Source: Seohaeicola zhoushanensis (GTDB lineage: Bacteria; Pseudomonadota; Alphaproteobacteria; Rhodobacterales; Rhodobacteraceae). From it: DNA of 64,000 nucleotides. The position numbers and the translations under genes were made by a program. Positions within the stretch are counted from its first letter, which is position 1. The number at the start of each line of letters is the position of its first letter. Shown in pieces: positions 1-64,000 of this stretch. A model generated the notes under the pieces. That model searched no databases, was not told where the DNA came from, and was given only the letters and a program-made list of their open reading frames with translations. Location: positions 124,001 through 188,000 of the forward strand of contig NZ_BNCJ01000004.1 in NCBI RefSeq assembly GCF_014656415.1. Direction: 5' to 3'.

Positions 1-918
1 GACACGGTGTTCTTCACCAACTCGGGCACCGAAGCCTGCGAGCTCGCCGTCAAGATGGCGCGGAAATACTGGTACGAGAAGGGTGCGCCTGAACGCACCG
101 ACATCCTCACCTTCGACGGTGCCTTCCACGGCCGCTCCTCGGCAGGCATCGCCGCGGCCGGCAGCGAAAAGATGACCAAGGGCTTCGGCCCGCTGCTTCC
201 GGGCTTCGTGCACCTGCCCTGGGGCGATCACGACGCCCTCAAGCAGGCCGCCGCCTCGCCCACCGCGGGCGCGATCCTGGTCGAGCCGGTGCAGGGCGAG
301 GGCGGCATCCGCCCGCTGCCCGACCAATGCCTGAAGGGCCTGCGCGACCTCTGCGACCAGCACGGGCTCTTGCTGATCCTCGACGAGGTGCAGTGCGGCA
401 TGGGCCGCACCGGTAGGCTCTTCGCCCATGAATGGGCGGGGATCGAGCCCGACATCATGATGGTCGCCAAGGGTATCGGCGGCGGCTTCCCGCTGGGCGC
501 CGTGCTGGCCACCGAAAAGGCCGCCGGGGGCATGACCGCCGGCACCCATGGCTCCACCTACGGCGGCAACCCGCTCGGCTGCGCGGTGGGCTGCGCGGTG
601 ATGGACGCGATCACCGCGCCGGGCTTCCTCGACGAGGTCAACCGCAAGGCCGGCAAGATGCGCCAGAGCCTGGAGTCGCTGGTTGCCTCGCATGCGGCGG
701 TCTTCGAGGAGGTGCGCGGCGCGGGCCTGATTCTGGGCCTCAAGTGCAAGGCGGTGAACGCCGACGTGGTGAAGGCCGGCTATGACAACCTCGTCATCAC
801 CGTGCCGGCGGCCGACAACGTGATCCGCCTGCTGCCGCCGCTGACCATCACCGACGCCGAGATCGACGAGGCCATCAACCGTCTGGACGCCGCCGCACGC
901 CAGGTCGAGGCCGCCTGA
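1..918 (+). CDS. argD: Acetylornithine aminotransferase, 5'-truncated by window edge
   Basis: PLP-dependent class III aminotransferase that converts N-acetylglutamate semialdehyde to N-acetylornithine in arginine synthesis (often also succinyldiaminopimelate aminotransferase). The reading frame is open from base 1, so the N-terminal third lies outside the window; 305 residues are visible. Family marks are the N-S-G-T-E-A stretch near the start, the [11 protein letters not shown] segment and the cofactor lysine in [15 protein letters not shown], followed by the T-x-G-S-T-Y-G-G-N-P loop. The next gene, 79 bases downstream on the same strand, is argF, which supports argD over other class III aminotransferases. 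Sure of the family; the exact substrate is from context. Confidence 0.9.
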
Positions 919-997
919 TCTTCTTCTCTTTCCAAATACTCCCATGGGGTCCGGGGACAGGATGTCCCCGGCGTCCCGCAAGAAAAAGCCGAACGCC

Positions 998-1924
998 ATG
1001 AACCACTTTCTCGACATCCACAAGACCGACGCCGCCGACCTGCGGCGGATCATCGACGAGGCCGGCGCGATGAAGCGCGCGCGGGCCGGGCGGCCCAAGG
1101 GCGCGCGCGACGACGACCAACCGCTGAAAGACCACATGGTCGCGCTGATCTTCGAGAAACCCTCGACCCGGACCCGCGTCTCCTTCGAGGTCGGCGTCCA
1201 CCAGATGGGTGGACAGAGCCTCGTGCTGAAGGGCGACGAGATGCAACTCGGCCATGGCGAGACCATCGCCGATACCGCGCGCGTGCTCAGCCGCTATGTC
1301 GACCTCATCATGATCCGCACCTTCGAAGAGGCGACCCTGCTGGAGATGGCGGAACATGCCACTGTGCCGGTCATCAACGGGCTGACCAACCGCACCCACC
1401 CCTGCCAGATCATGGCCGACGTGATGACCTTCGAGGAGCACCGCGGGCCGATCGCCGGAAAGAAGGTGGTCTGGTCGGGCGACGGCAACAACGTCTTTGC
1501 CAGCTTCGCCCATGCCGCCGGGCAGTTCGGCTTCGACCTCACCTTCACCGGGCCCGAGACGCTCGACCCCGAGTCCGCCTGGCTCGACTTCGCCGCCCGG
1601 AAGGGCCACCCGATCACCATCGAGCGGGACCCGGCCAAGGCGGTCGAGGGCGCCGACCTGGTGGTGACCGATACCTGGGTCTCGATGCATGACCCGCAAT
1701 CGGCGCGCGAGCGGCGGCACAACCAGCTGCGCGGCTACCAGGTCAACGACGCGTTGATGGGCCATGCCAAGCCCGACTCGCTGTTCATGCACTGCCTGCC
1801 GGCGCATCGCGATGACGAGGCGACCAGCGCGGTGATGGACGGGCCGCATTCGGTGATCTTCGACGAGGCCGAGAACCGGCTGCACGCCCAGAAGGCGATC
1901 ATGCGCTACTGTCTCGGGGTCTGA
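998..1924 (+). CDS. argF: Ornithine carbamoyltransferase
   Basis: Cytoplasmic enzyme making citrulline from ornithine and carbamoyl phosphate. The 308-residue length is normal for the family. The carbamoyl-phosphate motif S-T-R-T-R is at residues 56-60 and the catalytic HCLPAHR motif is near residues 264-270. An in-frame ATG at 944 would add 18 unlikely residues; the start at 998 gives the typical MNHFLDIHK beginning and is preferred. It follows argD on the same strand, so the two probably form an argDF unit. No ARG-box-like operator was recognised in the 79-base gap. Confidence 0.95.
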
Positions 1925-2016
1925 TTTCGGCCCCCTGAACAGGTGTCCCAGCTAGGACGGGGGTCAAGTTATTGACTCCATTGATAAAACGCTGGGAGTG
2001 ATTTCCGGGACGCGTT

Positions 2017-4452
2017 TCAACCCTTGCGCGGCTTGGCCCGCAGCGTCGCCTCGGCGGTGGTCGGGTCCTCGGGCCAGGGGTGCTTGGGATAGCTTGCGCG
2101 CATGTCCTTGCGCACGTCGGCGTAGGAACCGGTCCAGAAGCCCGGCAGGTCCTGGGTCACCTGGATCGGGCGCTGCGCCGGGGAGAGCAGGGTGAGGCGG
2201 ATCGGCCGCCCTCCGGCGCGCGGATGCTCGGTCACGCCGAAGAGTTCCTGCAGTCTGAGCGAAAGTTCCGGGCCTTCGGGCGTATAGTCGATGGCCACCT
2301 CGCGCCCGAGCGGGGTGGTGAACTTCGCCGGCACCTCGCGGTCGAGCAGCTGGCGCTGGCCCCAGTCGAGCCGGGCGTCGAGCGCGGGGAAGAGATTGAA
2401 GCGCTTCCAGTCCTCGGCGCTGCGCACCGGCCCGAGCATCGGCAGCAGCCAGTCCTCCAGCGTCTCCATCAGCCCTGCAACGCTCATGTCCGGCAGGTCC
2501 ACACCCGTGGCGCGCAGCAGTTCGACCCGCGCGGCGAGCCGTTCGGCGGCACCGTCGAGGCTCAGGCCCAGCTGGCGGATACCGTCGAGCATGGCGCGAC
2601 CCGTCGCCTCGGGCGGGGCTTCGGGCCAGGCCTTGTCCTCCAGCACCAGCGCGCCGAGGCGTTCCTGGCGGCGGGCCAGCACGCGGGCATCGCGGCGCGA
2701 CCATTCGCAGGACTCGACCCAGGCGATGCGGTCGGAAAACAGCGCGCGGATCTCGTCCAGCGTGATCGGCGCGGCCAGCCGCACCTGCGCCTCGCGCGGG
2801 TTGCCGTCGGTATCCAGCGCGACAATCCAGGGCGCCCCGGCCAGCGCATCGGCATCCGGCAGCACCGCGCCCTTGCCGCCCGAGAGCACATAGCGCGCCG
2901 GCCCGCCTTTGCGGCGCTGGCCGATGCGGTCGGGAAAGGCGAGCGCGGCCATCGCGCCGGGACTCAGCGGTTCGGTGGGGGCGGGGCCGGCCTGGCGTTC
3001 CAGGCGTTTGACTTCGGCGCGGATGCGTTCCAGCGCGCCGCGCGCCTCGGGCGGCGCGCGCTTGGGGTCGCGCAGGGCGGCAAGGCGCGCCTTCACCTCG
3101 GTGCCCGCGCCGCGCAGCGGGTCGCGCTCGGCGATCAGCGCGGCAAGCGGCGCGGCATCAGGCCCCGCCAGCATCAGCATGTGGCCCAGCCGCGGGTGCA
3201 GCGGCAGCGCCGCCAGCGCGCGGCCATGCGGCGTGATGCGCCCGGCATCGTCGAGCGCGCCAAGTTGGGCCAGCAGCGCCTGCGCCTCGGCCAGCGCCGG
3301 GGCGCTGGGCTGGGTCAGGAAGGGCAGGTCAGCGGCCCCCGCGCCCCAGAGCGCCAGTTCGAGGGCAAGGCCCGCGAGGTCAGCCACCTCGATCTCGGCC
3401 GGGGGGAAGGCGGCCAGCGCGCCTTCCTCGCCCCGCGTCCAGAGGCGGTAGCAGATGCCGGTCGAAACCCGCCCCGCGCGGCCCTGCCGTTGGGTGGCCT
3501 CGGCCCGCGTCACCCGTTCGGTGACGAGCCGCGACATCCCCGAGCCGGGATCGAAACGGGCGCGCCGGGCCAGCCCGCCGTCGACCACCACGCGGATATC
3601 GGCCAGCGTCAGCGAGGTCTCGGCGATCGAGGTCGCCAGCACCACCTTGCGGCCCTGCGCCTGCGGCTCGATGGCGGCGCGCTGGGCGGCGAAGGGCATG
3701 GCGCCGAACAGCGGGCGGATGATGCAGTTCTCGGGCAGGCGCCCCCTAAGTAGGGTCTCGACGCGGCGGATCTCGCCCTCGCCCGGCAGGAAGACCAGCA
3801 GGCCGCCGCCGATGTCGCGGGTTTCGGCCTCGGCCCTTGCGACCAGCTCCGCCGCCGCCTCGGCAATGCGGTTGCCGGCGCCCGCCGGCCGGTCGAGCCA
3901 GCGGGTTTCGACCGGAAAGCTGCGCCCCTCGGAGGTCACCAGCGGCGCCTCCATCAGCGCAGCCACCGGCGCGGCGTCGAGCGTCGCGGACATGGCAAGC
4001 AGGATCAGCTCGGGCCGCAGCGCCCCGGCGACTTCGAGGCAGAGCGCCAGACCCAGGTCGGCGTTCAGCGAGCGTTCGTGGAATTCGTCGAAGATCACCG
4101 CGCCGATGCCCGGCAGGTCGGGGTCGGATTGCAGCATCCGGGTCAGGATGCCCTCGGTCACGACCTCGACGCGGGTGGATTTCGACACCTTCGCCTCGCC
4201 CCGGATGCGATAGCCGACGGTCTGGCCCACCGGCTCGCCCAGCGTCTCGGCCATGCGCTCGGCCGCGGCGCGGGCGGCGAGGCGGCGGGGTTCCAGCATG
4301 ACGATGCGGCCCGGCGTCAGACCGGCGTCGAGCATGGCCAGCGGCACCCGCGTGGTCTTGCCCGCGCCCGGCGGGGCCTGCAGCACCGCGCGGCCGCGCG
4401 ATTTCAGCGCGGAGAGCAGCTCGGGCAGGGCGTCGTCGATGGGCAGGATCAT
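2017..4452 (-). CDS. hrpB: ATP-dependent helicase HrpB
   Basis: DEAH-box superfamily 2 helicase of the HrpB family, 811 residues. The Walker A motif GAGKTT is at about residues 29-34, the DEFH box (FDEFHERS) near 120, the LLAMSATL motif III follows, and the motif VI arginine finger is in QRQGRAGR. The C-terminal third matches the HrpB-specific domain. The start at 4452 gives a conventional MILPIDDALPELL beginning close to Walker A; an upstream in-frame ATG at 4602 would overlap the neighbouring gene and add low-complexity sequence. Its role in RNA metabolism is not well defined in the family. It sits alone on the minus strand behind the 4493-5230 gene. Confidence 0.93.
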   Translation of the reverse strand: MILPIDDALPELLSALKSRGRAVLQAPPGAGKTTRVPLAMLDAGLTPGRIVMLEPRRLAARAAAERMAETLGEPVGQTVGYRIRGEAKVSKSTRVEVVTEGILTRMLQSDPDLPGIGAVIFDEFHERSLNADLGLALCLEVAGALRPELILLAMSATLDAAPVAALMEAPLVTSEGRSFPVETRWLDRPAGAGNRIAEAAAELVARAEAETRDIGGGLLVFLPGEGEIRRVETLLRGRLPENCIIRPLFGAMPFAAQRAAIEPQAQGRKVVLATSIAETSLTLADIRVVVDGGLARRARFDPGSGMSRLVTERVTRAEATQRQGRAGRVSTGICYRLWTRGEEGALAAFPPAEIEVADLAGLALELALWGAGAADLPFLTQPSAPALAEAQALLAQLGALDDAGRITPHGRALAALPLHPRLGHMLMLAGPDAAPLAALIAERDPLRGAGTEVKARLAALRDPKRAPPEARGALERIRAEVKRLERQAGPAPTEPLSPGAMAALAFPDRIGQRRKGGPARYVLSGGKGAVLPDADALAGAPWIVALDTDGNPREAQVRLAAPITLDEIRALFSDRIAWVESCEWSRRDARVLARRQERLGALVLEDKAWPEAPPEATGRAMLDGIRQLGLSLDGAAERLAARVELLRATGVDLPDMSVAGLMETLEDWLLPMLGPVRSAEDWKRFNLFPALDARLDWGQRQLLDREVPAKFTTPLGREVAIDYTPEGPELSLRLQELFGVTEHPRAGGRPIRLTLLSPAQRPIQVTQDLPGFWTGSYADVRKDMRASYPKHPWPEDPTTAEATLRAKPRKG

Positions 4453-4492
4453 GGCGGCCTTATCGCCAAAGGCGGGCGCGCCGTCCAGCCGC

Positions 4493-5230
4493 TCAGGGCG
4501 TGGGCGGGATCGGCAGGGCGATGTAGTCGGCGGCGGGGATCTGAACCAGCCCCTTGAGGTGTAGCAGCGCGCGGTCTTCGGGCGAGAGATCCCCGATGGC
4601 ACCGGCGATGGCGGCGGCGATGGGGGCGGGGTCGCGGTGCAGCGCGGTGATATAGGGCAGCACCGGAGTGGGCGCGGTGCGCTCGATCTCGCGCAGCGAT
4701 GCGGTCAGCTCGGGGCGGTGTTCCTGCAGCAGCGTCCAGGTCAGCGCGTCGAGCGCGGCGATATCGGCCTGGCCCTCGGCCACGGCGGCGGCCGAGTTGG
4801 CATGGCCGCCGGTTTCGAGCCGCGGCCCGATCGGCACATCGGCGGCGGCGAAATGCGCCCAGGGCGCGCCCCAGCCGGATTGCGAGAGGCGGTCGTTGAA
4901 GGCGAGCCGGGCATGGGCGAATTCGGCGAGACTGGCGCGCGGGTCGTCGGCGCGCACCACCAGGGCCGAGTTGTAATGGCCGGGCGGGCAGCCGGGCAGG
5001 CCGTAGTCGGGGGTTCCGACCAGTTGTACCCTGTCATGCAGGCGCGCCCGGAAAGGCAGGCCGCAGGTCTGCGACAAGAGCATCTCGGGCGAGAGCCAGA
5101 CATCCCAGGTGTGGATGTCGCGGCGCAGGGCCTCGGGGCCTTCGCCAAGGCGGTTGCGGATCGCCGACCAGAAGCGGTCGTTGGCCCCCTGCAGCGGGGG
5201 CATGTCATACATGCCGAGCCAGACGATCAT
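4493..5230 (-). CDS. PhnD-like phosphate/phosphonate-binding family protein without signal peptide
   Basis: A 245-residue protein resembling the PhnD-type periplasmic binding fold (phosphate/phosphonate ABC substrate-binding family). Supporting segments are the early MYDMPP and RFWSAIRNRLG, the central GHYNSALVVRADDP, and the NDRLSQSGW and EGQADIAALDALTW stretches typical of this fold. It begins directly with MIVWLGMYDMP, so no signal peptide is visible and no ABC permease or ATPase is adjacent. It overlaps the upstream TerB-like gene by 4 nt (ATGA), so the two are probably translated together. A cytoplasmic sensor or orphan binding protein is possible; the ligand is unknown. Confidence 0.75.
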   Translation of the reverse strand: MIVWLGMYDMPPLQGANDRFWSAIRNRLGEGPEALRRDIHTWDVWLSPEMLLSQTCGLPFRARLHDRVQLVGTPDYGLPGCPPGHYNSALVVRADDPRASLAEFAHARLAFNDRLSQSGWGAPWAHFAAADVPIGPRLETGGHANSAAAVAEGQADIAALDALTWTLLQEHRPELTASLREIERTAPTPVLPYITALHRDPAPIAAAIAGAIGDLSPEDRALLHLKGLVQIPAADYIALPIPPTP

Positions 5231-5661
5231 CGGTTGATCGCCGCTTGCTGGCGCGCGCGGGCGCTGTCGGGGTCGCTGACGCCGAGCAGGCTGGCGGCGA
5301 GGCGCATCAGCGCGTTCTCCTCGTCGGCGCGGCCGCCGTCGGCGAGCACCACGGACCACATCGCCTCGATCACGCCGACGCGGTGGTCGTAGGGCACGGC
5401 GTCCTTGATCGCGCGGGTGAAGCGGACGGTGTCGGGGGCCTCGGCCTCGAGCCGCTCGGCCTCGCCGCGCAGACCGGCGGCGCCGGCGGTGTCGAGACCG
5501 TAGCGGGTAGCGAGGATGCGGTCGATCTGGATGACCTCCTCGGCGGCGTAGTGGTTGTCGGCGCGGGCGATGCGCACCAGCAGCGCGGCGAGCGCGAGGC
5601 GGGCATCGGGTTCGGGCAGCGGGGCGGGGGCCGTGAGGCGGCGCAGAAAATCGGCGAACAT
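5227..5661 (-). CDS. TerB-like (tellurite-resistance TerB fold) protein
   Basis: A 144-residue, mostly helical protein of the TerB type. It has the repeated pattern ALLVRIARADNHYAAEEVIQIDRIL and a second half with EAMWSVVLADGGRADEEN, the paired acidic helices usual in this fold. An in-frame ATG at 5703 is less likely because the 5661 start (MFADFLRRL) matches the beginning of its paralogue at 6481-6975. It overlaps the PhnD-like gene by 4 nt. The function is unknown; TerB-fold proteins are often linked to membrane stress, but nothing here shows a tellurite role. Confidence 0.8.
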   Translation of the reverse strand: MFADFLRRLTAPAPLPEPDARLALAALLVRIARADNHYAAEEVIQIDRILATRYGLDTAGAAGLRGEAERLEAEAPDTVRFTRAIKDAVPYDHRVGVIEAMWSVVLADGGRADEENALMRLAASLLGVSDPDSARARQQAAINR

Positions 5662-5777
5662 GCGCCTAGCTATAGGCCGCGGGGCGGGGGAGGCAAGCCT
5701 CACGCACGGTGACGTTTGCGTGGTGGGCCGGGTTGCGCCATGCTGATGCGCAGGAGCCGGAGCAAGAGGAGGTGTTC

Positions 5778-6503
5778 ATGGCGACTTACGTATTGGTCCA
5801 CGGGGCCTGGCACACGGGCGACCTGATGGCAGCCACCGCGGCGCCGATCCGCGCGGCGGGGCACGAGGTGCATACGCCGACGATCCTGGGGAACGGTCCG
5901 GGCGACGACCGCCGCACCGGGCTGAGCGCGGCGATCAAGTCGATTGTCGATTACATCATCGGCAAGAACCTGAAGGACATCGTGCTGGTCGGGCACAGCT
6001 ATGGCGGCATGATCATCACCGGGGTCGCCGACCGCATCGGCGAGCGGGTCCGGCGGCTGGTCTACTGGAACGCCTTCGTGCCGAACGACGGCGAGAGCCT
6101 CAACGCGATGGTGCCGCCGCATTACGTCGACCTGTTCGACCAGATCGCCGGGGCGAGCGACGACAATTCGGTGGTGATGCCCTATCCGATCTGGCGCGAG
6201 GCCTTCATGAACGATGCGGATGCGGAGCTGGCGCAGAGCGCCTATGACCAGCTGAACCCGCATCCCTATGCGACCTTCACCGATCCGATCCGGCTGACCA
6301 CCAACCCGGCCGAGATGCAGGTGGGCAAGTCCTACATCAACTTCACCGAGGACACCGCGCTGCCGCAGAGCCTGGGCTGGCATCCGCGTCTCTCCGAGAA
6401 ACTGGGGCTGTATCGCCTGGTTCAGGCGGCGGGCGGGCACGAGGTCTGCTTCACCGACCCCGAGGGGTTGGCGAAGGCAATCATGACCGCGGGGCGCGAC
6501 TGA
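5778..6503 (+). CDS. Alpha/beta-fold hydrolase (esterase-like)
   Basis: A 241-residue alpha/beta hydrolase of the short plant-esterase-like type. The oxyanion segment VLVHGAWHTG is at the N-terminus, the nucleophile elbow GHSYGG is near residue 75 and the catalytic histidine is in GGHEVCFTD near the C-terminus. The ATG at 5778 follows an AAGAGGAGG ribosome binding site and gives a normal MATYVLVHGAWH start; the longer frame from 5709 is disfavoured. Its 3' end runs 23 bases into the convergent TerB-like gene. Substrate unknown. Confidence 0.85.
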   Translation: MATYVLVHGAWHTGDLMAATAAPIRAAGHEVHTPTILGNGPGDDRRTGLSAAIKSIVDYIIGKNLKDIVLVGHSYGGMIITGVADRIGERVRRLVYWNAFVPNDGESLNAMVPPHYVDLFDQIAGASDDNSVVMPYPIWREAFMNDADAELAQSAYDQLNPHPYATFTDPIRLTTNPAEMQVGKSYINFTEDTALPQSLGWHPRLSEKLGLYRLVQAAGGHEVCFTDPEGLAKAIMTAGRD

Positions 6504-6975
6504 CCTTCGCGGGCGCGCTGGCGGGATTGTCCAGGCGCGCCTGCACCCTTTCGCGGGCCTCGTCGCTGTCGGCCTCCGAAAGGCCGATGGCCTTGCGCGC
6601 GTCCTCGAGGATGCGCACCTCGACCTCGTCGGCGGTGCCGTCGGCCAGCACGACCTCCCAGAGCGCCTCGAGCGCGGCGATGCGCTCCTCGTTGCCGGTC
6701 GCCTCGCGGATCAGCTTGGCGAAGGTGTCGGTCTCGGGCGCCGCCGCCTGAAGCTTTTCGCAGGTCGCCCGCACCTTGGCCGCCTCGATGGCGTTATGGC
6801 CATACATCCGCGCCAGGATGCGGTCGATCAGGCTGATCTCCTCGAACTGGTAGTCGCGGTCCGACTTGGCCACCCGCACCAGCAGCGCGCCGAGCGCCAG
6901 TTCGGCATCCGGATCGGGCAGCGGCGTGGGCTGCTGCGGACGGAATGCCTTGAGGAATTTGAGCAGGTTGGGCAT
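6481..6975 (-). CDS. TerB-like protein, paralogue of the 5227-5661 gene
   Basis: A 164-residue TerB-like protein with the same architecture as the gene at 5227-5661: N-terminal hydrophobic LLKFLKAF, then LALGALLVRVAKSDRDYQFEEISLIDRILARMYG and a second half ALEALWEVVLADGTADEVEVRILEDA. The two copies flank the convergently placed hydrolase, which suggests a local duplication of the TerB gene. The 3' end overlaps the hydrolase gene by 23 bases tail to tail. Function unknown. Confidence 0.8.
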   Translation of the reverse strand: MPNLLKFLKAFRPQQPTPLPDPDAELALGALLVRVAKSDRDYQFEEISLIDRILARMYGHNAIEAAKVRATCEKLQAAAPETDTFAKLIREATGNEERIAALEALWEVVLADGTADEVEVRILEDARKAIGLSEADSDEARERVQARLDNPASAPAKVSRAPRS

Positions 6976-7017
6976 GGCTGGACACTATCCCCCAAGTCTT
7001 TCCGCTCCAAGCGGAAT

Positions 7018-7311
7018 TTAGCCGTCATAACCCTTGACGATGACCAGATCGCCGGTCGAGACGGGCAGCCGGATCGACTTGGCGTGCTGGTAGCCGGCGC
7101 TGTCGTAGCATTCCAGCGCCTTCTCGTAGCTGTCGAACTCGATCACCACGGTGCGCTTGCGCGACGTCCCTTCGCGCACTTCGTGTTCGCCGCCGCGTAC
7201 GAGGAAACGCGCGCCGTATTCGGCGAAGGGCGCGGCATTCGCGGCAATGTATTTCTTGTAGGTCTCCATGTTGTCCACGTCGACGTGAGCGACCCAGTAT
7301 CCCTTGGCCAT
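7018..7311 (-). CDS. DUF1330 domain protein
   Basis: A 97-residue protein matching the DUF1330 family, a dimeric alpha-beta barrel fold. It shows the typical MAKGYWVAHVDVDNMETYKKY start, central GARFLVRGGEHEVREG and VVIEFDSYEKALECYDS before a short tail. A longer in-frame start at 7416 would add unlike residues; 7311 is preceded by a purine-rich GAGGAGA. The family has no firmly known reaction. It stands as a single minus-strand gene between a TerB-like gene and the NicO transporter gene. Confidence 0.85.
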   Translation of the reverse strand: MAKGYWVAHVDVDNMETYKKYIAANAAPFAEYGARFLVRGGEHEVREGTSRKRTVVIEFDSYEKALECYDSAGYQHAKSIRLPVSTGDLVIVKGYDG

Positions 7312-7381
7312 GACGGTCTCCTCTCTTCCGGTCGCCGGCACGGTGACGCCGTGCGGCGCAATTGGCAAGCCCGTCCGCGAC

Positions 7382-8278
7382 TTAGGCGAGAACCCGCAGA
7401 AGCAGGCCGCCGGCAACCGCCGTGACGAAGAGCCCGGCGGTGATCTCGATCAGCGGCACGGCGCGGGCGGCGAGCGGGGAGCCGGCGAGGCCGCCGAGCA
7501 GGCCACCGCGCATCCCCGCCGCGGCGAGGCCGACGGCGACTGTAACGGTGGCGGTGCCGAGGCCCATGACCAGCGCCCCGGCGATGCCGGCCAGGCCGAT
7601 GCCCATCTGCCAGGTGATGAGCAGCACGAAGAGCGCGCCCGAACAGGGGCGGATGGCGATGCCGCCGATCAGCGCCAGCGCCTCGCGCAGGGTTCCCGCA
7701 CGGGCGACCTCGTCCAGCGTCGGGCCGTGGCGATGGTCGCAGGCATGGTCGTGGTCATGCGCGTGATCGTGGTGGTGATGGTTGTGCCCGCCGCGCGCGT
7801 GACGCAGGCCGCGCCAGGCCAGCCAGAGACCGATCAGGCCGATGGCGGCATAGGAGACCGGCGCCATCACGCCCTCGGTAAAGCCGATCATGTGCTCGCG
7901 CCCCAGCGAGAGCACCCAGACCCCGGCATAGACCAGCAGGATCGCGGTCAGCGCCTGCCCGAGGCTGGCGGCCAGCCCGATCCCGGCGAGGCGCATCCAG
8001 GGCACCTGGCGCCCCAGCCCGTAGCCGCCCAGCAGCACCTTGCCGTGGCCGGGGCCGACGGCGTGGAAGAAGCCATAGGCGAAACAGGCGCTCAGCAGCA
8101 CCGCCAGCGCCCCGGCCTCACCGCCGCGCAGGGCGCGCAGGGCGCGGGCGATGTGGTTCTGGAAATCGCGCTGCTCGAAGGCGGCCCAGGAGGCCAGCGC
8201 GTCAAACCCGCCGCTGAACCAGAACCAGCCGAGCAGGGCCAGCGCGATCAGCGCGGCCAGTGTCAGGATCCGGGGCAT
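7382..8278 (-). CDS. NicO-family nickel/cobalt exporter
   Basis: A 298-residue inner-membrane transporter of the NicO/RcnA type that moves Ni or Co ions. Six or so hydrophobic segments are visible, with the signature AVGPGHGKVLLGGY near residues 73-86 and a histidine/aspartate-rich cytoplasmic loop at about residues 165-184 that should bind divalent metal. GGIAIRPCSGALFVL is the second family motif. The start overlaps the upstream DUF1007 gene by 16 bases, a pairing seen widely and thought to give one functional unit. Direction (export rather than uptake) is family inference; the metal is not resolved by sequence. Confidence 0.88.
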   Translation of the reverse strand: MPRILTLAALIALALLGWFWFSGGFDALASWAAFEQRDFQNHIARALRALRGGEAGALAVLLSACFAYGFFHAVGPGHGKVLLGGYGLGRQVPWMRLAGIGLAASLGQALTAILLVYAGVWVLSLGREHMIGFTEGVMAPVSYAAIGLIGLWLAWRGLRHARGGHNHHHHDHAHDHDHACDHRHGPTLDEVARAGTLREALALIGGIAIRPCSGALFVLLITWQMGIGLAGIAGALVMGLGTATVTVAVGLAAAGMRGGLLGGLAGSPLAARAVPLIEITAGLFVTAVAGGLLLRVLA

Positions 8279-8913
8279 GAGATCCGGACGTCGGTGGCAA
8301 ATTCCTCGCCCACCTCGGGGAAGCCGTTCTCTTCGAGGTCGGCGTCCTTGTCGAGGCGCAGGAGTTGCTGGCGCATGTCCTCCATCGCCGCGTCGATATC
8401 GGGTTCGATCGCCTCGATCATGCAGGCGTCGCCGCCCTTGAGCGTGACCGGCAGGGCCACGGTATAGGCGGTGTAGAAGGTCGGGTCATAGGGTTTGAGC
8501 GAGAGCAGCTTGCCGGCCAGCACCGGCGCATTCTCGACCGCGCGCAGGTGGGTGGTGACGACCCGCCCGTTCTCGATCACCGCCGTCGGCTCGAGCGGGC
8601 CGGAGAGCACCAGCGGCTGGCCGTCGAGCCGGGCGTCGAGATCGCCGGTATAGCCCTCGATCCACTGCATGTCGAAGCCGGTCAGGCGCTGTTGTTCGTC
8701 CTCGGTCAGCTTGCCGTCGAAATCCTGGTCGATCTTGAGGTCTTCCGAGATCAGCAGGGTGTAGAATTCGTCATAAGCCCAGGTGGTGCGCACATGGGTC
8801 AGCGCGCCGGTCTCGTCGAGGATCACCTCGAAGCCGGTGTCGATGAAGACATGCGGATGGGCCGCCGCGGGCAGCGGGGCGAGAACGGCGAGAAGGGCGA
8901 GAGCGTGGCGCAT
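8263..8913 (-). CDS. DUF1007 family periplasmic protein, NicO partner
   Basis: A 216-residue secreted protein. The first 18 residues (MRHALALLAVLAPLPAAA) form a signal peptide, leaving a mature N-terminus HPHVF that offers histidines for metal binding. DUF1007 features follow, including TWAYDEFYT and an EF-hand-like acidic loop DQDFDGKLTEDE. It is co-transcribed with and overlaps the NicO transporter gene, so it probably delivers or senses the exported metal in the periplasm. Function is inferred from context; the domain assignment is confident. Confidence 0.85.
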   Translation of the reverse strand: MRHALALLAVLAPLPAAAHPHVFIDTGFEVILDETGALTHVRTTWAYDEFYTLLISEDLKIDQDFDGKLTEDEQQRLTGFDMQWIEGYTGDLDARLDGQPLVLSGPLEPTAVIENGRVVTTHLRAVENAPVLAGKLLSLKPYDPTFYTAYTVALPVTLKGGDACMIEAIEPDIDAAMEDMRQQLLRLDKDADLEENGFPEVGEEFATDVRISCPGS

Positions 8914-8989
8914 GGGCGATGTCTAATCCACCGCGCGCGGGGCGCAAAGCCCCCGCGCGCATCACGCTGCCGCGATCGGCGGGAAGGTG

Positions 8990-10633
8990 TCAGACCAGCC
9001 GGCTGGCTTCCTTCGCCGCGCGGATGAAATCGGCGAAGAGCGGGTGCGGTGCGAAGGGTTTCGACTTCAGCTCGGGGTGGAACTGCACGCCGATGAACCA
9101 GGGGTGGTTCGGGATCTCGACGATCTCGGGCAGGCGGCCGTCGGGGGACATGCCCGAGAAGCTGAGACCGCAGGTCTCCAGCTTGTCGCGATACTGGATG
9201 TCGACCTCGTAACGGTGGCGGTGGCGTTCGTCGATGGCGGTGGAGCCATAGATCTCGGCCACCTTCGAGCCTTCCCTGAGCACCGCGTCATAGGCGCCCA
9301 GGCGCATGGTGCCGCCCTTGGCGTCGCCGACCTTGCGCTCGACCTTCTGGTTGCCCTGCACCCATTCCTTGAGGTGGTAGACCACCGGGGTGAAGCGCTT
9401 CTTGCCGGCCTCGTGGTCGAATTCCTCGGAGCCGGCATCCTTGAGGCCGGCGAGGTTGCGGGCGGCCTCGATCACCGCCATCTGCATTCCGAGGCAGATG
9501 CCGAGATAGGGCACGCCCTTCTCGCGGGCGAATTGCGCGGCCTTGATCTTGCCTTCGGTGCCGCGTTCGCCAAAGCCGCCGGGCACCAGGATCGCGTGGA
9601 AACGCTGGAGGTGCGGGGCCGGGTCCTCGCGTTCGAAGATCTCGGCGTCGATCCATTCGGCCTTGACGCGGGTGCGGTTGGCCATGCCGCCGTGGGTCAG
9701 CGCCTCGGCGATGGATTTGTAGGCGTCTTCGAGCTGGGTGTATTTCCCGACGATGGCGATGCGGACCTCGCCCTCGGCGTTGGTCATGCGGTCCATGACG
9801 TCGGTCCAGCGGTCCAGGTTCGGACGCGGCGCCGGCGAGATGCCGAAAGCGTCGAGTACGGCCTGGTCGAGGCCCTCGCGGTGATAGGCCAGCGGCGCCT
9901 CGTAGATGGTCTTGAGGTCATAGGCGGCGATCACCGCCGATTTGCGGACGTTGCAGAAGAGCGCGATCTTCTCGCGTTCCTTGTCCGGGATCGGCTGTTC
10001 GGAGCGCAGCAGCAGGATGTCGGGGGCCAGGCCGATGCTTTGCAGTTCCTTGACCGAGTGCTGGGTCGGCTTGGTCTTCAGCTCGCCCGAGGCGGCGAGG
10101 TAGGGCAGCAGCGTCAGGTGCATCAGCAGGCATTCGCCGCGCGGACGCTCGTGGATGAACTGGCGGATCGCCTCGAAGAAGGGCAGGCCCTCGATATCGC
10201 CGACGGTGCCGCCGATCTCGCAGAGCATGAAGTCGACCTCGTCCTCGCCGATGCGGATGAAGTCCTTGATCTCGTTGGTGACGTGCGGGATCACCTGGAT
10301 GGTCTTGCCGAGGTAGTCGCCGCGGCGCTCCTTTTCGAGCACGTTGGAATAAATCCGGCCCGAGGAAATGGAATCGGTCATCCGCGCCGCGACGCCGGTG
10401 AAGCGTTCGTAATGGCCGAGGTCGAGGTCGGTCTCGGCGCCGTCATCGGTGACGAAGACCTCGCCGTGCTCGAAGGGGCTCATCGTGCCGGGGTCGACGT
10501 TCAGGTAGGGGTCGAGCTTGCGCAGCCGCACCGAATAGCCGCGCGCCTGGAGCAATGCGCCGAGCGCGGCCGATGCCAGCCCCTTGCCGAGTGAGGAGAC
10601 GACGCCGCCGGTAATGAAGATGAAACGCGCCAT
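8990..10633 (-). CDS. pyrG: CTP synthase
   Basis: Cytoplasmic enzyme that aminates UTP to CTP with glutamine. The 547-residue length is normal for the family. The N-terminal synthetase domain opens with [18 protein letters not shown], an ATP-binding P-loop-like motif, and continues with [15 protein letters not shown]. The C-terminal class I glutamine amidotransferase domain carries the nucleophile cysteine in LGICLGMQ near residue 380 and the catalytic H-x-E in VQFHPEL. An upstream in-frame ATG at 10714 adds unlike sequence and is rejected. secG lies upstream on the same strand with a 169-base gap. Confidence 0.97.
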
Positions 10634-10747
10634 TGGTGTCGCTGCCCCCGTGATTGGCCGAAAACCTGTATGTCCAAGGCTTTCGAAAAAACCCTGCATC
10701 ACGGGAGTCCACATATAAGGGATTCGCGCGACAAGGGCAAGACGACC

Positions 10748-10762
10748 GCAACATGATGTTGC
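10748..10762. promoter_or_regulatory. 15-base palindrome upstream of pyrG
   Basis: A perfect inverted repeat GCAACAT-G-ATGTTGC lies in the pyrG-secG gap, about 115 bases before the pyrG start. It could be an operator or the stem of an mRNA hairpin. No known site was matched. Confidence 0.3.
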
Positions 10763-10802
10763 AGCTATTTGTATTCGATCAAGGTATTGTGGCCTTGCGG
10801 CC

Positions 10803-11162
10803 TCAGTCGGCCTTGGGCACCAGCGGCGCGTTATCGGTCGAGGAGGGCGGCAAAAGGTCAGTGCCGGCAGGCACTTGCACCGGATCCGCCGGCGCGTTTG
10901 CCGGGGCCGGGCCGAGGCGGTCGAGCACCGAGGTGCCGGCCGATTTCTCTGCCGCGATGATGGTCAGGGCCAGCGAGGTGCAGATGAAGCCGATGGCCAG
11001 GAACCAGGTCAGCTTGCCCAGGGCCGTTGCGGCCGCACGTCCGCTCATCACGCCGCCGCCGCCGCCCATGCCGAGGCCACCCCCTTCGGACCGCTGAAGC
11101 AGCACGATGGCGATCAGCCCGAAGGCCAGGATCAGGTGGATGATGAGTACGACGTTTTCCAT
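10803..11162 (-). CDS. secG: Preprotein translocase subunit SecG
   Basis: Small inner-membrane subunit of the SecYEG channel, 119 residues. Two membrane segments are visible: residues 1-20 ([20 protein letters not shown]) and about 52-73 ([19 protein letters not shown]), separated by the diagnostic [17 protein letters not shown] loop. The alanine/proline-rich C-terminal tail is long, as in other Alphaproteobacteria. The start at 11162 puts the first membrane helix at the N-terminus; an upstream ATG at 11276 would overlap the divergent nthA start. It lies head to tail before pyrG, a common alphaproteobacterial order. Confidence 0.93.
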
Positions 11163-11274
11163 ACCGAATTGTCCTCGGGCGGCTGACGGGGGGTATCTAT
11201 GCAAGTTCGCCGGCCGGGGCAAGGCATCAGTTTGCCACTGGACAAGACAATGAGCGCAGGCGCAGTCTTCCGCC

Positions 11275-11892
11275 ATGCCCCACGATCATCACGACGACCA
11301 CCCGCATTCGCTTCTGCCCTCCGATCCGGCACTTCGGGTCAAGGCGCTGGAAACCATCCTGACCCGCAAGGGCCTGGTCGATCCGGCCGCGCTGGACGCG
11401 ATCATCGACACCTACGAGAACCGCATCGGCCCGAAGAACGGCGCCGAGGTGGTGGCCCGTGCCTGGAGCGACGAGGGGTTCCGCGCCGCGCTGCTGTCCG
11501 ACGCGACGGCAACCGTGCGCGAGCTGGGCTATTACGGGCGGCAGGGCGAGCACATGGTCGCCGTCGAGAACACGCCCGAGACGCATAACATGGTCGTCTG
11601 CACGCTGTGCTCCTGCTATCCGTGGCCGCTGCTGGGCATTCCGCCGGCCTGGTACAAATCCGACGGCTACCGCGCGCGCGCCGTGCGCGAGCCGCGCCGG
11701 GTGCTGGCCGAATTCGGCGTGCGCCTGCCGGAAGAGATGGCGATCCGGGTCTGGGATTCGACAGCCGAGGTCCGCTACCTGGTGATTCCGATGCGCCCCG
11801 AAGGCACCGAAGGCATGGACCGCGAGGCGCTGGCGCAGCTGGTGACGCGCAACAGCATGATTGGTACCGGCCTGGCAAAGGTGCCGGCATGA
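11275..11892 (+). CDS. nthA: Nitrile hydratase alpha subunit, cobalt type
   Basis: Alpha subunit of nitrile hydratase, which hydrates nitriles to amides. The metal-binding claw C-T-L-C-S-C is at residues 109-114; threonine at the third position marks the cobalt type, while iron enzymes have serine. The second and third claw cysteines are the ones oxidised in mature enzymes of this family. The length (205 residues) is normal. The beta subunit gene overlaps by 4 nt (ATGA). A histidine-rich start ([12 protein letters not shown]) is notable. No clear ribosome binding site precedes the ATG. Confidence 0.93.
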
Positions 11893-12566
11893 CCCGCGCG
11901 CATGACATGGGCGGGCGCTATGGCTATGGCGCGATCCACCCCGATGGCGAGGACGAGCCGGTCTTCCACGAGGACTGGCACGCCCGCGCCGCCGCGCTGA
12001 CGCTGGCCGCCGGGGCGCTGGGGCAGTGGAACATCGACATGTCGCGCCACACGCGCGAATGCCTGTCGGTGCGCGACTATTCGAGCTTCAGCTACTACGA
12101 GAAATGGATCGCCGCGCTGGCCGACCTGCTGGTCGAGACCTCGGTGCTGACGACCGACGAGCTGAAGGGCGAGGCCGCCGAGGGGCGCCATGCATTGTCC
12201 TACAGCGCGCTGCGCGCCGAGGCGGTGCCCGAGGTGCTGGCCAAGGGCAGCCCCTATACAAGGCCGGGACGGGTTGCGCCGCATTTCACCGAAGGGCAGG
12301 CGGTGCGGCTGCGCCGTCACCCCGAGAACACCCATGTCGAGGGCGGCCACACGCGGCTGCCGGCCTATGCGGCCGGGGCGCGGGGGCGTATCCTGCGGTT
12401 GCACGGCATCCACGTGCTGCCCGACACCAGCGCCCACGGGCTGGGTGACCAGGCCGAACCGCTCTACGCGGTGGCGATCCCGGCGGTCGAACTCTGGCAG
12501 ATGCCCGAGCATCCGAACGACGAGGTGGTGCTGGACCTCTGGCAGAGCTACCTGGAGCCGGCATGA
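11889..12566 (+). CDS. nthB: Nitrile hydratase beta subunit
   Basis: Beta subunit of the cobalt-type nitrile hydratase, 225 residues, normal length. It opens with the family pattern H-D-M-G-G-R-x-G-Y-G, has the [11 protein letters not shown] and [14 protein letters not shown] regions, and a C-terminal SH3-like barrel with F-x-E-G-Q-A-V-R-L-R (residues about 135-144) and [15 protein letters not shown]. Both gene ends overlap neighbours by 4 nt (ATGA), so alpha, beta and accessory proteins are translationally coupled. Confidence 0.92.
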
Positions 12567-12877
12567 CGCGCCCTGAACCGGTATTCGCCGAGCCCTGGCA
12601 CGCCCAGCTGTTCGCGCTGACGGTGCATCTGAACGAATCCGGGCAGCTCGACTGGCCCGACTGGGCCGCGCGCTTTGGCGCGACGCTGGCCCGGCACGGG
12701 CTGGCGCGCGATCTCGACGGCGGCGACGATTACTTCAACGCCTGGCTGGAGACGCTGGAGACCTTCCTCGCCGAAAACGGCGCGGCCGATCCCGCCGAGG
12801 CCGCCCGGGTGAAGCACGCCTGGGAGCACGCCTATCTCGAAACGCCGCACGGGCAGCCGGTGCATCTGCGCGACTAA
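12563..12877 (+). CDS. Nitrile hydratase accessory (activator) protein
   Basis: A 104-residue protein of the nitrile hydratase accessory family, related to the beta-subunit N-terminal region and to the P14K-type maturation factors that insert cobalt by subunit swapping. The matching segments are F-A-E-P-W-H-A-Q-L-F-A-L-T-V and YFNAWLETLETFLAENG. It overlaps nthB by 4 nt and ends 4 bases inside the convergent phosphatase-like gene. No amidase gene follows, so amide breakdown must be encoded elsewhere. Confidence 0.87.
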   Translation: MTRPEPVFAEPWHAQLFALTVHLNESGQLDWPDWAARFGATLARHGLARDLDGGDDYFNAWLETLETFLAENGAADPAEAARVKHAWEHAYLETPHGQPVHLRD

Positions 12878-13461
12878 AGGCGGGTGCCCAGCGTCTCCAT
12901 CGGCGCCCAAGGGGCAAGCGGCGCCGACCACCCGGTGAAGGCGAACCAGTTGCCACCACCCGCCGGCTGGTCGTGCCGGCGCGAGATCGGCAGCTCCGCC
13001 AGCGCGCTGTAGAGCAGGGTGCCGACGGCTCCATGCCCGACGATCAGCCCGTCGCCTTCGGGGAAGTCCGACAGGCAGGCACGCACCTCGCCGCAGATCC
13101 GGCGCTGGGCCGCGGCGGCGGTTTCCCAGCCGCGGACGCTGGTCTCGGGATTTGCGAAGAAGGTGTCGGCAACCGTCTCGAACTCGGCCGGCGGCAGGAA
13201 GCCGGTGGCGCTGCGGTCGTTCTCGTGCATGGCCGCGCGGATGATCGGCGTCAGCCCGAGTGCGCGGGCCAGCGGGTCGGCGGTCTCGATGGCCTTGGTC
13301 TCGGCGCTGCTGACGATCCAGGCGGTGCCCACCAGCCGGCCCGAGGCCGCCAGCGCCGCGACCCGCGCCTGCCCTGTGGGGTTCAGCGACCAGCGCTCGA
13401 CCGGCTTCGCCGCATCGACGATCACCTGCGGATGCGACAGGTAGACCACGCGGCGGGCCAT
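12874..13461 (-). CDS. Histidine-phosphatase-superfamily-like protein with altered RHG motif
   Basis: A 195-residue protein of the histidine phosphatase (phosphoglycerate-mutase-like) fold. The C-terminal half has the second catalytic histidine context LIVGHGAVGTLL and the E-N-D-R-S segment common in this clan. The N-terminal motif that normally reads R-H-G reads S-H-P-Q (MARRVVYLSHPQ), so the catalytic histidine may be kept but its arginine partner is missing. The start at 13461 gives a standard beginning; the much longer open frame upstream runs antisense through other genes. Activity is uncertain. Confidence 0.78.
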   Translation of the reverse strand: MARRVVYLSHPQVIVDAAKPVERWSLNPTGQARVAALAASGRLVGTAWIVSSAETKAIETADPLARALGLTPIIRAAMHENDRSATGFLPPAEFETVADTFFANPETSVRGWETAAAAQRRICGEVRACLSDFPEGDGLIVGHGAVGTLLYSALAELPISRRHDQPAGGGNWFAFTGWSAPLAPWAPMETLGTRL

Positions 13462-13469
13462 GGCGCGGC

Positions 13470-13757
13470 TCAGTCCTCGCGGTCGAGGAAGGGTTCGACG
13501 ATCTCGCGGGTCTCGGCCGAGGGCACCACGGGCACGATCTCGAAGGTCACGCCGTGGTCGCGCCAGCTCAGCACCCAGTGCTGAAGCAGCCGCAGGTCGT
13601 CGCATTCCATCAGCTGGAAGCAGCGCGCGAAGTTGGGTTCGATCCAGCTGCCGTGATAGGCCAGCCCCTCGGGCAGGGCCCGCCCGGCGGACCGCAGCCG
13701 CCGGTAGACCGGGATCATGTCGTTCTTGTCGAAATGTTCGATGACCATGAACATCAT
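13470..13757 (-). CDS. DUF3303-like small protein
   Basis: A 95-residue protein of the DUF3303 type, an alpha-beta barrel-like fold with M-V-I-E-H-F at the start and W-I-E-P-N-F-A-R-C-F-Q-L-M-E in the middle, characteristic of this family. A CGGAGG ribosome binding site lies 7 bases before the ATG at 13757; a second ATG follows immediately. It is 8 bases from the phosphatase-like gene and 14 bases from the SDR gene, so the three probably form one operon. Function unknown. Confidence 0.82.
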   Translation of the reverse strand: MMFMVIEHFDKNDMIPVYRRLRSAGRALPEGLAYHGSWIEPNFARCFQLMECDDLRLLQHWVLSWRDHGVTFEIVPVVPSAETREIVEPFLDRED

Positions 13758-13771
13758 GGCCGATCCTCCGT

Positions 13772-14554
13772 TCAGAACCGGAAATAGCCGCCGTCGATCT
13801 GCAGCAGCTGCCCGGTGTGATAGGCCGAGGCATCGCTCATCAGGTAGACCGCGATGCCGCCGAAATCGGTCGGCTCGCCCCAGCGGCGCACGGGGATGCG
13901 CGCGCCGGCGGCCTGGGCGAACTTCGCGTTGTCGCGGGCGGTTTCGGTCATGTCGGTGGCGATCCAGCCGGGCAGGATGGCATTGGCGGTGATGCCGTAG
14001 CGCGCGAATTCCACCGCCAGCGCATAGGTCATCGCGTTCAGCGCGCCCTTGGAGGCGGCGTAATGTTCGTTGCGCGCCGCGCCCGAGACCGAGGCCAGGG
14101 ACGAGACGCAGGCCAGCCGGCCGCCGGGGTCGCCGGCCTCGGCGCGGGCGACCATGTGGCGCAGCACCGCCTGGTAGGTGTGATAGACCCCGTCGAGGTT
14201 GACCGAGAGCACGCGGCGCCATTCCTCGGGGGTGATGTCGAGGAAGGAGCGTTCGCCCCGGCCCGAGACGCCGGCATTGGCGAAGCAGCCGTCCACGCGG
14301 CCGAAACGGTCGAGCGTCGCGGCCATGCTCGCCTCGACCGCCGCGCGGTCGGAGACGTCGCAGACAAAGGCCTCGGCCTCGCCGCCATGGGCGCGGAGCC
14401 TGTCAAGCGCGCGGGCGTTCTTCTCGGCATTGGTGCCCCAGATCGCCACTGAAGCGCCGGCCGCCGCCATGGCTTCGGCCATGCCGAGGCCGATGCCGCC
14501 GTTGCCGCCGGTCACCAGCGCCACCTTGCCGCTCAGGTCGAACGGGTTTGCCAT
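13772..14554 (-). CDS. Short-chain dehydrogenase/reductase (SDR)
   Basis: Classical NAD(P)-dependent SDR of 260 residues. The Rossmann glycine motif TGGNGGIG is at about residues 16-23, the NAG motif follows in FANAGVSG, the catalytic serine is in CVSSLAS and the Y-x-x-x-K in YAASKGA. The C-terminal IDGGYF ending is typical of the glucose-1-dehydrogenase-like group. It follows the flavin monooxygenase gene with a 13-base gap on the same strand. Substrate unknown. Confidence 0.9.
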   Translation of the reverse strand: MANPFDLSGKVALVTGGNGGIGLGMAEAMAAAGASVAIWGTNAEKNARALDRLRAHGGEAEAFVCDVSDRAAVEASMAATLDRFGRVDGCFANAGVSGRGERSFLDITPEEWRRVLSVNLDGVYHTYQAVLRHMVARAEAGDPGGRLACVSSLASVSGAARNEHYAASKGALNAMTYALAVEFARYGITANAILPGWIATDMTETARDNAKFAQAAGARIPVRRWGEPTDFGGIAVYLMSDASAYHTGQLLQIDGGYFRF

Positions 14555-14567
14555 AGGTCTTCCTCCC

Positions 14568-15575
14568 TCACTCCGCGGCCTGGGCGCGGTTCATCTCTGC
14601 CATCGCCGTCGCCGCTATGGCGACCGAGGCCTTGCGGGCGGCGTGGTCGTGGATCTGGCTGTTGAAGATGATCTCCTCGGGCGCGAAGCGGGCGCAGAGC
14701 TGCTCCAGCCCGGCGCGCACGCTCTCCTTCGGGCCCGTGACCGAGACGGACAGCGCCTGGTTCACCATCCGCAGCATGGCCGGGTCGACATGGGCCGCGA
14801 TGTCATCGACCGGGCGCGGCAGCGGCCCCGGCTGACCGGTGCGCAGCCGCACGAAGCCCAGCTGCATCGAGGACTTGAGCCGTGCCGCCTCGGCCTCGGT
14901 CTCGGCGCCGAAGACGTTGACGGCAAGGATGAAATAGGGCGCATCCAGCACCGCCGAGGGGCGGAAGTGGTCGCGGTAGATATCCACCGCCTGCGCCAGC
15001 GCCTGCGGCGCGAAATGCGAGGCGAAGGCATAGGGCAGCCCCAGCTGCGCGGCGAGTTCGGCGCCATAGAGCGACGAGCCGAGGATGTAGAGCGGCACCT
15101 TGGTGCCGGTGCCCGGCACCGCGCGGATCCGTTGTTCCGGGGTGGGGTCGCCAAGATAGCCCATCAGCTCGACCACGTCGCGCGGGAAGTTGTCCTCCTG
15201 CGTCATGTTGCGCCGCAGCGCCCAGGCGGTGGCCCCATCGGTGCCCGGCGCGCGGCCCAGCCCCAGGTCGATGCGGCCGGGGTACAGCGTGGCGAGCGTG
15301 CCGAACTGCTCGGCGATGACCAGCGGCGCGTGGTTGGGCAGCATGATCCCGCCCGAACCGACGCGGATCGTCTTGGTCGCCCCGGCGACATGGCCGATCA
15401 CCACCGAGGTGGCCGAGCTGGCGATGCCGGGCATGTTGTGATGCTCGGCCAGCCAGTAGCGGGTGAAGCCCAGGCTCTCGGCATGGCGGGCAAGGTCGAC
15501 CGTATTGGCAAGCGACTGGGCCGCGCTGCCGCCCTCGCAGATCGGCGAGAGGTCGAGAAGGGAATGGCGGATCAT
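14568..15575 (-). CDS. LLM-class flavin-dependent oxidoreductase
   Basis: Luciferase-like monooxygenase of 335 residues, an FMN/F420-type TIM barrel. Family segments are [23 protein letters not shown] near residues 30-52, [12 protein letters not shown], the [10 protein letters not shown] loop and a central [28 protein letters not shown]. The start at 15575 gives the usual [15 protein letters not shown]; a longer frame from 15683 extends into the promoter region. It is the first gene of the minus-strand group ending with the phosphatase-like gene, and lies divergent to the dehydrogenase gene at 15797. Substrate unknown. Confidence 0.88.
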
Positions 15576-15796
15576 GGCAACTCTCCCGTGATGCGGCGCC
15601 AGCCTAGCAGGCTGGCCGGCAGGGGAAAGGGGGCTCGGCGCCCGCCCGTGCGGCGCAAATTTCTCCGACGAGAAATTTGCCAAGAATTTCCCGGAAATTC
15701 TTGGTGCCCCGGCGGCGGCGGTGCGCCCGGCTTTTGCTCTGGCAATTGCCGGGGCGATTTGTCACCAATGCGGCGCAGTTGAAGGAGGGCCACCGG

Positions 15797-17974
15797 ATGG
15801 ACCGCGCCGAAATCGTCGATGCCAACTTCCGCAGCCGGGTTGCCGCCAACGACCTGCCGGCGGGCGCCTCGCCGCGCGCGGGCTTGGCGGCCGAGGAGGC
15901 GGTGGCGCTCTACCGCGCGCAGGTGACCAGCCGCGCGCTCGACATCACCAGCCGGGCGATGCAGAAGGCTGGCAAGGGGTTCTATACCATCGGCTCCTCG
16001 GGGCACGAGGGCATGGCCGCCGTCGCCCATGCGCTGCGCCCCACCGACATGGCCTTCCTGCATTACCGCGACGCCGCCTTCCAGATCGCCCGTGCCGACC
16101 AGGTGCCGGGCCAGCAGATCGTCTGGGACATGCTGCTCTCCTTCGCCTGCTCGGCCGAGGACCCGATCTCGGGCGGGCGGCACAAGGTGCTGGGCTCGGC
16201 CGCGCTGAACATCCCGCCGCAGACCTCGACCATCGCCTCGCACCTGCCCAAGGCGGTGGGGGCGGCCTATTCCATCGGCGCGGCCCGCCGGCTCGCGCCC
16301 GAGCATCAGCGGCTCGATCCCGAGAGCATCGTGATGTGCTCCTTCGGCGATGCCTCGGCCAACCATTCCACCGCCCAGGGCGCGATCAACACCGCCGGCT
16401 GGACCTCGGTGCAGTCGATCCCGCTGCCGCTGCTCTTCGTCTGCGAGGACAACGGCATCGGCATCTCGACCAAGACCCCGCGCGGCTGGATCGAATCCTC
16501 GATGCGGGCGCGGCCCGGCATCCGCTATTTCAAGGCCGACGGTCTGGACATCTACGACACCTTCGCCGTCGCCCAGGAGGCCGCCGATTATGTCCGCCGC
16601 CGCCGCAAGCCGGCCTTCCTGCACCTGCGCACGGTGCGCCTCTACGGCCATGCCGGGGCCGATGTGCCGACCACCTATCTCAGCCGCGCCGAGGTCGAAG
16701 GCGACGAGGCCAACGACCCGCTGCTGCAATCGGTACGCCTGCTGCGCGACGCCGGGGCGCTGCAGCCGGCCGAGGCGCTGGCGATCTACGACGAGACCTG
16801 CGCCCGCGTCACCCGCGTCTCGGGCGAGGCCGTGAAACGTCCGCACCTGAAAACCGCCGCCGAGGTGATGGCGAGCCTGGTTCCGCCCAAACGCCCCTGC
16901 GCGCCGACCAACTTCCCCGGCCAGGAGGCGCGGGCCAGGGTCTTCGGCTCGGATCTCGCCGCGATGAAGGATCCGCAGCCGATGTCGCGCATCCTGAACT
17001 GGGCACTGACCGACCTGATGCTCGAACGCCCCGAGGTGGTGCTGATGGGCGAGGACGTCGGCCGCAAGGGCGGAGTCTATGGCGTGACCCAGAAGCTGAC
17101 CGCGCGCTTCGGCCCCGACCGGATGATCGACACGCTGCTCGACGAGCAGTCGATCCTGGGCCTGGCCATCGGCATGGGCCACAACGGCTTTGTCCCGCTG
17201 CCCGAGATCCAGTTCCTGGCGTATCTGCACAACGCCGAGGACCAGTTGCGCGGCGAGGCGGCGACGCTGCCGTTCTTTTCCCAGGGCCAGTTCACCAACC
17301 CGATGGTCGTTCGCATCGCGGGGCTCGGCTATCAGAAGGGCTTTGGCGGCCATTTCCACAACGACAACTCGCTGGCCGTGCTGCGCGATATTCCGGGGCT
17401 GATCCTGGCCTGCCCGTCGAACGGGGCGGACGCCGCCATGATGCTGCGCGAATGCGTGCGCCTCGCGCATGAGGAACAGCGGCTGGTGGTCTTCCTCGAA
17501 CCCATCGCGCTCTACCCGATGCGCGACCTGCTGGCCGACAAGGACGGCGGCTGGATGACGACCTATCCCGAGCCCGACCGCCGGATTCCCTTCGGCGAGG
17601 TCGGCGTGCATGGCGCCGGGCGCGAGCTGGCCATTGTCACCTATGCCAACGGCTACTACCTCTCGCGCCAGGCCGAGGGCGAGATCGGCGCCGATACCCG
17701 GATTATCGACCTGCGCTGGCTGGCGCCGCTGCCCGAAGAGGCGCTGCTGGCGGCGCTCGACGGGGTCAAGCGGGTGCTGGTGGTCGACGAATGCCGCCGC
17801 TCGGGCAACGTCTCCGAGGCGCTGATGACGCTGCTGGCCGAACGCACCGGCCTGCCCATCGCCCGCGTCACCGCCGAGGACAGCTTCATCGCCACCGGCC
17901 CGGCCTATGCCGCGCCGCTGCCCTCGCGCGCGGGGATCGTGGCCGCCGCGAAACGCCTGCTGGAGGTCAAGTGA
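15797..17974 (+). CDS. Fused alpha-beta 2-oxoacid dehydrogenase E1 component
   Basis: A 725-residue thiamine-diphosphate enzyme in which E1-alpha (about residues 1-390) and E1-beta (about 394-725) are one chain. The ThDP motif G-D-x(n)-N begins at residue 183 (GDASANHSTAQGAIN), and the alpha phosphorylation-loop region is GLDIYDTFAV. The beta half begins with L-N-W-A-L-T-D-L-M and has G-E-D-V-G and the F-A-D/FLAYLHNAEDQ region. It follows a GGAGGG ribosome site; a longer frame from 15677 is disfavoured. The gene overlaps the malonyltransferase-like gene by one base. No E2 or E3 gene is nearby. The substrate, likely a branched-chain-type 2-oxoacid, is inference. Confidence 0.87.
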   Translation: MDRAEIVDANFRSRVAANDLPAGASPRAGLAAEEAVALYRAQVTSRALDITSRAMQKAGKGFYTIGSSGHEGMAAVAHALRPTDMAFLHYRDAAFQIARADQVPGQQIVWDMLLSFACSAEDPISGGRHKVLGSAALNIPPQTSTIASHLPKAVGAAYSIGAARRLAPEHQRLDPESIVMCSFGDASANHSTAQGAINTAGWTSVQSIPLPLLFVCEDNGIGISTKTPRGWIESSMRARPGIRYFKADGLDIYDTFAVAQEAADYVRRRRKPAFLHLRTVRLYGHAGADVPTTYLSRAEVEGDEANDPLLQSVRLLRDAGALQPAEALAIYDETCARVTRVSGEAVKRPHLKTAAEVMASLVPPKRPCAPTNFPGQEARARVFGSDLAAMKDPQPMSRILNWALTDLMLERPEVVLMGEDVGRKGGVYGVTQKLTARFGPDRMIDTLLDEQSILGLAIGMGHNGFVPLPEIQFLAYLHNAEDQLRGEAATLPFFSQGQFTNPMVVRIAGLGYQKGFGGHFHNDNSLAVLRDIPGLILACPSNGADAAMMLRECVRLAHEEQRLVVFLEPIALYPMRDLLADKDGGWMTTYPEPDRRIPFGEVGVHGAGRELAIVTYANGYYLSRQAEGEIGADTRIIDLRWLAPLPEEALLAALDGVKRVLVVDECRRSGNVSEALMTLLAERTGLPIARVTAEDSFIATGPAYAAPLPSRAGIVAAAKRLLEVK

Positions 17975-18993
17975 TGCGCACCGCCGTCGTGATCTGCCCC
18001 GGCCGGGGCACCTATGGCGCCGCCGAGCTTGGCTACCTGGCGCGCCACCATGCCGGCGCGGGCGAGATCGCCGCCTTCGACGCGATCCGCGCGGCCGCCG
18101 GGCAGGAAACCGTCTCGGCGCTGGACGGGGCCGAGCGGTTCTCGACCGCGAAACACACCCGCGGCGACGCCGCCTCGCCGCTGATCTACGCCTGTTCGCT
18201 GCTCGACGCGCTGTCGCTCACCGGGGTCGAGGTGGTCGCCGTCACCGGCAATTCGATGGGCTGGTACACCGCGCTCGCTGCCGCAGGGGCCGTGACGCCG
18301 ACCGCCGGTTTCGAGATCGCCAACACCATGGGCACGCTGATGCAGGCGCATATGATCGGCGGCCAGCTGGTCTATCCCTTCCTCGGCGACGACTGGCGCC
18401 CCGACCCGGCGCGCAAGGCCGCGCTGCTGGAGATCGTGGCCGGCATCGGCGCGCGGGCGGGACACGTTCTGGGGCTGTCGATCGACCTCGGCGGGATGCT
18501 GGTGCTGGCCGGCAACGCCGAGGGTCTCGCCGCCTTCGAGGCGGCCGTGCCCAGGGTCGACCGTTTCCCGATGCGGCTGGCCAACCACGCCGGCTTCCAC
18601 ACCGAGCTGCAGGCGCCGGTGGCAGCCGAGGGGCAATCGCGGCTCGGCGTGGAGCTGTTCGGCGGCCCGCGCAGGCCGCTGATCGACGGGCGCGGCCATA
18701 TCTGGTGGCCCCATGCCACCGATCCGGCGCAGCTGCGCGCCTATACGCTGGGGCACCAGGTGACCGAACCCTATGACTTCACCCGCGCCATCGCCACCGC
18801 CGCCCGTGAATTCGCCCCCGATCTCTTCATCGTGACGGGGCCGGGCACAACCATGGGCGGCGCGGTGGCGCAATCGCTGGTGCTGGCCGGCTGGCAGGGG
18901 CTGGCCTGCCGCGAGGACGTGCGCGCCGCCAGCGCCGCCGCGCCCTTCATCGTCTCGATGGGCGATCCGGGGCAGCGGGCGTTGCTGGGCTGA
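17974..18993 (+). CDS. ACP S-malonyltransferase-like acyltransferase
   Basis: A 339-residue protein of the FabD/malonyltransferase fold. The nucleophile elbow normally G-H-S-x-G reads GNSMG near residue 94, keeping the serine; the catalytic histidine context is LANHAGFHTEL near residues 203-213. Starts at ATG 17974, overlapping the E1 stop codon by one base, which implies coupled translation. The pairing suggests the acyltransferase moves an acyl product of the fused dehydrogenase, but this is inference; a conventional fabD role is less likely given the altered elbow and the context. Confidence 0.75.
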   Translation: MRTAVVICPGRGTYGAAELGYLARHHAGAGEIAAFDAIRAAAGQETVSALDGAERFSTAKHTRGDAASPLIYACSLLDALSLTGVEVVAVTGNSMGWYTALAAAGAVTPTAGFEIANTMGTLMQAHMIGGQLVYPFLGDDWRPDPARKAALLEIVAGIGARAGHVLGLSIDLGGMLVLAGNAEGLAAFEAAVPRVDRFPMRLANHAGFHTELQAPVAAEGQSRLGVELFGGPRRPLIDGRGHIWWPHATDPAQLRAYTLGHQVTEPYDFTRAIATAAREFAPDLFIVTGPGTTMGGAVAQSLVLAGWQGLACREDVRAASAAAPFIVSMGDPGQRALLG

Positions 18994-19080
18994 CCCGTCA
19001 GCGGTCGGTTTTCCCGCGCAATTTTCGATAAATCCCAGGGGTTTGCGCCGCCAGCGGCCGGGCTTGGCCGTGACGCGGCG

Positions 19081-19092
19081 CCCCCCCCCCCC
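19081..19092. repeat. C12 homopolymer tract before the chemotaxis operon
   Basis: Twelve consecutive C residues lie about 90 bases upstream of the first chemotaxis gene. In GC-rich DNA this could be a slippage-prone promoter-spacer tract or a sequencing artefact. Confidence 0.85.
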
Positions 19093-19101
19093 GGCAAACC
19101 G

Positions 19102-19120
19102 GGTTCGGCTTCACCGAACC
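19102..19120 (+). terminator. Hairpin downstream of the malonyltransferase-like gene
   Basis: A perfect 7-bp stem (GGTTCGG / CCGAACC) with a CTTCA loop is followed by TTAAGTCTTT. It is placed to end the 15797-18993 transcript before the chemotaxis operon. The T-run is broken, so strength is uncertain. Confidence 0.45.
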
Positions 19121-19179
19121 TTAAGTCTTTCCGGTCAGGTTGCACCCAATGGGTGACTGCCAAGCTGACGGAATCAGAC

Positions 19180-19749
19180 ATGCCTCTCAAACTTTCTGCC
19201 CTCGCCGCCTCACTCGCCGTGGCCGCCTTCGCCGCACATGCAGGCGAACCGCACGACCCGATGACAAGCTTCGTCGATGCGACGGTCAGGGGCTGGCTCG
19301 CCACGCCCTCGGTGCAGGCGGCGATTGCCGCCAGCAACGCGGCACATGCCGGGCTGAGCGAGGCGCAGCTGATAAAACGGGATGCCGCATGGCGGGCAGA
19401 AATCGGCCAGACGAAAACCCCGACGATCGACGCCATCCTGCAGTCCCCGGTGTCCGGGGCGCTGCGCGCCCATGTCGCCGACAGCGGCGGGCGGATCACC
19501 GAGATCATCCTGATGGACAACCGCGGCATGAATGTCGCGGTCAGCGATGTCACCTCCGATTTCTGGCAGGGCGACGAGGCCAAGTTCCAGCAGACGTTTC
19601 CCCGGGGTCCCGCGGCCCTGCATGTCAGCGAGGTCGAACTGGATGAATCCAGCCAGATCTACCAGGCGCAGGTGTCCTTCACCGTGACCGATGCGCAGGG
19701 CGCGCCGGTCGGCGCGGTGACCATCGGCCTGAATGCCGAAGCCTTCTGA
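19180..19749 (+). CDS. Periplasmic PDC-type sensory protein
   Basis: A 189-residue exported protein with a signal peptide (about residues 1-21, MPLKLSALAASLAVAAFAAHA) and a single PDC/Cache-like domain. The late pattern ILMDNRGMNVAVSDVTSDFWQGDEAKF followed by VSFTVTDAQGAPVGAVTIGLN is typical of this sensor fold. It has no membrane anchor or signalling domain, and it directly precedes the MCP gene at 19795. It may be a periplasmic ligand receptor that works with the MCP. An earlier GTG at 19153 is possible but spoils the signal peptide. No clear ribosome site is seen. Confidence 0.72.
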   Translation: MPLKLSALAASLAVAAFAAHAGEPHDPMTSFVDATVRGWLATPSVQAAIAASNAAHAGLSEAQLIKRDAAWRAEIGQTKTPTIDAILQSPVSGALRAHVADSGGRITEIILMDNRGMNVAVSDVTSDFWQGDEAKFQQTFPRGPAALHVSEVELDESSQIYQAQVSFTVTDAQGAPVGAVTIGLNAEAF

Positions 19750-19794
19750 CGCCATCCGGCCGCGACCGCCCCGCCGAACCGAGGACAGAGCTCC

Positions 19795-22362
19795 ATGACC
19801 CCTTTCAACATGCGACCGAAACTGAATTCCATCTTCCTCAAGATCGCGGCGATCCTGGTCGTCACGGTCGGGCTGGTGATCGGCACGGTGAAATACGTCG
19901 AATCGATCTATTCCGAACGGCTGGCGCAGCAGATCGTCGCCGAACAGGCCCTGTCCAATACGGTCCTGGTTGGCGACATCATCGGCGGCGCGGTGAAATT
20001 CGGCAAACGGGAACAGATCGGCGAGATCCTGCAGGGCACGGCGGCGGACTCCGGCGGGCAGCTGATCGGCGCGGTGGTGCTGGGCGCGGATGGCACCGAA
20101 CTCTCTGCCTTCGGCAGCGATGTTGCCGGGCTGAGCCATCTGCGCGATCTCGCCAAAGGCCTTCTCGCCGGGGATGAGGTCGCAGCCTCCGGCGATGGCC
20201 TGACCCTGGCCGTACCGCTCCGCTTCGGCAGCGGCGATGCCCTCGTGGGCGTTCTCGCGACGGGGTGGACCCCGGAGCGGATGCTCGCGCGCGCAGAGGA
20301 GTCGTCCCGGCAGGCGTTGCTATGGGCCGGCCTGGTCTTCCTCGGCGCGGTGGCGCTCTCGCTGGTGGTCTGCGGCGGTTTCATCGTCCGGCCGCTGCGC
20401 CAGTTTCGCGATGCCATCCAGGCGCTGGGCGACAGCCGGTACGACATCCGGATTCCCGGCCTGCGCCGCAGCGATGAAATTGGTGAAATCGGCCAGTCGC
20501 TGTCGATGCTTCGCGACCAACTGGAAGTCGGCCAGGCGATCCAGCGTGAAGCCAGTTTCAAGGGCTCGGCCTTCATGGGTTGTTCGGCGGCCCTGATGGT
20601 GGTCGATGAGACCGGCACGATCCGCTACCTGAACACAAGAATGGCGGCGCTGTTCAGCCAACATGAGGAAGCCTTTTCCAAGGTATTGCCGGGGTTCGAT
20701 GCGACCGGACTGGTCGGCCAACCCGTCGACGCCTGCAACATCGCCGGCGTGCAGCTGGGCGACCTGCTCCGTTCGGGCCAGGGCGCCCTGGGCCAGCGTG
20801 TGCTGCGTCTTGGCGAGGTGCATTTCTCGCTTTCGATCAGCGAGGTGAGCGGCGAGGACGGCGCGGCGCTCGGTCATGTGCTGGAATGGGCGGATGTGAC
20901 CAGCGACCTTCTCGGCAAGGCGACGCTGGGGTCGATAGAGGCCAACCAGCTCAAGGCGGAATTTGCCCCCTCGGGCGAGCTGATCCAGGCCAATCCGGCC
21001 TTCGCGGCTGCGCTGCGCGCATCGGTCGACGCCGTCAGGGGCCAGACCTTCGCCAGTATCGTCAGATCAGTGGGCCAGGGGCAGACGGCGGCGCAACTGC
21101 TCGAACTGGCCGGTCGTGGCCAGGGCTATGCCGGGCAGATCGCCTTGGCCGCCACGGACGGAACGACCACGTTGCTCGACGGCAGCCTCACCACGATCCG
21201 CGACAGCGAAGAAAAGCCGATGCGCATCCTGCTGCTCGGGCGTGACGTGACGGTATCCGAGGCCGAACTGGCCGCTGCCCGCAGCGCGCGGGAAGAGGCT
21301 GAGCGGAGCCAGGGGCAGGTGGTCCAGGCGCTCCAGGTCGGGCTCGCCAGGCTGAGCCAGGGCGATCTGACCACCGCCATCGAGGAGCCCTTCAGCGGGA
21401 CCTACGAACAGCTGCGCAGCGATTTCAACGGGGCGCTCCGCACGCTGGCCAGCGCGATGAGCGGCATCGCCCGCAGCGCGGAGAGCATCCACAACGAGGC
21501 GCGCGACATTTCCAGCACCGCGGATGGCCTGTCGCGGCGGACCGAGACGAACTCGGCCACGCTCGAGGAAACCGCCGCCGCGCTGGACACGCTGACAACC
21601 TCGGTGCGCGCCGCCGCATCAGGCGCGGACCGGGCGGATTCGGCGGTCTCGGCGGCCAAGACAAATGCCGAAAACAGCGGCCAGGTCGTGCTGGAAACGG
21701 TTTCGGCGATGGATCAGATCGCCGATTCCTCGGAGAAGATCACCTCGATCATCAAGGTGATCGACGACATCGCCTTCCAGACCAATCTCCTGGCGCTGAA
21801 TGCCGGAGTGGAAGCGGCGCGCGCCGGCGACGCCGGGCGCGGTTTCGCGGTCGTCGCCTCGGAGGTGCGGGCGCTGGCCCAGCGTTCGTCCAATGCCGCG
21901 CGCGAGATCAACGACCTGATCGCCAAGAGCGCGACCCAGGTCAAGACGGGGGTGCAACTGGTCGGCCGCACTGGCCAGGCGCTGCGCCAGATCGTCGAAT
22001 CCGTCTCCGAGATCTCGATCCTGGTTTCCGAGATCGCGGGTTCGGCCCGGCAGCAATCGGCCAGTCTTGCCGAGATCAACACGGCCGTCGGCCAGCTCGA
22101 CCATTCGACGCAGCAGAACGCGGCCCGGCTCGAGGAAACCACCGCCGCGAGCGAAGGTCTCCGCCAGAACGCGCTGAGCCTCGTCGATGCGGTCGCGCAG
22201 TTCCGCATCTCCGAACAGACCACCGAGGCGGGCGGCGTGGTGCAGACCCGTCAGCCGGAGAAGGCGGCAGCGGCCCGACGGCCACCCGAACGCGCGTTGG
22301 CAAGAACTGGCGGAGCGGCCCCGGCGATCGAAAAGGCCGCGGCGCAGTGGGAAGACTTCTGA
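19795..22362 (+). CDS. Methyl-accepting chemotaxis protein with PAS-like insert and CheR-tethering tail
   Basis: An 855-residue inner-membrane receptor. TM1 is at about residues 13-35, a periplasmic sensor follows to about 170, TM2 is at about 175-198 and a HAMP domain at 198-250. Two PAS-like segments cover about 255-500 and a HAMP-like region precedes the signalling domain from about 570. The conserved hairpin tip is near residues 655-705 ([20 protein letters not shown]). The last five residues, QWEDF, match the xWxxF tether that binds CheR and CheB. It should feed the CheA/CheW encoded downstream. The ligand is unknown. Confidence 0.92.
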
Positions 22363-22423
22363 GGATCCGGCCCTCTCCGGGCAAACCGGAATGGCGGCCG
22401 GCGGGCGCGAAAGGCGGTGCGTT

Positions 22424-22969
22424 GTGAACGGAACGGTTTCGGCCCCCGCCGGCGTGGGCCTGAGGACAACCCATGTCATCCAGGGCGAGTTTCGCGTCTC
22501 GGACGATCCTGCCGTCGTGCTGACCACGATCCTCGGTTCCTGCGTGGCGACCTGTCTCTGCGATCCGGTCGCGCGGGTCGGCGGCATGAACCATTTCCTG
22601 CTGCCCGACGGCGAGATCAAGCAGGACATCGGGTTCCGCTATGGCCTGCTGGCGATGGAGTTGCTGGTCAACGGTCTCCTGAAGCGGGGCGCCCAGAAAC
22701 CACGCCTCGAAGCCAAGCTCTTCGGGGGGGCGATGATGAACGGCGGTCTTGGGCGGATCGGCGAGTCGAACGCGATCTTCGCGCGGCGGTTCCTGGCGAA
22801 CGAAGGCATTCCCTGCCGGGCGGAAAGCCTGGGCGGTACGCTCGCCCGGCGGGTGCGCTTCGTGCCGACGACCGGTCAGGCGCAGCAGATGCTTCTTGAG
22901 GACCAGGTCGAGCCGGATCGGCCACAACCTGTCGCTCCTCCTGGCGACGACGATGTGACGTTGTTCTGA
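22424..22969 (+). CDS. cheD: Chemoreceptor glutamine deamidase CheD
   Basis: CheD deamidates receptor glutamines at methylation sites. The active triad is present: T34 and C40 in TTILGSC and H57 in GGMNH (numbered from the GTG at 22424). GTG is preferred because GGCGG lies 6 bases before it; an in-frame ATG at 22391 has no ribosome site. The length of 181 residues is normal. A G7 run at 22724-22730 encodes part of FGGAMM and is in frame. The protein ends DDDVTLF, resembling the tail of the last gene in the operon. Confidence 0.9.
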   Translation: MNGTVSAPAGVGLRTTHVIQGEFRVSDDPAVVLTTILGSCVATCLCDPVARVGGMNHFLLPDGEIKQDIGFRYGLLAMELLVNGLLKRGAQKPRLEAKLFGGAMMNGGLGRIGESNAIFARRFLANEGIPCRAESLGGTLARRVRFVPTTGQAQQMLLEDQVEPDRPQPVAPPGDDDVTLF

Positions 22970-22981
22970 GGAAAGATCGCG

Positions 22982-23257
22982 ATGACGCTCCGCATAGACC
23001 TTGGCGAAAAGCTCGACACCGCGGCCGTGCCGGCCTTGCAGGCGCAGTTGCGCCAGGCGACGGGCCAGCCGGTGCAGCTCGAGGGCGGCAATCTGCGGCT
23101 CCTGGGCGGCTTGGCCGCGCAAATGCTCCTCGCCGCCGCGTGCCGTTGGGAGCGGGACGGGCATCGCTTCGAAATCCACCCGTCAGAAGCTCTGTGCGAC
23201 GACCTCCGTCGCTTTGGGCTGGACGCCGTTCTCCTTACGCAGGAACCACCGAAATGA
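22982..23257 (+). CDS. STAS-domain protein with a degenerate phospho-site
   Basis: A 91-residue single-domain STAS protein (anti-sigma-antagonist fold). The pattern VPALQAQLRQATGQPVQLEGGNLRLLGGLAAQMLLAA matches the beta-helix core. The position usually occupied by a phosphorylatable serine (D-x-S) reads E-G-G, so regulation by phosphorylation is unlikely. It overlaps cheY by 4 nt (ATGA) and lies 12 bases after cheD, so it belongs to the chemotaxis operon. STAS proteins are found in several alphaproteobacterial che operons without a settled role. Confidence 0.78.
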   Translation: MTLRIDLGEKLDTAAVPALQAQLRQATGQPVQLEGGNLRLLGGLAAQMLLAAACRWERDGHRFEIHPSEALCDDLRRFGLDAVLLTQEPPK

Positions 23258-23622
23258 GCATCAGGGTACTCGCAATCGACGATTCCCGCACCATCCGCGA
23301 GATGCTGCGCCATACGCTGACCGAGGGCGGCTTCGAGGTGCATGTCGCGGAGGATGGCATCGACGGGATCGAGAAACTCCCCGGTATCGCCCCCGACGTG
23401 GTGATCACCGACATCAACATGCCGCGGATGGACGGCTTCGGCGTGATCGATACCATTCGCGCCGCGGCGGAATATGCCGGGCTGCCGATCCTGGTGCTGA
23501 CCACCGAGAGCGCGCAGGACCTCAAGGACAGGGCCCGTCGCAGCGGGGCCACGGGGTGGATCGTCAAACCTTTCGATGATGCCAAGCTGATCGGCACCAT
23601 CCGGCGGATCACGGTAGCATGA
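23254..23622 (+). CDS. cheY: CheY-type response regulator
   Basis: A 122-residue stand-alone receiver domain. The acidic pair is D9/D10, the phospho-acceptor is D53 in VITDINMPRMDG, the conserved threonine/serine region is LVLTTES and the lysine is in VKPFD. It lies between the STAS gene (4-nt overlap) and cheA (7-base gap). It most likely shuttles CheA phosphoryl groups to the flagellar motor or to an output protein. A second CheY is encoded at 27108. Confidence 0.93.
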   Translation: MSIRVLAIDDSRTIREMLRHTLTEGGFEVHVAEDGIDGIEKLPGIAPDVVITDINMPRMDGFGVIDTIRAAAEYAGLPILVLTTESAQDLKDRARRSGATGWIVKPFDDAKLIGTIRRITVA

Positions 23623-23629
23623 GGTTGGC

Positions 23630-25738
23630 ATGAGCACCGCAAACGACATCCGGCAGACCTTCTTCCAGGAATGCGACGAATTGCTCGAGGCGCTGGACGA
23701 CGGGCTGAGCGAGATCGACGATGGCATCGCCGACGCCACCTTCAGCATCGACACCGTCAATGCGGTGTTCCGTGCGGTGCATTCGATCAAGGGCGGCGCG
23801 GCGGCCTTCGGGTTGGATGCGCTGGTGCATTTCGCCCATCAGTTCGAGACGGTGCTCGACGCCATGCGCTCGGGCCAGTTGCAGGCGACCGAGGAGGGCA
23901 TGAAGATCTGCCACCGGGCGGCGGATCACCTGAACGACCTGGTGGCCGCGGGCCGCGAGAATCGGGAGCTCGACGCGGGGAGCGGCCCCGATATCGCTGC
24001 GCGGCTGGCCGGCCTTGTGGCCATGCCAGAATCCGCGCCGGCCCCCACGCCGCCCGTTTCGGGGGAAGGCGGCTTTGGGTTCGCTCCGCTCAGCCTCGAT
24101 CTGGGCGCCATTACGCAGGATTCCGGGCAGACCACGTTCGTGATCGCTTTCCGCCCGCATCGGGCGCTCTACGCCAGTGGCAACGACACCGCCCTGATCC
24201 TCCGCGAGCTGGACGAAATGGGGGTGCTGACTGTCGAGGTCGCAACCGAGGGGCTACCGGATTTCGACGCGATCGAGGCAGGCGAAGCCTACCTGTCCTG
24301 GACGCTGCGGCTGGTGACCGAGGAAAGCGAAGGCGCGGTGCGGGACGTCTTCGAATTCGTCGAAGGCATGTGCGACTTGCAGATCGAAGCGGTGGCCGAC
24401 GCCCCTGCCGGTGCCGAAATTCCGCTGCCTGCCGCGCCCGAGACGCCTGTCGCCGCGCCGGTCGGGGCACCGCCCGCCCCACCCCCCGCGCCCGCGCAGT
24501 CCCGCGACAAGCCGGCGGAGGCCGAAGGCCCCAAGGCGACCGTGCGGGTCAATCTCGACCTGGTCGACCGGCTCATCAACATGGTGGGCGAACTTGTCAT
24601 CAACCAGGCCGTATTGACGCAATGCGTCAAGGATGCCGGCTTGCTCGACCGGGGTGATCTGTCCACCAGCCTCGCCGAATTCCGCAACCTGGCGCGCGAC
24701 ATCCAAGAGAGCGTGATGGCGATCCGCGCGCAGTCGGTGAAACCCCTGTTCCAGCGCATGGCGCGGATCGTGCGTGAGGCGGCGGAACTTTCGGGCAAGG
24801 AGACGGAGTTCGTCACCGAGGGCGAGGCAACGGAGGTCGACAAGACAATCATCGAGCGCCTGGTCGATCCGCTGACGCATATGATCCGCAACGCGGTGGA
24901 TCACGGGCTCGAGTCGCCCCAGGACCGCCTGGCCGCGGGGAAGCCCGCGACGGGGCGGGTCACGCTCTCGGCCGCACATCGCTCGGGCCGGGTGCTGATC
25001 GAGGTCTCCGACGACGGCGCCGGGATCAATCGGCCCAAGGTCTTTCAGATCGCCGTGGAAAAGGGGCTGATCCCGCCCGAGTCGCAGCTGAAGGACGCGG
25101 AGATCGACAACCTGCTGTTCATGCCGGGGTTTTCGACGGCCAGTCAGGTCAGCAACCTTTCGGGTCGCGGCGTGGGCATGGACGTGGTGCGCAGCGCGAT
25201 CCAGAAGCTCGGCGGGCGGGTCAGCATCCAGTCGCAGCGCGGCAAGGGCACGACGATGTCGATCAGCCTGCCGCTGACGCTCGCCGTGCTGGACGGAATG
25301 GTGGTCGACGTGGCCGGGCAGACGATGGTCGTGCCGATCACCGCCATCGTCGAGACACTGCGCCCGAAACCCGAGGATATCCATGCCCTCGGCGCCGACA
25401 ACCTCGTGGTTTCGGTGCGCAACAAGCTGGTGCCGGTCATCGACCTCGGCGTCGTCTTCGGCCATCGCGGCGCGCCGGCCTCGATCTCGGACATGGTGGT
25501 ACTGCTGGTCGAATCCGACAGCCACACAAGCTGGGCGCTGGCGGTCGACCAGATCTTCGACCAGCGGCAGGTGGTGATCAAGGGGCTCGAGTCCAACTAC
25601 GGGCACGTGCCCGGCGTCGCCGCGGCCACCATCCTCGGCGATGGCAACATCGCCCTGATCATCGATCCCGAAGAAACCGCGCATCGCTCGGGGGCGGCCA
25701 TCGACCCCGGCGAACTGGCCCTGTTGGACGAGGTGTGA
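23630..25738 (+). CDS. cheA: Chemotaxis histidine kinase CheA
   Basis: A 702-residue CheA. The HPt domain has the phospho-histidine H51 in FRAVHSIKGGAAAFGL; a P2-like region lies at about residues 150-250, followed by an alanine/proline-rich linker at about 260-300. P3 dimerisation begins near 303 (VRVNLDLVDRLINMVGELV), P4 ATPase spans about 370-545 with the N-box IRNAVDHGLE, and the CheW-like P5 domain ends the chain. All catalytic boxes look intact. cheW starts one base after its stop codon, so the two are translated together. Confidence 0.95.
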   Translation: MSTANDIRQTFFQECDELLEALDDGLSEIDDGIADATFSIDTVNAVFRAVHSIKGGAAAFGLDALVHFAHQFETVLDAMRSGQLQATEEGMKICHRAADHLNDLVAAGRENRELDAGSGPDIAARLAGLVAMPESAPAPTPPVSGEGGFGFAPLSLDLGAITQDSGQTTFVIAFRPHRALYASGNDTALILRELDEMGVLTVEVATEGLPDFDAIEAGEAYLSWTLRLVTEESEGAVRDVFEFVEGMCDLQIEAVADAPAGAEIPLPAAPETPVAAPVGAPPAPPPAPAQSRDKPAEAEGPKATVRVNLDLVDRLINMVGELVINQAVLTQCVKDAGLLDRGDLSTSLAEFRNLARDIQESVMAIRAQSVKPLFQRMARIVREAAELSGKETEFVTEGEATEVDKTIIERLVDPLTHMIRNAVDHGLESPQDRLAAGKPATGRVTLSAAHRSGRVLIEVSDDGAGINRPKVFQIAVEKGLIPPESQLKDAEIDNLLFMPGFSTASQVSNLSGRGVGMDVVRSAIQKLGGRVSIQSQRGKGTTMSISLPLTLAVLDGMVVDVAGQTMVVPITAIVETLRPKPEDIHALGADNLVVSVRNKLVPVIDLGVVFGHRGAPASISDMVVLLVESDSHTSWALAVDQIFDQRQVVIKGLESNYGHVPGVAAATILGDGNIALIIDPEETAHRSGAAIDPGELALLDEV

Positions 25739-25739
25739 A

Positions 25740-26210
25740 ATGACGACGGCAACCCATGTGCAGCCCGGCGTTCGCGAGTTGGTGACCTTCCGCGTGGGCG
25801 ACCAGGATTTCTGCATCGACATCATGATGGTGCGCGAAATCCGCGGATGGTCGCCGGCGACGATCCTGCCCCATGCGCCGAAATACGTGCTGGGGGTCAT
25901 AAACCTGCGCGGTTCGGTGGTTCCCATCGTCGACCTTTCGGCGCGGCTGGGCCTGGGGCCATCGGTCCCCGATGACCGCCACGTGATCGTCATTGCCGTG
26001 ATCGGCACCCAGGCCACCGGTTTCCTGGTCAGCGCGGTGGCCGATATCATAGCGGTCGATGCCTCCGAGGTGCAGCCGACGCCGGATGTCACATCCGAGG
26101 CGACGCGCAATTTCATCGAAGGGGTCATCGTCACCAGGGAGCGGATGTTGCGGGTGCTCGATATCCAGACCGTGCTGCCCAAGGTCGCGGAAACCGCAGA
26201 GGCGTCATGA
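25740..26210 (+). CDS. cheW: Chemotaxis coupling protein CheW
   Basis: A 156-residue coupling protein that bridges receptors and CheA in polar arrays. The fold is shown by LVTFRVGDQDFCIDIMMVREIRG, the loop ILPHAPKYVLGVINLRGSVVPIVDL and the C-terminal REMLRVLDIQTVLP helix. It sits one base after cheA and overlaps cheR by 4 nt (ATGA). Length and motifs are normal. Confidence 0.94.
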   Translation: MTTATHVQPGVRELVTFRVGDQDFCIDIMMVREIRGWSPATILPHAPKYVLGVINLRGSVVPIVDLSARLGLGPSVPDDRHVIVIAVIGTQATGFLVSAVADIIAVDASEVQPTPDVTSEATRNFIEGVIVTRERMLRVLDIQTVLPKVAETAEAS

Positions 26211-27065
26211 GCGTGTTGCAGGCAGATCTGCCGGGTGGGCCGATCGGGCGGGATATCGACTATGGAACCGCGGATTTCCAGCGGATCACCGAGATCCTGC
26301 ACGAGGTCTCGGGCATCCGGATGCCGCCCACGAACGAGGCGCTGGTCTTCTCGCGGCTGTCGCGGCGGGTGCGCGAGCTGGGGATGAGCCGGTTCTGCGA
26401 CTATGTCGACCACGTGCAGGCAGCCCGGAATGCCGACGAGCGCGAGGCGATGGTCGAGGCGCTGACCACCAATACGACGCGCTTCTTTCGCGAGGGCTAC
26501 CATTTCGACACGCTGGCCGAGGCGCTGCTGCCCGACCTGGTGCAGAAGGCGCGGGCGGGGGGGGCGCGTGCGGCTCTGGTCGGCCGGCTGCTCGACGGGG
26601 GAGGAGGCCTATTCGATCGCGGCGGTGGTGCTGAAGCATTTCGCCGAGGCCGGCCGACACGATCTGCGCATCCTTGCCACCGATATCAGCCGCCGGGTGC
26701 TGGCGGTGGCCGAGCGGGCGGAATACCCGGCCGACAGGGCCGAGGCCATTACCCCCGAGCTGGCGGCGCTGATGTTCGAGCGCGGAGGCGAGAAGCTGCG
26801 CATCCGCCCGGCGCTGCGCGAATTGGTCAGCTTTCGCTACATGAACTTCATGGAGCCCTGGCCGGTCACCGGCCCCTTCGACGCGATCTTCTGCCGCAAC
26901 GTGATGATCTACATGGAGGACGACGTGCAGGCGCGGGTCTGGGCCGGGCTGGCCTCGGTCCTGGCGCCGGGCGGCACGCTGTTCACCGGCCATTCCGAGC
27001 GGATCGGTCCGGAGTTGAAGGGCAGCCTGCAAATGGTCGGCAAGACCACCTTCCGCCGGGTCTGA
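26207..27065 (+). pseudogene. cheR: CheR methyltransferase gene, frameshifted at a G8 run
   Basis: CheR methylates receptor glutamates with S-adenosylmethionine. The first part (26207 to about 26557, residues 1-117) gives the normal N-terminal helices with EALTTNTTRFFRE. At the run of eight G (26557-26564) the frame is lost. The next frame continues perfectly with L-W-S-A-G-C-S-T-G-E-E-A-Y-S, the SAM-binding motif, through FDAIFCRNVMIYM to the usual tail. One G fewer would give an intact protein of about 285 residues. This is either a sequencing error or a real frameshift in a slippage-prone tract. cheR overlaps cheW by 4 nt. Confidence 0.85.
26557..26564 (+). repeat. G8 homopolymer in cheR
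   Basis: Eight G residues at the exact point where cheR changes frame. G7 would restore the reading frame. A similar G7 run in cheD at 22724-22730 is in frame. Confidence 0.9.
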
Positions 27066-27107
27066 GACCATGATCGCAAGACGACAACAGGAAAGGGACA
27101 GCCCCAC

Positions 27108-27494
27108 ATGGCCTTGAGAGACGCGCTGACCATCATGGTGGTCGACGACATGTCGACCAGCCGGAGCCTCATCATCATGGCGCTGGAGGAGATGGGCATC
27201 AGGAAGATCGACTTCAGCACCGACGGCGCCTCGGCGCTGCAGGCCCTGGCGCAGAAGCCGGTGCACCTGGTGATCTCGGATTACAACATGCCGAACATGG
27301 ACGGGCTGCACCTCTTGCAGGCGCTGCGCCACAACCCTGCGACCAAGGGCGTGGGCTTCATCCTGGTCAGCGGGAGGGTGGATCAGAACATCATCAACGT
27401 CGGGCGCCAGCTGGGCATGAACAACTTCATCCAGAAGCCGTTCACCACACCGCAGATGCGTGAATGCATCCAGGCCGTTGTCGGCCAGCTTTGA
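27108..27494 (+). CDS. cheY: Second CheY-type response regulator
   Basis: A 128-residue receiver domain with D13/D14 as the acidic pair, phospho-acceptor D58 in VISDYNMPNMDG, LVSGR in place of the usual threonine segment and the conserved lysine in QKPFT. It resembles the CheY group encoded beside cheA in alphaproteobacterial operons. It is 42 bases after the cheR stop and runs into the following small gene. Two CheYs in one operon could divide motor binding and phosphate-sink roles; this is inference. Confidence 0.9.
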   Translation: MALRDALTIMVVDDMSTSRSLIIMALEEMGIRKIDFSTDGASALQALAQKPVHLVISDYNMPNMDGLHLLQALRHNPATKGVGFILVSGRVDQNIINVGRQLGMNNFIQKPFTTPQMRECIQAVVGQL

Positions 27495-27496
27495 CC

Positions 27497-27874
27497 GTGT
27501 CGCGTTCCGCCAGGCTCGATCCGATGCCGCTTGCCCAGTTGGTCAGCCTGGTGGCGGACGAATTGCGCGACCTGCGCGACGAGGGGCGGCGACTGGAGGA
27601 CGCCATTGCCCACGCCATCCTCGACCATGAACCGACCCGGCGCGAGGCGCTGGGCAACCTGCAGAAGATCGACCTGATCGTGCAGACCCTGGGCGAGCTC
27701 AGCGCCTATGTGCTGGCGCTGGCCGACCAGGTGCCCGAGGCGCACCCGGTCGAGGTGCATGACATGCTGGCGCGGATCACCCTGCGCGACCTGGCCGGCA
27801 AGCTGGCCGGGCACCCGCGCCAGCCGGTGGTTGATGAGGCCGGGCGGATCAGCGGGGAGGTGGACCTGTTCTGA
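27497..27874 (+). CDS. Unknown small helical protein ending the chemotaxis operon
   Basis: A predicted 125-residue, largely helical acidic protein with no recognised domain. The start is unclear: GTG 27497, a TTG at 27491 overlapping the cheY stop, and ATG 27524 are all in frame and none has a clear ribosome site. Visible pattern: VSLVADELRDLRDEGRRLEDAI, then NLQKIDLIVQTLGELSAYVLAL. It ends SGEVDLF, an acidic-hydrophobic tail like that of CheD (DDDVTLF) and reminiscent of the CheY-binding tail of CheZ. A CheY phosphatase or adaptor role is possible but is inference from position and tail only. Confidence 0.65.
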   Translation: MSRSARLDPMPLAQLVSLVADELRDLRDEGRRLEDAIAHAILDHEPTRREALGNLQKIDLIVQTLGELSAYVLALADQVPEAHPVEVHDMLARITLRDLAGKLAGHPRQPVVDEAGRISGEVDLF

Positions 27875-27996
27875 TGAACGTCGGCGCACAGAATTCGGGG
27901 CGGGACCGCTCACGGAGAGGTACCAACGCGTCGCGATGGCGCACTGCGTTGTTTTGGTGCCTGTCGGCCATCGGGCGCTGGCTGAGGCGGCTTGCC

Positions 27997-28536
27997 TCAG
28001 GCCCCCTCGAAGGCGCAGAGCGCGTGAACATCCATGCCCATCCCCTCCAGCAGGCGGCGACCGCCGAGGTCGGGGAGGTCGATCACGAAGGCGCAGGAGA
28101 CGATCTCGCCACCCAGCCGCTCGACCAGCTTGATGCCCGCCGCCGCGGTGCCGCCGGTGGCAAGCAGGTCATCGACCAACAGGATGCGCTCGCCCGGCGC
28201 GATGGCGTCGTCGTGGATTTCGACGATGGCCTCGCCGTATTCGAGCTTGTAATCTTGGCTGATCGTGGTGCCCGGCAGCTTGCCCTTCTTGCGGATCGGC
28301 ACGAAGCCGACCGAGAGCTGGTGCGCGATGGCCCCGCCGAGGATGAAACCGCGCGCCTCGAGGCCGACGACCTTGTCGATCTCCATGCCGGCATAGGGGT
28401 GCAGCATCTGGTCGATCGCCATGCGAAAACCGCGCGCATCGGCAAAGAGCGTGGTCACGTCGCGGAACATGATCCCCTCGTGGGGGAAGTCGACGATGGT
28501 GCGGATATAGTCGCGGACGGTTCGGCTTTTCGGCAT
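27997..28536 (-). CDS. apt: Adenine phosphoribosyltransferase
   Basis: Purine salvage enzyme making AMP from adenine and PRPP, 179 residues, normal length. The PRPP motif is [16 protein letters not shown] at about residues 118-133, and the N-terminal [15 protein letters not shown] and [17 protein letters not shown] segments are diagnostic. It is convergent with the chemotaxis operon. A 7-bp hairpin (CTGAGGC / GCCTCAG, 27982-28000) spans its 3' end. The lysE-like gene is 9 bases upstream on the same strand. Confidence 0.96.
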
Positions 28537-28545
28537 CGGGATCTC

Positions 28546-29175
28546 CTAGGCGGGGCGGCGCAGCAGCGCGGTGACCAGGCCCATCCCGATCAGCGCAAGG
28601 CCGCCGGTGCGGGTCAGTCCGGTGATAACCTTTGGCCTGCCGATGGTCATGCGCAGCCGGTCGGCCAGCAGCGCATAGGCCAGCGCGTTCACCGCCGCAA
28701 GGCCGACAAAGGTGGCGATCAGCAGCGCGAACTGCGGCAGCAGCGGCGCCTCGGGGCGCAGGAACTGCGGCACGAAGGCGATGAAGAAGGCGATGGACTT
28801 CGGGTTCAGCGCGGTGACCACGGCGGCATGGACAAAGACGCCGCGGGCGGTGACGTCGCGCCGGGTGGTGTCGGCGGTCAGCCCCTGCGACGGTGCCGAG
28901 CGCAGCAGTTTCACGCCGAGCCAGACGAGATAGGCCGCGCCCACCCATTTCAGCGCGGTGAACAGCGTGGCCGAGGCCAGCACCAGCGCACCCAGCCCCA
29001 GGAGCGAGGCGGTCATGGCGATGAAATCGCCGAGCGCCACGCCAAGCGCGGTGGCGATGGCGACGCTGCGGCCCTTGCTGACCGCATAGCTCAGCACCAG
29101 AAGGACGGTCGGTCCGGGGATCAGCAGCAGCATCACCGTGGCGGCGACGAAGGCCAGCCAGAATTCGAAGGTCAT
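28546..29175 (-). CDS. LysE-family translocator
   Basis: A 209-residue inner-membrane exporter of the LysE/RhtB type. About six hydrophobic segments are visible, with the family signature LLIPGPTVLLVLSYAVSKGR near residues 16-36 and the N-P-K-S motif in VTALNPKSIAFFIAFVPQF. It probably exports amino acids or small metabolites. It lies 9 bases before apt and is likely co-transcribed with it. The substrate cannot be read from the sequence. Confidence 0.9.
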   Translation of the reverse strand: MTFEFWLAFVAATVMLLLIPGPTVLLVLSYAVSKGRSVAIATALGVALGDFIAMTASLLGLGALVLASATLFTALKWVGAAYLVWLGVKLLRSAPSQGLTADTTRRDVTARGVFVHAAVVTALNPKSIAFFIAFVPQFLRPEAPLLPQFALLIATFVGLAAVNALAYALLADRLRMTIGRPKVITGLTRTGGLALIGMGLVTALLRRPA

Positions 29176-29235
29176 CTCAGGGTCTCCGCATCAGAGGCGG
29201 CAACTCAGCCACGGAACGCGCGCTTTGCCAAGCCC

Positions 29236-30120
<885 letters not shown>

Positions 30121-30214
30121 GCTCTGCCCCTGCTTGCCTGGCGCCAGACTGGCGGCGCGGCAGGGCAATGGCAAGGGTCAGAGCGGCGCAAGGCCGAGGC
30201 TTTCGCGCGCTTGC

Positions 30215-30799
30215 TCAGTCATCGGGCCGCGCCAGTTCGAAAACCTCGGTCACCCGTGCGTAATCGCGGTAGCCCAGCCGCGACAGGGGCTGGAACAGGG
30301 TGACGTCGAAGCGGCCGTCGCGCAGGCAGTTGTCGCGCATGTGCACACCGACGACCTCGCCCAGCACCAGGTGGTTGATCCCGCCCTTGAGCGGGATGAT
30401 CTGGGTCATCCGGCATTCGAGCGCCGCCGGGGCATCGGCCACGCGCGAGCAGGGGATCGTCTCGCATTCGACGCGGGCGATGCCGGCCTCGGAGAACTCG
30501 TCGACCTCGGGCGGGAAGTGAGTCGTGGTGATGTTCATCGCGTCGCGGGCGGCATATTCGACGATGTTCACGCAGAAGACCCCGGTCTCGGAAATGTTCT
30601 GCACGCTGTCCTTCCAGCCGGTCGAGGAGAACATCACCTGCGGCGGGGTATAGGCCACCGCGTTGAAGAAGGAGTAGGGCGCCAGGTTTTCCTGGCCTTT
30701 CGCTTTGCGTGTCGACACCCAGGCGATGGGGCGCGGGGTGACGATGGCGTTGAACGGGTTGTGCGGCAGGCCGTGGCCGTCCTCGGGGCGGTAGAACAT
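30215..30799 (-). CDS. Flavin reductase family protein
   Basis: A 194-residue FMN-binding split-barrel protein of the flavin-reductase-like type. Family segments are NPFNAIVTPRPIAWVSTR, NLAPYSFFNAVAYTPPQVMFSS and, near the C-terminus, HLVLGEVVGVHMRDN. The start at 30799 gives MFYRPEDGHGLP. It is a single gene between mtnP (same strand) and a divergent GNAT gene. Such proteins reduce flavins or act as flavin-dependent reductases; the substrate is unknown. Confidence 0.88.
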   Translation of the reverse strand: MFYRPEDGHGLPHNPFNAIVTPRPIAWVSTRKAKGQENLAPYSFFNAVAYTPPQVMFSSTGWKDSVQNISETGVFCVNIVEYAARDAMNITTTHFPPEVDEFSEAGIARVECETIPCSRVADAPAALECRMTQIIPLKGGINHLVLGEVVGVHMRDNCLRDGRFDVTLFQPLSRLGYRDYARVTEVFELARPDD

Positions 30800-30880
30800 G
30801 GGGGCTCCTCTGGTTTGCCCTAGTGGTAGCGTCATGCTAGGTGCGATTCCACCGCATACCTTCGAGGATGAATATTCCCC

Positions 30881-31378
30881 GTGATCGAGTTCAGACCGGA
30901 AACCGACGCCGACTGGTGGGAGGTCGAGGCCCTTCTCGACCTGTGTTTCGCGCCTGGGCGCACCCTGCTGTCGTCCTACCGGCTGCGCGACGGCATCCCG
31001 CCGGTGCGCGGGCTGTCACTGGTGGCGCGCGATGAGTTGGGCATCCTGATCGGGGCGATCCGCTTCTGGCCGATCCGCGTGGGCGGGTTGCCGGCGCTGC
31101 TGCTGGGGCCCGTGGCGGTGCACCCGACGCACCAGGGCGAGGGGCTGGGCGCCGGGCTGATCCGCGAGGGGCTGGCCGCCGCCCGCGCGGGCGGCTGGGA
31201 GCGGGTGATGCTGGTGGGCGATGCGCCCTATTACAACCGCTTCGGTTTCACCAAGCTCGACGACGTCGAGATGCCGCCGCCGACCAACCCCGACCGCGTG
31301 CTTGGCCAGGACCTGGTGCCGGGCGCCTGGGCCGGAGTCTCGGGGCCGGTGATGCGCTGGGACGCCACCGACTATTGA
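30881..31378 (+). CDS. GNAT N-acetyltransferase
   Basis: A 165-residue acyl-CoA-dependent acetyltransferase of the YhbS-like type. The core strand LLLGPVAVHPTHQGEGLGAGLIREGL carries the acetyl-CoA-binding Q/R-x-x-G-x-G/A pattern, followed by VMLVGDAPYYNRFGF. The start codon is GTG at 30881. Substrate not recognisable. It is followed 48 bases later by the EcsC-family gene on the same strand. Confidence 0.88.
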   Translation: MIEFRPETDADWWEVEALLDLCFAPGRTLLSSYRLRDGIPPVRGLSLVARDELGILIGAIRFWPIRVGGLPALLLGPVAVHPTHQGEGLGAGLIREGLAAARAGGWERVMLVGDAPYYNRFGFTKLDDVEMPPPTNPDRVLGQDLVPGAWAGVSGPVMRWDATDY

Positions 31379-31426
31379 AACCCGCCGGTCCAGGCCCGAC
31401 ATTCGCTGTGAGAAGCGGAGGGTGAC

Positions 31427-32194
31427 ATGGACGACGTCGTGATGGTTGGCCCGGTGGATGCCGAGGCAGAGCTCGACCGGCTTGCCGCGCGCTATCGCCG
31501 CGCGGGGGGCATTGGCGTGCAGATGCTAAGTGCCCTTGGCGGGCAGGCCGAAGGGCTGCTCGACCGGCTGCCCTCGGGTATCCGCGACCGTCTGGGTGAC
31601 GCCACCGCCTATGCGCTGACGCTGGCGATGAAGGGCGCGCAGAAGTCGCGCGGCACGGTCGGCGACCAGCAGCCCTGGGTGAACACCGCCGTGGCCACCG
31701 CGATGGGCGCGGCGGGCGGTTTCGGCGGGCTGCCCTCGGCGCTGGTGGAGTTGCCGGCCACCACCGCCGTGCTGCTGCGCGCGATCCAGGGCGTGGCGGC
31801 GCAGAACGGTTTCAACCCCGATGAGGAGGGGGTGCAGTTCGACTGCATCCGCGTCTTCGCCGCCGCCGGCCCGCTGAGCCATGACGACGGCGCCGACCTC
31901 GCCTTCTTCACCCTGCGCCTCACGCTGACCGGCGGGGCGATGCAGAAGCTGATCGCCACCGTGGCGCCGAAGCTGGCCATCGCGATGGGTCACAAGCTTG
32001 CCGCGCAGACGGTGCCGGTGCTGGGCGCGATTGCCGGGGCCTCGGCCAATTACGTCTATACCCGTTACTACCAGGAAATCGCGCATGTGCATTTCGGGCT
32101 GCGCCGGCTTGCGATTGACGCAGATATGCCTCAGGCCGAACTTTTGACGAAATTGCAGGATAGGGTCAAAGGGCCCCCGGCAAAGCGGGCTTGA
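31427..32194 (+). CDS. EcsC family protein
   Basis: A 255-residue protein of the EcsC domain family. The central region QPWVNTAVATAMGAAGGFGGLPSALVELPATTAVLLRAIQGVA is alanine/glycine rich and amphipathic to membrane-like, and ATVAPKLAIAMGHKLAAQTVPVLGAIAGASANYVYTRYY is the other family block. The start follows a GGAGGG ribosome site. EcsC-type proteins have no settled function; a peripheral membrane role is suggested by the hydrophobic helices. Confidence 0.83.
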   Translation: MDDVVMVGPVDAEAELDRLAARYRRAGGIGVQMLSALGGQAEGLLDRLPSGIRDRLGDATAYALTLAMKGAQKSRGTVGDQQPWVNTAVATAMGAAGGFGGLPSALVELPATTAVLLRAIQGVAAQNGFNPDEEGVQFDCIRVFAAAGPLSHDDGADLAFFTLRLTLTGGAMQKLIATVAPKLAIAMGHKLAAQTVPVLGAIAGASANYVYTRYYQEIAHVHFGLRRLAIDADMPQAELLTKLQDRVKGPPAKRA

Positions 32195-32296
32195 CCTCAT
32201 AGAATCTGAGGCGTCTACTATAGGGAATGGATTTTTTGACAAAAAAGGGACCGATCCGGCAGGTCGGCCCGCGGCAGCAGTGATACGAATGTGAAC

Positions 32297-32773
32297 ATGA
32301 TGGTGGAAAACCCGTCTCCTGAAATTTCCGAGACGGCGGAAGATATTGGCAAGCAATACGCGGCGCTCTGTTTCTCCACGACGCGCGGCAAGACCCGCGT
32401 TCTGCTGATCACCTCTCGCGGGACCGGGCGCTGGATCGTGCCGAAGGGCTGGCGGGTCGAGGGCGCCTCGGCCGCGGGCTCGGCGGCGCGGGAGGCCTGG
32501 GAAGAGGCCGGCGTGATCGGCCGGATCTACGAACAGTGCCTCGGCACCTATACCTACCTCAAGTATTTCGAGAAGGCCCCCGACAAGATCTGCGAGACGC
32601 AGGTCTTCCCGGTCAAGGTGCTCTCGCTCAAGGGTGAGTTTCCCGAACGCGGGCAGCGGCGGCGCAAGTGGTTCTCGCCCAAGAAGGCGGCGAGCCTGGT
32701 CCAGGAACCCGAGCTGGCCCATATCCTGCGCACATTCGACCCCAGGACGCTGCATCCGGCGGACAAGTCTTGA
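32297..32773 (+). CDS. NUDIX hydrolase
   Basis: A 158-residue NUDIX protein. The box is recognisable as G-W-R-V-E-G-A-S-A-A-G-S-A-A-R-E-A-W-E-E-A-G; the R-E-x-x-E-E-x-G core is intact, but the upstream glutamate position is alanine. The KYFEKAP/ETQVFPVKV region and R-K-W-F are like the diphosphoinositol-polyphosphate or dinucleoside phosphohydrolase types. Start is uncertain among GTG 32291, ATG 32297 and ATG 32300, since no clear ribosome site is seen. Substrate unknown. Confidence 0.87.
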   Translation: MMVENPSPEISETAEDIGKQYAALCFSTTRGKTRVLLITSRGTGRWIVPKGWRVEGASAAGSAAREAWEEAGVIGRIYEQCLGTYTYLKYFEKAPDKICETQVFPVKVLSLKGEFPERGQRRRKWFSPKKAASLVQEPELAHILRTFDPRTLHPADKS

Positions 32774-32824
32774 AATTGCCGCGGACTCGGAACATGTACT
32801 CCGAAGACGCAGAATGAACGAGAC

Positions 32825-33250
32825 ATGATCCAATACGCGCTCAGATGTGCAGACGGACATACCTTCGACAGCTGGTTCCAGTCCGCCGATGCTTATGAAA
32901 GGCTCGCCAGTGCCGGGATGGTGGTTTGCGCCATCTGTGGCGGTGGCGGCGTAGAAAAGGCGATGATGACGCCCCGCGTGGCCGCCTCGCGCGAACCGGC
33001 CCCGCCGGCGAAGCTGCGCGAACCCGCCAGCCCGGCGGAACAGGCCCTGGCCGAGCTGCGCCGCAAGATCGAGGAAAACTCGGAATACGTCGGCGCGCGC
33101 TTTGTCAGCGAGGCGCGGGCGATGCACGCGGGCGACGCGCCCGAACGGGCGATCTATGGCGAGGCGCGGCTCGACGAGGCGCGCAAGCTGGCCGAAGAGG
33201 GTGTCCCGGTGGCGCCGCTGCCCTTCCTTCCCAACCGCAAGGCGAACTGA
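32825..33250 (+). CDS. DUF1178 family protein
   Basis: A 141-residue protein of the DUF1178 family. It begins MIQYALRCADGHTFDSWFQSADAYERL and has a zinc-ribbon-like Cys pair in VVCAICGG (residues about 35-38) with the first Cys at residue 8, followed by a charged linker and C-terminal ALAELRRKIEENSEYVG and EEGVPVAPLPFLP. A metal-binding role is likely. It is 51 bases after the NUDIX gene and 4 bases before the SDR gene. Function unknown. Confidence 0.88.
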   Translation: MIQYALRCADGHTFDSWFQSADAYERLASAGMVVCAICGGGGVEKAMMTPRVAASREPAPPAKLREPASPAEQALAELRRKIEENSEYVGARFVSEARAMHAGDAPERAIYGEARLDEARKLAEEGVPVAPLPFLPNRKAN

Positions 33251-33254
33251 CCCG

Positions 33255-33902
33255 ATGCATGTCCTCATCACCGGCGCCAGCCGAGGGATCGGCCTGGCCC
33301 TGACCACGCATCTGGCGGGGCAGGGGCACGACGTAACCGGCGCCGCGCGCAGCGCCGCGCCGGGGATCGAGCCGCTGGACGTGACCGACCCCGCAAGCCA
33401 CGCGGCGCTGGCCGGCCGGCTGGCGGGCCGCCCGATCGACCTTCTGGTCTGCAACGCCGGGATCTACATCGACAAGGGCCAGCCGCTGGACACCGGCTTT
33501 GCCGCCGAGCTCTGGGCGAAGACCTTTGCCGTGAACGTCACCGGCGTCTTTCTCACCATCCAGTCGCTGCTGCCCAACCTGCGGGCCGGGCCGGGCGCGA
33601 AGATCGCCATCATCTCCAGCCAGATGGCCTCGCAGGAGCGGGCGCCGGGAGGCAGCTATATCTACCGCGCTTCCAAGGCCGCGGCGCTGAACCTCGGGCG
33701 CAATCTCGCCAAGGATCTGCGGCGCGAGGGGATCGCCGTCGGCATATATCACCCTGGCTGGGTGCAGACCGACATGGGCGGCGGCAGCGCCGAGATTACC
33801 GCGCAGGAAGCGGCGCGCGGGCTGGCCGAACGCTTTGCCGCGCTCTCGGTCGATACCACCGGCTGTTTCGAGACCTGGGACGGCCGCGCGCACCCGATGT
33901 GA
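33255..33902 (+). CDS. SDR family NAD(P)-dependent oxidoreductase
   Basis: A 215-residue short SDR. The Rossmann motif TGASRGIG is at residues 6-13, NAG lies in LLVCNAGIY, the catalytic serine region is AIISSQMAS and the Y-x-x-x-K is YRASK. The start ATG at 33255 is 4 bases after the DUF1178 stop codon. The sequence is like the C-factor/short-chain dehydrogenases of Alphaproteobacteria. Substrate unknown. Confidence 0.88.
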   Translation: MHVLITGASRGIGLALTTHLAGQGHDVTGAARSAAPGIEPLDVTDPASHAALAGRLAGRPIDLLVCNAGIYIDKGQPLDTGFAAELWAKTFAVNVTGVFLTIQSLLPNLRAGPGAKIAIISSQMASQERAPGGSYIYRASKAAALNLGRNLAKDLRREGIAVGIYHPGWVQTDMGGGSAEITAQEAARGLAERFAALSVDTTGCFETWDGRAHPM

Positions 33903-34000
33903 CATCGGCAGAACGCCGCAGGCCGCCTGCCGAATTCCAGTTGCCCTCGCTCCGGCGCGCGCGTAAACACCGCGCGACTTTTGGGACGTAAGGAACCGCA

Positions 34001-35239
34001 ATGCCGATCCTGGTGATGAAATTCGGCGGCACCTCGGTGGCAACGCTCGACCGCATCAAGCGTGCGGCCAAGCGTGTCGGACTCGAGGTGGCCAAGGGCT
34101 ATGACGTGATCGTCATCGTTTCGGCCATGGCGGGCAAGACCAACGAGCTGGTCGGCTGGGTGGAAGAGACCTCGCCGCTGTTCGACGCGCGCGAATATGA
34201 CGCCGTCGTCTCGTCGGGCGAGAACGTGACTGCCGGCCTGATGGCGCTGACGCTGCAGGAAATGGATATTCCCGCGCGCAGCTGGCAGGGCTGGCAGGTG
34301 CCGTTGCTGACCACCTCGACCCATTCCTCGGCCCGGATCGAGGACATTCCGCCCGAGAACATCCTCAGGAAGTTCGGCGAGGGCATGAAGGTTGCCGTGA
34401 TCGCCGGCTTCCAGGGCGTCAGCCCGGAGGGGCGGATCACCACCCTGGGCCGCGGCGGTTCCGACACCAGCGCGGTGGCCTTCGCAGCCGCCTTCAACGC
34501 CGAACGCTGCGACATCTACACCGATGTCGACGGCGTCTATACGACCGACCCGCGGATCTGCGAAAAGGCCCGCAAGCTCGACAAGATCGCCTTCGAGGAG
34601 ATGCTCGAGCTCGCCAGCCTGGGCGCCAAGGTGCTGCAGACCCGCTCGGTCGAACTCGCCATGCGCTACAAGGTGCGCCTGCGCGTGCTGTCTAGTTTCG
34701 AGGAACCGTCCGACACGGCTGGCACGCTGGTCTGCGACGAGGAGGAAATCATGGAATCGAAAGTTGTTGCCGGTGTCGCCCATTCCCGCGACGAAGCCAA
34801 GCTGACCCTGCTTTCCGTGGCCGACCGCCCCGGTATCGCGGCGTCGATCTTCACCGCGCTCTCCGACGCCAACGTCAACGTCGACATGATCGTGCAGAAC
34901 ATCGCCGAGAACGAGCGCACCGACATGACCTTCTCGTGCCCGACCAACCAGGTCGCCCGCGCCGAGACCGCCCTGGCCGAGATGAAGGCCGCGGGCAAGG
35001 TGAACTACTCTGAACTGGTCGCCGACACCAATGTCTGCAAGATCTCGGTCGTGGGCATCGGGATGCGCAGCCACACCGGCGTGGCGGCCAAGATGTTCCA
35101 GGTGCTCTCGAACGAGAACATCAACATCAAGGTCATCACCACCTCCGAGATCAAGATCTCGGTTCTGATCGACCGCAAATACATGGAACTGGCCGTGCAG
35201 GCGCTGCACGACGCCTTCGAACTCGACAAGGCGGCCTGA
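34001..35239 (+). CDS. lysC: Aspartate kinase
   Basis: First enzyme of the aspartate pathway (Lys, Thr, Met), 412 residues. The N-terminal kinase domain opens with the K-F-G-G-T-S motif and has DVDGVYTTDPR; the C-terminal half contains two ACT domains (from about residue 265) for lysine/threonine feedback. An in-frame ATG at 34751 has a strong ribosome site (GAGGAGGAAATC) and would encode a 162-residue ACT-only protein, like the beta subunit made from lysC in Bacillus and Corynebacterium. A 7-bp hairpin (35261-35279) follows the stop codon. Confidence 0.95.
   Translation: MPILVMKFGGTSVATLDRIKRAAKRVGLEVAKGYDVIVIVSAMAGKTNELVGWVEETSPLFDAREYDAVVSSGENVTAGLMALTLQEMDIPARSWQGWQVPLLTTSTHSSARIEDIPPENILRKFGEGMKVAVIAGFQGVSPEGRITTLGRGGSDTSAVAFAAAFNAERCDIYTDVDGVYTTDPRICEKARKLDKIAFEEMLELASLGAKVLQTRSVELAMRYKVRLRVLSSFEEPSDTAGTLVCDEEEIMESKVVAGVAHSRDEAKLTLLSVADRPGIAASIFTALSDANVNVDMIVQNIAENERTDMTFSCPTNQVARAETALAEMKAAGKVNYSELVADTNVCKISVVGIGMRSHTGVAAKMFQVLSNENINIKVITTSEIKISVLIDRKYMELAVQALHDAFELDKAA
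34751..35239 (+). other. Candidate internal start for a LysC beta (ACT-only) subunit
   Basis: ATG 34751, preceded by GAGGAGGAAATC, opens MESKVVAGVAHSRDEAKLTLL in frame with lysC. The product would hold only the ACT domains. The ribosome-site-like bases also encode Glu-Glu-Glu, so the resemblance may be incidental. Confidence 0.4.
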
Positions 35240-35382
35240 GCGGGGCCGCCTCTCCGAAGGCCACCCGTTTTCCGGGTGGGCGAAGGCAGCAATCCGCGCG
35301 ATGGTAGAGATGATGCAGCAATTTTCGGCTGCAGTGGCGCGCCTCCTTGAAAGTTGGAGGGGCTCGGGCTTGATGGCTTGAT

Positions 35383-36441
35383 ATGAGCAAGCATTTTGCT
35401 CTTAATTGCCCCAATTTTCTTTCGTGGGGCAACTTATTGCGGGAAGTGATTCCGGCGCATTTGCGGATAGATTTCATGCGAGCTTTCGCTTGTATAGCTC
35501 TCGTGCTGTTTCACGTCTCCACCGGCTTGGCACAGAAGGATATCGGGTCGCCGCTGGAACAGCAATTCCTGCAGATCCTCAATGGCGCATTCGGACACGT
35601 GAGGATGCCGCTTTTCGCGTTCATCGCCGGGTACGTCTATGCGCTGAAGCCTGTATCCAGGTCGAGTTTCTCTTTCTTCCTGGTCGGCAAGGTCCGGCGT
35701 CTCTTGCTTCCCGGTGCCCTGGCCGCAACCCTCTTTGCGCTTGGCTCGGGGATGATCGGCAACAGGTTTGCTGTTCCTCTGGCGCAGTTCTGGACCGTCT
35801 ACGTGATGCCGTATGCCCACTATTGGTTCCTTCAGGCCATCTTCGTTGTCTTGCTGGCCTTTGCTGCGATGGACATACTGATCGGAAAATGGAGTGTCTG
35901 GTTCGCCCTGACGTTAACCTTTTTCATTACGTTGACAGATTACGTGGGTCGAACATCGATTTTCTCGCTCAATAGCGCTCTCTACCTTGCCCCCTTTTTC
36001 CTGCTGGGTGTATTGGCTTTTCGCGCGAATTTCATGGCCCTGGCACGGGCGCATGTCGGTGGCGTGATCCTGGTGCTGCTGGTCGGCTTCGCGCTGCACC
36101 AGATCTTCCTGTCCAACGACCTGGATTTCGGCATTCTGGGTGCGCCGAAATATTCGCTTGCAGCCATCTTCCTGGGGTGGTTCGCCTGCATCGCGCTGTT
36201 TCTTGGCGCGCCGGATAGCCCACCAATGCGGGCCTTGGCGCCGTATACGTTCACGATCTACCTCTACCATCCCTTCTTCTCGAGCCCGACACGCAGGCTG
36301 CTGAGCGAACTCGGAGTCGACTGGTTCGGAATTCATATCGCCCTCGGCCTATTGGCCGGGCTGCTCGGGCCAGTCATGCTGCAACGCCTTGCGAAGCATA
36401 ACACGCTGGGCCGCCGCCTTGTGCTGGGCAGCCGAAGCTGA
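35383..36441 (+). CDS. Acyltransferase-3 family membrane protein
   Basis: A 352-residue integral membrane acyltransferase with about ten hydrophobic segments. The family start motif is R-I-D-F-M-R-A-F-A-C-I-A-L-V-L-F-H-V, with the catalytic histidine in FHV; the C-terminal FTIYLYHPFF segment is also typical. It probably acylates a cell-surface sugar. The start is unsure: the ATG at 35383 has no ribosome site and two inverted repeats (GAGCAA/TTGCTC, TTGCCCC/GGGGCAA) cover the first 50 bases. The gene is visibly AT-richer than its neighbours and separates lysC from ptsP, which suggests horizontal gain. Confidence 0.85.
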   Translation: MSKHFALNCPNFLSWGNLLREVIPAHLRIDFMRAFACIALVLFHVSTGLAQKDIGSPLEQQFLQILNGAFGHVRMPLFAFIAGYVYALKPVSRSSFSFFLVGKVRRLLLPGALAATLFALGSGMIGNRFAVPLAQFWTVYVMPYAHYWFLQAIFVVLLAFAAMDILIGKWSVWFALTLTFFITLTDYVGRTSIFSLNSALYLAPFFLLGVLAFRANFMALARAHVGGVILVLLVGFALHQIFLSNDLDFGILGAPKYSLAAIFLGWFACIALFLGAPDSPPMRALAPYTFTIYLYHPFFSSPTRRLLSELGVDWFGIHIALGLLAGLLGPVMLQRLAKHNTLGRRLVLGSRS

Positions 36442-36570
36442 CAGGTGACGCCGACGGCGAAAGCGGAAGCGAGAAGTGAAATCGTCCGTTTCGTTTCGCT
36501 GGTGGTTGTGATCTATAGACACGGAAAGGCGCAGTCTCCCGGAGGTTGCAGGAGGTAACCGGTCCCCGTC

Positions 36571-38814
36571 ATGGACGAACGCACGGACAAGGAAAGCCGC
36601 AAGCTGCTGCAGCGGTTGCGGGACACGCTGGTCAGCGGCGACGCCGGGCAGGCGCGGCTGGACAAGATCACCCATCTGATCGCCGACAGCATGGGGACCG
36701 AGGTCTGTTCGATCTACCTGTTCCGCGATGACGAGACGCTGGAGCTTTGCGCCACCGAGGGGCTGAAGCCCGAATCCGTGCACCAGACGCGGATGCGCAT
36801 GGGCGAGGGGCTGGTCGGCCGTGTCGCCCGCACCGGCGAGGTGATCAACACGCCGAACGCGCCTGCCGAGCGCGGATTCCGTTACATGCCCGAGACCGGC
36901 GAAGAGCGCTATTCCTCGTTCCTCGGCATCCCGATCCAGCGGCTGGGCGAGAAGCTGGGCGTGCTGGTCGTGCAGTCGCGCGATGCCCGGCAGTTTTCGG
37001 AAGACGAACTCTACGCGCTGGAAGTCGTCGCGATGGTCCTGGCCGAGATGGCCGAGCTGGGCGCCTTCGTGGGGGAGGGGGCCGCACTGTCGGCCCGTCA
37101 CCAGCAACCGGTTGTGTTCCGCGGCACCTGCGGCCAGGAGGGCGCGGCCGAGGGCCGGGTCTGGCTGCACGAGCCGCGCGTGGTGGTCGCCAACCCGATC
37201 GCCGACGACCCGCACCGCGAATTCGAGCGCCTGCACGAGGCGGTGGACCAGCTGCGCATCGGCGTCGACCAGATGCTGGAGATGAGCAAGAGCGGCGACA
37301 AGGACCAGCTCCAGGTGCTGGAGGCCTATCGCATGTTCGCCAATTCGCGCGGCTGGATGCGCCGGATGGAGGAAGACATCAGCCGCGGCCTCTCGGCCGA
37401 GGCGGCGGTCGAGAAGGAACAGAGCCTGGCCCGCGCGCGGATGGACCAGGTGCAGGACGCCTACCTGCGCGAGCGTCTGGCCGACCTCGACGACCTGTCC
37501 AACCGGCTGCTGCGGATCCTGACCGGGCAGGGCGCGAATACAGGCGCCGAGATGCCGCCCGACCCGATCCTGATCGCTCGCAACATCGGCCCCGGAGACC
37601 TGCTGGAATATGGCCGCAGCCTGAAGGGCATCGTGCTGGAAGAGGGCTCGGTCGGCAGCCATGCCGCCATCGTCGCCCGCGCGCTGGCGATTCCGCTGGT
37701 GGTCCATGCCGGCCATATCGCCACTGAGGCGCTGAACGGCGACCACATCCTGGTCGACGGCGACCAGGGCATGGTGCACCTGCGTCCCGAGGACACGGTG
37801 GTCAGCGCCTTCCGCGACAAGGTGGCGATGCACGCCCAGGCGCAGCAGCAGTTCGCCTCGATCCGCGACCTGCCGGCGCAGGCGCGCTGCGGCACCACGA
37901 TCAGCCTGCACATGAACGCCGGGCTGATGGCCGACCTGCCGTCGCTCGCGGGGTCGGGGGCCGAGGGCGTCGGGCTGTTCCGCACCGAGCTGCAATTCCT
38001 GATCCGCAACCAGATGCCCAAGCGCAGCGAGTTGAGCGCGCTTTATTCGCGGGTGCTGGACTCGGCCAAGGGCAAGCGCGTCGCCTTCCGCACGCTCGAC
38101 ATCGGGTCGGACAAGGTGCTGCCCTACATGAAGCCGACGGATGAGCCGAACCCGGCGCTGGGCTGGCGGGCGATCCGGGTGGGCCTCGACAAGCCGGGCG
38201 TGCTGCGGATGCAGCTGCAGGCGCTGCTGCGCGGGGCCAAGGGACGGCCGCTGACGGTGATGTTCCCCTTCATCGCGCAATACGAAGAATTCGCCGCCGC
38301 CCGGAACGAGTTGGACAAAGCCATCGCGCGGGAAGAGCGGCTGGGCCACCAGCTGCCGGCCAGCATCGAGGTCGGCGCCATGGTCGAGACGCCCTCGATG
38401 GCTTTCGCGCCCAAGCGCTTCTTCGACGAGGTCGAATTCGTCTCGATCGGCGGCAATGACCTCAAGCAGTTCTTCTATGCCGCCGACCGCGAAAACGAGC
38501 GGGTGCGGCGGCGCTATGACACGCTGAACATCAGCTTCCTCAGCCTGATCGAGCGCATCGTCGAACGCTGCAACGAAAGCGGCACGCCGCTCTCCTTCTG
38601 TGGCGAGGATGCGGGCCGCCCGGTCGAGGCGATCTGCTTTGCCGCCATCGGGGTGCGGACACTGTCGATGCGCCCGGCCTCAATTGGCCCGGTCAAGAGC
38701 CTGATCCGCAAGGTCAACCTCGAAGAGATTGCTACGCTGATCCGCCATGCGCGCGACAGTGGCGCAACGACGGTGCGTCCGGCGATCATGGAGTATCTCA
38801 AGGGCATCTCCTGA
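36571..38814 (+). CDS. ptsP: PTS phosphoenolpyruvate-protein phosphotransferase (EI-Ntr type)
   Basis: First enzyme of the nitrogen PTS, taking phosphate from PEP; 747 residues. A GAF domain occupies about residues 25-165. The phospho-histidine is H364 in GSVGSHAAIVARAL. The PEP-utiliser C-terminal domain carries FRTLDIGSDKVLP, the central EVGAMVETPS and the final C-G-E-D-A-G (SFCGEDAGRPV) catalytic region. An AGGAGGT sequence lies some 14 bases before the ATG, rather far for a ribosome site. The gene is often found directly after lysC in this group. Confidence 0.94.
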   Translation: MDERTDKESRKLLQRLRDTLVSGDAGQARLDKITHLIADSMGTEVCSIYLFRDDETLELCATEGLKPESVHQTRMRMGEGLVGRVARTGEVINTPNAPAERGFRYMPETGEERYSSFLGIPIQRLGEKLGVLVVQSRDARQFSEDELYALEVVAMVLAEMAELGAFVGEGAALSARHQQPVVFRGTCGQEGAAEGRVWLHEPRVVVANPIADDPHREFERLHEAVDQLRIGVDQMLEMSKSGDKDQLQVLEAYRMFANSRGWMRRMEEDISRGLSAEAAVEKEQSLARARMDQVQDAYLRERLADLDDLSNRLLRILTGQGANTGAEMPPDPILIARNIGPGDLLEYGRSLKGIVLEEGSVGSHAAIVARALAIPLVVHAGHIATEALNGDHILVDGDQGMVHLRPEDTVVSAFRDKVAMHAQAQQQFASIRDLPAQARCGTTISLHMNAGLMADLPSLAGSGAEGVGLFRTELQFLIRNQMPKRSELSALYSRVLDSAKGKRVAFRTLDIGSDKVLPYMKPTDEPNPALGWRAIRVGLDKPGVLRMQLQALLRGAKGRPLTVMFPFIAQYEEFAAARNELDKAIAREERLGHQLPASIEVGAMVETPSMAFAPKRFFDEVEFVSIGGNDLKQFFYAADRENERVRRRYDTLNISFLSLIERIVERCNESGTPLSFCGEDAGRPVEAICFAAIGVRTLSMRPASIGPVKSLIRKVNLEEIATLIRHARDSGATTVRPAIMEYLKGIS

Positions 38815-39254
38815 AAATCACGCCTGATCAAGCCACTGCGGCACGATGTTGTGGCAGGTGCAGGTAACGTTGCATTGCCGGCGCTTGGGCCGCGGGGAGG
38901 TCGCGCTGCCATCGCCCAACCGGTTATCCACCGATTGGCGGGCCGGGATGGATGGGTGGAACGTCACGGAATGGTATTGCTGGCAGAGTTATCCACAGGA
39001 TGTCGCTGGAATCTTGACCTTTTCGAACGTTTTCAGAAACGTACCCCAGATGCCCTGCTTTCCTGTGTATAACCTTGCGGGGCCTCCAGCCCTGCCGGCG
39101 ACAAGCTCCGGTTTTCGCGCTCCTCGGCCGCCGTAGCGGCGCTAATCCTGCCCGTGACGGGCAGGGCAGGGATTTCAAGAGCTTGCGCGAAATCCGACCC
39201 GTCCGGCCGGTGCGCGAGGTCCGCATCGCTCGCAGGGCCGGTTCGGGCAGTACC
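38815..39254. other. 440-base gene-free region with three DnaA-box-like 9-mers
   Basis: No convincing gene is seen. Three DnaA-box-like sites are present: TTATCCACC at 38924-38932 (one mismatch to TTATNCACA), TTATCCACA at 38989-38997 (perfect) and TGTGTATAA at 39064-39072 (perfect, minus strand). The stretch between the last two is AT-richer. A 7-bp hairpin CTGCCCG/CGGGCAG lies at 39148-39164. It could be a DnaA-binding regulatory or titration region; origin function is not established. Confidence 0.5.
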
Positions 39255-40046
39255 TCAGCGCCCCCGGACGGCGGCCAGTAAAGTGGTCACCACGAAGATG
39301 GCCGCCGCCGCGCAGACGATGCTGGGGCCGGCGGGGGCGTCGAATTCGAACGCGCCCCACAGCCCGGCCAGAGCCGAGACCGCGCCGATGATGGCTGCGG
39401 CGACGGCCATCGCCTCGGGCGTGCGTACCAGCGGCCGGGCCGCCGCCGCCGGGATCACGAGCAGCGCCGCGATCAGCAGCACGCCGACCACCTTGATCGC
39501 CACCGCCACCACGGCGGCCAGCGCCAGGGTGAGGCCGAATTCCTCGCGCCGCGGGTCGATCCCGGCGGAACGGGCGAGGTCGGGGTTCAGCGTCGCCATC
39601 AGCAGCGCCTGCCAGCGCCAGATGGTCAGCCCCAGCACCGCCAGCGCGCCGCCCCAGGTTATGGCGAGATCGGCGCGGCTGACGGCGAGGATATCGCCGA
39701 AGAGAAAGGCCATCAGGTCGATCCGGGTGTCGGTCAGCAGCGCCACGGCGATCAGCCCCAGCGCCAAGGCGGAATGCGCCAGCACGCCCAGCACCGTGTC
39801 GGCGGCATAGCCGCGCCCGGTCAGCCCCGAGACCGCGCTCGCCATGGCCAGCGCCGCGAGCAGGATCATTGGCAGCATCGGCACCTCGAGCGCCAGAGCC
39901 AGGGCGACGCCCAGCACGGCGGCATGGGCGGTTGCCTCGCCGAAATAGGCCATCCGCCGCCAGACCACGAAACAGCCAAGCGGCGCGGCGGCCAGCGCCA
40001 CGCCGACACCGGCCAGCGCGGCGCGCACCAGGAAATCGTCGAGCAT
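39255..40046 (-). CDS. znuB: Zinc ABC transporter permease ZnuB
   Basis: A 263-residue permease of the ABC-3 family with about eight hydrophobic segments. The opening LVRAALAGVGVALAAAPLGCFVVWRRMAYFGEATAHAAVLGVALAL is characteristic for ZnuB/MntB-type permeases. Its start codon overlaps the znuC stop codon by one base, so both are translated as one unit. It pairs with ZnuC to import zinc delivered by ZnuA. Confidence 0.93.
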   Translation of the reverse strand: MLDDFLVRAALAGVGVALAAAPLGCFVVWRRMAYFGEATAHAAVLGVALALALEVPMLPMILLAALAMASAVSGLTGRGYAADTVLGVLAHSALALGLIAVALLTDTRIDLMAFLFGDILAVSRADLAITWGGALAVLGLTIWRWQALLMATLNPDLARSAGIDPRREEFGLTLALAAVVAVAIKVVGVLLIAALLVIPAAAARPLVRTPEAMAVAAAIIGAVSALAGLWGAFEFDAPAGPSIVCAAAAIFVVTTLLAAVRGR

Positions 40047-40801
40047 CAGGCGTCGGCCTCGTGATGATGGTGGTGGGGGTGGGAATGGTCGTGGTCGTGG
40101 CTGTGTTCGTGCCGGTAGAGCGCCAGCGCGCCCTTGGTGCCGCTGCCGAACAGCGCGCGATATTCCGGCGCACCGGCGACGATCTCGGGCGTGCCCTCGC
40201 AGCAGACGTGACCGTTGATGCAGAGCACCCGGTCCGAGGCGGCCATCACCACATGCAGGTCATGGCTCACCATCAGCACGGCGCAGCCCATCTCGGAACG
40301 CACCTCCTCGATCCGGCGGTAGAAGGCGGCGGAACCGGGCTGGTCCAAGCCCTGGGTCGGTTCGTCCAGCAGCAGGGTCTGCGGGCGGTCCATCAGGGCG
40401 CGGGCCAGCAACACGCGCTGGAACTGCCCGCCCGACAGATCCTTCATCTGCCGGTTGGCGAGGTCCGGGACACCGGCCTTGTCGAGCGCGGCGGCAATCG
40501 CCTCGGCGGACACACGGCGCGGCAGCGACAGGAAGCGGCCCACGGTCATCGGCAGGCTGGCGTCGATCGCCAGCTTCTGCGGCACATAGCCCAGGCGCAG
40601 CCCCTCGGCCCGCTCGACCCGGCCCGCGCTCGGCTTGACCGCACCGATCAGCGCCTTGAGCAGCGTCGACTTGCCCGAACCGTTCGGCCCGACCACGGTG
40701 ACGATCTCGCCGGGTCGGATTTCGAAATCGACGTCCGTCAGGATCTCGCGCCCGTCGAGCCGGATGCCCAGCCCGCGCGCGGCGATCAGCGGGGCGCTCA
40801 T
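40046..40801 (-). CDS. znuC: Zinc ABC transporter ATPase ZnuC
   Basis: A 251-residue ABC ATPase. Walker A is GPNGSGKS at about residues 38-45, the signature is LSGGQ at about 122-126 and Walker B is LLLDEP. The C-terminus is a histidine-rich tail (HEHSHDHDHSHPHHHHH) that should bind zinc, typical of ZnuC. It overlaps zur by 4 nt (ATGA) and znuB by one base, so zur-znuC-znuB is a coupled operon under the Zur box at 41311. Confidence 0.94.
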   Translation of the reverse strand: MSAPLIAARGLGIRLDGREILTDVDFEIRPGEIVTVVGPNGSGKSTLLKALIGAVKPSAGRVERAEGLRLGYVPQKLAIDASLPMTVGRFLSLPRRVSAEAIAAALDKAGVPDLANRQMKDLSGGQFQRVLLARALMDRPQTLLLDEPTQGLDQPGSAAFYRRIEEVRSEMGCAVLMVSHDLHVVMAASDRVLCINGHVCCEGTPEIVAGAPEYRALFGSGTKGALALYRHEHSHDHDHSHPHHHHHEADA

Positions 40802-41274
40802 GCCGCCTCGGCGCAGGCGGGGCAGAGGCCCTCGGCCTCGACCACGATGCGTTCTATGGTGAAATGAGCGGCCTCGGCGGCGCGGCCAAGGCGGCCCTGT
40901 TCCAGCCCGGTCTCGGCCTCGGCCACCGCCTTGCAGGCGCGGCAGATCAGGAAGGCCGGCACGTGGTCATGGTCGATATGGGCGCAGGCGGCATAGGCGT
41001 TCAGCCGTTCGATCCGGTGGGCGAGGCCATGCTTCACCAGGAAGTCGAGCGCCCGGTAGGCCACCGGCGGCTGCGCGCCCAGGCCTTCGGCGGCCAGGTG
41101 GTCGAGGATCTCGTAGGCGCCAAGCGCGCGGTGCTCCTTGAGCAGCAACTCCAGAACCCGCCGCCGGGTCGGGGTGAATTGCAGCTTTTGCGCGGCGCAG
41201 AGCGTCTCGGCGGCGCGCATGGAATCGGCGATGCAGCCGGAGTGGTCGTGGCGGTCAAAGCCGATGGCGGTCAT
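40798..41274 (-). CDS. zur: Zinc uptake regulator Zur (Fur family)
   Basis: A 158-residue Fur-family repressor. An N-terminal winged-helix is shown by LQFTPTRRRVLELLLKEHRALGAYEILDHLAAEGLGAQPPVAYRALDFL. The structural zinc site uses FLICRACK and the C-terminal LCPACAEAA. It is divergently transcribed from znuA across a perfect Zur-box palindrome, so it probably represses both its own operon and znuA when zinc is plentiful. The histidine-rich H-I-D-H-D-H stretch fits metal sensing. Confidence 0.93.
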   Translation of the reverse strand: MTAIGFDRHDHSGCIADSMRAAETLCAAQKLQFTPTRRRVLELLLKEHRALGAYEILDHLAAEGLGAQPPVAYRALDFLVKHGLAHRIERLNAYAACAHIDHDHVPAFLICRACKAVAEAETGLEQGRLGRAAEAAHFTIERIVVEAEGLCPACAEAA

Positions 41275-41310
41275 GGGGCGGATCTCTCTCGGGCAATCTG
41301 GGGGATTGAT

Positions 41311-41322
41311 ATGTTATAACAT
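41311..41322. promoter_or_regulatory. Zur box between zur and znuA
   Basis: A perfect 12-base palindrome ATGTTATAACAT lies 44 bases before the znuA start and 37 bases before the zur start. It is the core of the alphaproteobacterial Zur operator (GATATGTTATAACATATC-like). One operator probably serves both directions. Confidence 0.85.
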
Positions 41323-41365
41323 CTCATCTATCAACCCGATTCTGTAACCAATCGAAGGAACCGCC

Positions 41366-42310
41366 ATGCCCCGTCTGTTGCCGGCCCTGTTCGCCTGCCT
41401 GCTTGCCGCCCCCGCCGCCGCCGAAGCGCCGAAGGTGGTGGCCGACATCGCCCCCGTCCATGCGCTGGTTTCGCGGGTGATGGAAGGGGTCGGATCGCCC
41501 GACCTGCTGCTGACCCCGGGCCAGTCGCCGCATACAGCCTCGATGCGGCCGTCGCAGGCACGGGCCTTGCAGGAGGCGGGGCTGGTGGTCTGGATCGGGC
41601 CCGAGCTGACGCCCTGGCTGGCCAAGCCGCTCGAGACGCTGGCCGGTGGGGCGGCGCAGATCGACCTGCTGGAGGCGCAGGGCACGAAGGTGCTGGGCTA
41701 TCGCGATCCGGGCGAGGAGGAGCACGAGGAGCACGACGACCACGAGGGCCATGACGACCACGAGGGCCACGACGACGATCACCACGAACACAGCGGCACC
41801 GACCCCCATGCCTGGCTCGATACTGCCAATGCCGCGGTGTGGCTCGATGTCATCGCAAGTGAGCTGGCGGCGCTCGACCCGGCCAATGCCGCGGCCTATC
41901 GCGCCAATGCCGCCGCCGGCGCGGACGAGATCGCCACTCTGACCGCCGAACTGGAAACCCTGCTGGCCGGGGCGGGGGCGCATCCCGTTGCAACCTTCCA
42001 CGACGGCTTCCAGTATTTCGAGGCCCGCTTCGGCATCGTCTCGGCCGGCACGCTGACGCTGGGCGATGCATCGAGCCCCAGCCCCGCCCGCGTCGCGCAT
42101 TTGCGCGCGGTGCTGGCCGAGCGCGGTGTTGCCTGCGTCTTCACCGAACCGCAGTTCGACGACCGGCTGATCCGCGCGGCCTCGGAGGGCACCCAGGCCC
42201 GGATCGCCACGCTCGACCCGCTGGGCGCCAGGCTGGAGCCGGGCGCGGCGCTCTACCCGCAGCTGCTGCGTGCGATGGCGGAAAGCGTCGCGGCCTGCTT
42301 GGCGCCCTGA
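41366..42310 (+). CDS. znuA: Zinc ABC transporter substrate-binding protein ZnuA
   Basis: Periplasmic zinc-binding protein, 314 residues. The signal peptide is residues 1-19. The metal-chelating loop at about residues 114-147 has two copies of an H-D-D-H-E-G repeat, encoded by an 18-base tandem repeat at 41732-41767, followed by HDDDHHEH. TGTDPHAWLD-type histidine ligands follow the loop, and the conserved FTEPQFD motif lies near the C-terminus. It is transcribed divergently from zur/znuCB through the shared Zur box. Confidence 0.93.
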   Translation: MPRLLPALFACLLAAPAAAEAPKVVADIAPVHALVSRVMEGVGSPDLLLTPGQSPHTASMRPSQARALQEAGLVVWIGPELTPWLAKPLETLAGGAAQIDLLEAQGTKVLGYRDPGEEEHEEHDDHEGHDDHEGHDDDHHEHSGTDPHAWLDTANAAVWLDVIASELAALDPANAAAYRANAAAGADEIATLTAELETLLAGAGAHPVATFHDGFQYFEARFGIVSAGTLTLGDASSPSPARVAHLRAVLAERGVACVFTEPQFDDRLIRAASEGTQARIATLDPLGARLEPGAALYPQLLRAMAESVAACLAP

Positions 42311-42767
42311 GCGACGGAAAAAAGGGGCCCCCGAAGGGGCCCCGAGTGTTAGGGACTTGGGTCGCCAGGACTGGACGAGCCCTGGACCATGCCATCGCCG
42401 CCGACAGGCACAACGAGGATGGCGGGCAGCATCGTCACATGGGAATGGTGCCGCGAGGATGCCGTGCCAACCCTGCGGGGAATGCGAGTCGGCCGGCGCC
42501 ACCTTGGGGGCGGCAGGTAACGTGCGGATGACAGGGGGCAGGCGCCTGATCGCGGCCCATCACGCCCGCAGATGGGCAATGATTTGCCAGTGGCGCACTA
42601 TTTTCCTTGGGAATGGAGCATGACGGATTGCCAGACGCGCCGTCTCTGTGCCAAACGATCCGTCGGATAGTGTATGCGTATTTCTGTTCAGTGGTGAGAA
42701 CCGGAAAAGCCGGGCGCACTGCTTCCGGCCTTCCGGAGTGCGGCTGCGACCAAATCGGGAAGACCAG
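42311..42767. other. 457-base gap with no convincing gene
   Basis: No plausible coding region is seen on either strand. It holds a very strong minus-strand terminator just downstream of znuA (42318-42343), and inverted repeats TTCCGG/CCGGAA upstream of the 42768 gene. A minus-strand non-coding transcript or lost gene is possible. Confidence 0.6.
42318..42343 (-). terminator. Strong minus-strand rho-independent terminator with TTCG tetraloop
   Basis: On the minus strand the sequence is GGGGCCCC-TTCG-GGGGCCCC followed by six T. This is a complete terminator for minus-strand transcription, yet no minus-strand gene lies directly upstream. On the plus strand it lacks a T-run, so it ends znuA only weakly. 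Confidence 0.8.
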
Positions 42768-42983
42768 ATGACGAACTACGATCCGACGCTGGACAGCGGC
42801 CGACAGATGCGGCCGACGCGTCGTCCGCGCCTGCTTCGCTCGATGTTCGAACCGCCGCTGCTGCTGCCGGCGATGGCGCGCGTGCATCCGGTCAACTTCC
42901 TGGCCATCGGCGGGGTCTTCTTCCTGATCGGTTTCGCCCTGGGCCAGACGGCAACCATCTGGCTGCTCGCGCTGATGCGCTGA
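42768..42983 (+). CDS. Small membrane protein
   Basis: A 71-residue hypothetical protein starting MTNYDPTLDSGRQ and having one membrane segment at about residues 44-68 (FLAIGGVFFLIGFALGQTATIWLL). The first 40 residues are basic and soluble. The start at 42768 is an ATG with an AGAC-type weak ribosome site. It lies tail to tail with the YeeE-family gene (4-base gap). Not recognised; an inner-membrane accessory protein is possible. Confidence 0.6.
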   Translation: MTNYDPTLDSGRQMRPTRRPRLLRSMFEPPLLLPAMARVHPVNFLAIGGVFFLIGFALGQTATIWLLALMR

Positions 42984-42986
42984 GCC

Positions 42987-44045
42987 TCACTCGGCCAGGC
43001 TGAAGCCCTCGATCAATTGCCGCAGCCCGACCGCCGCGCCGGCGAAGATGGCGCAGAGCGTCAGCGGGGCGCTGAGCGCAAGAACGCTCATCCCCGACAT
43101 GCCCTGGCCGACGGTACAACCCATCGCGATCACCGCGCCCGCGCCCATGATCGCCGCCCCGATGATCTGGCGGCGCAGCTCGCGCGGGTCCTCGCAGGCC
43201 TCCCAGCGGAACCGGCCCTGGATCACCGACCCGGCAAAGGCGCCGAGCCAGACACCGGCAACCGAGCCGACGGCGAAGGACAGCGGCCGGGCGCTGCCGG
43301 TCATGGCGTAGAGAATGGTCTCGCCCACCGGGGCCGAGAAGCTGTGCGACACCACGCCCGTTGCGGCAAAGCCATGCGCCTGCACCCAGGCGGTCCCGGC
43401 CCAGCCCGAGACGATGGCGAGCGCGACGGCCAGCGACCAGGCGATGGCCTTGATATCGCGCCGGAAGGGCTGTGAGGCCAGCGCCAGCCCGCAGATCGCC
43501 ACGCCGATCGCCATGCCGATGCCCGCCACCGGCAGGTGGGTCAGCGCCGCGACGTGATGGGCGATGCCGGGCGGCGTGCCCGAGGTCACGTCTTCCTGGT
43601 GGAACAGCAGGTCGCGCAGCGGGGCGAAGGGGCCGGCGAGCACGGCATAGGCGGAAACCCCCATCACCAGAACCACCACGAAGGAGCGCAGGTCGCCGCC
43701 GCCAAGCCGCGCGATGGCGCCGTAGCCGCAGTTCCCGGACAGCGCCATGCCATAGCCGAACATCAGCCCGCCGATCACGGCGGCCACCGGCATCCAGCGG
43801 ATCGAGAGGTAGAAGGTGCTGCCGCCGTCAAGCAGCCCGGCGCCCATCAGGCCGAAGGTGCCGATCACCGCGACGCCGACTGCCAGCGCCCACATCCGGA
43901 TGCGGGCGTCGGAACCGCCGTAGAGCAGGTCCTCGATCGCGCCCAGCGAGCAGAACCGCCCCAGCCGCGCCGCCAGTCCCAGCAGGATGCCGCCGAAAAG
44001 ACCCACAGCTGTCACCAGCTGGGTCTCCGTCGCCCAGGCCATCAT
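42987..44045 (-). CDS. YeeE/YedE (SoxT-like) sulfur-compound transporter
   Basis: A 352-residue inner-membrane protein of the YeeE/YedE family with about ten hydrophobic segments. Two family motifs with cysteines are visible: GLAARLGRFCSLGA near residues 24-37, and LSGNCGYGAIARLGGGD, with a third in AMGCTVGQGMSGMS near the C-terminus. Such proteins carry thiosulfate or other reduced sulfur, and SoxT proteins of this family sit beside sox genes. It is 24 bases downstream of soxR on the same strand. Confidence 0.87.
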   Translation of the reverse strand: MMAWATETQLVTAVGLFGGILLGLAARLGRFCSLGAIEDLLYGGSDARIRMWALAVGVAVIGTFGLMGAGLLDGGSTFYLSIRWMPVAAVIGGLMFGYGMALSGNCGYGAIARLGGGDLRSFVVVLVMGVSAYAVLAGPFAPLRDLLFHQEDVTSGTPPGIAHHVAALTHLPVAGIGMAIGVAICGLALASQPFRRDIKAIAWSLAVALAIVSGWAGTAWVQAHGFAATGVVSHSFSAPVGETILYAMTGSARPLSFAVGSVAGVWLGAFAGSVIQGRFRWEACEDPRELRRQIIGAAIMGAGAVIAMGCTVGQGMSGMSVLALSAPLTLCAIFAGAAVGLRQLIEGFSLAE

Positions 44046-44069
44046 CGGCGTTCCCTCCCCGAAACCCCG

Positions 44070-44405
44070 TCAGTCTTGGCTGCAGAACAGCTCGTAGACC
44101 ACTTCCAGAATACGCCGGGGGCGATCATCCGCCAACCGGTAATAGATCGCCTTGCCGTCCCGGCGCGGGATGACCAGCCCTTCGAGCCGCAGGCGCGACA
44201 ACTGCTGCGAGACTGCCGCCTGGCGGGCCGAGAGCAGGTCTTCCAGCTCGGTCACCGATTTCTCGCCGGTGACCAGGTGGCAGAGGATCATCAGCCGCCC
44301 TTCGTGGCTGATTGCCTTGAGAAAGTTCGAGGCCGTCGTCGCGTTGTCGACCATGCGGTCGAGGTCTTCGTCCGAGGTGTCAGGCGTGAAACGGGGCAGG
44401 GCCAT
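44070..44405 (-). CDS. soxR: Sox locus repressor SoxR (ArsR family)
   Basis: A 111-residue ArsR-type winged-helix regulator. The HTH is shown by ATTASNFLKAISHEGRLMILCHLVTGEKSVTELEDLLSARQAAVSQQLSRLRLEGLV, with a cysteine at about 40 and another near the C-terminus (LFCSQD), which may sense thiol state. The start is at ATG 44405. Its position next to soxS and opposite soxV matches the SoxR repressor of Paracoccus/Pseudaminobacter-type sox loci, whose sites are AT-rich repeats like those seen at 45313, 46773 and 49116. Confidence 0.88.
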   Translation of the reverse strand: MALPRFTPDTSDEDLDRMVDNATTASNFLKAISHEGRLMILCHLVTGEKSVTELEDLLSARQAAVSQQLSRLRLEGLVIPRRDGKAIYYRLADDRPRRILEVVYELFCSQD

Positions 44406-44415
44406 GCGTCGTCCT

Positions 44416-44907
44416 TCAGAAAGCAATCTCGTCGGCGATGGCGGCGATACCCGCCTCGGCGCAGACTTCATCGAGTTCGGGAGAGGGGGCGCCCGAGACG
44501 CCGATCCCGGCGACCATCGCGCCGCCGCCCTCGTTGATCATCAGCCCGCCGCCCAGCGGCAGGGCCTCGCTCAGGTGGCGGATGCCGGACGAGATCTGCC
44601 CGGCCTCGGTGCTGGCGGCAAGCTCGCCGGTCGCGGCGCGGAAGCTGACCGCCGTCCAGGCCTTGCGGCGCGAGGTCTCGTAGACATGCAGCCCGGCGAA
44701 ACGGTCGCGCACGAAGGCCTGCGGCAGGCCGAAGCGGTCGACCACGGTGACACCCACCTGGTAGCCGCCGTCACGGCAGTTCTCCATCGCCGCCACCGCG
44801 GCCTTGAGCGCCAGTTCCGGCGTCAGCACCTGGAAATCGACCAGCGCGCTGTCCTGTGCCGAGGCGCTGCCGGCGGCAAAAGCCAGCGCAAGTGCAAGTG
44901 TCCTCAT
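44416..44907 (-). CDS. GlcG/HbpS-like heme-binding periplasmic protein
   Basis: A 163-residue exported protein with signal peptide MRTLALALAFAAGSASA and a GlcG/HbpS-type (DUF336) domain: LALKAAVAAMENCRDGGYQVGVTVVDRFGLPQAFVRD and the GGLMINEGGGAMVAGIGVSGAPSPELDEVCAEAG motif. Members bind heme or small ligands. It overlaps soxS by 4 nt and lies 10 bases before soxR, so it belongs to the sox regulatory operon. A role in sensing heme or redox for the Sox cytochromes is inference. Confidence 0.83.
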   Translation of the reverse strand: MRTLALALAFAAGSASAQDSALVDFQVLTPELALKAAVAAMENCRDGGYQVGVTVVDRFGLPQAFVRDRFAGLHVYETSRRKAWTAVSFRAATGELAASTEAGQISSGIRHLSEALPLGGGLMINEGGGAMVAGIGVSGAPSPELDEVCAEAGIAAIADEIAF

Positions 44908-45272
44908 GATCCCTCTCCCTTGTAGTCCGAATGTTGCCGCAGCATCTCGTCCAGCAGCGGCCAGAAGAACTGGTCGCCCGCATAGCCTTCCATCCGCGCC
45001 AGTTCGCGGTTGTCCTCGACCAGCAGGAAGGTCGGCGTGAACAGCACCCGACGGGCGGTTTTCAGCTCGGACGGCATCGCGTGCAGGTCGACCCGGCGCA
45101 GCGGCGCGAAGCGGCCTTCGGCGGTCTTTGGATAGGCCGGGGCGATCTGTTCGTTCCAATGCGCGCAATAGATACACCCGGCCTGTTCGACCATCACCAG
45201 TTCGACCGCCCGGGCTGGCAGGGCGGTCGCCGCGACAACGATCGCGGCCAGCAGGATTTTCAGCCGGAGCAT
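44904..45272 (-). CDS. soxS: Periplasmic thioredoxin-like protein SoxS
   Basis: A 122-residue periplasmic thioredoxin-like protein. The signal peptide covers about residues 1-22 (MLRLKILLAAIVVAATALPARA) and the redox motif is C33-I-Y-C36 in EQAGCIYCAHWN. SoxS activates the SoxY sulfur carrier by reductive action in related systems. It overlaps the heme-binding protein gene by 4 nt and is transcribed divergently from soxV across a 97-base gap with an operator-like repeat. Confidence 0.88.
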   Translation of the reverse strand: MLRLKILLAAIVVAATALPARAVELVMVEQAGCIYCAHWNEQIAPAYPKTAEGRFAPLRRVDLHAMPSELKTARRVLFTPTFLLVEDNRELARMEGYAGDQFFWPLLDEMLRQHSDYKGEGS

Positions 45273-45312
45273 CAGGCGACCCGTTGACGTTTCCTTCTTC
45301 CACAACCTAATT

Positions 45313-45325
45313 TGAATATGTGAAT
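45313..45325. promoter_or_regulatory. Putative SoxR operator between soxS and soxV
   Basis: The 13 bases TGAATATGTGAAT contain two TGAAT units and share the TGTGAAT half-site with the repeat before soxC. It sits midway between the divergent soxS and soxV genes. Assignment is by position and half-site similarity. Confidence 0.5.
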
Positions 45326-45369
45326 AGATCAAGCGGACGGAAGGGATTCCGGGCCGCGGAGGCCTTGCA

Positions 45370-46107
45370 ATGCTGGATATTACGCTGATGGGCGCGCTGA
45401 TTGCCGGGGTGCTCAGCTTCTTTACCCCCTGCATCCTGCCGATGGTGCCCTTCTACCTCTCCTACATGGGTGGCCTGAGCATGGCCGAGCTGCGCGGCGA
45501 CGGGGCCATAGCACCGGGGGCGCAGCGCCGGCTGATCACCTCGTCGATCGCCTTCGCGCTGGGCGTGACCACGATATTCATGGGCCTCGGCATGGGCGCC
45601 ACGGCGCTCGGCAGCCTCTTCGTGCAGTATCTCGACCCGCTGTCCTGGGTCGCCGCCGCCATCCTGGTGGTCTTCGGCCTGCATTTCCTCGGCATCGTCC
45701 GGATCCCTCTGCTCTACCGGCAGGCGCGGATGGAATCGACCGCGCCGGCCACCACCTTTGTCGGCGCCTATGTCATGGGCCTCGCCTTCGGCTTTGGCTG
45801 GACCCCCTGCGTCGGCCCGGCGCTGGCTTCGATCCTGATGATCGCAAGCGGCATGGGCGAGATCTGGCGCGGCGCGCTGCTGCTCTTCGTCTATGGCGTC
45901 GGCATGACCGCGCCCTTCGTGATCGCCGCCTTTTTCGCCAAGCCCTTCCTCGCCTGGGTCCAGCGCCACCGCGCCGCCTTTGCCTGGGTCGAGAAGGGCA
46001 TGGGCGTCATGCTTATTCTCTTCGCTCTCCTGATCGTGACCGGGGGCGTGAACTGGATCGCGCAATTGATGATAGAATGGTTTCCGGGCTTCCAGTCGGT
46101 AGGCTGA
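45370..46107 (+). CDS. soxV: Thiol-transport membrane protein SoxV (CcdA-like)
   Basis: A 245-residue inner-membrane protein of the CcdA family with about six membrane segments. The cysteine-containing F-F-T-P-C-I-L-P-M-V-P-F motif is near residues 18-29, and the second reactive Cys is in FGWTPCVGPALAS. SoxV carries electrons from cytoplasmic thioredoxin to periplasmic SoxW/SoxS. It is the first gene of the rightward sox operon, 22 bases from soxW. Confidence 0.91.
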   Translation: MLDITLMGALIAGVLSFFTPCILPMVPFYLSYMGGLSMAELRGDGAIAPGAQRRLITSSIAFALGVTTIFMGLGMGATALGSLFVQYLDPLSWVAAAILVVFGLHFLGIVRIPLLYRQARMESTAPATTFVGAYVMGLAFGFGWTPCVGPALASILMIASGMGEIWRGALLLFVYGVGMTAPFVIAAFFAKPFLAWVQRHRAAFAWVEKGMGVMLILFALLIVTGGVNWIAQLMIEWFPGFQSVG

Positions 46108-46129
46108 CCCGCCTCAGGAGGAGAGAGAC

Positions 46130-46711
46130 ATGAGACATTTCCTGGCCGGCATTTTTGCCATCGCCATGGCCCTGCCGGCAGCGGCCGAGGTCGTCATGGG
46201 AGACGACGGTCTGCATAAGGCGGACTGGCTGCACGATACCTTCAAGGATCTCCAGGAAGACGCGGCAACGGCCAAGTCCGAGGGCAAGCGCCTGCTGATT
46301 CTGGTCGAGCAGCGCGGCTGCCTCTACTGCAAGGACATGCACGAGAACACCTTCACCGACCCGCGGGTCCGCAAGATGCTGGAAGAGGTCTATTACCCGG
46401 TCCAGATGAACCTGCACGGCGATATCGAGATCGTTGACACCGACGGGGAGTCGCTGAGCGAGAAGGCCGCGGCGCGCAAGTGGAACGTGCTGTTCACCCC
46501 GACGATGCTGTTCATGCCGCCCGAGATCGACGAGACGAAGTCGATCGTTCAGCAGGCCGTGGCCGTGATGCCGGGGGCCTTCTCGGCAGGAACCACGCTC
46601 GACATGATGACCTGGGTTGCCGAGAGCCGCTACCTCGACCAGTCCGAGGAGGATTTCCAACGCTATCACGCCCGCATGATTCGCGAGCGCAACGATGGTG
46701 ACACCCGCTGA
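46130..46711 (+). CDS. soxW: Periplasmic thioredoxin SoxW
   Basis: A 193-residue secreted thioredoxin-like protein. The signal peptide is residues 1-19 and the redox centre is C64-L-Y-C67 (EQRGCLYCKDMHENTF). The V-L-F-T-P-T-M-L-F region is the cis-proline-like loop. It pairs with SoxV to keep SoxYZ reduced. It lies 22 bases after soxV and 169 bases before soxX; the gap holds an operator-like repeat. Confidence 0.9.
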   Translation: MRHFLAGIFAIAMALPAAAEVVMGDDGLHKADWLHDTFKDLQEDAATAKSEGKRLLILVEQRGCLYCKDMHENTFTDPRVRKMLEEVYYPVQMNLHGDIEIVDTDGESLSEKAAARKWNVLFTPTMLFMPPEIDETKSIVQQAVAVMPGAFSAGTTLDMMTWVAESRYLDQSEEDFQRYHARMIRERNDGDTR

Positions 46712-46772
46712 ATGGGGCTGTATCCAGAGGGGAAGCCACTGAATTTGCGAGCTGCGCCGGAGGCATCTCAAT

Positions 46773-46790
46773 AATTCATATCAATGAATT
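46773..46790. promoter_or_regulatory. Putative SoxR operator upstream of soxX
   Basis: An inverted repeat AATTCATATCAATGAATT (arms ATTCAT / ATGAAT) lies about 90 bases before soxX, in the expected place for regulation of soxXYZA. Similar half-sites are found before soxV and soxC. Confidence 0.55.
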
Positions 46791-46880
46791 TGTTGTTGCG
46801 TCTCGACCGTCCGGTAGTCTAGTTTGACTGGAACAGAGGAGGTCGGGCCGCATGCGGCGCGCAGCCCTGAGGGAGGGAAC

Positions 46881-47354
46881 ATGAAGAAACTGATGATCAC
46901 GGCCGTCGCGATCTCCGCGCTCGGAGCAGGCGTGGCCATGGCCGACGGTGTCGTCGCGCCGGGGGATGTCAAATTCGAGGACGGCGCGGTCGCCATGTCG
47001 CTCACCGGTGTTCCCGGCGATCCGAGCAAGGCGTCCGAACTGATGGACCGCAAGTTCGGCAACTGCATCGCCTGCCACCAGATCAGCGCGCTGGATCTGC
47101 CCTTCCCGGGCGAGATCGGCCCGCCGCTGGATGGCGCCGGCAGCCGCTGGACCGAGGCCCAGCTGCGCGGCATCGTGAGCAATGCGAAGATGACCTTCGA
47201 AGACTCGATGATGCCCGCCTTCTACAAGACCGAAGGCTACATCCGTCCCGGCGTCGCCTTCACCAGCAAAGCCCCGGAAGGCCCGCTCGATCCGCTGCTG
47301 ACCGCGCAGCAGGTCGAGGATGTCGTCGCCTTCCTGATGACGCTCAAGGAATAA
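46881..47354 (+). CDS. soxX: Sulfur oxidation c-type cytochrome SoxX
   Basis: A 157-residue periplasmic mono-heme cytochrome. The signal peptide is about residues 1-22, and the heme site C62-I-A-C-H66 (GNCIACHQI) is followed by SMMPAFYK, whose methionine is the likely axial ligand. SoxX pairs with SoxA to load thiosulfate onto SoxYZ. It starts at ATG 46881 after a GAGGGAGG ribosome site; earlier in-frame GTG is disfavoured. It heads soxXYZA. Confidence 0.93.
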   Translation: MKKLMITAVAISALGAGVAMADGVVAPGDVKFEDGAVAMSLTGVPGDPSKASELMDRKFGNCIACHQISALDLPFPGEIGPPLDGAGSRWTEAQLRGIVSNAKMTFEDSMMPAFYKTEGYIRPGVAFTSKAPEGPLDPLLTAQQVEDVVAFLMTLKE

Positions 47355-47393
47355 CGCGCCCCGGCGCGTGTGCTCACCAAGGAGTATAGGAAC

Positions 47394-47819
47394 ATGGAGT
47401 TCACAAGACGCGATACGCTTGCTCTCGGCCTCGGCGCCGCAGTGCTGAGCGTTCTGCCCATCCGCGCCGCCAAGGCGGCCGCGACGACCGACGAGCTGAT
47501 CGCCGAATTCACCGGCGGCGCCGCGTTGGCCGACAGCGGTGTCACCCTGACCGCGCCCGAGATCGCCGAGAACGGCAACACCGTTCCGATCGACGTCGCG
47601 GCGCCGGGCGCAAGCGCCATCATGGTGCTGGCCACCGGCAACCCGACCCCGCCGGTCGCGACCTTCAACTTCGGCCCGCTGGCCGCATCGCAGGCCGCCT
47701 CGACCCGTATCCGCCTCGCCAAGACGCAGGATCTGATCGCCATTGCCAAGCTGGCCGACGGCAGCTTTGCCAAGGCCTCGGCAACGGTCAAGGTCACCAT
47801 CGGCGGCTGCGGCGGCTGA
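47394..47819 (+). CDS. soxY: Sulfur carrier subunit SoxY
   Basis: A 141-residue periplasmic sulfur-carrier subunit. It has a Tat signal (F-T-R-R-D-T-L-A-L-G-L) and the C-terminal swinging arm G-G-C139-G-G that carries the sulfur intermediate. The ATG at 47394 follows AAGGAG at 47379; an upstream in-frame ATG at 47370 is disfavoured. soxZ follows 25 bases later. Confidence 0.94.
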   Translation: MEFTRRDTLALGLGAAVLSVLPIRAAKAAATTDELIAEFTGGAALADSGVTLTAPEIAENGNTVPIDVAAPGASAIMVLATGNPTPPVATFNFGPLAASQAASTRIRLAKTQDLIAIAKLADGSFAKASATVKVTIGGCGG

Positions 47820-47844
47820 AGCCCTTATTCAGGAGAACAAAGAC

Positions 47845-48174
47845 ATGGCATCTGGTGTCAAACCCCGGGTCAAGGTTCCGAAAACCGCCGCTGCTGGCGA
47901 AGCCGTCACCATCAAGACGCTGATCAGCCACGAGATGGAAAGCGGCCAGCGCAAGGACAAGGATGGCAAGGTCATCCCGCGTTCGATCATCAACCGCTTC
48001 ACCTGCATGTTCAACGGGCAGCTGGTGATCGACGTCACGCTCGAACCGGCGATCTCGACCAACCCCTATTTCCAGTTCGACGCGACCGTCCCGGAATCGG
48101 GCGACTTCGCGTTTACCTGGTACGATGACGACGGGTCGGTCTACGAGGACAAGCAGTCCATCAAGGTCGGCTGA
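47845..48174 (+). CDS. soxZ: Sulfur carrier partner subunit SoxZ
   Basis: A 109-residue cytoplasmically synthesised partner exported with SoxY by Tat hitch-hiking. The typical P-R-V-K-V-P-K start, TIKTLISHEMESGQRKD and the Ig-like FTWYDDDGSVYEDKQSIKV end identify it. AGGAGA precedes the ATG by about 8 bases. It lies between soxY and soxA. Confidence 0.94.
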   Translation: MASGVKPRVKVPKTAAAGEAVTIKTLISHEMESGQRKDKDGKVIPRSIINRFTCMFNGQLVIDVTLEPAISTNPYFQFDATVPESGDFAFTWYDDDGSVYEDKQSIKVG

Positions 48175-48201
48175 GCCGGGCTCACAGGGAGGAACCACAA
48201 C

Positions 48202-49065
48202 ATGACAAGACTGCTCAGGGCAACGACCCTGGTCTCGGCGGCGCTGGTCTCTGTCGGCCTTGCGCTGCCGGTGCTGGCCGACGAAGAGGCCGACCTGGTC
48301 GTCAACGGTGATCTCAAGATGGTCACCCATGCACCGGCCCCGGCCCATCTCGACGGCGCCCTCAGCGAAGTGATCTCGGGCTGGGTGTTCCGCTCGGACG
48401 AGACGCAGGCGCTCCAGATGGACGACTTCGACAACCCCGGCATGGTGTTCGTCGACAAGGCCATGGAGGTCTGGAACACGGTCGACGGGTCCGAGGGCAA
48501 GTCCTGCGCGTCCTGTCACAACGATCCGGCCGAGAGCATGAAGGGCGTCCGCGCGGTCTATCCGAAGTGGAACGAAACCGCGAACGAGGTGCGCACCATC
48601 GCCGCGCAGGTCAACGACTGCCGCGAGAACCGCATGGGCGCAAAGCCCTGGAAATACGAAGGCGACGACATGGCCGAGATGGAGGCGCTGATCGCCCTTC
48701 AGTCGCGCGGCATGACGGTGAACGTCGCCATCGACGGCCCGGTCCAGTCGACCTGGGAGCAGGGCAAGGAAATCTACTACACCCGCTACGGTCAGCTCGA
48801 ACTCAGCTGCGCGAATTGCCATGAGAACAACTATGGCAACATGATCCGCGCCGACCACCTGAGCCAGGGCCAGATCAACGGCTTCCCGGCCTACCGGCTC
48901 AAGAACACCAAGCTGAACACGGTCCACGACCGCTTCAAGGGCTGCATCCGCGACACCCGCGCCGTGCCGTTCAAGCCGGGCGGGCCCGAGTTCACCGCGC
49001 TCGAGCTCTATGTGGCCAGCCGTGGCAACGGTCTGTCGGTCGAAGGTCCGTCGGTCCGCAACTGA
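48202..49065 (+). CDS. soxA: Diheme cytochrome SoxA
   Basis: A 287-residue periplasmic c-type cytochrome. The signal peptide is about residues 1-26. Two heme motifs are present, C102-A-S-C-H106 and C203-A-N-C-H207, so this is the diheme form. The active-site cysteine ligand of the second heme is C248 in FKGCIRDTR, which carries the cysteine persulfide in SoxAX. With SoxX it joins thiosulfate to SoxY. A strong terminator follows, and soxB is not the next gene. Confidence 0.94.
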   Translation: MTRLLRATTLVSAALVSVGLALPVLADEEADLVVNGDLKMVTHAPAPAHLDGALSEVISGWVFRSDETQALQMDDFDNPGMVFVDKAMEVWNTVDGSEGKSCASCHNDPAESMKGVRAVYPKWNETANEVRTIAAQVNDCRENRMGAKPWKYEGDDMAEMEALIALQSRGMTVNVAIDGPVQSTWEQGKEIYYTRYGQLELSCANCHENNYGNMIRADHLSQGQINGFPAYRLKNTKLNTVHDRFKGCIRDTRAVPFKPGGPEFTALELYVASRGNGLSVEGPSVRN

Positions 49066-49074
49066 TCGCAATAC

Positions 49075-49105
49075 CCCCGCGCCTCGCAAGGGCGCGGGGT
49101 TTTTT
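49075..49105 (+). terminator. Rho-independent terminator after soxA
   Basis: A 9-bp perfect stem CCCCGCGCC / GGCGCGGGG with a TCGCAAG loop followed by six T. It ends the soxXYZA transcript. Confidence 0.92.
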
Positions 49106-49115
49106 GTCTTTTACT

Positions 49116-49144
49116 AATTCACACATGCGAATGTGTTGTGAATT
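49116..49144. promoter_or_regulatory. Putative SoxR operator before soxC
   Basis: Nested inverted repeats: outer arms AATTCACA (49116-49123) and TGTGAATT (49137-49144), inner arms CACAT / ATGTG (49122-49126, 49131-49135). It lies between the soxA terminator and soxC and suggests a separate promoter for soxCD. Confidence 0.6.
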
Positions 49145-49207
49145 GAGCGGGCCGCCGGGCGGCCATCGGGGCGGGCATCGGCCCGCATCAGCACGAGGAA
49201 GGAATCC

Positions 49208-50470
49208 ATGAGCAAGGGGTCCAACAACAACCCGTCGCGGCGGCAGTTCCTGTCCGGCGCGGCGGTCGCCGGCGCGGGCATCGCCGTCGCCGGTGCAGCG
49301 CGGGCGGGCGATCCGCTGATCACCGAGGTGCAGCAATGGGCGCGCGGCCTGGGCGAGGGCGTCGACGCCACGCCCTACGGCCTGCCGATCCGCTTCGAGA
49401 CCGACGTGGTGCGGCGCAACGTGCCCTGGCTGACCGCCGACCCGATCAGCTCGATCAACTTCACGCCGATCCACGCGCTTGACGGCACCATCACCCCGCA
49501 GGGCTGCGCCTTCGAACGGCACCACTCGGGCGCGATCGAGCTCAGCAAGGACGACTACCGGCTGATGATCAACGGCCTCGTCGATACGCCGCTGGTCTTC
49601 ACCTATGCCGACCTCGAACGCTTCCCGCGCCAGACGCATGTGTATTTCTGCGAATGCGCGGCGAATACCGGCATGGAATGGGCCGGCGCGCAGTTGAACG
49701 GCGCGCAGTTCACCCACGGCATGATCCACAACATGGAATATACCGGCATCCCGCTGAGGACCCTGCTGGAAGAGGCCGGCTTCGACACCTCGGCCAAATG
49801 GGTCTATGTCGAGGGGGCCGATGCCTCGTCCAACGGCCGCTCGATCCCGATGGAGAAGGCGCTCGACGACGTGCTGGTCGCCTTCAAGGCCAACGGCGAG
49901 GCGCTGCGCAAGGAGCATGGCTATCCCGTGCGCCTGGTGGTGCCGGGCTGGGAAGGCAACATGTGGGTCAAGTGGCTGCGCCGCATCGAGGTGGCCGACG
50001 CCCCGGTCGAAAGCCGCGAGGAGACCTCCAAGTATACCGACACGCTGGCCAACGGCGTCTCGCGCAAGTGGACCTGGGTGATGGACGCCAAGTCGATCAT
50101 CACCTCGCCCAGCCCGCAGGCGCCCATCCGCCACGGCCACGGCCCGCTGGTCATCACCGGCCTGGCCTGGTCGGGCCGCGGCGCGATCAGCCGCGTCGAC
50201 ATCTCCAAGGACGGCGGCAAGACCTGGGAAACCGCCCGCCTCGCCAAGCCCGGCGAGAAGATGGCGCTCACCCGCTTCTACCTCGACACCACCTGGAACG
50301 GCGAGGAAATGCTGCTGCAGGCCCGCGCGATGGACGAAACCGGCTATGTCCAGCCGACCAAGGCGCAGCTGCGCGAGGTGCGGGGCGAGAACTCGATCTA
50401 TCACAACAACTGCATCCAGACCTGGTGGGTGCAATCGAACGGCGAGGCGGAAAATGTCGAAGTTTCCTAA
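49208..50470 (+). CDS. soxC: Sulfane dehydrogenase subunit SoxC (molybdopterin)
   Basis: A 420-residue periplasmic molybdenum-cofactor protein of the sulfite-oxidase family. It has a Tat signal (S-R-R-Q-F-L-S-G) and the molybdenum-ligand cysteine in YFCECAANTGMEW near residues 150-158. The C-terminal dimerisation domain is present to TWWVQSNGEAENV. With SoxD it oxidises the sulfane sulfur on SoxYZ and spares electrons. Its 3' end overlaps soxD by 17 bases. Confidence 0.94.
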   Translation: MSKGSNNNPSRRQFLSGAAVAGAGIAVAGAARAGDPLITEVQQWARGLGEGVDATPYGLPIRFETDVVRRNVPWLTADPISSINFTPIHALDGTITPQGCAFERHHSGAIELSKDDYRLMINGLVDTPLVFTYADLERFPRQTHVYFCECAANTGMEWAGAQLNGAQFTHGMIHNMEYTGIPLRTLLEEAGFDTSAKWVYVEGADASSNGRSIPMEKALDDVLVAFKANGEALRKEHGYPVRLVVPGWEGNMWVKWLRRIEVADAPVESREETSKYTDTLANGVSRKWTWVMDAKSIITSPSPQAPIRHGHGPLVITGLAWSGRGAISRVDISKDGGKTWETARLAKPGEKMALTRFYLDTTWNGEEMLLQARAMDETGYVQPTKAQLREVRGENSIYHNNCIQTWWVQSNGEAENVEVS

Positions 50471-51554
50471 GCATCTGGCGATTGCCCTGGCTGGTGCGCT
50501 GGTGGTTGCCGGCCCCGCCTCGGCCGAGAAGTTCGGCCTCGGCCGCCCGGCCGCGCCCGACGAGATCGCGGCCTGGGACCATGACGTCAACCCCGAGGGC
50601 GTCGGCCTGCCGGTCGGCTCGGGCTCGGTCGAGGACGGCGAGGCGCTGTTCGGCGACTATTGCGCGATCTGCCACGGCGACTTCGCCGAGGGCGTCGACA
50701 ATTGGCCCAAGCTGGCGGGCGGGCAGGGCACGCTCGACCACAAGGACCCGCTCAAGACGGTGGGGTCCTACTGGCCGCATGTCACCACCACCTGGGATTA
50801 CGTCAACCGCTCGATGCCCTTCGGCAACGCGCAGACCCTGACGGTCGACGAGGTCTATGCCGTGGTGGCCTATATCCTCTATTCCAACGACCTCGTGGAA
50901 GACGACTTCGTCCTCTCGAACGAGAACCTGCTGGACATCGAGCTGCCCAACAAGGACGGCTTCATCATCGACGACCGCGCCGAGAGCGAATATTCGAAGT
51001 GGTCGGGCGAACCCTGCATGACCGACTGCAAGGACAAGGTCGAGATCACCATGCGGGCGATGGTGCTCGACGTGACCCCGGAAGAGACCAAGGCGCGCAA
51101 GGTGCAGGAACTGGTGAAATCCACCAACCCGCGCAACGCGGCAGCCGCCGAGGCGGTGCCGGCTGCGGCCGAGGCCACGACCGAGGCACCGGCAGCCGAA
51201 GAGGCCAAGCCCGAGGAGACCGCCGCGCTCGACCCGGCGCTGGTCGCCAAGGGCGAGACCGTGTTCAAGAAATGTGCAGCCTGCCACCAGGTGGGCGAGG
51301 GCGCCAAGAACAAGGTCGGCCCGATGCTGAACGCTGTCTTCGGCCATCCGGCGGGCGCGGTCGAAGGCTTCGGCTATTCCAAGCAGCTGAAGGCGGCGGC
51401 CGAGGGCGGCCTGGTCTGGGACGACGCCACGCTGGCCGAGTTCCTCGCGAAGCCGCGCGACTACATCAAGGGCACCAAGATGTCCTTCAACGGGCTGAAG
51501 AAGGACGAGGAAATCGCGGCGGTGATCGCCTATCTCAAGTCCTTCGCGCAGTAA
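50454..51554 (+). CDS. soxD: Diheme cytochrome SoxD
   Basis: A 366-residue periplasmic diheme cytochrome c, electron acceptor for SoxC. The signal peptide is about residues 1-24. Heme motifs are C70-A-I-C-H74 and C274-A-A-C-H278. An alanine/glutamate/proline-rich linker separates the two cytochrome domains. The ATG at 50454 lies inside the soxC 3' end. The downstream soxE-H genes of classical clusters are missing; clpP follows after 314 bases. Confidence 0.92.
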   Translation: MSKFPKHLAIALAGALVVAGPASAEKFGLGRPAAPDEIAAWDHDVNPEGVGLPVGSGSVEDGEALFGDYCAICHGDFAEGVDNWPKLAGGQGTLDHKDPLKTVGSYWPHVTTTWDYVNRSMPFGNAQTLTVDEVYAVVAYILYSNDLVEDDFVLSNENLLDIELPNKDGFIIDDRAESEYSKWSGEPCMTDCKDKVEITMRAMVLDVTPEETKARKVQELVKSTNPRNAAAAEAVPAAAEATTEAPAAEEAKPEETAALDPALVAKGETVFKKCAACHQVGEGAKNKVGPMLNAVFGHPAGAVEGFGYSKQLKAAAEGGLVWDDATLAEFLAKPRDYIKGTKMSFNGLKKDEEIAAVIAYLKSFAQ

Positions 51555-51574
51555 CCGCCGAAGCTATCGCGAGA

Positions 51575-51611
51575 GCCGCCCGCGTTCCTGCCGGAGCGCG
51601 GGCGGCGTGCT
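51575..51611 (+). terminator. Terminator-like hairpin after soxD
   Basis: A 10-bp perfect stem GCCGCCCGCG / CGCGGGCGGC with a 12-base loop, followed by GTGCTTTT. It likely ends soxCD. The rest of the 314-base gap to clpP shows nothing further that is recognisable. Confidence 0.7.
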
Positions 51612-51868
51612 TTTGCGGCAACAGCACTCGGGGACCGCTGCGCCGGAGAATCCGCGTCCGGGGCAGGGACGGGACAATTTTCGCGAAGCGCCGGCATTGA
51701 TCGAACCCGCGCAACACACCAGATACAGTCTCGCGCCGAAATGAAGATACAGTTAACCGGGCGCGCGCCGGTTTCGTCCTGCAGGCCTTGCGGCCCCCCG
51801 AGGGCAATACTAAGACTGTGTTAGGATCTCAGGCGTAAGCAGTTGCGCGACAGGAATGAGGCAGGCCC

Positions 51869-52495
51869 ATGTTCGACCCGATCGACAAACTGACGAACTT
51901 CATCATCCCGACCGTCGAGGAGACCACGTCGCGCGGCTCGATCCGCTATGACATCTTCTCGCGCCTGCTTAAGGAGCGCATCATCTTCGTCGCCGGTCCG
52001 GTGCACGACGAGATGGCCACGGTGATCGTGGCCCAGCTTCTGTTCCTCGAGGCGGAGAACCCGTCCAAGGAAATCTCCATGTATATCAACAGCCCCGGCG
52101 GTGTCGTGACCTCGGGCCTGTCGATCTATGACACCATGCAGTACATCCGGCCGAAGATCTCGACCGTCTGCATCGGCCAGGCCGCCTCGATGGGCTCGGT
52201 CCTGCTGGCCGGCGGCGCGCCGGGGATGCGCTTCTCGCTGCCCAACAGCCGCATCATGGTGCACCAGCCCTCGGGCGGCTATCGCGGCCAGGCGTCGGAC
52301 ATCATGATTCACGCCGCCGAGACGCAGAAACTCAAGGATCGCCTCTACGAGATCTACGTCAAGCACACCGGCCAATCCAAGGAAGCCGTGGAAAAGGCGC
52401 TTGATCGCGACAATTTCATGTCGCCGGAAGAGGCCAAGGCCTGGGGTCATATCGACGAGATCGTCGAGAACCGGGACAAGGGTCCGGCGGCCTGA
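51869..52495 (+). CDS. clpP: ATP-dependent Clp protease proteolytic subunit
   Basis: A 208-residue serine peptidase that forms the Clp barrel. The catalytic serine is S107 in [10 protein letters not shown] and the histidine is H132 in [10 protein letters not shown]. Length and motifs are normal. clpX follows 137 bases downstream on the same strand, so the two subunits of the protease are encoded together. Confidence 0.97.
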
Positions 52496-52632
52496 TCGGG
52501 AATCTGGGGCGGGCGCGGCATTATTTGCGATTGTGGTGCCCCCACCGCTGTCCTAAGCTTGACGCCAAGCAGACGGATGGAACCCCGAAAGGCACGCGGG
52601 ACGTGACGAACTTCGAAGCCGAAAGGTAGGCC

Positions 52633-53898
52633 ATGGCAACGAATTCCAGCGGCGACAGCAAGAACACCCTCTATTGCAGCTTCTGCGGCAAGAGCCAGCA
52701 CGAGGTTCGCAAGCTGATCGCCGGCCCGACCGTCTTCATCTGCGATGAATGCGTCGAGCTCTGCATGGACATCATCCGGGAAGAGACCAAGGCCAGCGGG
52801 CTGAAGTCCTCCGACGGGGTGCCGACGCCGCGTGACATCTGCGACGTGCTGGACGACTACGTGATCGGCCAGGCCCGCGCCAAGCGGGTGCTCTCGGTTG
52901 CGGTGCACAACCACTACAAGCGGCTGAACCACTCGCAGAAGACCTCGGACATCGAGCTGTCGAAGTCGAACATCCTGCTGATCGGTCCCACCGGCTGCGG
53001 CAAGACGCTGCTGGCGCAGACGCTGGCGCGTATCCTCGACGTTCCCTTCACCATGGCTGACGCCACCACGCTGACCGAAGCCGGCTACGTGGGCGAGGAT
53101 GTCGAGAACATCATCCTCAAGCTGCTTCAGGCCAGCGAATACAACGTCGAACGGGCACAGCGCGGCATCGTCTACATCGACGAGGTCGACAAGATCACCC
53201 GCAAGTCGGAAAACCCCTCGATCACCCGCGACGTCTCGGGCGAGGGCGTGCAGCAGGCGCTGCTCAAGCTGATGGAAGGCACCGTGGCTTCGGTTCCGCC
53301 GCAGGGCGGCCGCAAGCATCCGCAGCAGGAATTCCTGCAGGTGGACACGACCAACATCCTGTTCATCTGCGGCGGCGCCTTCTCGGGTCTGGAAAAGATC
53401 ATCGCGGCGCGCGGCAAGGGCTCGGCCATGGGCTTTGGCGCTGACGTGCGCGACAACGATGCCCGCGGCGTGGGCGAGATCTTTACCGATCTCGAACCGG
53501 AAGACTTGCTCAAGTTCGGCCTGATCCCGGAATTCGTCGGCCGTCTGCCGGTTCTGGCGACGCTGGAAGACCTGGACGAGGCTGCGCTGGTCACCATCCT
53601 GACCGAGCCGAAGAACGCCCTGGTCAAGCAGTATCAGCGCCTGTTCGAGCTGGAAAACACCGAGCTGACCTTCACCGACGACGCGCTTACCGCCATCGCC
53701 AAGCGGGCCATTGCCCGCAAGACCGGCGCGCGCGGCCTGCGTTCGATCCTGGAAGAGATCCTGCTCGACACCATGTTCGAACTGCCGAGCCTGCCGAGCG
53801 TGACCGAGGTTGTGGTCAACGAAGAGGCGGTGGTCTCGGATGCCAAGCCGCTGATGATCCACGCCGAGGCGGAAAAAGGCTCGGCCTCGGCCGGCTGA
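52633..53898 (+). CDS. clpX: ATP-dependent Clp protease ATPase subunit
   Basis: A 421-residue AAA+ unfoldase. The N-terminal zinc finger uses C15, C18, C37 and C40 (YCSFCGK, FICDEC). Walker A GPTGCGKT is at about 118-125, Walker B is [10 protein letters not shown] and the arginine-finger region [10 protein letters not shown] is near the C-terminus. It feeds substrates to ClpP encoded upstream. A hairpin follows it at 53922-53946. Confidence 0.97.
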
Positions 53899-53921
53899 GT
53901 GGCCCCTTGCGACTGATATGA

Positions 53922-53946
53922 CGGTCGGGCAGTCTTTGCCCGACCG
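53922..53946 (+). terminator. Hairpin after clpX
   Basis: A 10-bp perfect stem CGGTCGGGCA / TGCCCGACCG with loop GTCTT lies between clpX and the RidA gene. A T-run is not evident, so it may be a terminator or an mRNA-stabilising hairpin. Confidence 0.5.
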
Positions 53947-53965
53947 CATTGATCAGGGGCAGCAT

Positions 53966-54328
53966 ATGACCATCAGACGAATCCACTCCGGCGGCGCCTA
54001 TGAGGCGAAGATCGGCTATTGCCGCGCGGTTGTCGCGGGCGGCTTCGTGCATGTCGCCGGCACCGTGGGGCAGGGCGAAGGCGTGGTGGAACAGTGCCGC
54101 TCGGCGCTCGGGATCATCGCCAAGGCCCTGACCGAGGCCGGCAGCGGGCTGGAACACGCCGTGCGCGTCACCTACTACCTCCCCGACCGGGCCGAGTTCG
54201 AACCCTGCTGGCCCCTCCTGCGCGAGGCCTTCGGCGCCAACCCGCCGGCGGCGACGATGATCGAGGCGGGGCTGATCGATCCGGCCTATCGCATCGAGAT
54301 CGAGGTCACCGCGCTGCTGCCGGGCTGA
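53966..54328 (+). CDS. RidA/YjgF family protein
   Basis: A 120-residue RidA-like protein, a trimeric enamine/imine deaminase family. [32 protein letters not shown] and [17 protein letters not shown] match the fold, and the arginine near [13 protein letters not shown] is the usual substrate-binding tail. Start at ATG 53966, preceded by AGGGGC; an in-frame ATG at 53918 would read through the hairpin. Function is likely metabolite damage control but not proven here. Confidence 0.87.
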
Positions 54329-54422
54329 GGCATTTCCGCCGTCCCGCCCGCAAACGCCGATCCAGACTGGACCTTTCCGGGCAATTGGGCCATATCGAAG
54401 CAAGGCTTGGTACGAGGCATCC

Positions 54423-54806
54423 ATGGGCATCCTGAACACGTTGCTGCGCGCAGTCACCTGGTGGAACGGGCAGACGCTGAACACGCAGATCTTCACCTGG
54501 CGCAAGGGTGTCGAGGTCGGCAAGGACAATCAGGGCAACGTCTTTTACCGCAATGCGGATGACAGCAAGCGCTGGGTCATCTTCAACGGCGAGGTCGAGG
54601 CCAGCCGGATCGATCCGGAATGGCACGGCTGGCTGCACCGCACCTGGAACGAGCCGCCGACATCGAAACCGCTGGCCCACAAGGCCTGGGAAAAGCCCCA
54701 CCAGGAAAACCTGACCGGCTCGGCCCTGGCCTATGTGCCCGCCGGATCGCTGCGCCGCGCCGACCCGGTCGAGCGCAAGGACTACGAGGCCTGGAGCCCG
54801 GAATAA
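54423..54806 (+). CDS. NADH:ubiquinone oxidoreductase accessory subunit, NDUFA12 family
   Basis: A 127-residue homologue of the mitochondrial complex I accessory subunit NDUFA12, found mainly in Alphaproteobacteria. It opens [29 protein letters not shown] and has the conserved [41 protein letters not shown] block. It lies just upstream of mlaD and DUF2155, an arrangement seen widely in this class. It is associated with complex I at the inner membrane. Confidence 0.93.
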
Positions 54807-54828
54807 CCACGGGGCCACGGAGCAGCAC

Positions 54829-55305
54829 ATGAGCACGCAGAGCACCACAGAGGTGATGGTTGGCGGCGCCGTCCTTATCGCGGCGCTGGCCTTCCTCGGC
54901 TACACCATGCAGACCACGGGGTTGGGCAAGTCCACCTCGGGTTATGAACTCGCCGCCTCCTTCCGCTCGCTCGAAGGCGTGACGGTGGGCACCGATGTAC
55001 GGCTGGCCGGGGTCAAGATCGGCACCGTCACCAATGTTGCGCTGAACCCCGAAACCTACCGCGCCGACACGCGTTTCTCGATCGCCAACGGTATCGAGAT
55101 CCCGGACGACAGCGCGGCGGTGATTTCCTCCGAAGGGCTGTTGGGCGGCAACTTCCTCGAAATCATGCCCGGCGGTTCGCTGACCTATCTCGCCGCCGGC
55201 GAGGTCATCGAGAACACCCAGGGCGCGGTCAGCCTGATCCAGCTGCTGGTCAAGTTCGTTGCCGGCAGTCCGGACAGCGCCGAAACCGGCACCGAGTCGC
55301 AGTGA
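54829..55305 (+). CDS. mlaD: MlaD-family outer-membrane lipid asymmetry protein
   Basis: A 158-residue lipoprotein-like inner-membrane protein with one N-terminal membrane segment (about residues 9-26) and an MCE/MlaD domain: ELAASFRSLEGVTVGTDVRLAGVKIGTVTNV, followed by GLLGGNFLEIMPGG. It binds phospholipids for transport between membranes. It overlaps the DUF2155 gene by 4 nt (GTGA) and follows the NDUFA12 gene by 22 bases. No other mla genes are adjacent. Confidence 0.9.
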   Translation: MSTQSTTEVMVGGAVLIAALAFLGYTMQTTGLGKSTSGYELAASFRSLEGVTVGTDVRLAGVKIGTVTNVALNPETYRADTRFSIANGIEIPDDSAAVISSEGLLGGNFLEIMPGGSLTYLAAGEVIENTQGAVSLIQLLVKFVAGSPDSAETGTESQ

Positions 55306-55667
55306 AACCGGTCCTCGCCCTGCTTCTGGCGCTGGCGCTTCCGGCGGTCGCCCAGGAGAAAACGGTCGAGGTCACCTCGGGCACCGGCGCGTTGCTGCGT
55401 GGGCTCGACAAGGCCAACGGCCAGACCGTCGACATCGAGCTGCTCTCGGGCGGCGGACGTGCGGTCTTCGGGCTCGAGGTCGAACTGGCCGACTGCCGCT
55501 ACCCGGTCAACAACCCGACCGGCGACGCCTATGCCTATCTTACCATCCGCGACGCGCGCAGCCCCGACATCCGCTTCCAGGGCTGGATGATCGCCTCGGC
55601 CCCGGCGCTGAACGCGCTGGATCACAACCGCTACGACATCTGGGTATTGCGCTGTATCACCTCCTGA
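55302..55667 (+). CDS. DUF2155 domain periplasmic protein
   Basis: A 121-residue secreted protein with a signal peptide (about 1-17) and a DUF2155 domain, including TGTGALLRGLDKANGQTVDIELLSGG and FQGWMIASAPALNALDHNRYDIWVLRC. The start codon is GTG at 55302, overlapping mlaD by 4 nt. Its end runs 37 bases into the convergent aat gene. The two cysteines (DCRYP and LRC) may form a disulfide. Function unknown. Confidence 0.88.
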   Translation: MKPVLALLLALALPAVAQEKTVEVTSGTGALLRGLDKANGQTVDIELLSGGGRAVFGLEVELADCRYPVNNPTGDAYAYLTIRDARSPDIRFQGWMIASAPALNALDHNRYDIWVLRCITS

Positions 55668-56263
55668 GCCGAGGCGATTTCGGGACGCAGGAAGCTGGCT
55701 TTCTGTTTCAGGGCACGATCCAGCCGGCGGTGATATTCCGCCCGGCTGATCTCGACCGCACCCAGCGAGGCCAGGTGTTCGGTCAGGAACTGCGTATCGA
55801 ACAGGGTGAAGCCACCCCGGCTCAGGTGATCGACCAGATGGGCGAGGGCGATCTTCGAGGCATCGGTGCGGCGCGAGAACATGCTCTCGCCGAAGAAGGC
55901 CCCGCCAAGCGCCACGCCATAGACGCCGCCGGTCAGCGCGCCATCCTGCCAGACCTCGAAGGAATGCGCCTGCCCGCGCCGGTATAGCTCGATGTAGAGG
56001 GCGCGGATTTCGCTGTTGATCCAGGTCTCCGCCCGGTCGGCGCAGCCATCGACGACACCGGCGAAATCCTCGTTGATCGCGATGCGATAGCCGCCGCGCC
56101 GCATCCGCCGCGCCAGCGAGCGCGAGATGTGGAAGCCGTCCAGCGGAAACACGCCCCGCCGGCGCGGGTCGACCCAGAAGATCTCCGGGTCGTCCCGATG
56201 CTCGGCCATCGGGAAGATCCCGATGGAGTAGCCATGCAGCAGAAGGTCGGGGGTCAGGTCCAT
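55631..56263 (-). CDS. aat: Leucyl/phenylalanyl-tRNA-protein transferase
   Basis: A 210-residue cytoplasmic enzyme that adds Leu or Phe to N-terminal Arg/Lys for N-degron recognition by ClpS/ClpAP. The family segments YSIGIFPMAEHRDDPEIFWVDPRRRGVFPLDGFHISRSL, HSFEVWQDGALTGGVYGVALGGAFFGESMFSR and TLFDTQFLTEHLASLGA are clear. It lies 40 bases after accC on the same strand. Its 3' end overlaps DUF2155 tail to tail by 37 bases. Confidence 0.94.
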   Translation of the reverse strand: MDLTPDLLLHGYSIGIFPMAEHRDDPEIFWVDPRRRGVFPLDGFHISRSLARRMRRGGYRIAINEDFAGVVDGCADRAETWINSEIRALYIELYRRGQAHSFEVWQDGALTGGVYGVALGGAFFGESMFSRRTDASKIALAHLVDHLSRGGFTLFDTQFLTEHLASLGAVEISRAEYHRRLDRALKQKASFLRPEIASAQEVIQRNTQMS

Positions 56264-56303
56264 GCCATGCGCCCCAGTGGGGCCGAAAGCCCCGTTCGGC
56301 GGG

Positions 56304-57656
56304 TCACGCCCCGCCGAGATGGGTTTCCAGCCAGTGCTCCAGCCAGTGGATGTTGTAATCGCCGTTCACGATGGCCGGCTCGGCCAGCAGCGCGTGGAAC
56401 AGCGGCACCGTGGTATCCACGCCGTCGACGATCAGCTCGCCCAGGGCGCGCGAGAGTCGGGCCAGGGCCTCGGGCCGGTCGCGGCCATGCACGATCAGCT
56501 TGCCGATCAGCGAGTCGTAATAGGGCGGAATGCGATAGCCGTCATACAGCGCCGAATCCATCCGCACGCCCAGGCCACCCGGCGCGTGATACTGGGTGAT
56601 CTTGCCGGGGCAGGGGGCAAAGTTCGGCAGCTTCTCGGCGTTGATCCGCACCTCGATGGCATGGCCGTTGATCTTGAGGTCGTCCTGGCTGAAGGACATG
56701 GGCAGGCCGGAGGCGACACGGATCTGCTCGCGCACCAGGTCCACGCCGAAGATGCCCTCGGTCACCGGGTGTTCCACCTGCAGGCGGGTGTTCATCTCGA
56801 TGAAGTAGAACTCGCCGTTCTCGTAGAGGAACTCGATGGTGCCGGCACCGATGTAGTTTATCCGCGCGACAGCCTCGGCGCAGGTCTTGCCGATGCGGGC
56901 GCGTTCCTCGGGCGTGATGACCGGGCCGGGCGCTTCTTCGAAGACCTTCTGGTGCCGCCGCTGCAGCGAGCAGTCGCGCTCGCCCAGGTGCACCGCATTG
57001 CCCTTGCCGTCACCGAAGACCTGGATCTCGATGTGGCGGGGCGTGGTCAGGTATTTCTCGATATAGACTTCGTCGTTGCCGAAGTTGGCCTTGGCCTCGG
57101 ACCGGGCGGTCTGGAAGGCGCGCTCCATCTCGGCATCGTTGCGGGCGACCTTCATGCCCTTGCCGCCGCCGCCGGCGGTGGCCTTGATGATGACCGGATA
57201 GCCGATCTCGGCGCCAACCTTCTTGGCCGCCGCCAGATCGGGCACGCCGCCATCGGAACCGGGCACGCATGGCACGCCCAGCTTCTTCATCGTGTCCTTG
57301 GCGGTGATCTTGTCGCCCATGATGCGGATGTGTTCCGCGGTCGGGCCGATGAAGGTCAGGCCGTGATCCTCGACCACCTGCACGAAGCCGGCGTTTTCCG
57401 ACAGGAAGCCATAGCCGGGGTGGATTGCCTGGGCCCCGGTGATCTCGCAGGCGGCGATGATCGCGGGGATCGACAGATAGCTCTGCGGGCTGGGCGGCGG
57501 GCCGATGCAGACCGACTCGTCGGCCATGCGCACGTGCATCGCGTCGCTGTCAGCGGTCGAATGCACCGCCACCGAGGCGATGCCCATCTCGCGCGCGGCG
57601 CGGATCACGCGCAGGGCGATCTCTCCGCGGTTGGCGATCAGGATTTTGTCGAACAT
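56304..57656 (-). CDS. accC: Acetyl-CoA carboxylase biotin carboxylase
   Basis: A 450-residue ATP-grasp enzyme that carboxylates biotin on AccB. The N-terminal [20 protein letters not shown], the ATP-grasp glycine loop [14 protein letters not shown] and the [13 protein letters not shown] motif are diagnostic. Length is normal. accB lies 12 bases upstream on the same strand, giving the standard accBC operon. Confidence 0.97.
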
Positions 57657-57668
57657 CGCGCCGCAGCC

Positions 57669-58160
57669 TTATTCGAGGATGACGAGCGGGGTGCCGTATT
57701 CCACCGCGTCGCCGTCGCCCACCAGGATCCGCTTCACGGTGCCGGCGCGCGGGGCGGGGATGTGGTTCATCGTCTTCATCGCTTCGACGATCAGCAGGGT
57801 GTCGCCCTCGGCGACCTGCGTGCCGACGCTGATGAAGGAGGAGGCGCCGGGTTCCGGCTGCAGATAGACCGTGCCGACCATCGGCGAGGTCACGGCACCG
57901 GGGTGGTCGGCCGGATCGTCGCTGGCGGCGGCCACGGGGGCCGCTGCGGCGACAGGTGCTGCGGCTGCCGGAGCAGCGACCGAAACCGCCGCGGGCGCGG
58001 CCATGACCGGCGCCGGGATCATGCGGCTGACGCGGACGCTCAGCGTGTCGTCATCGCCGTATTCGCGTTTGACCTGCAACTCGGTGAGATCGTTCTCGCG
58101 CAGAAGTTCCGCCAGGGCCTTGATGAAAGCGACATCGGCCTCGTGTTTTTTCTCTGACAT
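57669..58160 (-). CDS. accB: Acetyl-CoA carboxylase biotin carboxyl carrier protein
   Basis: A 163-residue biotin carrier. The biotinylated lysine is K129 in E-A-M-K-T-M-N. A long alanine/proline-rich linker (about residues 47-82) joins the N-terminal helical region to the biotinyl domain. Start at ATG 58160 (MSEKKHEADVAFIKALAELLRENDLTELQVK). It precedes accC by 12 bases. Confidence 0.96.
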   Translation of the reverse strand: MSEKKHEADVAFIKALAELLRENDLTELQVKREYGDDDTLSVRVSRMIPAPVMAAPAAVSVAAPAAAAPVAAAAPVAAASDDPADHPGAVTSPMVGTVYLQPEPGASSFISVGTQVAEGDTLLIVEAMKTMNHIPAPRAGTVKRILVGDGDAVEYGTPLVILE

Positions 58161-58348
58161 AATGGGTCCTCGCCCGCTACTGCCGGACCCGTCTGGGTGC
58201 GGGTCTTGATGTGATCCCCTGCTTATAGGGCAAGGTTTCGGGCATGAAAAGCGTCCTCGGCACAGTTGCGCCGTCCTGCGGGCATTGCCTGCAAGGCGGC
58301 CATGCAGGGGCCGGGCAGCTGACCATTTGCGGCAGCGGGGCGGGTCTG

Positions 58349-58642
58349 TCAGTGCGATTCGCGGTCCTCGTTCGGGTCGCGCCCGGCCTCTTGCGCCTCC
58401 AGTGCCTCGGCCTGGGCCTGCAGGATTTCCATGATCTTGCGCTGCATCGCCGAGGGCGGGGTGCTGGGCATGTCGCCTCGCTCCTGCGCCATCGCGCCGG
58501 GGGTTGCGGCGTCGCCCGCCAGAGCCGTCACCCGCGCAGGGGCTGGCCGGGTATAGGGATCGGCCGGCAGGGCGGCCGGGTGGCCGGTGGGGGCAGGCGG
58601 CAGGACAAACCGCCAAGACTGATGTTCATCGCGCTGCTCCAT
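58349..58642 (-). CDS. Small hypothetical protein upstream of accB
   Basis: A 97-residue candidate with no known domain. The C-terminal half (MQRKIMEILQAQAEALEAQEAGRDPNEDRESH) looks like a charged amphipathic helix, while the first half is proline-rich and basic. No clear ribosome site is seen and no conservation is known to me. It sits in the 600-base gap between accB and the liv operon. It may be real, but a spurious frame is possible. Confidence 0.35.
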   Translation of the reverse strand: MEQRDEHQSWRFVLPPAPTGHPAALPADPYTRPAPARVTALAGDAATPGAMAQERGDMPSTPPSAMQRKIMEILQAQAEALEAQEAGRDPNEDRESH

Positions 58643-58703
58643 CTTCGCGAGACAGCCCTCACCCGATGTTCAGAATGCCGCCACACAGCCTAACGGAACG
58701 TAA

Positions 58704-58732
58704 ACAGGCGGGCCCGAAGGCCCGCCTGTCTG
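58704..58732 (-). terminator. Hairpin ending the liv operon
   Basis: On the minus strand an 11-bp perfect stem ACAGGCGGGCC / GGCCCGCCTGT encloses a TTCG loop and is followed by TTTACGTT. It lies 29 bases beyond the livF stop codon. Confidence 0.75.
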
Positions 58733-58760
58733 TCCTGCATTCGAGGCAAATGCGCCGAAG

Positions 58761-59516
<756 letters not shown>

Positions 59517-59528
59517 GCTTGATCTCCC

Positions 59529-60284
59529 TTACGCGCTCTCGCCCAGGTAGGCTTCGCGCACCTTCGGGTGGCCCTTGATCTTGTCCGGCGTGTCCTCGAC
59601 CAGCGGGGTCCCCTGCGCCAGCACGGTGATCCGCTCGGCCAGGCTGAACACCACGTGCATGTCGTGCTCGATGATGGCGATGGTGATGTCGCGCTCGGCC
59701 TTGATCTGCTTCAAGAGGTCGATGGTGTTGTTGGTATCGGCCCGCGCCATGCCGGCGGTGGGCTCGTCCAGCAACAGCAGCCGGGGCTGCTGCGACAGGC
59801 ACATGCCGATCTCCAGCCGCCGCTTGTCGCCGCGCGACATCGAAGCCGCGTGCATGTGCCGCTTGTCGATCATCTTCATGTCGATCAGCATCTGCTCGGC
59901 GCGCTCGACGATATCCGTCTGCTTGCCGACCGAGGCGAGGGGGTTCAGCTCGAACGCCCCGTCCCGCTTGGCAAAGCAGGGGATCATCATGTTTTCCATG
60001 ACGGTCAGGTCGCCGAAGATCTCGGGCGTCTGGAACACCCGGCTGATCCCCATCTGGTTGATCTCGTAGGGCGCGCGGCCCAGCACCGACTTGCCGTCGA
60101 ACATGACCGAGCCGGTGTCGGGGATCAGCTTGCCGACCAGCACGTTCAGCAGCGTCGACTTGCCTGCCCCGTTGGGGCCGATGATCGCGTGAACCGTGTT
60201 CTCGGCCACCGAGAGGTTCACGTTGCCGAGCGCCTGCAGACCGCCGAAGCGCTTGTTGACGTTCTTGACTTCAAGAATACCCAT
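59529..60284 (-). CDS. livG: Branched-chain-type ABC transporter ATPase LivG
   Basis: A 251-residue second ATPase of the HAAT system. Walker A is GPNGAGKS near residues 37-44, the signature is S-R-G-D-K-R, an unusual variant of LSGGQ, and Walker B is LLLDEPTAGMA. The V-N-K-R-F-G-G-L-Q-A-L start is typical of LivG. It lies between livM (12 bases) and livF. Confidence 0.9.
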   Translation of the reverse strand: MGILEVKNVNKRFGGLQALGNVNLSVAENTVHAIIGPNGAGKSTLLNVLVGKLIPDTGSVMFDGKSVLGRAPYEINQMGISRVFQTPEIFGDLTVMENMMIPCFAKRDGAFELNPLASVGKQTDIVERAEQMLIDMKMIDKRHMHAASMSRGDKRRLEIGMCLSQQPRLLLLDEPTAGMARADTNNTIDLLKQIKAERDITIAIIEHDMHVVFSLAERITVLAQGTPLVEDTPDKIKGHPKVREAYLGESA

Positions 60285-60296
60285 CTTGCGCCCTCC

Positions 60297-61499
60297 TCAT
60301 TCCGCCGGATGCGATGTTGCGGCCGGCTTGCCGGTTTCGTCCTCGGTGCCGCGGGACTTGCCCGAGATCAGCCGTCCGATACGCTGGCCACCTTCGACCA
60401 GGCCGCCCGGCAGGAAGATCACCACCAGCATGAACAGCGTGCCCAGGGTCAGCGCCCAGCCGCCGCCGATGAAGTGCTCGAGCAGCCAGACCAGCGGGTC
60501 TTCGATCGGGTCGGGCAGCCAGGAGAACCAGCCATGCAGGGTGGATTCGTTGATCTTCGAGAAGATGTTCTCGAAATACTTGATGAAGCCCGCGCCCAGG
60601 ACCGGCCCGATCAGGGTACCGGCACCGCCGAGGATGGTCATCAGCACGACCTCGCCGCTCGCGGTCCACTGCATCCGCTCGGCGCCCGCCAGCGGGTCCA
60701 TCGAGGCGAGCAGGCCACCGGCAAGACCGGCATACATGCCCGAGATCACGAAGGCCGCCAGCGTATAGGGCCGTGCCGAGAGGCCGGTGTAGTTCATCCG
60801 CTGCTGGTTCGACTTCACCGCCCGCAGCATCAGCCCGAAGGGCGAGCGGAAGATGCGGATCGAGATGTAGAAGGCGACCAGCATCAGGATGGCGCAGAGG
60901 TAGTAGCCGTTGTTGAACGAGAACGACCAGGCGCCAACCTTCATCGTGTAGGATTCCCGCATGACCAGGCCGAAAAGGTGCGGCACGTTGGGGTCGGTCG
61001 CGGTCTGGAACAGCGGGTTGTCGCTGGAATAGACCTGCAGGCCGGTCTCGCCGTTGGTGATCGGCGTCAGCACCGAATAGGCCATGGCGAAGGACATCTG
61101 CGCGAAGGCCAGCGTCAGGATCGAGAAGTAGATCCCCGAGCGCCGCAGCGAGATGAAGCCGATCAGCAGTGCAAAGACGCCGGCGACGATCACGCTGAGG
61201 ATGATGCCCGGAACCACGTTGTAACCCAGCAGCTTGAACATCCAGACCGCCGCGTATGAGCCCACGCCGAGGAAGGCGGCGTGGCCGAAGGACAGGTAGC
61301 CGGTCAGCCCGAACAGGATGTTGAAGCCGATGGCGAAGATGCCGAAGATCACGAAGCGCTGCATCAGGTCCGGGTAGCCGGCGTTGAACTGCGCCAGCGC
61401 CGATTCCGTCGGGAAGGGGTTCAGCAGGAAGGGTGCGAAGAGGGCCAGCACCGCGACGACGATCAGCAGCGTGGTGTCTTTCTTGTCGAGACCAAGCAT
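60297..61499 (-). CDS. livM: Branched-chain-type ABC transporter permease LivM
   Basis: A 400-residue inner-membrane permease with about ten hydrophobic segments. The family segment [23 protein letters not shown] is present and the E-x-x-G/D-x-x-L-A/GAERMQW loop follows [16 protein letters not shown]. It pairs with LivH. The gene is 3 bases after livH and 12 bases before livG. Confidence 0.9.
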
Positions 61500-61502
61500 G
61501 GA

Positions 61503-62561
61503 TTAGTCCTCCATCACGCCCTTGCGGCCCATGAGGCCCCGAGGACGGGTCAGCAGAATGATGATGGCGACCAGGTAGATGATGATCTGGTCGATCGAAG
61601 GCAGGAACAGCCAGGTCTCGAAGAAGTTCTTGATCGGCGAATACGAGGCGAAGCTCTCGAGGATGCCGAGCAGGAAGCCCGCGAGCACGGCGCCGGGCAG
61701 CGAGCCCATGCCGCCGACCACCACCACGACGAAGGAGAGGACGAGGAAGTCCATTCCCATGTGGTAGTTGGGCGAGTTGATCGGGGTATACATGACCCCA
61801 GCCAGGCCCGCGACGGCGGCCGCGAGACCGAACATGATGGTAAAGCGGCGGTCGATGTTGATGCCCAGCAGCCCCACCGTCTCGCGGTCGGCCATGCCGG
61901 CGCGGACGACCATCCCGAAGGTGGTGAACTGCAGGAAGGCAAAGACCGCGCCGATGATCACCGCCGAGAAGGCGAAGTAGACCATGCGCCAGTAGGGATA
62001 GATGATGCTGCCCGCATCGAACCCCAGCAGCACGCCGAAGTCGAACGACCCGCGAAAGGCCGAGGGCGCCGGGGTGGGGATCGGGTTGGCGCCGTAATAA
62101 TGCTTGATGAGCTCCTGCAGCACGATGGCAAGGCCGAAGGTCACCAGGATCTGGTCGGCGTGGGGGCGCTTGTAGAAGTGCTTGATGAGGCCGCGTTCCA
62201 TCACGTAGCCGATCGCCAGCATCACCGGGATCGCGAAGAGGATCGCCAGCGGGACCGACCAGTCGATGATCGCGGCGCCGAAGTCATGGCCGAACCAGAG
62301 CTCGGCATAGGGCGTCTTGATCTCGAGCGGGGTGCCCCAGGCGGTCTTCTCGGTCGCCGAGACCTCGATCCGCTCGAGCGACAGCAGTTTCTGCAGCGTC
62401 ACCGCGCAGAAGGCACCGATCATGAACAGTGCGCCGTGGGCAAAGTTGACGACGCCAAGCGTGCCGAAAATCAGGGTCAGGCCCAGGGCGATCAGCGCAT
62501 AGGCGCTGCCCTTGTCCAGCCCGTTGAGAATTTGCAGGATGATATCGTCCATCGTCCCCAC
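61503..62561 (-). CDS. livH: Branched-chain-type ABC transporter permease LivH
   Basis: A 352-residue permease with about eight membrane segments. The N-terminal LNGLDKGSAYALIALGLTLIFGTLGVVNFAHGALFMIGAF is the LivH hallmark, and RFTIMFGLAAAVAGLAGVMYTP is the conserved loop region. An unusual feature is a long inserted soluble loop after TM2 with VSATEKTAWGTPLEIKTPYAEL. It follows the binding-protein gene by 120 bases. Confidence 0.88.
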   Translation of the reverse strand: MGTMDDIILQILNGLDKGSAYALIALGLTLIFGTLGVVNFAHGALFMIGAFCAVTLQKLLSLERIEVSATEKTAWGTPLEIKTPYAELWFGHDFGAAIIDWSVPLAILFAIPVMLAIGYVMERGLIKHFYKRPHADQILVTFGLAIVLQELIKHYYGANPIPTPAPSAFRGSFDFGVLLGFDAGSIIYPYWRMVYFAFSAVIIGAVFAFLQFTTFGMVVRAGMADRETVGLLGINIDRRFTIMFGLAAAVAGLAGVMYTPINSPNYHMGMDFLVLSFVVVVVGGMGSLPGAVLAGFLLGILESFASYSPIKNFFETWLFLPSIDQIIIYLVAIIILLTRPRGLMGRKGVMED

Positions 62562-62645
62562 CAGATGTCTGCAAGGAATTAGGCCCCTCCGGACCGGCCG
62601 GAGAGACTGCTCGTTGGCCGCCTCAGGGCCCTATGTCGGGAAGGT

Positions 62646-62674
62646 GGGCCGAAGCGTGCTTGACGCTCCGGCCC
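62646..62674 (-). terminator. Hairpin between the binding-protein gene and livH
   Basis: A 12-bp stem GGGCCGGAGCGT / ACGCTTCGGCCC (one G-U pair), loop CAAGC on the minus strand, 8 bases past the binding-protein stop codon. It may partly stop or stabilise the transcript so that more binding protein than permease is made. Confidence 0.5.
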
Positions 62675-62681
62675 GATCGGA

Positions 62682-64000
62682 TCAGGCGCCGGGGTTGCAT
62701 TGCCCGAGGTCGCCGCCGGCGAACATCGGGTGGTCGGGCGCATATTCGACCTGCGCGCGGGGCGTGACTTCCACCACTTCCAGCGCGTCATACTCGTTGG
62801 CCGGGCTCTCCTTGCCCTTCATGACCAGCACGTCTTTGAAGCACTGGTGGTCATCGGCGCGATACAGCGTCGGACCGTTGCCCAGGCCGTCGAACTCGAA
62901 GCCTTCGAGGGCCTCGGCCACGGCGCAGGGGTTGAACGAGCCGGCCCGTTCGACGGCATCCGCATAGAGCAGGGTCTGCGCATAGCAGGTCTGCGCGGCG
63001 TTCGACGGCGGGAAGCCATACTTGGCGCCGAAGGCCTTGACGAAGGCCTGGGTGCCGGCATCCTGCAGCGTCCACGACCAGTTGGTCGATCCGAACACGC
63101 CCTTGATGTTGGCGCCGGCGCCCTTGGCCATCAGCTCCGAATACAGCGGAACCACGACCTCGAACTGCTTGCCGTTGGCCATCTTGTCGCGCAGGCCGAA
63201 CTGCACGGCCTGGGTCAGCGAGTTGACCATGTTTCCGCCGTAGTGGTTCAGGATCAGCACGTCTGCGCCCGAGTTCAGCACCGGCGCGATATAGGCCGAG
63301 AAGTCGGTCGCGGCGAGCGGGGTCAGCACGTTGTTGACGGTCTGCCAGCCCAGCGCCTCGGTGGCGGCCTGGATCGACTCCTGCTGGGTCCAGCCCCAGG
63401 TGTAGTCGGCGGTCAGGTGATAGGCCTTGCGGTCCGAGCCGTAGGCCTTCTGAAGCACCGGCGCCAGCGCGGCGCCCGACATGTAGGCGTTGAAGAAGTG
63501 GCGGAAACCGTTCTTCTTCTTGTCCTTGCCGGTGGTGTCGTTCGAGTGGGTCAGACCCGCCATGAAGATGATGCCGGCTTCCTGGCAAAGGCCCTGAACA
63601 GCCACGGCGACGCCCGAGGAGGAGCCACCCGAGATCATGATCGCGCCGTCTTTTTCGATCATCGACTTGGCCGATGCGCGTGCAGCGTCAGATTTGGTCT
63701 GGGTGTCGCCGGTGACGAACTTCACCTGCTTGCCGAGGATGCCGTTGCCCTTGAGCGCCTTCGAGGAGAAGGTGTCCAGGCAGCCGCCACCGTTGTTCAG
63801 GTGCTCGACGGCGAGTTCGAAGGCGCGCAGTTCGTCCATGCCCTCGTCGGCATAGGGACCGGTCTGCGGAACGTTGAAGCCAAGCGTGACCGTGCCTCCG
63901 GTCGGCTCGTTGGTAAAGGCTGCGGCGGAAGACGCCGTGAAGATCGTCGGTAGCGCCAGCCCGGCCCCGGCGACAGCGCCGGTCCGCAGCACGCCACGAC
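62682..64000 (-). CDS. ABC-type substrate-binding protein (HAAT family), 5'-truncated by window edge
   Basis: A periplasmic substrate-binding protein of the branched-chain/amide-type family. The frame is open to the end of the window; the visible part begins with R-G-V-L-R-T-G-A-V-A-G-A-G-L, consistent with a Tat-like signal, so only the first few residues are missing. Segments TLGFNVPQTGPYADEGMDELRAFELAVEHLNNGG, ISGGSSSGVAVAVQGLCQEAGIIFMAG and YTWGWTQQESIQ identify the fold. It feeds LivHMGF encoded downstream. The ligand (amino acid, urea-like or amide) is not resolved. Confidence 0.87.
   Translation of the reverse strand, partial: RGVLRTGAVAGAGLALPTIFTASSAAAFTNEPTGGTVTLGFNVPQTGPYADEGMDELRAFELAVEHLNNGGGCLDTFSSKALKGNGILGKQVKFVTGDTQTKSDAARASAKSMIEKDGAIMISGGSSSGVAVAVQGLCQEAGIIFMAGLTHSNDTTGKDKKKNGFRHFFNAYMSGAALAPVLQKAYGSDRKAYHLTADYTWGWTQQESIQAATEALGWQTVNNVLTPLAATDFSAYIAPVLNSGADVLILNHYGGNMVNSLTQAVQFGLRDKMANGKQFEVVVPLYSELMAKGAGANIKGVFGSTNWSWTLQDAGTQAFVKAFGAKYGFPPSNAAQTCYAQTLLYADAVERAGSFNPCAVAEALEGFEFDGLGNGPTLYRADDHQCFKDVLVMKGKESPANEYDALEVVEVTPRAQVEYAPDHPMFAGGDLGQCNPGA

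Follow-up and report, generated by a model that had tools for sequence, protein, structure and literature searches.

The sox cluster and its vacant site

The question raised by this locus, a sox cluster within a 64-kb window (the whole stretch of DNA analysed), is what became of soxB, the gene expected between soxA and soxC. Genes soxR, S, V, W, X, Y, Z, A, C and D, proposed in the initial annotation, are all open where it had placed them, and soxB is indeed missing, leaving the order soxRSVWXYZACD (Table 1). Its report that soxE-H are missing is borne out directly after soxD, where none was seen by eye among the listed open frames. When the genome was searched for the flavoprotein domain of soxF (PF09242), neither the domain nor the controls gave a match. 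An HbpS-like gene between soxR and soxS is an addition to the earlier gene list. The names SoxR, S, V, W and D are based on synteny and on similarity to the clusters of relatives; for SoxR the general ArsR/SmtB model was the only NCBIfam model passed, and SoxS had no NCBIfam match.

Table 1. Features of the sox locus (positions in the 64-kb window).
Feature	Position	Strand	Evidence
soxT-like YeeE/YedE membrane transporter	42987..44045	-	TsuA/YeeE-type NCBIfam matches below cut-off; syntenic in relatives
soxR, ArsR-type repressor	44070..44408	-	HTH_metalloreg over cut-off, BigR model below; synteny
HbpS-like gene (haem-degrading family), soxR/soxS interval	44416..44910	-	PF03928, 98 bits
soxS, thioredoxin-like	44904..45275	-	Pfam Thioredoxin_2 below cut-off; synteny
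SoxR-type operator, soxS/soxV promoter	45307..45326	+	27.6 bits, best place in window
soxV (CcdA/DsbD-like)	45370..46107	+	DsbD-type models below cut-off; synteny
soxW (thioredoxin-like)	46130..46711	+	DsbD model below cut-off; synteny
SoxR-type operator, soxX promoter	46773..46792	-	22.6 bits, third-best place in window
soxX	46881..47354	+	TIGR04485 over cut-off
soxY, carrier, GGCGG end	47394..47819	+	TIGR04488 over cut-off
soxZ	47845..48174	+	TIGR04490 over cut-off
soxA	48202..49065	+	TIGR04484 over cut-off
soxA-soxC gap, putative relic of former soxA-soxB intergenic region; soxB absent	49066..49207	+	local alignment
Intrinsic terminator after soxA	49075..49099	+	10-pair stem and T-tract
SoxR-type operator ahead of soxC, putatively left from soxB promoter	49116..49135	-	27.4 bits, second-best place in window
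soxC	49208..50470	+	TIGR04555, 590 bits, over cut-off
soxD	50454..51554	+	c-type cytochrome models below cut-off; synteny

The order soxA-soxB-soxC, described beforehand as classical, is the usual one in the family, and the window cluster departs from it. Genes soxB and soxC lie on one contig in 119 of the 122 sampled family genomes that have both (seven genomes with soxB and no soxC match were left out of this count). In 116 genomes soxC follows soxB within 550 bases, in two within 2.5-3.2 kb, and in one soxB stands behind soxC on the same contig. The genes are split in three of the 122: the window genome, its genus mate and Loktanella sp. IMCC34160. When the junction was compared in relatives, two further genomes proved to have soxC immediately after soxA.

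The 142-base gap between soxA and soxC carries a terminator and an operator-like palindrome, as had been noted. In local alignments with 22 clusters of relatives, it matches the soxA-soxB gap better than the soxB-soxC gap in 20; the same test on the Loktanella genome was weak (13/22, with two ties). Terminator-like hairpins also stand ahead of soxB in relatives (by eye), and the operator in the gap matches the soxA-soxB operators of relatives. The operator matrix was trained on relatives only, leaving out the window, genus-mate and Loktanella genomes, and operators in clusters score mostly 15-29 bits. Five of 20 relatives have no operator in the soxA-soxB gap; in three of these five (G141, G063 and G040), visual inspection shows an operator-like site between soxB and soxC instead. 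After the genus mate, G063 comes closest to the window in the SoxC tree. A search of the gap for remnants of a resident soxB gave only chance-level matches (E 2.4 in the window, 1.3 in G163). The vacant site retains a relic terminator and operator, which in sequence resemble the promoter of a former soxB; this goes beyond what the earlier view had recognized.

The detached soxB and its affinity

Of the alternatives in the initial annotation, the first, that soxB is encoded elsewhere, proved right. An intact SoxB of 565 residues was found by genome search outside the window, on contig C3 (G000:C3:131-1828(-)). It scores 826 bits against TIGR04486 (cut-off 550), whereas three further matches to the SoxB model in the genome, at 157, 56 and 52 bits, are all under the cut-off. 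At 134 columns that do not vary across 62 other SoxBs it shows no departure, and the conserved motifs DVH, GGD, AHWE, SHNG and GHTH, which form the SoxB metal site, are all present. The translation also contains TRRDF near the N-terminus, a candidate twin-arginine export signal. PDB 2wdc, the SoxB of Thermus thermophilus, belongs to the same enzyme family and aligns over residues 46-564, although it is distant in sequence (392 bits). The genome encodes all seven proteins SoxXYZABCD, with X, Y, Z, A, B and C over cut-off and SoxD counted by synteny and similarity only. With soxB encoded at another locus, completeness of the pathway is probable.

The SoxBs of the three split genomes are mutually 85-90% identical (90% between the window genome and its genus mate). 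Apart from these, SoxBs of a 198-genome sample are 56-63% identical to that of the window genome, and values of 74-80% are reached by in-cluster SoxBs of Hoeflea, Mesorhizobium and Phyllobacteriaceae. A MAG labelled Rhodobacteraceae (L074) has an 80% identical SoxB inside its own cluster. In quick trees, with SH-aLRT and no bootstrap as support, the three detached SoxBs fall among rhizobial-type SoxBs, and the SoxCs of the window genome and genus mate group with the family. Judged by its sequence, the detached soxB is foreign, of rhizobial type, and akin to genes of another bacterial order.

An operator-like site, similar to those in clusters but weaker, stands ahead of each of the three detached soxBs. 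The scores (11.2, 7.6 and 12.6 bits) are below nearly all cluster operators; each is nevertheless the best in the stretch scanned (20.0, 7.6 and 18.0 kb), at most 55 bases from the soxB start, and was reached by 3, 26 and 6 of 2000 shuffles. Such scores occur in 0.4-0.8% of 2149 150-base stretches of the window genome. A stricter whole-genome pattern returned the soxV and soxC sites and one place on contig C1; the soxX and detached-soxB sites were not listed.

A probably complete but split Sox system, and the alternatives

We consider it highly probable that this genome has a complete Sox system split between two loci: the resident soxB has been lost, and the distant rhizobial-type soxB on C3 has taken over its function. 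The foreign gene would have arrived first, making the resident soxB redundant. Deletion of the resident gene would then have brought the former soxB promoter to the front of soxCD, which would in this way have kept a SoxR-controlled promoter. SoxR may repress both loci until sulfane sulfur appears, and the foreign SoxB may act on the native SoxYZ carrier, taking thiosulfate in full to sulfate. More tentatively, and with somewhat greater doubt than belief, a single-gene, self-regulated soxB with its own SoxR operator may roam the Rhodobacteraceae, landing in unrelated places. On at least two independent occasions, one in a Pseudooceanicola-like genus and one in Loktanella sp. IMCC34160, it could have displaced the resident soxB, and it could also have changed place within the genus.

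An improbable variant, though the best of the alternatives, is that a rhizobial-type soxB first replaced the resident gene within the cluster and moved out later. Clusters L072 and L074 do pair an in-cluster SoxB of rhizobial type with a SoxC among those of Rhodobacteraceae, and the detached SoxBs have the L074 SoxB as their sister (support 94, not starred). However, the window gap still bears a terminator and operator of family type, the soxA-soxB gap of L074 has no operator, and L074 SoxA is only 49% identical to that of the window.

We give almost no credence to a move of the resident soxB within its own lineage. The base composition of the detached gene is host-like (GC 0.664; soxC 0.669, window 0.672), but its identity to family-sample SoxBs outside the three split genomes is 56-63%, and the SoxB tree opposes it: a family clade, chosen for testing once the identities were already known, is rejected by the AU test under the model used (lnL difference 92, p-AU 0.00016).

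An artefact, either a collapsed junction or a contaminant C3, is scarcely credible. C3 does break off 130 bases past soxB, within a repeat shared by seven contig termini, so that the surroundings of soxB can be read upstream only. Nevertheless, the collapse raised in the initial annotation is unlikely because soxA stands directly before soxC in two other genomes; in addition, the genus mate has a 90% identical SoxB, C3 is 390 kb long and contamination is 0.44%. The repeat has no plasmid match, and it was not found in the other family genomes when 384 genomes were searched and only the two best candidates of each were scored. Plasmid-borne mobility of soxB was considered and rejected: 24 plasmid records had a match, none above 61% identity.

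That soxB is absent, with thiosulfate oxidised in part or through another hydrolase, as had also been suggested from its lack in the cluster, is refuted at the gene level and has next to no chance of being right, since the intact SoxB on C3 makes both proposals superfluous for explaining the gene content.

Precedents and meaning

The window cluster shares gene set, order, ArsR-type regulator gene and SoxR-type operators with the alphaproteobacterial complete Sox (cSox) cluster soxRS-VWXYZABCD, and differs in that soxB is on another contig, and of another lineage, instead of between soxA and soxC. Precedents exist for a detached soxB and for single-gene exchange in sox clusters (PMC2958825, PMC4003848). 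In Thiomicrospira crunogena soxB is likewise not contiguous with soxXYZA, and the authors report that phylogenies of SoxCD, SoxYZ and SoxB differ; unlike in the window genome, soxCD is also apart from soxXYZA, the host belongs to another class, and the available description includes no relic promoter (PMC2958825). For Starkeya novella, it is proposed that soxA was swapped for a laterally transferred copy, again one sox gene traded for a foreign one, but in place by homologous recombination and with no relocation (PMC4003848). Our literature search, with subscription journals mostly outside its coverage, found no report of a foreign, detached soxB in Rhodobacteraceae.

A pathway of several enzymes encoded in a tight cluster can thus exchange one catalytic component for a foreign copy at another locus, and the old soxB site keeps a readable relic of the exchange. 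This is a warning that a gene missing from its cluster need not imply that the pathway is missing. The gene soxB is a frequent marker for sulfur oxidisers, and such a marker can misplace its host: SoxB alone would put these three genomes among rhizobial relatives.

The sox cluster and a soxB on another contig

Open frames and profile matches bear out the initial annotation of the window, in which soxRSVWXYZACD, with their coordinates, form a sox cluster without soxB; the 142-base gap between soxA and soxC indeed holds a 10-pair terminator and a palindrome. An HbpS-like gene between soxR and soxS is present in several relatives' clusters as well. The window spans positions 124001-188000 of contig C4, and more than 115 kb separate the cluster from each end of that contig; the genome comprises 5.5 Mb in 78 contigs (completeness 100, contamination 0.44). 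SoxB frees sulfate from the SoxYZ carrier, and full thiosulfate oxidation is ascribed to SoxXYZABCD (PMC6397845). Complete sox clusters are reported for 50 of 54 Roseobacter biofilm strains, with a nearly identical cluster pattern except in three strains (PMC10090131).

The annotation had allowed that soxB might be encoded elsewhere, and this is the case. A search of the genome with a SoxB model (cut-off 550 bits) gave a single match above the cut-off, of 826 bits, on contig C3; three further matches fell below it (157, 56 and 52 bits). The open frame encodes 565 residues, of which 46-564 align with the solved SoxB 2wdc. There are no departures at the 134 columns that are invariant in 62 other SoxBs of the set. 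The GC content of soxB (0.664) is close to that of soxC (0.669).

C3 ends 130 bases behind soxB. A multi-copy repeat is found at seven contig ends in this assembly (the C3 copy, some 35-70 bases behind soxB, and six others): its first part is repeated at the opposite end of C3, and five other contig ends share stretches of 85-93 bases with it. Less similar copies of its inner part occur at many internal places, with 44 matches in all.

Coordinates of features in the window and on other contigs of the same genome
Feature	Sequence	Positions	Strand
HbpS-like gene	window	44416-44910	
soxA-soxC gap	window	49066-49207	
SoxB-model match	C3	137-1819	-
soxB open frame	C3	131-1828	
Terminal repeat, C3 copy	C3	1-95	
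Part also at far end of C3	C3	1-62	
Part with internal copies	C3	53 to about 95	
Operator-pattern match	C1	466121-466136	

Rarity of the split and the soxA-soxC gap

We searched 198 Rhodobacteraceae genomes with SoxB and with SoxC. SoxB was matched in 129 and SoxC in 122, all of which had both. soxC starts less than 500 bases after soxB in 112 of the 122, 513-550 bases after it in four and 2.5-3.2 kb after it in two, and in one genome soxB comes after soxC and soxD. The order soxYZ-CD-B was seen at locus L154 (G172:C10), in a family member whose genome measures 2.1 Mb. The two genes are on separate contigs in three genomes: that of the window, its genus mate Pseudooceanicola sp. HKST-UBA97 (G001, a MAG that is 66% complete) and Loktanella sp. 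IMCC34160 (G163). In the latter two, soxC also directly follows soxA; the G001 SoxB departs at one of the invariant columns, and GC in G163 is 0.620 for soxB and 0.622 for soxC. In a wider draw of 394 family genomes that may overlap the first sample, the top candidates scored (E 1e-240) included no additional copy above 63% identity.

In most of the relatives' clusters inspected by eye, a terminator-like hairpin and then a AATTCACACATGCGAATGTGTG-type palindrome separate soxA from soxB. SoxR is described as a repressor of sox genes that responds to sulfane sulfur (PMC10451225). An operator matrix built from 60 sox intergenic stretches in 20 relatives places a site of at least 15 bits between soxA and soxB in 15 of them. 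Overlapping shifts apart, its three best places in the 64-kb window are the promoters of soxV (27.6 bits), soxC (27.4) and soxX (22.6), and the next unrelated place scores 10.1; for the soxA-soxC gap, the score is 16.1 in G001 and 15.6 in G163. When these soxA-soxC gaps were aligned with the soxA-soxB and soxB-soxC gaps of 22 clusters, the soxA-soxB gap was the better match in 20 clusters for the window, in 17 for G001 (one tie) and in 13 for G163 (two ties). Thus, on operator scores and gap alignments, the simplest explanation for the terminator and the operator-like repeat is that they are the promoter of a lost soxB and now stand ahead of soxCD. Against this reading, an operator-like site precedes soxC, not soxB, in G141, G063 and G040 (L165, L166 and L177; by eye).

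Affinities and surroundings of the detached soxB

The detached SoxBs are 90% (window's genome and G001), 87% (window's genome and G163) and 85% (G001 and G163) identical, and the remaining SoxBs of the 198-genome sample are 56-63% identical to that of the window's genome. The window's SoxC is 80-89% identical to SoxC of many genomes whose SoxB reaches only 56-63%. Beyond this sample, the in-cluster SoxBs that come closest within the top 80 of 564 loci belong to Mesorhizobium, Phyllobacteriaceae, Hoeflea and other Alphaproteobacteria (72-80%); one of them, L074, from a MAG labelled Rhodobacteraceae, reaches 80%. In a 65-row SoxB tree the three detached SoxBs make up a starred group on the rhizobial side, with L074 as sister (support 94, unstarred). 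Constraining the family's SoxBs to one group, L074 aside, lowers the log-likelihood by 92 units (p-AU 0.00016), in a quick tree with the constrained group named after identities already known. In the SoxC tree, the main family group includes the window and G001 as well as L072 and L074; G163 lies elsewhere among family SoxCs.

The best operator-like place around each detached soxB is at most 55 bases from its start in all three genomes: 11.2 bits (20.0 kb, window's genome), 7.6 (7.6-kb contig, G001) and 12.6 (18.0 kb, G163). These values are reached by 0.56%, 0.84% and 0.42% of 2149 150-base stretches of the window's genome, and by 3, 26 and 6 of 2000 dinucleotide shuffles of the 150 bases. 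The putative operators score lower than the cluster operators. Eleven rhizobial-side in-cluster soxBs showed no such site (maximum 4.6 bits) with this Rhodobacteraceae matrix. Another match to the operator pattern, with one mismatch, lies on C1 outside the sox loci.

Within the surroundings compared (20 kb on one side, 7.6 kb and 18 kb, respectively), soxB is the only gene in common (called genes, E 1e-10). It follows a LysR gene in the window's genome and, in G001, a gene that we take to be hflX; no soxB was found in the approximately 1.5 kb seen behind hflX on C11 of the window's genome. A housekeeping, PtsP-like protein (by Pfam domains) of this genome is 76% identical to that of G163 and 77-81% identical to those of G006, G107, G141 and G063, which keep soxB beside soxC; it had no match in G001. 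These identities make a single shared ancestral gain less likely, and we infer that two gains or a transfer would better account for the detached soxB.

The clusters of L072 and L074 combine a rhizobial-type SoxB, a SoxA only 49-50% identical to the window's and a SoxC (80-84%) placed among Rhodobacteraceae SoxCs. Judged by these sequences, sox clusters are mosaic. A detached soxB is already known from Thiomicrospira (PMC2958825), and for Starkeya an exchange of soxA has been proposed (PMC4003848). Compared with those cases, the genomes described here would add the displacement of soxB by a copy at a distant locus, with a promoter left behind as a relic.
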